Shown piece after piece: positions 1 to 34,497 of a DNA stretch of 34,497 nt; within the stretch, counting starts at the first letter, position 1, and every line of letters starts with the position of its first letter. The position numbers and the translations under genes were made by a program. The stretch lies in the NCBI GenBank assembly GCA_021779665.1, contig JAJYAG010000061.1, positions 1 through 34,497 on the forward strand, written 5' to 3'. The notes below the pieces were generated by a model that saw nothing but the letters and a program-made list of their open reading frames with translations, did no database searches and was not told the origin of the DNA. The DNA is from Bacteroidota bacterium (GTDB lineage: Bacteria; Bacteroidota; Bacteroidia; Bacteroidales; JAAUTT01).

Positions 1-3000
1 CTTTTCTCGGCAAAGATCTTCCACAAGAAAATCGGCATTTTCGATATTCGCTTCTACAAGTGTCACCGCTTTTTTAACAAATTTCTCGTCCATGGAGGTT
101 ATTTCAACGCCTGCTGGGTTAATGCTTACTTTGTGTTTAAACTGGTCGTGTACCTGTTTCTGCCGTTCAAGAATTCGCGACACCTTCAGCGAAAGCATTT
201 CCATGTTGAAGGGTTTGGCTATATAATCGTCGGCACCAGCTTCAATGCCGCGGAACTTATTTTCGTCGCCGGCCTTTGCGGTGAGCAGAATAATAGGGAT
301 ATGCGATACCCGGATATCCTGCTTTACCTCGCGGCAAAGCTGATAACCGTCCATTTTGGGCATCATCACATCGGCAATGATTAGGTCGGGCATTTTATCG
401 AGGGTGAGTTTCAGTGCCTGTTCGCCATCTGCCGCCAGTAAAATACGGTAATGATCGCTAAACAGCGAGGCTATAAATTTGCGGAAATCTTCGTTGTCGT
501 CGACAATAAGCATGAGGGGAAGTTTGCTTTTCCGGTCTTCTTCGGCAACCTCATGAGCATGAGTTTCAGTGTCGACAGGTAGAACCGGCTCTGCCGAAGC
601 AATGATTTCTTCCTGCAGGTGCTGAATGGCCGGGATGCTGATTGTGAATACAGAGCCTTTTCCTGGCGTGCTTTCCACCTGTATCTGCCCTTTATGAAGC
701 TTTATGTATTCGCTCACAATGTGTAAGCCAACACCAGTGCCCGATTTATGCAGATTGTCCGGGGTATCTACCCTGTAGAAGCGTTCAAAAATACGATCGA
801 GATCTTTCCCGGGAATTCCGCATCCGGTATCGGATACAACAACTTTAAGAAATTTCTCGTCGTTATTGAGTTGTTGAACAAGGCTGATGCTGAGCTCTAC
901 TTTTCCGTTCGGATTGGTAAACTTAAAGGCATTGGAAAGGAGGTTGTATATTATTTTCCTGAGTTTTTCGGGATCGAACTCCATGCGCAACTCCGAAATG
1001 GAAGTTGAAAATGAGAAGATGATAGATTTGCGGTTGGCCATTTCGGTAAACGAATAGCAGATATCTTTGATAAATCCGATAACATCGCCAACCGAGAGGT
1101 GTAGTTTGTCTTTATCATTGTCGAGTTTGCGAAAATCGAGTAGCTGGTTTACAAGATCCAGCAAACCATTAGCATTTCGCTGTATTATTTCAAACAGATT
1201 TTTCTCCTCGTCACTTTTGGCATTTCGCTGCAATTTTTCAATGGGACTAAGGATTAAAGTAAGCGGCGTGCGGAATTCGTGGCTGATATTGGTAAAAAAC
1301 CTGAACTTCATCTCATCTATTTCATGAAGTTGTTTGGCTTCTCTGATACGCTGCTCATTCTCGAATTCCTTTTTTTGCTTCTTCAGATTATAATTAACAA
1401 TAAGCCATACAATTCCAAGTACCGCAAGAAAATACAGCAAAACAGCCCACCACGAAAGCCATAAGGGAGGCTTAACCGTAATTTTCAGCACCAGCGGATC
1501 TTTACTCCATTTATTGTCGTTATTGGCGGCATAAACAATCAATTCGTAGTTTCCGTGGTTGAGACTTGAATAATTCACCTGTCCGACAGCATTAGTAATT
1601 TCATTCCATTCGGTATCGAAACCTTTCAGCATATACCTGTACTTGTTCTTCTGCGGATGAATATAACTCAGGGCTGAAAACCGTATGGTGAAATTATTGG
1701 CGTTATGGTGCAACACGAGCTTGTCGGTTTGTGCGATAGAACTTTCGAGAATGGTATTGTCACGATATTCCTCGCCGGGCTGAATTTCCTTATTGCCTAT
1801 AATTAAAGCTGTAAACTGAGGATGGGGTATTATTTTATTGAAACGGATATTATCCTCATCAATTACCACATATCCTTTGGTACTGCCCAAATATATCTTG
1901 CCGGTTTTACTGCGGAACACCGCATTATGATTGAAGATGTTACTCACCAATCCGTCGTTTTCATCGAACGAAATAACTGAGAATTTATAATCGCCGCGGT
2001 CCTCTTTACATTGTATGCAGGCCAGTCCATTTCGCGTTCCGGCCCAAATGTTGCCTTTTCTGTCTTCTGTTAATGAAACTACCTGGTCGCTCGGCAAACC
2101 TTTGGCTGCTGTCAGATAACGAATAGTTCCCCTGCCGGGATCATAGATATTAATTCCGTTATCGGTTGCAATCCATACTAAACGCCGGCTGTCTTCCATG
2201 GTATAATTGATAATGGGGTCCGAAAGCTTGCCAAGCTGAGCAGTATCCTTAAAGAGGTGATTGATTTGACCGGTAAAAGTATTGAGCACATCCACCCCGA
2301 GAGATGTACTTAGATAGACCGTGCCAGCCTTGTTGTACACTGAAAGTATATAGTTGGCAGAAAGTCCGGGTGTATTGGCAACATTGTTTTGAGTAAAACT
2401 CCTCCTCTCGGCATCAAACTTGTCCAGGCCGCCACCCAGCGTTCCAATCCACAAATTATGGCTGTCATCTTCCGTGAGGCCGTAAATACTTTTGTTGGAA
2501 AGTGAATTGGGATTATTTATCTCGGGAAGATAACGAACAAAACCGTTGCCGTTCATTCGGCTGAGTCCGCCCATAAAAGTGCCGAACCATAGTGTGCCGT
2601 TTTTATCCTGAAGAGACGATGTTATGATATCGGAAGATATACTCGCGGGATTCCCCTTTTCGTTTCTGAATAACCGGAATTTTCCGGCAGCAGTTTCATA
2701 TTTCAGCAACCCGCTCCCATTGGTGCCAATCCAGAGATTCCCGTCTGAATCTTCAAGCAAGGTATTACAATCCTTATTTTCAAGGTTGGGATGCTGGTAG
2801 AAAAAAAGCGGCGATTTCTCAAACTTAAACATATCCGGGTGGTAGTAGGAAATGCCGTTTTTATAAGTTCCTACCCAAATAACCCCGGTATCGTCGCAAA
2901 AAAGACTTATGGCTGAATTTTGGCTGATGGAATTAAGATTCAGCGGGTCATTCCTGAGCACAGTGATGGATTCATCAGCTTTATTGTAAATGTTAACACC

Positions 3001-3882
3001 GCCATGGTCGGTTCCGATCCAGATTCGGCCTTTCTGATCCTGGGCAATACTGCGAACCAGATCGGAAGTGATAAACTTATCTGCTTCGTTTCTGAAATCT
3101 CTCCTGTCATTCCCGAAGAAGCGCCATTTGCCGTTCTTCAGATTATAGTAAAGAAGCCCTCTGTCGCCAATTCCCGGGTAAACCCAGGGATTGCCTTCTG
3201 AATCCAGAAACAGGTTGCGGGCTACCGAAGCTCCCGACGATTTCTCCTGAACATAAGTATTGCGGAAATCGACCGAATTCGTTTGCTCGTTGTAACGTTC
3301 CACCAATCCTGTGGAAAACAACACCCAAAAGGCACCTTCGGCGGATTTAATGCTTACAATATTTCCACTGGCAAGCGCATTAGGTCCATCGCCCTGTAAG
3401 TATTTTGTCAGCTTTTGCTTTCTTACATCGTACTTATAGATTGCTGTGCCCGATTCATAAAAATAAAAATTCTTCTGACCATTTATATGAACAAGCGCCG
3501 GAGTGAAATTCACTCCCAAAGGTCTCAGCACAGATGTAATATTCCGGTTAAACTTTTCAGTGCGGATGTTATAGATCTGATAATTTTGATTTCCCCTGAT
3601 CCAGAGATTTCCGTTAAAATCTTCCTGGATCTCATTTACCGCATTAAAAGCAAGGCTGGTGGTATCGTTCTTTATGGTTTTATAAACCCTGAATTCAAAT
3701 CCATCGTACCGGTTAAGGCCATAATTGGTTCCGAACCACATAAATCCGCGACTGTCCTTAAAAATTGACATCACCTGGTTATTGGATAAACCATTGGTGT
3801 TATCGAGCCGGAGGAAATTAAATGACTCAGAGAAGGCGTTAACCGAAATCAGAAGAAATATCAGCAACAATGTTTTTCTCAT
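1..3882 (-). CDS. Hybrid two-component system sensor kinase/AraC-type regulator (HTCS), C-terminus cut by window edge
   Basis: This is a one-protein signalling system of the kind that in Bacteroidota senses glycan fragments in the periplasm and switches on polysaccharide-use genes. The frame is open from the ATG at 3882 to base 1 (1294 codons). In order I see: a signal peptide (residues 1-20); a long run of beta-propeller sensor repeats with recurring LWIGT, IWVGT and GLNRYDG-like motifs (about 25-700); a Y_Y_Y domain (about 735-800); one membrane segment (about 806-828); a HisKA domain with phosphoacceptor His868 in NISHEFRTPL; a HATPase with a GTGVGL lid (about 965-1080); a receiver domain with Asp1171 in ADVMMPKMDG; and the first part of the AraC-type helix-turn-helix region (from about 1245), which runs off the window. 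It is divergent from the GH31 gene 339 bp away, the obvious candidate target. The family assignment is firm; the ligand and target are inferred. Confidence 0.95.
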   Translation of the reverse strand, partial: MRKTLLLIFLLISVNAFSESFNFLRLDNTNGLSNNQVMSIFKDSRGFMWFGTNYGLNRYDGFEFRVYKTIKNDTTSLAFNAVNEIQEDFNGNLWIRGNQNYQIYNIRTEKFNRNITSVLRPLGVNFTPALVHINGQKNFYFYESGTAIYKYDVRKQKLTKYLQGDGPNALASGNIVSIKSAEGAFWVLFSTGLVERYNEQTNSVDFRNTYVQEKSSGASVARNLFLDSEGNPWVYPGIGDRGLLYYNLKNGKWRFFGNDRRDFRNEADKFITSDLVRSIAQDQKGRIWIGTDHGGVNIYNKADESITVLRNDPLNLNSISQNSAISLFCDDTGVIWVGTYKNGISYYHPDMFKFEKSPLFFYQHPNLENKDCNTLLEDSDGNLWIGTNGSGLLKYETAAGKFRLFRNEKGNPASISSDIITSSLQDKNGTLWFGTFMGGLSRMNGNGFVRYLPEINNPNSLSNKSIYGLTEDDSHNLWIGTLGGGLDKFDAERRSFTQNNVANTPGLSANYILSVYNKAGTVYLSTSLGVDVLNTFTGQINHLFKDTAQLGKLSDPIINYTMEDSRRLVWIATDNGINIYDPGRGTIRYLTAAKGLPSDQVVSLTEDRKGNIWAGTRNGLACIQCKEDRGDYKFSVISFDENDGLVSNIFNHNAVFRSKTGKIYLGSTKGYVVIDEDNIRFNKIIPHPQFTALIIGNKEIQPGEEYRDNTILESSIAQTDKLVLHHNANNFTIRFSALSYIHPQKNKYRYMLKGFDTEWNEITNAVGQVNYSSLNHGNYELIVYAANNDNKWSKDPLVLKITVKPPLWLSWWAVLLYFLAVLGIVWLIVNYNLKKQKKEFENEQRIREAKQLHEIDEMKFRFFTNISHEFRTPLTLILSPIEKLQRNAKSDEEKNLFEIIQRNANGLLDLVNQLLDFRKLDNDKDKLHLSVGDVIGFIKDICYSFTEMANRKSIIFSFSTSISELRMEFDPEKLRKIIYNLLSNAFKFTNPNGKVELSISLVQQLNNDEKFLKVVVSDTGCGIPGKDLDRIFERFYRVDTPDNLHKSGTGVGLHIVSEYIKLHKGQIQVESTPGKGSVFTISIPAIQHLQEEIIASAEPVLPVDTETHAHEVAEEDRKSKLPLMLIVDDNEDFRKFIASLFSDHYRILLAADGEQALKLTLDKMPDLIIADVMMPKMDGYQLCREVKQDIRVSHIPIILLTAKAGDENKFRGIEAGADDYIAKPFNMEMLSLKVSRILERQKQVHDQFKHKVSINPAGVEITSMDEKFVKKAVTLVEANIENADFLVEDLCREK

Positions 3883-3928
3883 GAACAGAAGGATATGATC
3901 AGCATTGAATAATTAATAATTTAAACAA

Positions 3929-4033
3929 CCTCACCCCCGGCCCCTCTCCTGCAAGAGAGGGGAGAATGAACGCACAACCTTTAATCGTAGTACTTCAAGT
4001 CCCTCTCCTGGAGGAGAGGGACTTAGGGTGAGG
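3929..4033. repeat. 105-bp palindromic intergenic repeat
   Basis: The element is bounded by the inverted arms CCTCACCC (3929-3936) and GGGTGAGG (4026-4033). It contains two further hairpins: CCCCTCTC/GAGAGGGG (3941-3948, 3955-3962) and the near-perfect palindrome TCCCTCTCCTGGAGGAGAGGGA read in two parts (4000-4009, 4012-4021). Read on the minus strand it gives LTLSPSPPGEG, a spurious peptide typical of this kind of GC-rich interspersed repeat. It sits between the divergent HTCS and GH31 genes. From 4034 to 4221 I see nothing else apart from a weak -7-like TATCTTTA at 4186-4193. Confidence 0.75.
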
Positions 4034-4221
4034 TATTGCAAAAGTATAATAAATTTATGAGGATGATTTGTTAACCAAAGTCTGTTAACAAACAACCCCC
4101 ATTCTGGCAACATTTAAACCCTATAGATTATCAATTCCGGATGATTATGAAAACATTCTCTCCTGCCCTTCAATTTATCTTCATTTATCTTTAGCCTACT
4201 TTTAAACTATATGAGGAAAAT

Positions 4222-7071
4222 ATGTACAAGTACAAATTAATCGCAAGCCTTGCTTTAATTGCTTCATTGATTAGCTGCAGCAGAGAAGGCTTTCAGAAAA
4301 TATCAGACGGCATTATTGTTTCGGTTAAACAAAGTACCCCCGACCAGGTGCGGAAAATCCAACTTCAGGTAATAAACGACAATATCATTCATCTGTCGGC
4401 AATTCCAACGGACAAATTTCCTGAATTCAAGAGTCTGATTACAGCTTATGAATCCACTAAAACTGATGGGTGGAAAGCCAGTCAGAACGGTGATTCCATT
4501 TTACTTGAAACAGCAACAACCAGGGCTATCGTTTTGCAGAGCACAGGAGAAGTTACTTTTACAGATCTCAAGGGGAATATCCTGCTGCAGGAGCAGAAAG
4601 GCGGCGGCAAGACTTTCCGGCCTATTGAGGTGGAAGGCTCTCAGGGATATTCATTCCGGCAGGTATTTGAATCGCCGGCCGATGAAGCATTTTATGGTCT
4701 GGGCCAGCACCAGAGCGACGAGTTCAACTGGAAAGGGCGTAACGAAGAGCTTCTGCAATACAACACAAAAGTGTCAGTTCCGTTTATCCTCTCCAATAAG
4801 AATTATGGTATATTGTGGGACAACTATTCCCTTTCGCGCTTTGGCGATCCCCGTCCTTACAGCAACCTCAACGAAATGTTCACCATTTCCAGTAAAGATG
4901 GAAAATCGAATGGTTTTACTGCCACTTATATGGTCGATAAGGATCCTAAAAACGTTTTTGTGGAACGTCAGGAGAATACTATTGACTACGAAAATCTTCA
5001 AACCATCAAGAACTTCCCCAAAGACTTTCCCTTTAACAATGCAGCCATCAAGTGGGAAGGTGAAATTCAGCCCAAAGAAAGCGGCACTTTCAGGTTCAAC
5101 CTGTATTATGCCGGTTATACTAAGGTTTATGTAAACGACAGCCTTGTTGTTAAAGAACGGTGGCGTACCTCATGGAATCCGAATGGTTACAAATTTAATC
5201 TAAACCTGAATAAGGATGAGCGCTATAAAATCCGCCTGGAGTGGCAGCCCGATGGCGGCATATCGTATGTGGGTCTGAAAGCGTTAACTCCGGTTCCCGA
5301 AGCCGAACAGACCAAACTTTCGATGTGGTCGGAAATGGGCAAGCAGCTGGATTATTACTTTATCCGCGGCAACAGTGCCGACGAGGTAATCAGCGGTTAT
5401 AGAACCGTTACCGGAAAAGCTCCTATTATGCCCAAATGGGCCATGGGCTTCTGGCAGAGCCGCGAGCGCTATAAAACCCAGAACGAAATTCTGGATGCTT
5501 TAAAAGAATTCCGTAAACGTCAGATACCTATTGATAACATTGTGCTCGATTGGAATTACTGGCCCGAAACCCAGTGGGGCAGTCACGAATTCGACAGCAG
5601 CCGTTTCCCGAATCCTAAAGGGATGGTCGATTCCATTCATGCTTTGGATGCACGGATGATGATATCGGTGTGGCCCAAATTCTATGTAAATACAACGCAT
5701 TTTAAAGAATTTGAGAAAAACGGATGGATGTACATGCGGGCTGTAAAGGACAGCATCCGCGACTGGATTGGCCGTGGTTATGTAGGATCATTCTACGATG
5801 CCTATTCAGAAGATGCCCGCAAACTCTTCTGGCAACAGATGAAAGATCACCTTTACGGCCTTGGCATAGACGCATGGTGGATGGATGCCAGCGAACCCAA
5901 CATCCGCGACTGTACTGACATACCTTATCGTAAAGCCCTGTGCGGACCGACTGCCTTAGGTACCTCAACCGAATATTTCAATGCCTATGCTTTGATGAAT
6001 GCCGATGCCATTTACAATGGTCAGCGTGAGGCCGATCCCAATACCCGTGTGTTTTTGCTCACCCGTTCGGGCTTTGCCGGTTTACAGCGATATTCAACAG
6101 CAACATGGAGCGGCGATATTGCCACGCGCTGGGAAGACATGAAAGCCCAGATACCTGCCGGTATCAACTTCTCAATGAGCGGAATTCCTTACTGGACCAT
6201 GGATAATGGCGGTTTCTGCGTAGAAAAACGTTACGAAAAAGCACCGGAAGGATCAGCAGACCGTGACGAATGGCGCGAGCTGAATACCCGCTGGCACCAG
6301 TTCGGAACTTTTGTTCCGCTTTTCCGCACCCACGGCCAATTCCCCTATCGCGAAATCTGGAACATTGCTCCTGAAACACATCCTGCATATAAATCGATGC
6401 TTTATTATACTCAGCTGCGTTACCGGTTGATGCCTTATATCTACTCTCTTGCAGGCAAATCGTACTTTGACGATTACACCATCATGCGCGGTTTAGCAAT
6501 GGATTTTAATCATGATAAAAACGTAATGAGCATTGGCGACCAGTATATGTTTGGAGGAGCCCTGATGATTTGCCCGGTTTACGAATACAAAGCCCGTAAC
6601 CGCGAAGTGTACTTTCCTGCCGGAAGTGGCTGGTACAGTCTTTACGATGGAAAGTTCACCACAGGCGGACAAAAGCTGAACGTTTCAGCGCCATTTAACC
6701 AGATGCCTGTTTATGTTGCCGCTGGAAGTATTGTTCCGGCAGGCGCTGTTATCCAGAACACAAAGCAGGAGCAGAAAGATCTTACCATCTATGTTTATGC
6801 CGGTAAAAACGGAAGCTTCACACTATATGAAGACGAAAACGTGAATTACAACTACGAAAAAGGCAAATTCTCAAAAATTGAATTCACATACAACGATCAG
6901 AACAAAACGCTTGCGATAGCTAAACGTGTGGGCAGTTTCGATGGCATGGCCGAAAACAGAAAATTTACTGTTGTATTTATTGGTCCGACCCATCCACAGG
7001 GGATTGACTCACGTCTTCAAAACATTAACACTGTTGAATACAACGGGAATAACATTTTGATAAATCTTTAA
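4222..7071 (+). CDS. GH31 family glycoside hydrolase with PA14 insert, probable alpha-xylosidase lipoprotein
   Basis: The 949-residue protein starts with a lipoprotein signal ending in the lipobox LISC (Cys20), so it should be anchored in the periplasm or on the cell surface. A GH31 N-terminal beta-sandwich (about 35-210) is followed by a PA14 module (about 225-365, with SGTFRFNLYYAGYTKVYVND), the catalytic TIM barrel and C-terminal beta domains. The predicted nucleophile is Asp555 in WWMDASEPN and the acid/base is Asp632 in TWSGDI. The PA14 insert and the MDASEPN form are as in the Bacteroides alpha-xylosidases that take xylose off xyloglucan oligosaccharides, so that activity is likely; alpha-glucosidase activity is the alternative. 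The gene stands alone and ends in a terminator at 7126-7155. Divergence from the HTCS suggests regulation by it. No SusC/SusD pair is present in the window. Confidence 0.93.
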   Translation: MYKYKLIASLALIASLISCSREGFQKISDGIIVSVKQSTPDQVRKIQLQVINDNIIHLSAIPTDKFPEFKSLITAYESTKTDGWKASQNGDSILLETATTRAIVLQSTGEVTFTDLKGNILLQEQKGGGKTFRPIEVEGSQGYSFRQVFESPADEAFYGLGQHQSDEFNWKGRNEELLQYNTKVSVPFILSNKNYGILWDNYSLSRFGDPRPYSNLNEMFTISSKDGKSNGFTATYMVDKDPKNVFVERQENTIDYENLQTIKNFPKDFPFNNAAIKWEGEIQPKESGTFRFNLYYAGYTKVYVNDSLVVKERWRTSWNPNGYKFNLNLNKDERYKIRLEWQPDGGISYVGLKALTPVPEAEQTKLSMWSEMGKQLDYYFIRGNSADEVISGYRTVTGKAPIMPKWAMGFWQSRERYKTQNEILDALKEFRKRQIPIDNIVLDWNYWPETQWGSHEFDSSRFPNPKGMVDSIHALDARMMISVWPKFYVNTTHFKEFEKNGWMYMRAVKDSIRDWIGRGYVGSFYDAYSEDARKLFWQQMKDHLYGLGIDAWWMDASEPNIRDCTDIPYRKALCGPTALGTSTEYFNAYALMNADAIYNGQREADPNTRVFLLTRSGFAGLQRYSTATWSGDIATRWEDMKAQIPAGINFSMSGIPYWTMDNGGFCVEKRYEKAPEGSADRDEWRELNTRWHQFGTFVPLFRTHGQFPYREIWNIAPETHPAYKSMLYYTQLRYRLMPYIYSLAGKSYFDDYTIMRGLAMDFNHDKNVMSIGDQYMFGGALMICPVYEYKARNREVYFPAGSGWYSLYDGKFTTGGQKLNVSAPFNQMPVYVAAGSIVPAGAVIQNTKQEQKDLTIYVYAGKNGSFTLYEDENVNYNYEKGKFSKIEFTYNDQNKTLAIAKRVGSFDGMAENRKFTVVFIGPTHPQGIDSRLQNINTVEYNGNNILINL

Positions 7072-7125
7072 TCTACAACGAAATAAAATAAATATCTTTT
7101 TTTCATACATTGCAGTTAGTTTTGG

Positions 7126-7155
7126 AAAGCCGGAGGTTTTATACCCCGGCTTTTT
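7126..7155 (+). terminator. Rho-independent terminator after the GH31 gene
   Basis: The stem AAAGCCGG (7126-7133) pairs with CCGGCTTT (7146-7153) around a 12-nt loop and runs into a T tract (7151-7155). It lies about 55 bp after the GH31 stop codon. Confidence 0.8.
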
Positions 7156-7278
7156 GAATTTAGAGCACAAAAGTGGCAAAATGCAATTTTAATTATTCCC
7201 TTGCCAAACATGCAGTTTCATCAGATATCGACGAGTCGGCGATTTGTTCCCGGAGAATTATTACCTCTGTTTTCCATT

Positions 7279-7286
7279 TACGTTTG
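7279..7286 (+). promoter_or_regulatory. Bacteroidota -7 element (TACGTTTG) for the hydrolase gene
   Basis: It is an exact match to TAnnTTTG, 40 bp before the ATG at 7326. No clear -33 TTTG lies at the expected distance. With a start site a few bases downstream the leader would be about 33 nt. Confidence 0.5.
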
Positions 7287-7325
7287 TTATAAATAGGTAA
7301 ACCGTTAGAAAATAAAAAGTCTGTT

Positions 7326-8516
7326 ATGAGAAAATTCTTTAAGATCCTTGTGCTTTCCGTCGTTTTTATCATTGCTTTTATATTGTTGCTGTTTATTGTT
7401 GAACGAAATAAAAAAATAACACTCCCCGCTCCCACAGGCGAATATGCTGTTGGACGTACACATTTCGAATGGACAGACACCTCACGTATTGACACGCTGG
7501 CCCTGAAACCGGAAAATCCCCGGGAGTTATTTATGTGGGTATGGTACCCCGCTGCAAAACAGGCAAATACCAATCCAGGCGATTACCTGCCTGAGAACTG
7601 GCGTAAAGCTGTTGCAACCCGACAAGGCATTTTTGCAAGATTCTTCACCCGTAAGCTTTCCAGAATTAAATCGCATGCGGCTGATAGTGCAAAACCTGCG
7701 GCAAATAAGCAGTTTCCGGTGATTTTAGTAAAATCGGGAATAGGCGCGTCCACATCCGATTACACAACTTTTGCCGAAGAGCTTGCCAGTAACGGCTATA
7801 TAGTCATTGGATCAGAATCTCCATACAGCACCAGCGTCATTGTTTATTCCGATGGTCGCGTTGTTAACGACAATTCCAAAGGCAATCCCGGAAATGCAGC
7901 GCCATCAGTGGATCGCGATCGCAGACTCGACAGACTGGTTTCGCTCTGGGCCGACGACCTGAAGTTTATAACCAATAAACTAGAACAGATAAATACCACT
8001 GATTCTTCAAATTTATTATATCACCGCATGAACCTGAAACAAATAGGGGTATTTGGGCATGCGCTGGGTGGAGCTACAGCCTTCAGGTTTTGTTTTACCG
8101 ATCCACGCTGCAAAGCTGGTGTAACCCTCAACGGAACTCCTTTTGGAAATGTAAACGAAAACAAACTCTCCAAACCGTTCATGTTTTTAATGGCCGACCC
8201 GAAAGGAGTACCCGGTGCAGTGCAAAAACAAGTCAGTTCCAACATCGATACCATATATCAGCAGTTGCCTCCAAGCCGGCAGTGGCTTAGACTTACAGAT
8301 GCCTATCATTATAATTTCAGTGATCAGGCAGTGATCCGGGAACGTTTTCTGGCGCGGCGTAACGATGACCTGGGAACCATTGGCGAGCTGCGGGGGTTGG
8401 AAATAACCGCGGCAACACTTCGCACCTTCTTCGATGTTAATCTGAAAGGCGCACCCTCAAAAAGAATTTCAGAACTTAAAACAAAATATTTCGAAATTGA
8501 AGAGGCGAAGAAATAA
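7326..8516 (+). CDS. Membrane-anchored alpha/beta hydrolase, PAF-acetylhydrolase-like, nucleophile serine replaced by alanine
   Basis: The 396-residue protein has an N-terminal membrane anchor (about 5-25) and then an alpha/beta-hydrolase fold of the platelet-activating-factor acetylhydrolase/dienelactone hydrolase type. The oxyanion strand region is FPVILVKSGIGAS, and the fold's nucleophile elbow is FGHALGG (residues 244-250), followed by a candidate acidic residue in MADPKG and the C-terminal histidine region DAYHYNFSD (His328). The family elbow is GHSxGG. Here the codon at 8061-8063 is GCG, so position 246 is Ala and not the catalytic Ser. As written the protein should not work as a classical serine hydrolase; it may be a binding or regulatory pseudoenzyme, or the base could be a sequencing error. 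It has its own promoter and terminates 12 bp from the convergent GDPD-like gene. Confidence 0.85.
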   Translation: MRKFFKILVLSVVFIIAFILLLFIVERNKKITLPAPTGEYAVGRTHFEWTDTSRIDTLALKPENPRELFMWVWYPAAKQANTNPGDYLPENWRKAVATRQGIFARFFTRKLSRIKSHAADSAKPAANKQFPVILVKSGIGASTSDYTTFAEELASNGYIVIGSESPYSTSVIVYSDGRVVNDNSKGNPGNAAPSVDRDRRLDRLVSLWADDLKFITNKLEQINTTDSSNLLYHRMNLKQIGVFGHALGGATAFRFCFTDPRCKAGVTLNGTPFGNVNENKLSKPFMFLMADPKGVPGAVQKQVSSNIDTIYQQLPPSRQWLRLTDAYHYNFSDQAVIRERFLARRNDDLGTIGELRGLEITAATLRTFFDVNLKGAPSKRISELKTKYFEIEEAKK

Positions 8517-8528
8517 AGGGCGGCAGAT

Positions 8529-9365
8529 TCATTCTTCCTGACCATTTGCAGACATTACAATATCACTCTGAATGAAATCAGGGTTAAGCGATAAGGCTTC
8601 CTTTAAAACAGCTTCATCGCCAATGGTCCATAGCTGAATCTTAAGGCCTTTGCGGTGTATAAGCTCCACCTGCTCTTTGGTAATTTCTTCCTTAAATTTA
8701 TACTCGAAGGATACTCCTGTAAAGCCTGCATGCAATGCCCGCGAAATCCCCATTTCAAAATCGCCGAAAACGGCCTGATAAGTTTCAATGCTATTGGTTC
8801 TAACTTTAATATAATAAAGAAAATCGCCCGTTTCCGACTCGACCATCACCCTGTGTTCCAGGTGATATTTTGTTGTAAGGTCAATAATTTCCTGAGCCAG
8901 CAGATTCATCTCCCTGGTAATATTAATTCCGTAAGGAGAACAAGGCTTCCAGGCTTTCACATCGAGAGAAATATATTTACCCGGACAATGCTCGCTTATG
9001 TATTTGAATATTTCCTCGAGTCGGGTAAAATCCTTTTGTTTTCCGGCACAGGAGTCCATTTCCATAATTTTTTCCTTTGACAAAAGCCAAAAACATATTT
9101 GCGAACCATTACAATCCGTGGCATAAGGAGAATGGCTTAGCCATAATACATTATCGGAGCCTTTCTGCAAATCGACTTCAATACCCTCAAAGTTTGCAAG
9201 TCCAAACATGCACCCATCGTAAGTATTACCGTCGTCGAAAAAGCCGCCGCCCTTGTGTGCGATAACAACAGTTTGTGTTCCTGTTAATGGTTTATCAGGG
9301 AAATAATATATCCTTTCGCACGAGCAAAGAAAGATAATCAGCAAAATAACGGCAGGACTTCTCAT
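8529..9365 (-). CDS. GDPD-like glycerophosphodiester phosphodiesterase family lipoprotein
   Basis: The 278-residue protein has a short lipoprotein signal ending in LCSC (Cys16). It keeps the spacing of the glycerophosphodiester phosphodiesterase active site: His37 in AHKGGG, Glu63 and Asp65 in IEVDLQ, and the general base His78 in LSHSP. The usual HR pair reads HK (Lys38), and the segment after it (GGFFDDGNTYDG) replaces the usual ENT motif. The C-terminal strand LKIQLWTIGDEA and NPDFIQSD match the end of the GDPD barrel. Such enzymes cleave deacylated phospholipid headgroups to glycerol-3-phosphate and an alcohol, but the altered first motif leaves the substrate open. Its ATG overlaps the stop of the upstream gene (ATGA at 9362-9365), so the two are translationally coupled. 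Confidence 0.8.
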   Translation of the reverse strand: MRSPAVILLIIFLCSCERIYYFPDKPLTGTQTVVIAHKGGGFFDDGNTYDGCMFGLANFEGIEVDLQKGSDNVLWLSHSPYATDCNGSQICFWLLSKEKIMEMDSCAGKQKDFTRLEEIFKYISEHCPGKYISLDVKAWKPCSPYGINITREMNLLAQEIIDLTTKYHLEHRVMVESETGDFLYYIKVRTNSIETYQAVFGDFEMGISRALHAGFTGVSFEYKFKEEITKEQVELIHRKGLKIQLWTIGDEAVLKEALSLNPDFIQSDIVMSANGQEE

Positions 9366-9865
9366 ATCGTAAATGCAATTCCAATTTTAAATTCGGGCAA
9401 CCACTCCCTGTACCAGCCAATGGCTCCCTGCTCCTTTCGGGCAACTTCGAGCACACGACTATAAATCACTCCGCCATCAGCAAATAGAGCTGTACGACTA
9501 CCCAGGGCATAAGCTGATCCCAGATATGCAGTTCCGCAAAGTAATTTCCAGCGGTAATAGCGGTCGGAATACAGTCCATATCCACTTTTCACCCCGACAT
9601 GAAATGCAAACCGGGAAACTGAAAGTTTGGGTAACATCCTTTGATATTGCAACAGATAAAGAGAGAAGTCACCGGGTCTGACCAATAAATTGGATCCATA
9701 CAAAAAAGAAACTTCATGCTTATGATTAAAGACTATACCTGCTCCTAAAGAAGTATGTTCAAGATATCCGACTCCAGCCTGAATTTTGAACGAAGTCTGC
9801 GCCCCGACAAGCATGGGAATTACAGAAATAAAGGCCAATAAAAGAAATCTATGGAGCATTTTCAT
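9362..9865 (-). CDS. Hypothetical exported protein, probably outer-membrane beta-barrel type
   Basis: The 167-residue protein has a clear signal peptide ending LVGAQ (about residue 23). The rest is short alternating strands rich in Gly, Tyr and aromatic residues (HEVSFLYGSNLLVRP, FHVGVKSGYGLYSD, LPEFKIGIAFTI), and it ends in a hydrophobic strand closing with aromatic-x-Ile, which is typical of small outer-membrane barrels. I do not recognise a specific family. It is the first gene of a two-gene unit with the GDPD-like lipoprotein, which it overlaps by 4 bp, and it has a perfect -7 element upstream. The pairing suggests an envelope-lipid function, but that is inference. Confidence 0.75.
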   Translation of the reverse strand: MKMLHRFLLLAFISVIPMLVGAQTSFKIQAGVGYLEHTSLGAGIVFNHKHEVSFLYGSNLLVRPGDFSLYLLQYQRMLPKLSVSRFAFHVGVKSGYGLYSDRYYRWKLLCGTAYLGSAYALGSRTALFADGGVIYSRVLEVARKEQGAIGWYREWLPEFKIGIAFTI

Positions 9866-9909
9866 AAGCTCATCTGAAAGTTCTGATGGTATTAATGAAA
9901 GTGAAAATA

Positions 9910-9917
9910 CAAAATTA
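9910..9917 (-). promoter_or_regulatory. -7 element (TAATTTTG) for the exported protein/GDPD unit
   Basis: Read on the minus strand, 9917 to 9910 is TAATTTTG, an exact TAnnTTTG match, 45 bp ahead of the ATG at 9865. No convincing -33 box was found. Confidence 0.5.
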
Positions 9918-10069
9918 TCATTGGCTTCCGGTTAAAAATGGTAGATTTCTCCTTACGCCAGTTTTGGTCAATAACCCTGATCTTTTAAAATTTGTCCTGG
10001 CTGTTAGCTGTCGTCTGTGGGCGAGAAAGCTATGTTGCACAGAAATGTAGACTTTATTTTATGTTTTTT

Positions 10070-10207
10070 AAGGCTGAAGGCCTTAGATAATACAGCCCAG
10101 GGCAAAGCGAAGCGGCGCCCTGGGCTATTCAAATAGAATTATTTTGGCGGCGTGAAAACATGTTAAAAAGGGTTTTAAGCTTAACATCGCCGCAATTGTG
10201 ATTCTAT
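10070..10207. repeat. REP-like cluster of hairpins in the 559-bp gap
   Basis: The gap 9866-10424 has no gene. It holds a perfect 10-bp stem AGCCCAGGGC (10094-10103) with GCCCTGGGCT (10117-10126), preceded by AAGGCTGAAGGCCTT (10070-10084). A second large dyad follows: ATAGAAT (10133-10139) with ATTCTAT (10201-10207), GGCGGCG (10146-10152) with CGCCGC (10188-10193), and ATGTTAA (10160-10166) with TTAACAT (10181-10187). The form matches repetitive extragenic palindromes mobilised by RAYT-type transposases, but none is encoded here. The rest of the gap shows nothing clear except a 10-bp palindrome TTAGGCCTAA at 10402-10411. Confidence 0.6.
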
Positions 10208-10424
10208 TAATATCAACAATAATATACAACAGAGCCTCCGAGGGCTGTGAACAAAACTATTTCTTAAGAGCCTAATTCAAATAATTGTTTTATTGAATAA
10301 TGAAAAAATCGAGTGTGGCTTATGAGCCTAAGGTTGATAATCTTATACCACAAACAAAAAATAACCTGCTCAACCATAACCTCTTCGCAGCATCTCTCGT
10401 ATTAGGCCTAAAACCTAAAACGTT

Positions 10425-11024
10425 ATGAAAATATTGAGCTGCAATTTCACTACCGGCGGAACCAGACAATTTGTGCTTGCGATTACCACTATGCACGTTA
10501 TCGACACGAGGGCTCAGGGTAAATCGTTTAAAAAACTCCCCATCCCATTATGGAAAAACTGGAAACAATTTGAAGAAAAAGAATATTCCATTCAGTACCC
10601 GTTAACCTGGATTCTGAATAAACCTGAAGACAAAAGAGGCTTTGTACTTTTTTCACAATCGGACGAATCGCAGGAGCCGTTCCGTGAAAATATCAACCTT
10701 TCGGTGCAGGATTTAACCGGTCGCCTTATCGATCTCGATAAGTATGTAGAACTTTCGGAAAAACAGATTCACGATGTATTAACTCATGTCGAAATCATCG
10801 AAAGCGAAAGATTCTTCAGTGATGGTAACGAATTTCATAAATTAAACTATACAGGCGTAACAAACGGCTATAAACTTGAATTTATGCAATACTACTGGGT
10901 GAAAAATAACAACGCCTATGTTCTTACGCTCACCTGTAAGGAAAAGGATTTTGAGAAACACCGCAAAACAGCCGAAAAAATCATGGACAGCTTCCGGTTG
11001 TTGGATAACGCCGATAGCAAGTAG
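10425..11024 (+). CDS. Hypothetical protein with DcrB/PsbP-like fold
   Basis: The 199-residue product has a hydrophobic stretch near the N-terminus (about 15-28) that could be a weak export signal or anchor. It then has the pattern of the DcrB/PsbP/Mog1-like fold: the opening EEKEYSIQYPLTWIL, a FVLFSQSDES strand, a central helix containing DLDKYVELSEKQI, then a strand pair and a C-terminal helix FEKHRKTAEKIMDSFRLL. Members of this group are small periplasmic or lipoprotein domains without an enzymatic role that can be assigned from sequence. It lies 125 bp upstream of the VIT-VWA gene in the same direction and may be co-transcribed with it. Confidence 0.7.
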   Translation: MKILSCNFTTGGTRQFVLAITTMHVIDTRAQGKSFKKLPIPLWKNWKQFEEKEYSIQYPLTWILNKPEDKRGFVLFSQSDESQEPFRENINLSVQDLTGRLIDLDKYVELSEKQIHDVLTHVEIIESERFFSDGNEFHKLNYTGVTNGYKLEFMQYYWVKNNNAYVLTLTCKEKDFEKHRKTAEKIMDSFRLLDNADSK

Positions 11025-11149
11025 AATCAACTCAATCAGACAAAACCAGTCAGGAATCGCTGACATATAGCCTTGTTCCCATGGCATGGTAGTTGTATCG
11101 AACAGATGTATTAATACCTGATTTTTGATATACACCTAACAACCAACCT

Positions 11150-14140
11150 ATGGAGCACACTCTTACCGCCGGAAATAAGGTTTCTGCTAACCTGAAAACA
11201 ATCTTTTTATTAGTTGTAATTTGTGTCGAACTTGCGTGCGCACAACCCACACAAAACATCCGAACCTCTGCAAGAAGAACTGATATAACTCCGGTTATGA
11301 ATGTCACTGATCTCAGGCAAGGTGAAACCAACCCTATGCACATCGACGAGCTAAAAATTGATATTCAAGTGGTAGGTCAGCTTGCGGTCACCACCATGGA
11401 AATGAGCTATTATAACAGCAACAGTCGTGCTATGGAAGGTGAATTTAACTTTCCCCTGGCCGATGGCATGAATGTTTCACGTTTTGCGCTCGATATCAAT
11501 GGAAAAATGCGCGAAGGTGTTGTGGTTGAGAAAGAACAGGGACGAAAAACATTCGAAGCAATTGCCCGCCGACAGGTGGATCCGGGATTACTGGAGAAAA
11601 CAGCGGGTAATAACTTTAAAGCAAGGGTTTTTCCTTTGCCTGCCAATGGATATCGTCGCATTATCATCGCTTACGAACAGGAGCTTCCCGACAAAGGAAA
11701 AGGTTATCTCTATCAGCTTCCGCTGAATATCAAAGATCGGGTAGAAAAATTCTCGCTCCATGCAGAAGTCATCAGGCAGGAAGTGCTCCCTGACACAACC
11801 GAAAACGAATTTGTTGATATCGAATTCAAAAAATGGAACGAAGCTTATGTAACCGATATTAAAAAAGAGAATTATACACCCGATCAGCAACTGTCATTTA
11901 TTATTCCGGCCCAAAAAGAAATGAATATATACACCGGGCAGTTTAAAACCGGTAGCGATTCTTCGTGGTTTTATCTTTGTTTCAATCCCAAAAAAGAAGA
12001 ACGGTCCAGAGTTCAACCAAAAAAGATAGCCATACTGTGGGATAACTCAAATTCGGGTAAAGACAGAAATCGGGAAAAGGAACTTTCGGTACTGGAGGGC
12101 TATATCAACAAAATTGGCGACCTTGAGGTGGAGTTAATCCCTTTTCATATACGCCCGGGAAAAAGCCAGTCTTTCAAAATCAGGAACGGTAACTGGGATG
12201 CTTTGCGAAAGGCTATTGCAGAGCTCACATACGACGGAGGTACATCTTTCGGAAACATCAATTTCAGTAATTATCCATGCAATGAAATACTTCTGTTTTC
12301 CGACGGACTTTCAAACTTTGGGAATTCCGCTCCTGCTCTGCCTAAAGTTCCGGTAATGGCTATCAATTCGGGTGGGATTGCCAACCATTCGTTTTTGAAA
12401 AACATAGCATACAAAACTGCGGGAATATACATTAATCTAGCCCAGCTCTCAACCGCCGAAGCAGTAAATATGCTGTCGGTTTCAAACTATCAGTTTATTT
12501 CGGCCGAAGTTAAGCAGGGAAATATCACCGAAATTTATCCTTCTGGCGCGACACAATTTTCAGGATCATTCAGTATGGCAGGTATTCTGAAAGGATCTTC
12601 AGCAACCATTACCCTTCATTTTGGATTTGGCAGCGAAACAACACACACGGAAACCATAAAAATTTCGGCTGACAAACCATTAAATTCAGGGATGCTGAAA
12701 CGAATATGGGCGGGCAAAAAACTGGCTTATCTCAGCATGAACGAAGAAGAAAATAAAGATGAAATAACCCGGCTGGGAAAAACCTATGGCATAGTAACAT
12801 CAAACACTTCGCTCATCGTGCTGGACAATCTGGAAGATTATTTACGTTATGGAATTGTTCCTCCTGAGGAAATGCAGCATGAGTATTATGCAAAGCTGAA
12901 GGAAAATGAAAAGTTTAAGGCCGAAAAAACGAATGATCATCTGGAAGCAGTTGCAACCTTGTTCGACGAGCGGTTAAAATGGTGGAATACCTCCTACCCG
13001 ATAAAAGGTACAAAACGCAACAAAGGGGAAACAGCCGACACAATAGTTTACGAGGGCCTGGAAAGCGATACTGCCGCTGCCGTTGAAATGATTACCGTTG
13101 AAGAAAATGCGAGCGCTCCTGCAGCAGTCAATATGGAACTGGAAGAAGTTTCTGACGTTGAAGCTCCTGCTCCACCTGCTATCCTTATGGATGTGAGTGA
13201 AGAGAAATCCAAAGCCCCACAACATGAAGCTTCCATCCAGCTTAACGCATGGGATCCACAGTCGCCTTATCTGAAAAGTCTCAATAATTCACCGGCAGGA
13301 CAGGAATATTCTACCTACCTGAAACTTAAAGAAGAATATGGCACCATTCCCTTTTTCTATGTAGATGCATCCGACTTCTTCCTGAAAATAGGTCAAAAGG
13401 AAATTGCCCTCCTTATTCTCTCCAACCTGGCCGAACTGAAACTGGAATCGCCCCAGCTTCTGAGAATACTTGGTAAGAAACTGCAGCTCATGAATGAACC
13501 TGATTATGCGGTGATGGTATTTGAAAAAATTCTAAAGCTAAGAGGCGAAGAAGCACAGTCGTACCGAGACCTGGGTTTAATTTATGAAGCATCAGGGAAA
13601 TACCAGCAAGCCATAAATATTCTTTACGAAGCAGTGAAACAACCCTGGGATGGAAGATTCCCCGGAATTGAGCTGATTATGCTGGAAGAAATAAACAATA
13701 TCATTGCACAGCATAAAACGGCGGTCGACTACTCGTTTATGGATAAACGGCTCATTAAAAACATGCCTTTGGATATCCGTGTTGTTCTTACATGGGATAC
13801 CGACAATTGCGATATGGATCTTTGGGTTACCGATCCCGAAGGCGAAAAATGCCTTTATTCCAACAAACTCACCTATACTGGAGGATTGATGTCGAACGAT
13901 TTCACCCAGGGTTATGGCCCTGAGGAATTCCTGATCAGGAAAGCGCTGACAGGCGATTATACCGTTGAAGTTAATTATTTCGGCACCCAATCGCAGGACA
14001 TGCTTGCACCGGTGACCCTTTATCTGACTTTCTACACCAACTATGGAAAGCCCGATCAGAAGAAGCAGGAAACCTCTTTACGGTTGGATGTCGCCAAAGA
14101 TGTGGTAATGGTAGGAAAGTTCGGGTTTAAGAAGAAATAG
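11150..14140 (+). CDS. Large exported VIT-VWA protein with TPR and DUF2135 domains
   Basis: The 996-residue protein has an N-terminal export signal (about 15-33, ending ACAQ). A VIT domain follows (about 60-185), with the recurrent VVVEKEQGRKTFE and ANGYRRIIIAYEQ segments. A VWA domain (about 290-430) keeps the metal-site motif DNSNS (Asp298, Ser300, Ser302), YDGGTSFG and LFSDG (Asp385). After an acidic, Glu/Ala/Pro-rich linker (about 640-720) come TPR-like helices (about 745-850, containing YRDLGLIYEASGKYQQA) and a C-terminal DUF2135 beta domain with the acidic cluster DTDNCDMDLW (Asp883, 885, 888, 890). VIT and VWA domains mediate metal-dependent protein binding, so a periplasmic or surface adhesion/scaffold role is likely. 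I cannot name a partner. Confidence 0.88.
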   Translation: MEHTLTAGNKVSANLKTIFLLVVICVELACAQPTQNIRTSARRTDITPVMNVTDLRQGETNPMHIDELKIDIQVVGQLAVTTMEMSYYNSNSRAMEGEFNFPLADGMNVSRFALDINGKMREGVVVEKEQGRKTFEAIARRQVDPGLLEKTAGNNFKARVFPLPANGYRRIIIAYEQELPDKGKGYLYQLPLNIKDRVEKFSLHAEVIRQEVLPDTTENEFVDIEFKKWNEAYVTDIKKENYTPDQQLSFIIPAQKEMNIYTGQFKTGSDSSWFYLCFNPKKEERSRVQPKKIAILWDNSNSGKDRNREKELSVLEGYINKIGDLEVELIPFHIRPGKSQSFKIRNGNWDALRKAIAELTYDGGTSFGNINFSNYPCNEILLFSDGLSNFGNSAPALPKVPVMAINSGGIANHSFLKNIAYKTAGIYINLAQLSTAEAVNMLSVSNYQFISAEVKQGNITEIYPSGATQFSGSFSMAGILKGSSATITLHFGFGSETTHTETIKISADKPLNSGMLKRIWAGKKLAYLSMNEEENKDEITRLGKTYGIVTSNTSLIVLDNLEDYLRYGIVPPEEMQHEYYAKLKENEKFKAEKTNDHLEAVATLFDERLKWWNTSYPIKGTKRNKGETADTIVYEGLESDTAAAVEMITVEENASAPAAVNMELEEVSDVEAPAPPAILMDVSEEKSKAPQHEASIQLNAWDPQSPYLKSLNNSPAGQEYSTYLKLKEEYGTIPFFYVDASDFFLKIGQKEIALLILSNLAELKLESPQLLRILGKKLQLMNEPDYAVMVFEKILKLRGEEAQSYRDLGLIYEASGKYQQAINILYEAVKQPWDGRFPGIELIMLEEINNIIAQHKTAVDYSFMDKRLIKNMPLDIRVVLTWDTDNCDMDLWVTDPEGEKCLYSNKLTYTGGLMSNDFTQGYGPEEFLIRKALTGDYTVEVNYFGTQSQDMLAPVTLYLTFYTNYGKPDQKKQETSLRLDVAKDVVMVGKFGFKKK

Positions 14141-14160
14141 TTCTTAATGGGGATTGGACT

Positions 14161-14192
14161 TTTGTCCTTTCCCTACTTTCAATATAATTTTG
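14161..14192 (+). promoter_or_regulatory. Promoter with -33 TTTG and -7 TAATTTTG
   Basis: TTTG (14161-14164), then 20 bp, then TAATTTTG (14185-14192) is close to the Bacteroidota sigma-ABfr consensus. It lies after the in-frame ATG at 14154, so it supports the downstream ATG at 14250 as the true start of the next gene. Confidence 0.6.
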
Positions 14193-14249
14193 AACAGTTC
14201 GAATAAACCGTTATTTTTATCCCGACTTAATCAGAACTATAATATAACA

Positions 14250-14786
14250 ATGTCACTCCTCAATATCATCGTTTACGACTACACCGAAAAGGCTCAGTTC
14301 GATTACTTTTTTGCGGCTTTAGTACTACTGCTTATGTTGATAGGGTTTTTGTTAATAAAAGCCAGCAAGGCTCCCGATATGACCCGACTCAAAACCAGCG
14401 TAATCACACTGATACAACTCGCCCTGATGCGAACCAACCCGAAGAAAAACAAGCTATTCGGAAGAATTGCACTTTTCACGGGAGTATTCCTTGCAGCGGT
14501 TTACGCCTACAACTTTTCACACATCAAAAAACCCGAATGGTTTTACGAAACAAGCACCATAACCGGACAACTGGAGAATGTAAGCAGCAAAACTGTAAAA
14601 GCCGGAGTTGAAATAAGTTTCACGGTAAACGGCAATAACTTTCAACTGTTGAAAGACAAAGGGTATATCAATAGCCGCAACCTGGCAGTTAACGATTCGG
14701 TAACCATCCTTTATTTTACCGACACCAATCCCCACCTCACCCCAGATCAGAAAAAGAAGGTTGTAAAGATGGAGGTTGAGGAGTAA
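14250..14786 (+). CDS. Hypothetical two-TM membrane protein
   Basis: The start chosen is the ATG at 14250, giving 178 residues. An in-frame ATG at 14154 would add 32 residues without membrane or conserved character and would sit upstream of the promoter at 14161-14192. The protein has a membrane segment at about 14-34 (FFAALVLLLMLIGFLL), a basic cytoplasmic loop with RTNPKKNK, a second segment at about 73-88 (IALFTGVFLAAVYAY), and a beta-rich tail of about 85 residues with WFYETSTITGQLENV. The tail resembles the DUF3592 type of small membrane protein. I do not recognise a specific family. Confidence 0.75.
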   Translation: MSLLNIIVYDYTEKAQFDYFFAALVLLLMLIGFLLIKASKAPDMTRLKTSVITLIQLALMRTNPKKNKLFGRIALFTGVFLAAVYAYNFSHIKKPEWFYETSTITGQLENVSSKTVKAGVEISFTVNGNNFQLLKDKGYINSRNLAVNDSVTILYFTDTNPHLTPDQKKKVVKMEVEE

Positions 14787-14957
14787 AAAGAAATGAATTG
14801 CGCTATGGCGTCACTCTAAAATAATTCTATTTTCAATCCGAAGAATATAACCTGTGATTGGAATTGGTTTTTAACGACTTTAAAATTAGGTTTATTTGTT
14901 TAAAAACAAAATGAACACTCGCTAATCTTTAAGGCTTGGTAATTACCACGAATGTTC

Positions 14958-15000
14958 AAAAAAAAATTCAACCATCATAATTCACATCAGGATGGTTGAA
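14958..15000 (-). terminator. Minus-strand intrinsic terminator downstream of the pseudo-receiver gene
   Basis: TTCAACCATC (14967-14976) and GATGGTTGAA (14991-15000) form a perfect 10-bp stem with a 14-nt loop. On the minus strand the stem is followed by nine T residues (14966-14958). It lies 164 bp past the stop of the gene at 15164-15565. The rest of 14787-15163 shows no gene. Confidence 0.85.
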
Positions 15001-15163
15001 ATCTTTGCCTTAGAACTGCAAATGGTTTTCAAAAAGTTTAAAACGAATTCGAAATTACTGCAACACTCAGGCGATTTCAAATATTGCATGTCCGCATTTA
15101 ACACAAAAGGACAGATGTTTTAAAATTTCACGACAATGTCCGATTAAACTACTCAACTTATTT

Positions 15164-15565
15164 TCAGTTAAGTATTCCCGAACTCATCTCTGTTATCAAT
15201 TCCTCTACTACCAGGGGATTAGTTATGTATTTCAATACTGTATGATACTGCAGCCCGCTCATGGACTGTTCGTACCCGGCGTTATATGTCATAACTACCG
15301 GCATATGGCTAACACCTGTTCTATCATTTTGCTCTGCCAGAAAATCGTTCAATTCAATTTCAGAAATATCCGCATTTAACAGAATCAGATGAGGCATGGG
15401 CAAATATTTCAAATAGACCATTACCTCTTTTGTGCTCACAGCGTAAATTACCTCACATATATTCCCAAGGCTGGAAGATATAAAGCTTCTCACCGGCTCG
15501 TCTTTACCAACTACCATAATTAGTTTTCGGCTGCCCGATGTACACTTATTCCGTTGCTTTTTCAT
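15164..15565 (-). CDS. Stand-alone degenerate receiver domain (pseudo-receiver)
   Basis: The 133-residue protein is a single CheY-like fold: strand 1 KLIMVVGKDE with an acidic pair, strand 3 HLILLNADI, strand 4 MPVVMTYNAG with the conserved Thr, and strand 5 VLKYITNP followed by the last helix. Two of the three defining residues are changed. The phosphoacceptor position after LILL is Asn64 (codon AAT) and not Asp, and the conserved Lys of the ITKP motif is Asn116. It therefore should not be phosphorylated in the usual way. It has no output domain. It is transcribed away from the coiled-coil gene from a promoter with the TTCTAAT array, and terminates at 14958-15000. A role as an adaptor or inhibitor of the neighbouring OmpR-type kinase/regulator pair is inference. 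Confidence 0.8.
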   Translation of the reverse strand: MKKQRNKCTSGSRKLIMVVGKDEPVRSFISSSLGNICEVIYAVSTKEVMVYLKYLPMPHLILLNADISEIELNDFLAEQNDRTGVSHMPVVMTYNAGYEQSMSGLQYHTVLKYITNPLVVEELITEMSSGILN

Positions 15566-15620
15566 TCAGTATTTCTTAAAAGACCTCCCCAATCTCATTC
15601 CTACCACTAAACAGGTTTTT

Positions 15621-15678
15621 CAAATTTAACTCCAAAGTTCTCTCCCGAAATGAAATATAAATTAGAAAGGGATTAGAA
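15621..15678 (-). promoter_or_regulatory. TTCTAAT-array promoter for the pseudo-receiver gene
   Basis: Read on the minus strand: TTCTAAT (15678-15672), 4 bp, TTCTAAT (15667-15661), 4 bp, ATTTCAT (15656-15650, partial match), then a perfect -7 box TAAATTTG (15628-15621). The first heptamer starts 50 bp before the -7 box. The 11-bp repeat period suits a head-to-tail dimer of an OmpR/PhoB-family regulator on one face of the helix. Confidence 0.65.
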
Positions 15679-15690
15679 TCTTCAAAATAG

Positions 15691-15748
15691 TTCTAATTGG
15701 ATTCTAATTCACCATTAATACTCTTCTAACAAGGCATTTATTTATTTG
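15691..15748 (+). promoter_or_regulatory. TTCTAAT-array promoter for the coiled-coil membrane protein gene
   Basis: Heptamers at 11-bp steps are TTCTAAT (15691), TTCTAAT (15702), CATTAAT (15713) and TTCTAAC (15724). The -7-like box TTTATTTG (15741-15748) begins 50 bp after the start of the first heptamer and 19 bp before the ATG at 15768. A TTG 9 bp before that ATG is a poorer start. Confidence 0.65.
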
Positions 15749-15767
15749 TATTCATAAATTGGAAGAT

Positions 15768-16598
15768 ATGGAAAATTATAACCGAACAAAGCTTTTACTT
15801 ATCAGCTTATTGATAGCTACAACTCTAACAAGCGGATGGTTACTGATTAAAAATAATTCTATTAAAATTGAAGCCTTAAAAGAAAAATCAGTTTCTGCCG
15901 CAGAGAAAGATATGCTGAATAAGGAAGTGAATGAACTTGCAATGGAGAAAAGGAAAATTGCCGACGAAAACAGTCTCCGTAAAGCTAAAATTGACTCCCT
16001 AATGAGTGTTGTAAACCTTCGGAATATTGAAGTCAGAAACTTACTTGCTGCAAGCGCCGATGCTAAAATTCTGAAGAAGAAAATAAAAGAACTGGAACAG
16101 GTGAAGAATGAATTGAAAAATGAGGTAGATTACCTGAAACATAACGAATCGAAGCTGAACCTGACTAACTCGAACCTCGAAATTGAGTTAACCAGACTGA
16201 AGAAAGAAAATGAAAACCTGCAGGCCGAATTGCTGCTATCGAAAAATCTTTCAACCGACTATATCCTTGTTCGGAATTTAAAGCGGAATCAGAAAATCAC
16301 AGCATTTGCAAGCCGGACTAAAGCAATTAACGTAAGTTTTGATTTTCCATCGGTTCAGGCTAGCATGCTGGAGGTTAAAGTTGAAACTCCCGATGGACAA
16401 ACCTTTTCATCCACAGAAAAGAACCTGGTGACCATAGCACCTTCCAATACTCCGGCATTGGAAAGCACTTCAGCGATTCCTTTAAAAAGAATGGATTTAA
16501 TATTTAAGCCTGGTAAAAAACTCGTGAAAGGCATTTACAAATTCAATATTATTAAGAATAACGAAGTGGTTAACATCATATTAGTTCAATTAAAATAA
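15768..16598 (+). CDS. Membrane-anchored coiled-coil protein, function unknown
   Basis: The 276-residue protein has one N-terminal membrane segment (about 7-26, LLLISLLIATTLTSGWLLI). It is followed by about 130 residues of heptad-rich, highly charged coiled coil (about 30-165, for example KKKIKELEQVKNELKNEV) and a C-terminal beta domain (about 165-276) with FDFPSVQASMLEVKVETPDGQ and a GIYKFNIIKNNEV strand. The topology predicts a short cytoplasmic N-terminus and a long periplasmic rod ending in a globular domain. I do not recognise a family. It lies under a four-heptamer operator array and is closed off by a terminator at 16638-16673, so it is a single-gene unit beside the two-component system that probably controls it. 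Confidence 0.75.
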   Translation: MENYNRTKLLLISLLIATTLTSGWLLIKNNSIKIEALKEKSVSAAEKDMLNKEVNELAMEKRKIADENSLRKAKIDSLMSVVNLRNIEVRNLLAASADAKILKKKIKELEQVKNELKNEVDYLKHNESKLNLTNSNLEIELTRLKKENENLQAELLLSKNLSTDYILVRNLKRNQKITAFASRTKAINVSFDFPSVQASMLEVKVETPDGQTFSSTEKNLVTIAPSNTPALESTSAIPLKRMDLIFKPGKKLVKGIYKFNIIKNNEVVNIILVQLK

Positions 16599-16637
16599 AT
16601 TAAACAGCAATTATATTTTTCATTGGTTTTGGTGGTT

Positions 16638-16673
16638 CCCGGGAAGCTGACATTGTCATTTTCCCGGGTTTTT
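16638..16673 (+). terminator. Rho-independent terminator after the coiled-coil gene
   Basis: CCCGGGAA (16638-16645) pairs perfectly with TTCCCGGG (16661-16668), followed by TTTTT (16669-16673). It separates the coiled-coil gene from the response regulator, which therefore needs its own promoter; I could not find a clear TAnnTTTG box in 16674-16773. Confidence 0.85.
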
Positions 16674-16773
16674 CTAATCTTGAAACTACTGCCATTGTTA
16701 AAAAAGAAACAAGGATTAAATTAAATAATGATTTTTCTTTTGAACTGTTTAAATTAGCAGTAATCATAAATGT

Positions 16774-17469
16774 ATGGAGAATAAGAAACTATTGGTTATT
16801 GAAGACGAAAAACGTTTGGCCGAAGTTCTGAAAGCAGGATTTGAAGAACATGGCTATCTTGTTGACACGGCTTTCGACGGATATGTTGGCCGGAATATGG
16901 TTCGTAAAAACAAATACGATCTGGTTATTCTCGATATTAATCTTCCTTTGGTAAACGGATACGAGTTATGCAGGGAAATAAGACTGGATAACAAGGAAAT
17001 ACCCATTATTATGCTTACCGCCATGGGTGAGCCCGAAAATAAAATAGCAGGTTTTGATGTCGGCACCGACGATTATGTTATTAAACCATTTGATTTCCAG
17101 GAGCTGCTTGCCCGGGTAAAAGTATTCATCAGACGAAGCACCGCTCAGGAAGTAAAAGAAGAAAGCGTTATCACAATTGATGATCTGGTTATAAATCTCA
17201 CGAAAAAGACTGTTCAGCGCGGCGATACCCTAATTGATCTTACGGCTAAAGAATTTGCCTTGCTGGAGTACCTTGCAAAAAACAAGGGAATTGTTGTTTC
17301 AAGAGTCGATATTGCAGAAAAAATCTGGGATATGAACTTTGATACAGGAACAAATTACATAGATGTTTACATCAATTATCTTCGGAAAAAAATCGACAAG
17401 GATTTTACAAACAAGCTTATACACACACGTATTGGAATGGGTTATGTATTAAAAGATCCCAATGATTAA
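16774..17469 (+). CDS. OmpR/PhoB-family response regulator
   Basis: The 231-residue protein has a canonical receiver (about 4-117), with acidic residues in VIEDEKR, phosphoacceptor Asp54 in LVILDINLPLVNGYE, Thr in IIMLTA and Lys in VIKPFDFQELLARV. A winged-helix DNA-binding domain follows (about 135-228), with LTAKEFALLEYLAKN and the C-terminal TRIGMGYVLK hairpin. Its stop overlaps the start of the kinase gene by 8 bp (17462-17469), so the two form one operon. Regulators of this class bind head-to-tail direct repeats with about 11-bp spacing. That is the geometry of the TTCTAAT arrays at 15650-15730 and 18939-18978, so this protein is the best candidate to bind them. Confidence 0.95.
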   Translation: MENKKLLVIEDEKRLAEVLKAGFEEHGYLVDTAFDGYVGRNMVRKNKYDLVILDINLPLVNGYELCREIRLDNKEIPIIMLTAMGEPENKIAGFDVGTDDYVIKPFDFQELLARVKVFIRRSTAQEVKEESVITIDDLVINLTKKTVQRGDTLIDLTAKEFALLEYLAKNKGIVVSRVDIAEKIWDMNFDTGTNYIDVYINYLRKKIDKDFTNKLIHTRIGMGYVLKDPND

Positions 17470-18847
17470 GATGAATATCCGGATAAAACTTACAATTCAA
17501 TTCACGTTAATTATAGGGGTAATTCTTTTAATTTTTACTCTGGCAATATTTTATTTCTCATCGTCGTACAGGCTGAACGATTATAACGACCGACTTAAAA
17601 ACAGAGCATATACAACCGCACGTTTGCTCCTGAATGTAAAAGAAGTTGATGAAACTTTACTGCGAATAATTGATAAAAATACGCTGGCCTTAAACCAGGA
17701 GAGCATTTTTATTTTTGACGAAAATGGCAAACTGGTTTACAATACAGCCGAGTCGGGCTTAAGGGATCCCAAAATATTGGAAAGAGTTAAAGAAGAGAAG
17801 GTTTATGAATTTAAACAAGGTGAAAAAGATGCAGTGGGTTTAGTATATGAATACGATAAAAAACAGTATATCATCATAGCCTCGGCTCACGACATTTATG
17901 GTATTGCAAAAATAAGAAACCTGAAGATTATCTTAATTGTTGGCTATATCCTGAGTCTGTTGATTTCCATCCTTGCAGGCTCTGTTTTTTCAGGCAAAGC
18001 TCTGGCCCCTATTTTGTCAGTTGTTAACCAGGTTAAAAAAATAACTATCACAAACCTAAACCTCCGGGTGGACGAGGGTAATAAAAAGGACGAAATAGCT
18101 CAGCTTGCCATTACTTTCAACCAAATGCTTCAACGTTTGGAAGAAGCGTTTATACTCCAAAGGGAATTTTTGTCAAATGCCGCTCATGAGCTTAGAACCC
18201 CATTTTCGGTAATGCTTGTGGAAATTGATTACAATCTGATGCAGCAGCGGCCCATCGAGCATTATCAGGAAACTCTCCGAAACCTCTCCAAAGAGTTAAA
18301 AAAGCTCAGCAAGTTAACCAACGGACTTTTAGACCTGGCAAAAATTAATTTCAACGAGAAGAATTTTGAATACAGAGCCTTGAGGATTGATGAGTTATTG
18401 GTTGAAACCTGCAACGAAGTTCAGAAAAACAATATCGATTTCAAGCCCATTATTGATTTCAGTTCATTTCCCGACGAGGAGGAATATCTATACATAAAAG
18501 GCAATGAACAACTTTTAAAAACTGCTTTCAAAAACCTGATTGAAAATGCCTGTAAGTTTTCTTCGAACAAAGAAGTAACCATTAATTTGCTCATCGGAAA
18601 AAACAGTGTCGAAATCCAATTCAGTGATCAGGGTATTGGCATATCGGCTGAAGATATATCTAATATATTTGAGCCCTTTTACCGCGGGGCAAATACTCAC
18701 TTTATCGCAGGTTATGGACTTGGCTTGGCTTTAACACAAAAAATTATACATCTCCACAATGGAAATATTACGGTAAAATCTGAGCTTGGAAAAGGATCTG
18801 TTTTTTCTGTTTCATTTCCGGGCATGGTCATGAATCAAAAAAGCTAA
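17462..18847 (+). CDS. Sensor histidine kinase partner of the OmpR-type regulator
   Basis: The 461-residue protein has two membrane segments (about 13-32 and 155-176) around a periplasmic sensor region of about 120 residues (with IFIFDENGKLVYNTAESG, a PAS/Cache-like strand pair). A HAMP linker follows, then a HisKA domain with His242 in NAAHELRTPF and a HATPase domain with NLIENACKFS, DQGIGI and GYGLGLAL. This is a class I membrane kinase of the CusS/EnvZ type. The start is the ATG at 17462, which overlaps the regulator stop; another in-frame ATG is at 17471. The signal is not evident from the sequence. The stop codon forms part of the hairpin at 18845-18878. Confidence 0.93.
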   Translation: MIKMNIRIKLTIQFTLIIGVILLIFTLAIFYFSSSYRLNDYNDRLKNRAYTTARLLLNVKEVDETLLRIIDKNTLALNQESIFIFDENGKLVYNTAESGLRDPKILERVKEEKVYEFKQGEKDAVGLVYEYDKKQYIIIASAHDIYGIAKIRNLKIILIVGYILSLLISILAGSVFSGKALAPILSVVNQVKKITITNLNLRVDEGNKKDEIAQLAITFNQMLQRLEEAFILQREFLSNAAHELRTPFSVMLVEIDYNLMQQRPIEHYQETLRNLSKELKKLSKLTNGLLDLAKINFNEKNFEYRALRIDELLVETCNEVQKNNIDFKPIIDFSSFPDEEEYLYIKGNEQLLKTAFKNLIENACKFSSNKEVTINLLIGKNSVEIQFSDQGIGISAEDISNIFEPFYRGANTHFIAGYGLGLALTQKIIHLHNGNITVKSELGKGSVFSVSFPGMVMNQKS

Positions 18848-18878
18848 CCCCCGACAAACTAGCCTATGCCGGGGGTTA
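18837..18878 (-). terminator. Minus-strand intrinsic terminator overlapping the kinase stop codon
   Basis: On the minus strand TAACCCCCG (18878-18870) pairs with CGGGGGTTA (18853-18845) around a 16-nt loop, and TTTTTT follows at 18842-18837. On the plus strand no T run follows, so it acts mainly on leftward transcription, either from the esterase operon or from the candidate small RNA. Confidence 0.8.
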
Positions 18879-18914
18879 AATGCAGGGTGAGGTTTTATCA
18901 CTTGCATATGCTAC
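18837..18914 (-). ncRNA. Candidate small RNA under the TTCTAAT array
   Basis: No gene fits 18848-18981. A four-heptamer array with a -7-like box (18978-18921, minus strand) would start transcription near 18914 and meet the terminator with its T run at 18842-18837. This gives an RNA of about 78 nt with a short 5' region, an open C-rich stretch CCTCACCCTGCATT and a terminator hairpin. It would be antisense to the last bases of the kinase gene. The boundaries are predicted and not observed. The alternative is that this is only the 3' untranslated region of the esterase operon. Confidence 0.4.
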
Positions 18915-18925
18915 AAGTGATAAAA
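18893..18925. repeat. Perfect 12-bp inverted repeat overlapping the predicted -7 box
   Basis: TTTTATCACTTG (18893-18904) and CAAGTGATAAAA (18914-18925) are perfect inverted arms with a 9-bp centre. There is no T run next to it. It overlaps the -7 box at 18921-18928, so it could be a repressor operator, or an RNA hairpin in readthrough transcripts from the esterase operon. Confidence 0.6.
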
Positions 18926-18978
18926 GTAGAGGGATCAAATTAGAAATAAATTAAAGCAAGATTAGAATTACATTATAA
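18921..18978 (-). promoter_or_regulatory. Third TTCTAAT-array promoter, pointing into a geneless stretch
   Basis: Read on the minus strand at 11-bp steps: TTATAAT (18978), TTCTAAT (18967), CTTTAAT (18956), TTCTAAT (18945-18939). TACTTTTA (18928-18921) then begins 50 bp after the first heptamer start. The order, with a degenerate third heptamer ending TAAT, matches the array at 15691-15730. It lies just past the stop of the esterase gene. Confidence 0.6.
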
Positions 18979-18981
18979 GTC

Positions 18982-20160
18982 TTATTTCAAATTAAGGTAC
19001 TTCAAAACAGCATCATCTCCCTTCAAAGCTCTGGCGGGTATAGGATTCTCATTATTAAACACCCTAAGTGAATCAGCAGGTAAAATGGTGACAAAGCTTT
19101 CGTCGAATGAGTTTTTATAGGGAATTTTACCGGCATCAAGATCTAGATAGTGATCGAAAAAATTATACACCGGAGCTCTTTTAGTTGCTTCATAACCATG
19201 ACGCTCGCCGGGAAAATGGGCATTATCAACCTTGCTCTCTGCATCATACAGGGAATAAACCTTTTGAATATAAGGGAACTCTATCCTGGGTGTATTCTTT
19301 GTCCAGTCGCCCCCGTCGGAAACCAACAGCATAGGTCGTGGTGCGCAAAGTGCTGCAATTTCAACATTGCTTGTCTGGTGCGATTTACTTCTGTGAATGG
19401 GCATACCGCTTTCGCATGTACATCCGCCAAAAAAATATGCTGAAACCATTACCACCGGCACCGATACTTTGATCCGACTGTCGAGAGCTGCAATAAGAAT
19501 TGTCTGGGTACCTCCTCCTGATTCGCCTGTTATTCCTATCTTATCAGAATCAACATCTGGCCTTGTAAGAAGATAATCAAGCACTCTCTTACTGTTAAAG
19601 GTCTGAAGCAACAAAGCTATAGGTATTTTATGCGAAACCTGTTTTGAGTCTCCATACCCCACCATATCGTAGGCAAATACGATTGCTCCCATTTTGGCAA
19701 AGCATGCTGCCCGTATTTGGACTTCATCCGACATTCTTCTGTCGGGCCAATGTCCATGTGGTGTTAAAATAGCAGGGCATTTCTTATCGGTTTTGAGAGG
19801 CCGGTACAAATTTCCGGTGATGTAAAAACCGGGAAAACTTTCAATGGCGATGTTTTCGACAATATAACCATCCATCGTCCTTGTATTTCTGATGATGGGC
19901 TGAAAACTATTACTTACCTGCGGCATCTGATCGAGTTTCATTCCTTTAATCAAACCCTGCCGGATTATATCCCCGCGCTTTTCCCAATCGGCCTTCGTTT
20001 TCCATTCGGCCGACCATTTCTTTAACATCTGGTTTCCCTGATCTTCGGTCCAGTAATTACCCTGGCACAACATGTTATCCTGGGCGTTTATTCCGGTAAC
20101 AGCAAGAAAAAAAATATGCAAAAGCAAAATGGTCTTACATCTGATTTTCATAGCCAACAA
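18982..20160 (-). CDS. Exported alpha/beta hydrolase, acetyl-xylan-esterase-like
   Basis: The 392-residue protein has a signal peptide (about 1-25, ending GINAQ). The hydrolase fold carries the oxyanion region LTPHGHWPDRR, the nucleophile elbow GESGGG (Ser214) and the C-terminal histidine in GERHGY (His321), with SDGGDW supplying a candidate acid. This resembles the secreted esterase/prolyl-oligopeptidase-like proteins found with sugar-degradation genes in Bacteroidota and Planctomycetes, often annotated as acetylxylan esterases. The substrate is unproven. The insert GGCTCESGMPIHRSKSHQ is Cys- and His-rich. It is the last gene of a probable operon, 27 bp after the Gfo/Idh gene. An alternative ATG lies three codons in (20151). 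Confidence 0.85.
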   Translation of the reverse strand: MLAMKIRCKTILLLHIFFLAVTGINAQDNMLCQGNYWTEDQGNQMLKKWSAEWKTKADWEKRGDIIRQGLIKGMKLDQMPQVSNSFQPIIRNTRTMDGYIVENIAIESFPGFYITGNLYRPLKTDKKCPAILTPHGHWPDRRMSDEVQIRAACFAKMGAIVFAYDMVGYGDSKQVSHKIPIALLLQTFNSKRVLDYLLTRPDVDSDKIGITGESGGGTQTILIAALDSRIKVSVPVVMVSAYFFGGCTCESGMPIHRSKSHQTSNVEIAALCAPRPMLLVSDGGDWTKNTPRIEFPYIQKVYSLYDAESKVDNAHFPGERHGYEATKRAPVYNFFDHYLDLDAGKIPYKNSFDESFVTILPADSLRVFNNENPIPARALKGDDAVLKYLNLK

Positions 20161-20187
20161 TTAAGTTTGAATTACATTATTTCCTGT

Positions 20188-21594
20188 CTACTTTAAGTTC
20201 TCGCCGAAAGCCCAGCCTTTACGCACGGGTTCCTTGATATAAACATCAAGATCAGGACGGTTCGTCATTTTCATGTTAACAGCATCGTATTCCAGTTTGG
20301 TGGCAAAGCGTTGAGCTAAAACACCAACAAGAACCATTTCGTTAAGCTCGGCTGCATAATTGAAATTTGCTCCGGGCAGACTATTGCTCTTAATGGCATC
20401 AATCCATTCTTTTTGAGGCTGTTCTTCGCCAATTCGCGGTATGGTTTTCGCAGGAGGATTCTTCTGAAATTCAGCCAATTCCTCTTCCGAAACCAACAAC
20501 CGGGGCTCATTAGGTCTTCCGCCGGTCATAAGGGTTTTCTTATCTCCAACCATCACCATTCCTGTTGAAGGCAGCTCTTTAATTCCCCATTCAGGTCTGA
20601 TCTCCGGCTTTGAACCACCTTCGTGCCAGGTCATCGTAACGGGAACTTTGTCGCCGCGTGCACCAAATTCGAATTTCACAACTGATTCATCGGGTATGAA
20701 ACTATGATCGGGTGCAGGATTCGGAACAATTCCTTCAGCCGTCAGCGGATTTCCCAGGTTTAAAGCCCAGAATGGCCCATCGAGGGTATGACAGGACCAG
20801 TCGCCAAGCATGCCATTTCCAAGATCGTAAAATCCACGCCACGATTTAGGTACATAAACACTGTTATAAGGGCGTTCAGCAGCTGGACCAAGCCAGAGGT
20901 CCCAGTCGAGATATTCAGGAACAGGTTGGGCCGATGGAGGAAAAGCGTCGGGTTTTGTCCAGTAACCGCCTGGTTTAAAATCGAAAGGTCCGAACCAGGC
21001 ATGCACTTCCTTCACTTGCCCGAGGATACCTGCATCGTACCATTCTTTAATTAAACGTATACCATTGGTGGTATGGCCCTGATTTCCCAGCTGGGTAATA
21101 ACTTTATAATAATTTGCAGCTTTTTTCATGGTTCGGAGCTGCCAGATATTGTGAGCAAGAGGTTTTTCGCAGTAAACATGTTTTCCCAGCTCCATGGCTG
21201 CCATAGTTGCAGCAAAATGGGTATGGTCGGGAGTTGATACAATTACAGCATCAATTTCACTTCCCATTTCGTCGAACATCTTCCGGAAATCTTTGAACCG
21301 CTTTGCCTTTGGAAACGCTTTAAAAGCCCGTGCTGCACGGTTCTGATCCACATCGCAAATTGCAACAATATTTTCCTTCATTAAAAGAGGCGAATTCTTA
21401 TCATCCTTCTTTTCTTTTTCCTCGCGCTCATGCTCAAAAACGCTCCAGTTTTGAACACCGCGTCCGCCTGCACCTATGAGTGCAATATTTAACCTGTTAT
21501 TGGGTGAACATCCTATTAAATTTGGAATGAAAAAAGCACCGGCCACAGCGGCTGATGAGGTCTTAAAAAAACTTCTGCGCGTAAAATGATTCAT
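20188..21594 (-). CDS. Tat-exported Gfo/Idh/MocA family oxidoreductase
   Basis: The 468-residue protein starts at the ATG at 21594, which places the twin-arginine signal TRRSFFKTSSAAVAGAFF directly at the N-terminus; an upstream in-frame ATG at 21648 overlaps the kinase stop and is less likely. It ends its signal with a possible lipobox LIGC (Cys29). The NAD(P)-binding motif is GAGGRG (41-46), with DVDQNRAARA at the end of strand 2 and the family EKP motif at 143-145. The C-terminal part has the W-rich WLGPAAERPYN and GMLGDWSCHTLDG segments of the exported Bacteroidota subfamily. Such proteins oxidise or epimerise sugars, or act as NAD-dependent glycosidases. The substrate is unknown. Confidence 0.9.
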   Translation of the reverse strand: MNHFTRRSFFKTSSAAVAGAFFIPNLIGCSPNNRLNIALIGAGGRGVQNWSVFEHEREEKEKKDDKNSPLLMKENIVAICDVDQNRAARAFKAFPKAKRFKDFRKMFDEMGSEIDAVIVSTPDHTHFAATMAAMELGKHVYCEKPLAHNIWQLRTMKKAANYYKVITQLGNQGHTTNGIRLIKEWYDAGILGQVKEVHAWFGPFDFKPGGYWTKPDAFPPSAQPVPEYLDWDLWLGPAAERPYNSVYVPKSWRGFYDLGNGMLGDWSCHTLDGPFWALNLGNPLTAEGIVPNPAPDHSFIPDESVVKFEFGARGDKVPVTMTWHEGGSKPEIRPEWGIKELPSTGMVMVGDKKTLMTGGRPNEPRLLVSEEELAEFQKNPPAKTIPRIGEEQPQKEWIDAIKSNSLPGANFNYAAELNEMVLVGVLAQRFATKLEYDAVNMKMTNRPDLDVYIKEPVRKGWAFGENLK

Positions 21595-21640
21595 TTTTCT
21601 TTGGTTAAGATGTAAAACATTTTGTAAGGATAGTAATTTT

Positions 21641-23068
21641 TCAGGCATTATCGGGCAAATTTATCAAAACTTTGGTGCCTTTTCCAATACTACTTTCAAT
21701 AGCAATGGTACCTCCGTTAAGTTCAATAAATTCCTTACAAACCAGGAGACCTATTCCGGTTCCTGTTTCATTGCTGGTTCCGGGTACCGATCTTACATTT
21801 TCGACTGAAAAAAGGGAAGATAAAACTGTTGCCGGCATACCCGTGCCCTGATCTTCAATACAAATCTCCGTACCATCTGTCAATTTTCGTGAACTGATTA
21901 AGATCGTTCCTCCTTCGTACGAATACTTAACAGCATTATTATATAAATTACTAATAACCACGCCCAAAGTATATCTGTCGGCAACCACCTGTGCCACAGT
22001 CGAAATATCGATAACTGTTTTTAACCTTTTAGCTTCAGCTGATGATGAATAAGGCTCAATTGACATGCTTACAATGGCTCGGATAAATATAACCTCCCTG
22101 TTTAAGAGTAATTTATTTTGTTGTGAATTTGCCCACTGTAAAAGGTTTTCGAGGAGGCGTGATGCACTGTGAGACGATTTTTCCAGATTGTGAAGGAGAA
22201 TATTTCTACGGTTCTCATCAAGCTTAATCCTATCGCTGTTCAGCAGTTCAATAACTCCGGTAATATGAGCAAAAGGGCTGCGTAGATCGTGTGCTATTAT
22301 TTGAAACAGCCGGTCTTTGGTTTGAATACTGTGCTGAAGTTCTGCATTTTTTGATTCAATAACCTTGTTATATTTTTTTGCAAGACGGTGATAGAAAAAC
22401 AAAAAGATGGTACCAAAAAATGCAATCAATAACTGAATTGACAGGAATGAACGTACCTGAAAAATCAATGCTTTTTCAAAAACTCCTGCCGGAAAAGTCA
22501 CACTTATTCCCCCTCTTATATCACCTGTTTTATATCCCTGATGTGCGTGACATTTTAAACAACTGGCCTGAGTTGCCAGTGGTGCCATATAACGATAAAT
22601 TTTCCCATCATCACTTTTGGTTAAAATAATTTGTTCTTTGGTTTTTCTATCCTCGAACAACTTTAACATCTCCGTTTCCCAGGCATCAGGCTTGTTGGCA
22701 GGACGGATCGGTTTTAAACTTGTAATATGGAAGCGTGTATCTTCTTTGGATTTTGTAATTTCCGAGATTTGCCTGGTCATATAGGCCGGGTTTATCTTTG
22801 TCAGCTTCATTCCATTTATGGTAACAATATCCCGCAAACTATCCACAAGATAAACATTGGGCTGAGATTTTTCGGTAACCGGCACATAAACACCACCATG
22901 TTCCGAGTTCCAGATACGCGACTGAACAATGAGTTCGAAAAAAGCCCTAGCCTTACTTAACGCCATTTCCCGATTTTGTATCAGAATTGCCCTATACTCA
23001 GCTATAAACAGTACACCCACCACAAAAAGCCATCCGAGCATCAACCAAAGTAAGTACTTAACCTTCAT
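21641..23068 (-). CDS. Heme-binding (CxxCH, DUF3365-type) sensor histidine kinase
   Basis: The 475-residue membrane kinase has a first membrane segment (about 4-24), a periplasmic DUF3365/Tll0287-like region and the c-type heme motif C170-LK-C173-H174 (in QASCLKCHAHQG). The second segment (about 208-226) is followed by a HisKA domain with His260 in IIAHDLRSPFAH and a HATPase with NLYNNAVKYS, EDQGTGMP and GTGIGLLVC. A single covalent heme outside the cell suits sensing of redox state or of a gas such as oxygen or nitric oxide. No response regulator is adjacent. It is first in a leftward unit with the Gfo/Idh and esterase genes, and it diverges from the hydrogenase-like sensor. Confidence 0.9.
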   Translation of the reverse strand: MKVKYLLWLMLGWLFVVGVLFIAEYRAILIQNREMALSKARAFFELIVQSRIWNSEHGGVYVPVTEKSQPNVYLVDSLRDIVTINGMKLTKINPAYMTRQISEITKSKEDTRFHITSLKPIRPANKPDAWETEMLKLFEDRKTKEQIILTKSDDGKIYRYMAPLATQASCLKCHAHQGYKTGDIRGGISVTFPAGVFEKALIFQVRSFLSIQLLIAFFGTIFLFFYHRLAKKYNKVIESKNAELQHSIQTKDRLFQIIAHDLRSPFAHITGVIELLNSDRIKLDENRRNILLHNLEKSSHSASRLLENLLQWANSQQNKLLLNREVIFIRAIVSMSIEPYSSSAEAKRLKTVIDISTVAQVVADRYTLGVVISNLYNNAVKYSYEGGTILISSRKLTDGTEICIEDQGTGMPATVLSSLFSVENVRSVPGTSNETGTGIGLLVCKEFIELNGGTIAIESSIGKGTKVLINLPDNA

Positions 23069-23202
23069 AAAAGCTATGTAAACTACTTAAAGTTAATAAT
23101 AAATATTCTTTTTATTTTCATCCGGTCAATTATTTTGGGGTAAGAAACTCAGGTTAGCATTTGTTAAATTTAATTAAATTCCAAAATAATATTTTTCAGA
23201 GA

Positions 23203-23254
23203 TCCTAACGTTTTAGGAGCAAACAGACGTTCTCTAAAAATTTTCTGAAAATTT
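23203..23254. promoter_or_regulatory. Palindromes in the divergent region between heme kinase and hydrogenase-like gene
   Basis: The 357-bp AT-rich gap 23069-23425 has no gene. It contains TCCTAA-CGTT-TTAGGA (23203-23218), a perfect 6-bp-arm palindrome near its centre, and AAATTTT-CTG-AAAATTT (23238-23254). Both are candidate operators for the two divergent genes. No exact TAnnTTTG box was found. Confidence 0.4.
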
Positions 23255-23425
23255 CAGCTCAAATACCATTAAGCCGTTAAAAATAAAAAACTATATTGCG
23301 CTGAAAATAAGTATAAACAAACTAAACTCCAATTAATTATCAGCAGCCAACTTATAAATACTGCTTCATAATCTTGATTTAGTTTTCATAATTAACTCTA
23401 TCTGACAAATAAATTATAATTATCA

Positions 23426-25249
23426 ATGAAAAAAGAACTTAGCGAAGTTTTGCTAATTGATGAAGAAAAATGTGTCAACTGCCACAAATGTATTTCGGTA
23501 TGCCCCGTAAAGTATTGCAATGATGGAAGTGGTGAAGTGGTAAAGGTAAATAACGACATGTGCATTGCCTGCGGCACATGTATAAAAGCATGCACACACG
23601 AAGCGAGGTTTTACAGAGACGATATCAAATCATTTCTGACAGATCTCAAAAACGGTCAGAAAATTGTTGCCATAGTGGCACCTGCAATTGCAGCCAATTT
23701 CCCCGACAATTACTTACGCATTAACGGCTTATTAAAGAAAATGGGCGTTGAAGCTGTTTTCGATGTAAGTTTCGGTGCTGAATTAACAGTTAAATCATAC
23801 CTCAATCACCTGGAAAAAAACAAGCCCAGGAGCATAATTTCGCAGCCATGTCCGGCACTTGTAAGTTATATTCAGATTTACCGTCCGGAGCTGCTGCCTT
23901 ATCTGGCCCCGGCCGACAGTCCCATGGTTCATACAATGAAAATGATAAAGCACTTTTATCCCCGGTATGCCAATCATAAAATAGCCGTTATATCACCGTG
24001 TGTAGCAAAAAAACGTGAGTTCGACGAAGTAGGAATTGGAGATTACAATGTCACCATAAAAAGGCTGAATGAGTTTATAGAAGAAAATGAAATCGATCTT
24101 TCACGAATCAATGCAATCGATTACGATAACCCGCCGGCAGAAAGGGCAGTGCTTTTCTCCACTCCCGGAGGATTGCTCCGGACAGCCGAAAGAGAGGTGC
24201 CGACCATAGGAAGCATCTCCAGGAAAATTGAAGGAAAAGATGCTGTTTACCCGTATTTTGATGCCTTGCACGAGGAAATAAAAGCCAACCGTGCACCTGT
24301 GCTTATCGATTGTCTTAACTGCCACAACGGATGCAATGGCGGCCCGGGCACCCTCAACGAAGATGCTCATGCTGATAGAATAGAATATTTTGTTGAAAAG
24401 CGAAAAAAAGAGGCTCAAACAAATTATTCATCAAAAAAAGATGTTGATAAAACTCTTGATAAATACTGGAAAAAAGATATTTATAGTCGTTCATACGACG
24501 ATTTGTCGGATAATAATATTGTAGTTTACCCATCAGAAGATCAGCTTCAGCAACTGTACAAAAGTATGCGCAAATTCAAGGAATCCGATTTCTATAATTG
24601 TGCCTACTGCGGTTATAATACATGCGAAAAAATGGCTGTAGCAATTTTTAACGGTTTAAATAAAAAAGAAAACTGTTACCAGTATAAATCGAGCATTATT
24701 GAAGAACTTGCTGAAAGTGTGAAAAATACCAGCAGCAATCTGATTGATAAAAGCAGTGACATTAAAAAGTCGGTAAACAAAATAGATGGCGTAACCGGAA
24801 AGCTCTCAACCGAGTTCGAAATGCTGCTCAGTATGGTTAACTCCAATGCCAACAAGCTGAACGATTTTGACAAAATTGTGAATACGCTGTCGGGCATTTC
24901 GCGTCAGACCAACTTACTGGCTTTAAATGCCGCCATTGAGGCAGCAAGGGTTGGCGAAAACGGCAGGGGATTTTCGGTGGTTGCCACCGAAGTAAAGAAG
25001 CTGGCAGAACAATCAGGGGCTGAATCGGAAAAAATTAAACCCTACCTCGACGAAATAGCTCAACTGTTTGGCAACCTCAGCAATAGTGTCCGCAATGCTT
25101 CTTCAAGCTTCTCCGATTCCACAAAAGTTAACCTGGAAATCAGGGATAACCTGAATCAAATAGGGGGTATGATTGCAGAACTGGACGACAAAACAAATTT
25201 ATTTACAAATCAGGCACACGATATACTGGGCGAGAAAGGTCATAAATAA
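23426..25249 (+). CDS. [FeFe]-hydrogenase-like/methyl-accepting signalling fusion protein
   Basis: The 607-residue protein is soluble and has four modules. A double 4Fe-4S ferredoxin comes first (C16xxC19xxC22xxxC26 and C46xxC49xxC52xxxC56). The [FeFe]-hydrogenase H-domain follows (about 75-330), with H-cluster ligand cysteines in QPCPALV (Cys142), SPCVAKKRE (Cys192) and CLNCHNGC (Cys299, Cys303; Cys296 is extra). Next is a CX2CX4CX16C iron-sulfur domain (392, 395, 400, 417; FeS/PF04060 type). Last is a chemoreceptor signalling hairpin (about 430-600) with the tip [23 protein letters not shown]. The catalytic TSCCP motif reads SQPCP, so the proton-relay cysteine is missing, as in sensory hydrogenases. 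It is probably a cytoplasmic H2 or redox sensor signalling to a chemotaxis-like kinase. No che genes are nearby. Confidence 0.9.
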
Positions 25250-25251
25250 AG

Positions 25252-25277
25252 GGGAAAGCATATTTCTATGCTTTCCC
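25252..25277. terminator. Shared hairpin between convergent genes
   Basis: GGGAAAGCAT (25252-25261) pairs perfectly with ATGCTTTCCC (25268-25277) around 6 nt. It starts 2 bp after the hydrogenase-like stop and contains the stop codon of the leftward permease gene (25266-25268). The minus-strand 3' side is T-rich (TTTATTTATG). Confidence 0.65.
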
Positions 25278-26669
25278 TGAATATTTAAAGAAATAATAAA
25301 AGGGCACACTGCTAAGAATCAGTAATAAACCGATAGCGGATTTCCCCGGTTCTGTCCAGATGGTATGTACCGTTAAAGCTATCGAAAACAAAAGGAAAAG
25401 AACCGGCACCACCGGATAACCTGCCACCTTTCCCTTAATGGTTCCGGTTCTTTTCAGCTTTATAAGTGCCACAGCCAACAATCCATAGAACATAAAAGCA
25501 GTAAAAACAACCATATCGGTAAGCATATCGAACGATCCCGAGAAAAGCAGAATGCAACTCCAAACCATGCTGTAAATCAATGCGACAACCGGGGTCCGGA
25601 ATCGAGGATGCACTTTTGCTGCATTGCGAAAGAAATATCCTTCATGTGCCATACGGTAATATTTACGAGGCAAACTTATGATATTACCATTTAGCGCTCC
25701 GAATGAACATACCAGAATGAGTATCTGCAATATAAGTTTCCCATAGTTTCCAAAAATGATCTCTGCAACTGGCAAAGCACCAATTTCACTTTCGCCGATG
25801 CTTCGGATTTCATCCAGGGACAATACATACATATACACATAATTTACAGCAATGTAAAGCACTATCGTAATCGATATTCCCAGGATTAATGCCAGTGGCA
25901 AATTCCTGCGGGGATTTATAATTTCCCCCGAAATATTGGCCGGGTAGATCCAGCCGTCGTATGCCCATAAAGCAGCAAGCATGGCTGTTAAAAACCCGCT
26001 CATAAACGACCATGTTTCAGTTGAACTTACATTGATAATTGCTTCCGTTTCGGTTTCGGGTTTGGAATATGCCAGCCCCAAAACAATCAGCAGGAGTATT
26101 CCCAGAATTTTAGCGGAAGTTATAATGTTATTGATCAACCCGCTTTCGCGCGCTCCAAGGCAGTTTACTGCCGTTAAAAGAATTATGGTAAAAATCCCAA
26201 GGATTTTAATGCCCGAATTAGCAAAAGGAAAAATATAGCCGGCAATGGAAATGTGTTCCCAGGCCTCAAAAGGATTGGGCAATGGAATAATGGAGTTTAC
26301 CGTTTGTGCAAATAAGAAAGCAATAGCAGCATTTACTCCCGTGCCAACAATCATAAAATCGGACCACCCTGAAACAAAAGCGAAAAACTTTCCGAACGCT
26401 ATTCTGAAATATTCGTAAGTTCCGCCCGATTCTTCGGTAAGGGTAGCAAGTCCGCCAACCGTTAATGCTCCAAGCAAACTGATAACACCGGCCGCTATCC
26501 ATGCGAGTATAATGGCTCCCTCCCCCAGTCCGGTTTTTGCCATGGGTACTATCTTCATGAAAATACCGCTTCCAACCACCAGCCCCGCAACCAGCAGCGT
26601 GCTGGTAAACAGGCTCAGCTCCCGTTTAAGCTTAATGTCATTTTGTGATTTATTTTCCATTGAATACAT
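25266..26669 (-). CDS. APC-family amino acid/polyamine permease
   Basis: The product (467 residues from the ATG at 26669) is an almost wholly hydrophobic 12-helix transporter. The first helix carries the family motif VAGLVVGSGIFMK, in which the broken helix binds the substrate amino group and carboxylate. GGTYEYFRIAFGKFFAFVSGW after helix 2 and CSFGALNGNIISLPRKYYRMAHEGYFF in the middle are typical of the LAT-like branch of APC carriers. An earlier TTG frame start at 26696 lies inside the -7 box and can be excluded; a further ATG is at 26660. The substrate is not predictable beyond an amino acid or amine. It is a single-gene unit facing away from the Tat-exported isomerase. Confidence 0.92.
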   Translation of the reverse strand: MYSMENKSQNDIKLKRELSLFTSTLLVAGLVVGSGIFMKIVPMAKTGLGEGAIILAWIAAGVISLLGALTVGGLATLTEESGGTYEYFRIAFGKFFAFVSGWSDFMIVGTGVNAAIAFLFAQTVNSIIPLPNPFEAWEHISIAGYIFPFANSGIKILGIFTIILLTAVNCLGARESGLINNIITSAKILGILLLIVLGLAYSKPETETEAIINVSSTETWSFMSGFLTAMLAALWAYDGWIYPANISGEIINPRRNLPLALILGISITIVLYIAVNYVYMYVLSLDEIRSIGESEIGALPVAEIIFGNYGKLILQILILVCSFGALNGNIISLPRKYYRMAHEGYFFRNAAKVHPRFRTPVVALIYSMVWSCILLFSGSFDMLTDMVVFTAFMFYGLLAVALIKLKRTGTIKGKVAGYPVVPVLFLLFSIALTVHTIWTEPGKSAIGLLLILSSVPFYYFFKYSGKA

Positions 26670-26693
26670 TTTTGGTGGAAGTTCCGCCGGATT

Positions 26694-26701
26694 CAAAGGT
26701 A
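26694..26701 (-). promoter_or_regulatory. -7 element (TACCTTTG) for the permease gene
   Basis: Minus-strand 26701-26694 reads TACCTTTG, an exact TAnnTTTG match. A TTTG upstream is 23 bp away, slightly long. It gives a short leader of about 18 nt before the ATG at 26669 and decides that start. Confidence 0.55.
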
Positions 26702-26890
26702 TAAATTCTGTGTCTACTTATCGTCAAACGAGCTTATTAACTTCCCGGACAATTCAGGCCAACGCATTCATTATCCATGCATTCTTCCAATCCTGTTACT
26801 TCATTATTCATTAACTTAGTTAACTTTCAATTTTTATATTATTTTTAAGCCTTGAAAAGCTTTTTATTAACTAACTCAAAAATCAACTTT

Positions 26891-27787
26891 ATGAAGAATC
26901 TGCATAGTAGAAGAGATTTTTTTAAACTTACGGCCGGAGGAGCTGTTTCTCTTGCTGTTTTAGCTGCCTGCAAATCTGACAAAAAAAGTTTTGGCGTTGG
27001 AATTCAATTGTATACAATTCGTGATGCCATGACCGCCGATCCAAAAGGAAGCCTGAAAAAAGTTTCGGACCTTGGATATAAGAACCTTGAGCTGGCAAAT
27101 TATGCCGATGGTAAGTTCTATGGCTTTGCTCCAAAAGAATTCAAGAAAATTGTAAGCGATTTAGGTATGGATATCCTGAGCAGTCACACCCAGGTTGAAG
27201 CTGCCGGAATTACGCTCGATAATGCTAAAAAAATGGCCGACGACCATGCCGAACTTGGCGTAAAATATTGCGTTCAGCCCTGGGTAAACGAACCCGACCG
27301 CAATATTGAAACTTACAAAAAGATGGTTGGCGACTGGAATGAGGTTGGAAAGATTATGAAAGAAGTTGGTATTCAGTTTGCATATCATAATCACAACTTT
27401 GAATTTAAAACCGTAGACGGAATAGTTCCTTATTATGATATTTTTATGAAGGAAATGGATCCAGCCCTTATCACCATGGAAATTGACCTTTTCTGGGTAA
27501 GCAAAGCCGGACAGGATCCTGTTGAGATGTTCAAGAAATATCCGGGCCGTTTCCAGCTGTTCCACATGAAAGATATGCTTCACAAAGAAGAACCCTTCTT
27601 TGATGTAATTAAAGACGACGTTTGCTCGGTTGGAGCTGGTGTGATCGAGTTCAAAACCATTCTGGCATCGAAAGACGTTGCCGGCATGAAGTATTTATTT
27701 GTGGAAGACGATAACCAGGGTAACGGAAAACCATTCGAAGGAATCGAAACCAGTATCAATAATCTTACCTCCAAGATTTTGGTATAA
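26891..27787 (+). CDS. Tat-exported sugar phosphate isomerase/epimerase-like TIM-barrel lipoprotein
   Basis: The start is the ATG at 26891 (298 residues), which puts the twin-arginine motif SRRDFFKLT near the N-terminus with a lipobox LAAC (Cys28). A TTG-started extension from 26852 has no support. The mature part is a xylose-isomerase-like TIM barrel (AP endonuclease family 2 fold) with FGVGIQLYTIRDAM, the conserved YHNHNFEF, EIDLFWV and FQLFHMKDM segments. These carry the metal-binding Glu, His and Asp residues, and Glu in FVEDDNQ completes the site. Exported members of this family occur beside Gfo/Idh oxidoreductases in Bacteroidota sugar-use loci; here that partner class is 5 kb away. The substrate is unknown. 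It ends in a strong terminator. Confidence 0.88.
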   Translation: MKNLHSRRDFFKLTAGGAVSLAVLAACKSDKKSFGVGIQLYTIRDAMTADPKGSLKKVSDLGYKNLELANYADGKFYGFAPKEFKKIVSDLGMDILSSHTQVEAAGITLDNAKKMADDHAELGVKYCVQPWVNEPDRNIETYKKMVGDWNEVGKIMKEVGIQFAYHNHNFEFKTVDGIVPYYDIFMKEMDPALITMEIDLFWVSKAGQDPVEMFKKYPGRFQLFHMKDMLHKEEPFFDVIKDDVCSVGAGVIEFKTILASKDVAGMKYLFVEDDNQGNGKPFEGIETSINNLTSKILV

Positions 27788-27805
27788 CTTCACAGGTATA
27801 ATTAA

Positions 27806-27847
27806 CAAAGGCCGCCTCCGGATTTTTCCAGGGCGGCCTCTTTGTTT
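27806..27847. terminator. Bidirectional terminator between convergent genes
   Basis: CAAAG plus GCCGCC (27806-27816) pairs with GGCGGCC and CTTTG (27832-27844), with a core 8-bp stem AGGCCGCC/GGCGGCCT. It sits between the isomerase-like gene and the leftward FtsX-type permease. Confidence 0.85.
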
Positions 27848-27852
27848 ACATA

Positions 27853-30237
27853 CTATTCATATTTGAGCGACTCAACCGGATTGCGGTTGGCAGCATTAAA
27901 GGTTTGATATAAGATGGTTACCATGGTAAAAAGAAATGCAATGCCTGCTGCCGCAAAAAACGGCCAAAGAACAATATCCACTTTATAAGCAAAATTGTCG
28001 AGCCAGTTTTTTACGCCAAAATAAGCCAAAGGACAAGCAATTACATTGGCAATTAAAACCCATTTTGCAAATTGCCCCGAGATCAGTCTGATAATATCTA
28101 AATTGCTGGCCCCATGTGTTTTTCTGATACCAATTTCTTTGGTCCGCTGCAGCGAAAAGAAATTGATCAATCCTAGCAAACCCATACAGGCTATTAATAT
28201 CCCGAAGATTGTAAAATAGCCCAGCAACTTGCCGGTTCGCGTTTCTGTTTTGTATTGATTTTCGTAAGTCTGATCCAGGAATTTATAGCTAAAAGGAAAA
28301 TCGGGGTTATACTTCTTTGTAACCTTCTCAAGTATTTTCAATTGTTCCTGAATATTTCCCGGGTTAAATTTTACAAATACCATACTCACCCTTGGACGCA
28401 GAAAAATAATCATGGGCGACAATGGCTTTGAGAGAGGTGCAAAGTTGAAATCCTTCACCACACCCACAATGGTACCTTTTTTCTCGTTAACAGAAATGAC
28501 ACTTCCCACCGGGCTCGAAAATCCCATCTTTTTAACGGCTGTTTCATTCACAATGAAAGATGATTCCTGATCGCCGGGAAATTCCGGCGAAAAGCCTCTT
28601 CCTTCCGAAACTTTTATACCAAATGTCTTCAGCATATCGTAATCGCCGTAAAGCATTGCAAAACCCTGTTTATTATCAGGCGACTTCCCTTCCCAGGTTA
28701 TTCCCGATTCATGGTTTCTGATTTCAATCGGAAGATCTGAAGCCAGACAAACACTGTTCACAGCGGGATTATTCAAAAGATCACTTTTATAGGCATCGAA
28801 ATTTGTATATAAAGCCCCCCGACGAAGAAAATACACGGTTTTCTCCTTATCGATGCCAATCTTTTTATTAATCATGTAGCCCGACTGCAACCACACAAAC
28901 AATGTGCAAACCGTAAGAAAAACAACAATGCAGAACTGCAGTATAACCAAACCTTTACGGAAAGCAACACCTCTTTTACCCGACGAAACCGCTTCTTTCA
29001 AAACCTTTACAGGTTGAAATGACGAAAGGAAAAACGCCGGATATATCCCTGATAGAAAACCTGTTAGCAAAATAAAGATCATCAACGCCAGGTAAAGCAA
29101 TGGATTGGAATAGTCAATCGCCAGTTCTTTCCCGGTAAATTCGTTAAAGAATGGAAGTGCAAATTCTACCAGGATCATAGCCACAATATTTGCTATAAAA
29201 ACCATTAACACCGACTCGCCCAAAAATTGCCTGATGAGCTGAGCATTACCCGAACCAACAACCTTGCGGATACCCACTTCTTTGGAACGTTTACTGGCTC
29301 TGGCGGTCGACAGGTTAATAAAATTGATACATGCAATTAACAGGATGAAAAAAGCAATGATCGAGAAAATCTTTACATACTTAATATCTCCGGCACTTTT
29401 ATTCAAAAGATCGAATTCCAGACCGGCTGAATATAAATGGATTTTATTCAAAGGTTGCAGAAAAAGCTCGAAGGTTGAGTTCGGGTCTTTACGGACATGA
29501 AAATCCCTGATCTTTTTCTCGAAGGCAGCAACCTGCACCTGAGGATCGAGTCTGATGTAGGTGTTTAACATCAAATATTCCCAGTTTTCATCAAGGTTTT
29601 GTCCGACTTTTTTAAAGAGCGATAATGGCACAATAAAATCGACAACAACATGTGAGTTCCCTGGTAAATCCTCATAAACACCCGAAACCTTCATATCAAA
29701 CTGGTTATCGAATTTTATGACCTTCCCAATTGGGTCTTCTTTTCCGAAATATTTCCGGGCCAGCGTTGAGCTAAAAATAATTGAAAACGGCTCCTCAAAA
29801 GCAGTCTTTGCATTTCCGCGTAAAAAGGGAGTCTCAAAAACATCGAAAAAAGTGGAATCGGCCAAAAAACCATTCGGTTCATAAGTGCCTTCCTTGTTTG
29901 GTTCTCTTAATAGAACATCTGAATTTGTAAGCAAATTGAACGAAACCAGTCGCGTGAGTTTTTTAATTTCGGGGTATTGTTGGGCCAACGGATGCGCGAT
30001 ACCCGGCGCTGTAAGTCCGCCTTTGGATTCGGTTTCCTTCCCTTTAAGATTTGTGCAGATCCTGTAAATATTCCTGTAATCATTAAAACCGGTATCGAAC
30101 CTGCTCTCATCCAGAACCCATAAGGCAATAAGAATAAAAGTGGCCATGCCGATGGCTAGTCCAAAAATGTTGATCAGGGAGAAACTCAGGTTTCTCTTCA
30201 TAATACGCAAGGTGATATGCAAATAATTCTTAAACAT
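27853..30237 (-). CDS. FtsX/MacB-type ABC transporter permease
   Basis: The 794-residue membrane protein has the duplicated layout of long Bacteroidota permeases. It has an N-terminal helix (about 20-42, FSLINIFGLAIGMATFILIALWVL), a large periplasmic MacB-type core domain (about 60-270), three helices with an FtsX domain (about 285-405, containing ASKRSKEVGIRKVVGSG), a linker helix near 430, a second periplasmic domain and a second FtsX domain (about 675-790, with LQRTKEIGIRKTHGAS). This class couples ATP hydrolysis by a separate ATPase to envelope work or export of toxic compounds and peptides. No ATPase gene is in the window. It is divergent from the NtrC/NtrY-type pair (148 bp to that ATG), which probably controls it. 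Confidence 0.92.
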   Translation of the reverse strand: MFKNYLHITLRIMKRNLSFSLINIFGLAIGMATFILIALWVLDESRFDTGFNDYRNIYRICTNLKGKETESKGGLTAPGIAHPLAQQYPEIKKLTRLVSFNLLTNSDVLLREPNKEGTYEPNGFLADSTFFDVFETPFLRGNAKTAFEEPFSIIFSSTLARKYFGKEDPIGKVIKFDNQFDMKVSGVYEDLPGNSHVVVDFIVPLSLFKKVGQNLDENWEYLMLNTYIRLDPQVQVAAFEKKIRDFHVRKDPNSTFELFLQPLNKIHLYSAGLEFDLLNKSAGDIKYVKIFSIIAFFILLIACINFINLSTARASKRSKEVGIRKVVGSGNAQLIRQFLGESVLMVFIANIVAMILVEFALPFFNEFTGKELAIDYSNPLLYLALMIFILLTGFLSGIYPAFFLSSFQPVKVLKEAVSSGKRGVAFRKGLVILQFCIVVFLTVCTLFVWLQSGYMINKKIGIDKEKTVYFLRRGALYTNFDAYKSDLLNNPAVNSVCLASDLPIEIRNHESGITWEGKSPDNKQGFAMLYGDYDMLKTFGIKVSEGRGFSPEFPGDQESSFIVNETAVKKMGFSSPVGSVISVNEKKGTIVGVVKDFNFAPLSKPLSPMIIFLRPRVSMVFVKFNPGNIQEQLKILEKVTKKYNPDFPFSYKFLDQTYENQYKTETRTGKLLGYFTIFGILIACMGLLGLINFFSLQRTKEIGIRKTHGASNLDIIRLISGQFAKWVLIANVIACPLAYFGVKNWLDNFAYKVDIVLWPFFAAAGIAFLFTMVTILYQTFNAANRNPVESLKYE

Positions 30238-30360
30238 TGCTTGTAAATTTTAGTCTTTAGTAGTTATCCAATTATATGCCTCAGGAACTAAAAGTAAGAA
30301 AAACAATGTTTTATATAAATCATTTTTGAAGGAATCAATGAGGAGTGTGTGTAATTTTTA

Positions 30361-30368
30361 TACATTTG
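30361..30368 (+). promoter_or_regulatory. -7 element (TACATTTG) for the NtrC-like gene
   Basis: It is an exact TAnnTTTG match 25 bp before the ATG at 30386. It lies inside the possible upstream extension (TTG at 30326, ATG at 30338) and so favours the ATG at 30386 as the start. Confidence 0.55.
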
Positions 30369-30385
30369 CGTATAAAAAGGTAACA

Positions 30386-31762
30386 ATGGCTCCAAAAGAA
30401 AAAGGTAAAATCCTTATTGTTGACGATAATGATGGTATTTTAAAAACCCTCAGGTTTACACTGCGTAACGAATTCGACGAGATTTTTACCATTCGCAATC
30501 CCAACCTGATTCTATCCACCCTCAAGCAAAACAATATCGACGTTATTCTGCTCGATATGAATTTCAATGCGGGACAGAATACCGGGAATGAAGGCATTTT
30601 CTGGCTTTCAGAAATTCTGAAGGCCGACCCTGAAGCCATTGTGGTAATGATAACAGCATATGCCGAAGTTGATCTGGCTGTAAAGGCAATTAAAATGGGC
30701 GCACTCGATTTTGTGGTTAAACCATGGAACGACGAAAAGCTGCTTACCACCTTACAAACTGCCCGTAAGCTGCGTTTATCGAAAAAGGAGCTTCAGCAAC
30801 TGAAGCAAAAACAACAGGTGATCAGGGAAGAAATCAATAAACCCGAAACACTGCTTGTTTACCAAAGCGAAGTGATGAAGAAAACCATGGAAATGGCTCA
30901 AAAGGTAGCTGTAACTGATGCCAATGTTTTACTTTACGGAGAAAACGGAACAGGAAAGGAACTGATAGCAAGAGAAATACATAATAATTCGAAGCGAAAA
31001 TCGGAACTCTTTTCATCAGTCGACCTGGGTTCTATCAGCGAAAGCCTTTTTGAGAGTGAACTTTTTGGCCATGTCAAAGGAGCCTTTACCGATGCCAAAA
31101 CAGACAGAATGGGTCGTTTTGAGGCAGCACACGGAGGAACTCTGTTCCTGGATGAAATCAGTAATCTGAGCTTTTCGCTGCAATCAAAGCTTCTCTCAGT
31201 TTTGCAGAACCGACAGGTTTTTCGTTTGGGAAGCACTCAACCCATAACGGTTGATGTGCGGCTTATTTCGGCCACTAACCGTTCTATTCAGAAAATGATT
31301 GCCGAGAATCTTTTCCGGGAGGATTTACTTTATCGTATCAATACCATTCAGATCGAAATACCACCGCTGCGCGAAAGAGGCGAAGACATAATCCTTTTGG
31401 CCGAAAATTTCCTGAGAATTTATGGCCGTAAATATGATAAACCTTCGCTGAAACTAAATTCGCCTGTCTCCGAAAAGCTTTTACAATACCACTGGCCGGG
31501 AAATGTGAGAGAGTTGCAGCATACCATTGAAAAGGCGGTAATTCTAAGCGAAAGCAACATCATTACCGAAAAGGATCTCTTTTTTAATATGGGAAATATG
31601 GCCAGTCCTTCTGTTGCCGAACTTTTCAACCTTGAGGAAATTGAAAAAATTACCATCAAAAACGCTATTGAAAAGTGTCGTGGAAACCTCACCAGTGCTT
31701 CCGAACTTTTAGGAATTTCGCGTAAAACGCTTTATAACAAAATTGAAAAGTATGGTCTTTAG
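30386..31762 (+). CDS. NtrC-family sigma-54-dependent response regulator
   Basis: The product (458 residues from the ATG at 30386) has three domains. The receiver has IVDDNDG and phosphoacceptor Asp57 in VILLDMNF. The AAA+ sigma-54 activator domain (about 160-385) has the Walker A GENGTGKE (185-192), the sigma-54-contact loop GAFTDA (232-237; the textbook form is GAFTGA), Walker B GTLFLDEI and the LREDLLYRIN-type FREDLLYRIN motif. The C-terminal Fis-type helix-turn-helix has ASELLGISRKTLYNKIEKYG. It works with sigma-54 RNA polymerase at -24/-12 promoters, none of which I could see in the adjoining intergenic DNA. It overlaps its kinase by 11 bp and is divergent from the FtsX-type permease. 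Confidence 0.93.
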   Translation: MAPKEKGKILIVDDNDGILKTLRFTLRNEFDEIFTIRNPNLILSTLKQNNIDVILLDMNFNAGQNTGNEGIFWLSEILKADPEAIVVMITAYAEVDLAVKAIKMGALDFVVKPWNDEKLLTTLQTARKLRLSKKELQQLKQKQQVIREEINKPETLLVYQSEVMKKTMEMAQKVAVTDANVLLYGENGTGKELIAREIHNNSKRKSELFSSVDLGSISESLFESELFGHVKGAFTDAKTDRMGRFEAAHGGTLFLDEISNLSFSLQSKLLSVLQNRQVFRLGSTQPITVDVRLISATNRSIQKMIAENLFREDLLYRINTIQIEIPPLRERGEDIILLAENFLRIYGRKYDKPSLKLNSPVSEKLLQYHWPGNVRELQHTIEKAVILSESNIITEKDLFFNMGNMASPSVAELFNLEEIEKITIKNAIEKCRGNLTSASELLGISRKTLYNKIEKYGL

Positions 31763-33086
31763 TCGTTTCTTTGGAGTTCTGTTTTTCAGAATTCTGCTGC
31801 TGCTGTTTACATGTTTTGCGATAGCTTTTATTGTCGTCATAAAAAAATACTGGTTTACGGCAATTGGACTGTTTATTCTGCTGGGTATTCAGGTGTATGC
31901 ACTTCTGGCATTTCTGAATAAGACTAATGAATATATCGCGAAATTTGTGAACTATCTCCGCGAAGAAAATACAAACTTTCAAATTCCGGAGCGACTCAAA
32001 AAACCTCCATTCGACAAACTAATCCAATCACTTCAGGAAACCGGCTTATTTATCAGGAAAACCATTTTATTGAAAGAGCATCATTATCATTACCTCCAAT
32101 ATATTGTGAATTCCGTGGGTGTTGGTATCGTTGTATTTAACAGGAGTGGGGACGTTGATCTGATTAACCCTTCAGCCAAGGGTTTGCTCAATATCAGGGG
32201 CTTATCAAACATCAGTGAGTTAAATGCCATTGACGAAACTTTTGAGAATCTGCTTATCTCCATCAAACCCGGAGAGGACCGGTCTCATAAAGTAATGATC
32301 AACTCCCAGCTTTATGTATTTTCATTCAATGCTACCGAGTTCAAAATCGCCGATAAATATTACAAATTAATTGCTTTTCAGAATATACGGGAAGAGCTGG
32401 ATCAAAAGGAACTGGAATCGTGGCAAACCCTCATCCGCATTCTGTCGCATGAGCTGATGAACACCATTACGCCTGTAAACTCTCTCACCAAAGCACTTGT
32501 AAAAATGTACCAGGGAAACCCTGCAACCGATGATCTGAGAATTAAAGAAGACACCCGAGAAGGACTTGAACTGATTTCCGAACGTGTAACGGAGCTACTC
32601 TCGCTGGTGGAGCGGTATAAAATTCTAAGCAGGCTTCCCTCGCCTAATTTTAAGCAAATATCTATCAATTCGTTAGTTGGAAACGTTGTCGCCCTCCTAA
32701 AACCGGAAGCAAGCGAAAAAAGTATAGCAATAAACCTGATGGTTTCTGATCCTGAAATTACAGCAGTGGCCGACGAACAAATGCTTTCGCAGGTGCTGAT
32801 CAATGTTATTCGGAATGCTATTGATGCCACAAAAGAGGCTGACAATAACCTTATTGATATTTCGGTAAAGAAAGTGGAAAGTCGCGCCGAAATACGTGTA
32901 ACCGATTATGGAAAAGGAATTACAGCCGATGAACTGAATAAAGTCTTTATACCCTTTTACACCACCAAACCAAATGGCTCGGGAATTGGATTAAGTCTGA
33001 GCCGGCAGATTATGCGGCTGCATAAAGGGCAGATCACAGCAGTATCGAATCCTGGTGAATTTACAACCTTTATTGTATCAGTCTAA
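31752..33086 (+). CDS. NtrY-like membrane sensor histidine kinase
   Basis: The product (444 residues from the ATG at 31752; a TTG at 31743 is an inferior start) has two N-terminal membrane helices (about 8-30 and 34-54), no large periplasmic domain, a PAS-like region (about 115-215, with VGVGIVVFNRSGDVDLINPSA), a kinase core with His233 in LSHELMNTITP and a HATPase with NVIRNAIDA, DYGKGI and GSGIGLSLSRQIM. LSHELMN in place of HELRTP is the form usual for kinases paired with NtrC-type regulators. It overlaps the regulator gene by 11 bp. Its stop is 8 bp from the end of the convergent flavoprotein gene. Confidence 0.92.
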   Translation: MVFSRFFGVLFFRILLLLFTCFAIAFIVVIKKYWFTAIGLFILLGIQVYALLAFLNKTNEYIAKFVNYLREENTNFQIPERLKKPPFDKLIQSLQETGLFIRKTILLKEHHYHYLQYIVNSVGVGIVVFNRSGDVDLINPSAKGLLNIRGLSNISELNAIDETFENLLISIKPGEDRSHKVMINSQLYVFSFNATEFKIADKYYKLIAFQNIREELDQKELESWQTLIRILSHELMNTITPVNSLTKALVKMYQGNPATDDLRIKEDTREGLELISERVTELLSLVERYKILSRLPSPNFKQISINSLVGNVVALLKPEASEKSIAINLMVSDPEITAVADEQMLSQVLINVIRNAIDATKEADNNLIDISVKKVESRAEIRVTDYGKGITADELNKVFIPFYTTKPNGSGIGLSLSRQIMRLHKGQITAVSNPGEFTTFIVSV

Positions 33087-33093
33087 GCTGAAA

Positions 33094-33729
33094 CTATCTA
33101 ATAAAATTTGTCATTACCTTTTGGGCAGGTGTTGGAGCCGGGAGGATATCCTTCGTTTGTTCTTTCATTTTCAGTAACCAGGCCATATTGTTTCCAAGCA
33201 CCTCCATAATCTGAACGCCCTCTGCATCCTGAACCACTTCACCTGGCATGCGGCCATGAATAACATTCCAGTAGTTGGACGTGGCAAGTATCATCTCCGA
33301 ATAAGTAAGATAATGGTTTAAGCTGTCGAAAGTTGCCGAACCACCGGTACGTCGTACCGCAACAACAGCAGCTCCCACCTTTTGACGGAATAAACCACCG
33401 TTACTGCCGGCAACATAAAAAGCACGGTCCAGAAAGCTTTTCATGGTTCCGGGAATACCGGCATAATGTACCGGCGCACCAAGAATTAACCCATCGGCAT
33501 GTTTCATAACCTGAATCGACTCATTCAACGAATCCGTTGTAATGGAACATTTTTCATCCCTATTCAGCCGGCACTTTCCGCAAGCCAGGCATCCCCGGAT
33601 TGCCTTATTACCAATATGCAGAATTTCGAAATCAATTCCCTGCTCTGATAGTTTTGAGCCAACCATGGTTAAAGCATTGTATGTATTGCCCTCTTTATTG
33701 GGACTTCCGTTAATGGCCACTACTTTCAT
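33094..33729 (-). CDS. Iron-sulfur flavoprotein (NADPH-dependent FMN reductase family)
   Basis: The product (211 residues from the ATG at 33729; an upstream in-frame ATG at 33765 adds 12 uncharacteristic residues) starts with the FMN phosphate loop NGSPNKEGNT and keeps GAPVHYAGIPGTMKSFLDR around the flavin. Cys47, 50, 53 and 61 (CLACGKCRLNRDEKC) give the compact CX2CX2CX7C motif of Isf-type iron-sulfur flavoproteins, which carry a 4Fe-4S cluster beside FMN and shuttle electrons, often against oxygen or peroxide in anaerobes. It lies 78 bp after the FAD oxidoreductase gene in the same direction, with an inverted repeat in the gap. Confidence 0.88.
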   Translation of the reverse strand: MKVVAINGSPNKEGNTYNALTMVGSKLSEQGIDFEILHIGNKAIRGCLACGKCRLNRDEKCSITTDSLNESIQVMKHADGLILGAPVHYAGIPGTMKSFLDRAFYVAGSNGGLFRQKVGAAVVAVRRTGGSATFDSLNHYLTYSEMILATSNYWNVIHGRMPGEVVQDAEGVQIMEVLGNNMAWLLKMKEQTKDILPAPTPAQKVMTNFIR

Positions 33730-33741
33730 GAATGTTACTTT

Positions 33742-33802
33742 AATATTTGCCCCAATGTTAATCATTTCTCCTTTTCAATATTCACCTGAAAGGGCAAATA
33801 TT
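33742..33802. repeat. 11-bp perfect inverted repeat ahead of the flavoprotein gene
   Basis: AATATTTGCCC (33742-33752) and GGGCAAATATT (33792-33802) are perfect inverted arms with a 39-bp centre. They lie in the gap between the FAD oxidoreductase stop and the flavoprotein start, so they could form an mRNA hairpin or a spaced repressor site. Confidence 0.5.
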
Positions 33803-33807
33803 GCAAT

Positions 33808-34497
33808 CTATTTCAGAAACCGCATGATATCCACCTCCAGGTCCAGCGGCTTTCCATCTTCAAGATGATCAACAAAATGATTTGCCATGAAAGGGGCTAA
33901 TGAGGCACCTTTCGCGCCTAACCCGTTAAAAATCCCTATCTTAAAATGCTCAGGATGCATTCCGATTAAAGGCTTTCTATCCTTTACTGCAGGGCGGATC
34001 CCAGCATAATGGCCCACAATCTCGTAAGGATATTCAAGCAAATTATCCAGCTTTTTTGTAAGTTCATTTCTTCCGGCATTGGTAGGAATTTCATTCAGGT
34101 TATCCCATTGATAGGTAGAACCGACTTTATAAAAATCATCGCCAAGAGGCAGTATAAAAACATCTTTCATCCAGATTTTACTTTGTTTAAAATCACGGCA
34201 ATGAATAATCAGGATCTCTCCTTTTGCCAGCAAAAAAGGAAGCCACGAGAAAAAAGAATTGGAAGTAGCCTGATACCCTTCACAAAATATGATTTTACCA
34301 AACCGGCTGTTATTCCACTCAATACTGCCTTCATTAAATATCAAATCCTCATTCCTGACAGAACACTCTGCCAGCATATTTTCTAACAGAAGTCGTGACC
34401 TGAATAATTTTAAAAGCTTTGCCATATCCACATATCCGGCACCGGTTATCTCAATTACATCCTGGGTTTCCGTTCCCTCATCCGAATTAAAATAGCT
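33808..34497 (-). CDS. FAD-dependent oxidoreductase (DAO type), N-terminus cut by window edge
   Basis: The frame is open from base 34497 to the stop at 33808 (229 codons of the C-terminal part). The GTG at 34431 is not taken as the start, because conserved-looking sequence (QDVIEITGAGYVDMAKLL) continues in frame to the edge. It resembles the C-terminal half of D-amino-acid-oxidase-type flavoproteins: IIFCEGYQATSN (end of the substrate domain entering the FAD fold), VFILPLGDDFYKVGSTYQWD (the typical beta strand over the substrate) and the FAD-contact end IGIFNGLGAKGASLAPFMANHF. The substrate is unknown; the N-terminal GxGxxG lies outside the window. It probably shares a transcript with the iron-sulfur flavoprotein. 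Confidence 0.85.
   Translation of the reverse strand, partial: SYFNSDEGTETQDVIEITGAGYVDMAKLLKLFRSRLLLENMLAECSVRNEDLIFNEGSIEWNNSRFGKIIFCEGYQATSNSFFSWLPFLLAKGEILIIHCRDFKQSKIWMKDVFILPLGDDFYKVGSTYQWDNLNEIPTNAGRNELTKKLDNLLEYPYEIVGHYAGIRPAVKDRKPLIGMHPEHFKIGIFNGLGAKGASLAPFMANHFVDHLEDGKPLDLEVDIMRFLK

Follow-up and report, generated by a model that had tools for sequence, protein, structure and literature searches.

We show that a two-component system of the OmpR/PhoB type, encoded in a 34,497-nucleotide stretch of Bacteroidota DNA (the window), is surrounded by three promoter-like sites, P1, P2 and P3, in which heptamers of the TTCTAAT type are phased at 11 bp and lie at one fixed distance from a TAnnTTTG-like box (Table 1). 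Judging from the sequence, the best explanation is probably a local circuit with three outputs, in which the response regulator would activate P1, P2 and P3 through these arrays. P1 would drive a membrane-anchored coiled-coil protein, P2 a weakly receiver-like protein and P3 a terminated small RNA of ~80 nt; as all three outputs adjoin the system, the circuit would be self-contained and local in this genome.

Table 1. The two-component system, its three promoter-like sites and their predicted products (positions in the window)
Feature	Position	Strand	Remarks
REC133, predicted P2 product	15164..15565	-	ORF, 133 aa, weakly receiver-like
P2 -7-type box	15621..15628	-	TAAATTTG; first heptamer start + 50 bp
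P2 operator	15661..15678	-	two TTCTAAT, 11 bp apart; third unit weak
P1 operator	15691..15730	+	four heptamers, 11-bp steps
P1 -7-type box	15741..15748	+	TTTATTTG; direct reading; predicted start ~15753
Membrane-anchored coiled-coil protein, predicted P1 product	15768..16598	+	276 aa from this ATG
Likely intrinsic terminator, coiled-coil gene/regulator gap	16636..16673	+	CCCGGGAA...TTCCCGGGTTTTT; direct reading
OmpR/PhoB-type response regulator	16774..17469	+	231 aa; PF00072 (1.4e-28), PF00486 (5.1e-24)
Sensor histidine kinase	17462..18847	+	461 aa; HAMP, HisKA, HATPase_c
Predicted ~80-nt small RNA from P3	18837..18916	-	GC-rich hairpin and U6 at end
P3 -7-type box	18921..18928	-	TACTTTTA; direct reading; 5/6 matches
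P3 operator	18939..18978	-	four heptamers, 11-bp steps

On direct reading TTCTAAT does recur in 11-bp steps at three places, as the original prediction had it. P1 consists of TTCTAAT (15691), TTCTAAT (15702), CATTAAT (15713) and TTCTAAC (15724), and P3 of TTATAAT (18978), TTCTAAT (18967), CTTTAAT (18956) and TTCTAAT (18945), the third unit being degenerate in both, as predicted; P2 has TTCTAAT at 15678 and 15667, then ATTTCAT (15656, 4/7) and GGAGAGA (15645, 1/7). The geometry thought to be common to the three promoters is thus complete, with four units, at P1 and P3, and P2 shares it with just two good ones. The predicted offset of 50 bp from the start of the first heptamer to the box is exact at P1, P2 and P3. 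The final half-site ends 10 bp upstream of the -7 box, and therefore a bound regulator would substitute for the -33 element. In PMC9723704 the TAnnTTTG box is placed at -12 to -5 relative to the start, and the P1 start in Table 1 follows from this position.

Such an arrangement recalls the pho box. According to PMC1906773, the sites of E. coli PhoB are 11-bp repeats located 10 bp upstream of the -10 element, and here direct repeats of 11 bp likewise end 10 bp before a -10/-7 element and are accompanied by an OmpR/PhoB winged-helix regulator. Unlike in the pho box, the repeat is a TTCTAAT/TTTTAAT heptamer, four units are common and the promoter is of the TAnnTTTG type.

A single TTCTAAT has an ordinary frequency (7 in the window vs 8.27 expected), which favours the view that AT-rich heptamers have been phased by chance; the phased combination, unlike the single heptamer, is unusual. 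With at most two mismatches, TTCTAATN4TTCTAATN32TAnnTTTG is present at three sites in the 6.94-Mb genome, all around this system, which agrees with the earlier remark that no such array had been noticed in the other intergenic regions and is far from the hundreds of unrelated sites that had been named as an objection to it. P2 is the sole match to two units and box without mismatches genome-wide; at exactly three mismatches four further sites appear, and the reversed-pattern control at up to three gives six. The four-unit pattern, which was derived from the window's own arrays, finds with up to three mismatches just 15691+ and 18978- in the genome (control 0), which is 96.61% complete and where degenerate sites may escape the scan. 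In the genome of the closest relative found (G381, regulator 69% identical) there are two such sites, both beside the orthologous system. These genome-wide and cross-genome counts contradict phasing by chance and leave it scarcely credible; by the scans and the G381 sites, P3 as a chance match was likewise rejected.

In a sample of 88 loci of the regulator's subfamily (the window and 87 others), 58 four-unit arrays at 11-bp spacing were found in 47 loci, vs 0-2 at any other spacing between 8 and 16 bp; 41 of the 88 had no array at the threshold used. The box offset among the 58 arrays was +50 in 26, +61 in 8 and +62 in 8, with no more than three for any other value. An array lies within 1.5 kb in 30/73 subfamily loci vs 0/19 for other regulators of OmpR type from the same order, so that, in the comparison with relatives which had been proposed as a check, array and spacing do recur beside the regulator's kin; the reversed control at 11 bp and score 23 is non-zero (6/73 loci). 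A control set, obtained with a regulator alignment of four rows and consisting mostly of generic regulators of other organisms, had an array at score 23 in 2 of the 79 listed loci at 11 bp and also in 2/79 at 15 bp. The strict pattern was present in 18/50 genomes with the subfamily vs 1/50 without it, and was not found in the other 32 of the subfamily-carrying genomes. Within 1.5 kb of the 21 strict sites in these 18 genomes we found a regulator or kinase match at 12, a coiled-coil match alone at 2 and none of these at 7, so the regulon is local in some cases but not in all. The idea of a dedicated regulon is supported in this genome at up to two mismatches. Among 393 genomes sampled from the order, 72 carry a regulator of the subfamily at E<=1e-55, and matches at E<=1e-80 occur outside the order but within the same class.

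From these sequences the heptamer seems to be common to the subfamily, and the host genome has at least 70 OmpR-type matches; both points would fit binding of the arrays not by the regulator at 16774 but by another one, for example its paralogue at G000:C257 (locus L044, 52% identical). We regard this as improbable, since all three genome sites with up to two mismatches surround the 16774 regulator, the G381 sites likewise adjoin its orthologous system, and the array scans gave no site in the C257 contig, though that contig is just 3,253 bases long.

The system was correctly recognised as OmpR-type: by Pfam the regulator has a receiver and a C-terminal winged-helix Trans_reg_C domain, the plan of the OmpR/PhoB family, and the kinase has the domains given in Table 1. 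As a phosphate-regulon PhoB the regulator is rejected by its scores, which are under the cutoffs for both the PhoB model (182.4 against 296.2) and the NCBIfam RespRegPhoBBctds (175.4 against 270). The best NCBIfam models are those of the CusR/CztR/SilR/CopR group, namely cztR_silR_copR (TIGR01387) for the regulator, with 242.7 bits vs a cutoff of 279.2, and its cognate kinase model TIGR01386 for the kinase, with 201.6 vs 292.55. The regulator score is near but under the curated cutoff, and membership was rejected. Several relatives' arrays precede CusC/TolC-like outer-membrane efflux proteins (read by eye), which also recalls this group; unlike its members, both window proteins stay under the curated cutoffs, and Pfam found no efflux gene among the scanned window genes beside the system. 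E. coli CusR binds a palindrome.

The predicted P1 product was modelled with AF2 as one long N-terminal helix (4-159) followed by a C-terminal beta domain (mean pLDDT 78.0); Foldseek gave no match to the model at E<=0.001, and many of its weak matches are Ig-like folds. Homologues of this protein with an array upstream occur in L042, L057, L059, L226 and L052, and in L041, L046 and L202 the arrays precede short proteins with a transmembrane segment and a coil, alike in plan only. The likely terminator after the gene is missing from the sites of the simple terminator scan. REC133, predicted to be expressed from P2, matches the receiver part of the NCBIfam PhoB model over residues 14-127 with E 2.4e-4, far under the cutoff. 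In Pfam it has nothing at E<=0.001 and no receiver family even at E<=5, its hhalign comparison with the regulator alignment was not significant, and its fold from the single sequence (pLDDT 41.6) was unusable. None of the other 87 loci has a match to it, so P2 is not shared.

P3 faces the kinase gene from its 3' side, has an intrinsic terminator ~80 nt downstream and precedes no protein gene. A role in driving a protein gene was rejected for it, since the first gene that it meets, the kinase gene, is encoded on the other strand. In sequence it follows the plan of an intergenic sRNA gene: a promoter-like site, a short stretch in which no ORF ends before the terminator, and an intrinsic terminator, whose T-run appears in the reading direction of P3 alone and whose hairpin was not listed by the simple terminator scan. 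The last 11 nt of the kinase gene lie, on the opposite strand, within the end of the predicted RNA. The segment 18836-18922 folds with -35.2 kcal/mol (z -5.59) and the 80-nt version (18917-18838) with z -3.24. No Rfam match in the window reaches the gathering score, nor does any at relaxed thresholds in the window and L052 segments; the weak matches of the P3 and L052 segments look like matches to terminators. Most likely, as read from the sequence, P3 makes a short terminated and regulated small RNA.

The locus of the closest relative found, L052, keeps the P3 position, the operator and the terminator; its operator has two perfect heptamers, and the distance from the first to the box is exactly 50 bp. 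The sequence of the RNA is not conserved between the two, and when the five genomes of the family were searched for the P3 DNA, the window itself was the only match. This divergence would suit a real P3 operator with a non-functional RNA, the terminator serving the hydrolase gene (18982-20160, minus), whose stop lies ~110-145 nt upstream of it on the same strand, or insulating the convergent genes; the transcript would be a by-product or would block read-through from the kinase by transcriptional interference. We consider this unlikely, though it deserves attention: the first minus-strand ORF of 100 aa or more upstream in L052 is another one, ending ~290 bp before the array, and array, 50-bp offset and terminator are still kept. 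The hydrolase has no match in the 87 other subfamily loci. Of 79 loci with a downstream kinase, the window and L052 have the convergent P3-like arrangement and the 77 others lack it (0 for the control at 14-bp spacing). As a separate observation, in L043 and L073 arrays are followed by a terminated stretch without an ATG-started ORF of at least 25 aa, but divergent from the regulator.

A very small protein encoded by P3 in place of an RNA is quite improbable. A 31-aa frame does begin 13 nt past the P3 box, and in L060 and L065 subfamily arrays precede single-TM peptides of ~31 aa; however, the P3 frame continues through the terminator stem beyond the U-run, and in L052 the stretch from box to terminator is free of ATG (read by eye). 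When the P3 linker was paired with 21 window gene leaders, the best was the rec133 leader with -18.8 kcal/mol (26-nt linker). The 21-nt linker gives -15.7 with it; of 1000 dinucleotide shuffles of this leader 18% do as well, as do 3.1% of random stretches of 120 bases from the window, and with 21 comparisons made the pairing is unconvincing.

We propose that the kinase phosphorylates the response regulator, which would then bind as head-to-tail dimers to TTCTAAT/TTTTAAT half-sites at 11-bp spacing, four at P1 and P3 and two to three at P2, and recruit the housekeeping sigma factor in the way known from PhoB and the pho promoters of E. coli. Feedback on kinase or regulator may come from the coiled-coil and receiver-like proteins, and the P3 RNA may act post-transcriptionally, either in trans or at the 3' terminus of the kinase mRNA that it faces. 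That the circuit is autonomous, the regulator activating its own convergent small RNA which tunes the system from the kinase mRNA 3' end, we put forward tentatively. Enterobacterial PhoQP has a feedback small protein, MgrB, and an sRNA, MgrR; a membrane protein and an sRNA as outputs would make the two systems alike in logic, not necessarily by homology, the feedback here being presumed. Cur of Bacteroides is not known to be a two-component regulator of the OmpR/PhoB type. In PMC10994844 it activates MasB, an intergenic sRNA of ~100 nt; like MasB, the predicted P3 RNA would be an intergenic sRNA switched on by a transcription factor in a Bacteroidota species, and unlike MasB it would adjoin its presumed regulator.

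Our literature search, which covered the heptamers, response regulators and related topics, found among the papers listed no earlier description of a TTCTAAT/TTTTAAT operator and no two-component-controlled sRNA in this phylum. The prediction made here is of a small RNA under two-component control that adjoins its own kinase gene and, if true, it would supply such a link. The arrays give an operator code at the sequence level, with exact spacing and offset, for a branch of two-component regulators that is widespread and of which we found no earlier account, and with this code candidate regulons may be read directly from genomes.

Three predicted promoters, P1 to P3, each consisting of TTCTAAT heptamers at 11-bp steps and a TAnnTTTG-like box, surround the genes for an OmpR/PhoB-type response regulator and its neighbouring sensor histidine kinase. 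Direct reading of the sequence agreed exactly with the positions originally predicted for the arrays and boxes, and the proposed 50-bp step from the start of the first heptamer to that of the box is true of all three. Lone TTCTAAT occurs in the window at chance level (7 seen against 8.27 expected), so that the signal is the phasing of the heptamers.

Heptamer arrays and boxes in the window
Feature	Position	Strand	TTCTAAT matches per heptamer	Box
P1 array and box	15691-15748	plus	7, 7, 4, 6	TTTATTTG
P2 array and box	15678-15621	minus	7, 7, 4, 1	TAAATTTG
P3 array and box	18978-18921	minus	6, 7, 5, 7	TACTTTTA

The genome to which the window belongs as one contig (6,936,451 bases, 305 contigs, 96.61% complete) was scanned, since an array present at hundreds of unrelated sites would have refuted the original prediction. 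Two units with the box at +50 were found at three sites with up to 2 mismatches, and these are P2 (0 mismatches), P1 (1) and P3 (2); four further sites at exactly 3 mismatches are background, because the reversed control gives 6 at up to 3. Without the box, TTCTAATN4TTCTAAT occurs four times in the genome, twice in the window, and once in the reversed control. If up to 3 mismatches are allowed, the four-unit pattern finds only P1 and P3 genome-wide (control 0), and as it was derived from the window arrays, it is the lack of further sites, not these two matches, that is independent evidence.

Conservation was analysed in 88 loci, the window included, carrying close homologues of the regulator: 73 from the 89 matches in the order sample (E 3.8e-150 to 2.3e-59; 16 weaker ones left out), all 14 that the class and phylum samples newly contributed at E<=1e-80, and L112 from a separate regulator search. 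Every phylum-sample match at this threshold came from the same class as the window genome. Four units of TT(C/T)TAAT with at least 23/28 matches, searched over the regulator gene together with the 2.6 kb before and the 4 kb after it, gave 58 arrays in 47 of the 88 loci at 11-bp spacing, versus 0, 1, 0, 0, 1, 2, 2 and 0 at 8, 9, 10, 12, 13, 14, 15 and 16 bp, so heptamers and spacing alike are kept in relatives, as had been predicted. Within the 73-locus set, 36 loci have 11-bp arrays, other spacings give 0-2, and reversed sequence at 11 bp gives 6/73, exceeding the other spacings, presumably as reversal leaves the period of an array intact. A TAnnTTTG-like box (at least 5/6) lies at +50 in 26 of the 58 arrays, at +61 in 8, at +62 in 8 and at any other offset in at most 3; the added 11-12 bp correspond to one turn of the helix. 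Scanning for array and box combined yielded 60 sites in 45 loci, part of them probably weak background, against 3-9 sites at other spacings and 3-11 at wrong offsets.

The array is also specific to this regulator subfamily. It lies within 1.5 kb of the regulator in 30/73 subfamily loci versus 0/19 loci, searched with equal flanks, of other OmpR-type regulators from this order, and in 2/79 regulator loci of other organisms among the matches listed (flanks up to 5 kb), where the best named match of the regulator search was a Cytophagales MAG, 49% identical. This match and the TAnnTTTG-type boxes suggest that the window genome belongs to the Bacteroidota. A strict pattern of four units and box with up to 3 mismatches was found in 18 of 50 genomes with the subfamily (picked from 72 carrying it, the window's own included) versus 1 of 50 without it (reversed control 0/100); the latter comprise 30 whose best match is no better than about 2e-40, 19 outside the 72 matching genomes, and G757, known only as a non-match at 1e-80. 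Within 1.5 kb, 12 of the 21 strict sites from the 18 genomes have a match to the regulator or kinase, 2 have one to the coiled-coil protein only, and 7 have none of these. In other genomes, then, the operator serves distant genes too, several of which resemble by eye CusC/TolC-type outer-membrane proteins, as does the gene adjoining the lone strict site in a genome without the subfamily (L232).

The closest relative found, locus L052 of genome G381, shares 69% identity with the window in the regulator and 59% in the kinase. With no more than 2 mismatches allowed, its genome has two sites, which flank the orthologous system; nine others have exactly 3 (control 1). The first precedes a 112-aa membrane-anchored coiled-coil protein and is the counterpart of P1; the second, past the end of the kinase gene and on the other strand, is that of P3, with 0 mismatches over units 1, 2 and box, and poor units 3 and 4. 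The coiled-coil protein of L052 (oriented coordinates 3326-3664) aligns with the window protein over residues 9-82 and 242-279 of the latter, the middle missing. P2 is not shared, since its product, the 133-aa protein REC133, had no match in L052 or the rest of the 87 other loci. REC133 matches a receiver domain only marginally, and by eye its phosphoacceptor Asp position reads Asn (LILLN).

The 276-aa product of P1 is predicted to have an N-terminal membrane helix, which continues as a long coiled coil (helix 4-159), and a beta domain at the C-terminus (AF2 model from six sequences, mean pLDDT 78.0, pTM 0.35). Arrays precede its homologues, 20-27% identical across the six-sequence alignment, in L042, L052, L057, L059 (tblastn best piece E about 1e-7 or better) and L226, and short proteins of similar plan, with transmembrane segment and coil, in L041, L046 and L202. 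In other subfamily members or their genomes, arrays precede CusC/TolC-like proteins, judged by eye, in L214, L216, L221, L222, L224 and L227; in L088 and L106 the array stands before the regulator gene itself. Arrays in L060 and L065 precede single-transmembrane peptides of about 31 aa starting MKK, possibly kinase feedback peptides.

A likely intrinsic terminator at 16636-16673 separates the coiled-coil gene from the regulator gene, and therefore regulator and kinase are probably transcribed from a promoter of their own, one without an array. Another histidine kinase (21641-23068, minus strand), which has a Tll0287-like sensor domain, adjoins a GFO/IDH/MocA oxidoreductase gene.

P3 reads towards the kinase gene and into its 3' end, with no protein gene downstream on the minus strand. 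About 80 nt past the expected start this strand has a GC-rich hairpin followed by TTTTTT, and the plus strand lacks such a T-run; a simple terminator scan did not list the hairpin, its loop being 10 nt in the fold and the scan range 3-8. For the segment 18922-18836 the predicted fold has -35.2 kcal/mol (z -5.59, 0/200 shuffles); that of the 80-nt version 18917-18838 is weaker (z -3.24, 1/200), since most of the first hairpin's 5' arm is then missing. Position, orientation, operator and 50-bp offset are retained in L052, as are the length (79 nt, z -3.95) and a terminator, and the RNA sequence is not conserved between the two; such a convergent site occurs in 2 of 79 loci with a downstream kinase, the window and L052. 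Judging from sequence, the likeliest product of P3 would be a short regulated RNA, for which a target search against window gene leaders found no convincing pairing. An inverted repeat, TTTTATCACTTGTA...TGCAAGTGATAAAA (minus strand, 18912-18925 with 18893-18906), overlaps the P3 box and start, where it may form a 5' hairpin or serve a second regulator as operator; inspection by eye shows none in L052. Arrays leading to a terminator with no ATG-started ORF of at least 25 aa between, divergent from the regulator, were also seen in L043, with the array at 6295 on the plus strand and the terminator near 6511, and in L073, whose minus-strand array lies 50 bp ahead of the regulator.

By its domains the system is of OmpR/PhoB type; the CztR/SilR/CopR model comes closest, but with a score under its cutoff, and the system is thus not assigned to it. 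Searches of the open-licence literature listed no paper describing such a system. An excerpt of a Flavobacterium study places TAnnTTTG between -12 and -5 relative to the start (PMC9723704), so that the arrays would span about -62 to -23, over the site where a -33 element would lie. PhoB of E. coli, according to an excerpt on it, binds 11-bp repeats 10 bp upstream of the -10 (PMC1906773), and the window arrays likewise have 10 bp between last heptamer and box. From this geometry, the regulator would most likely activate as PhoB does, through contact with the sigma factor. We consider a self-contained local circuit of kinase, regulator and P1-P3 outputs the best explanation and a rather probable one, our confidence being tempered because a third of the strict sites in other genomes lie away from such a system. 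Its operator logic would be similar to that of PhoB, from which the system differs by its heptamer, its four-unit arrays, a regulon that is local here, and a probable RNA output.
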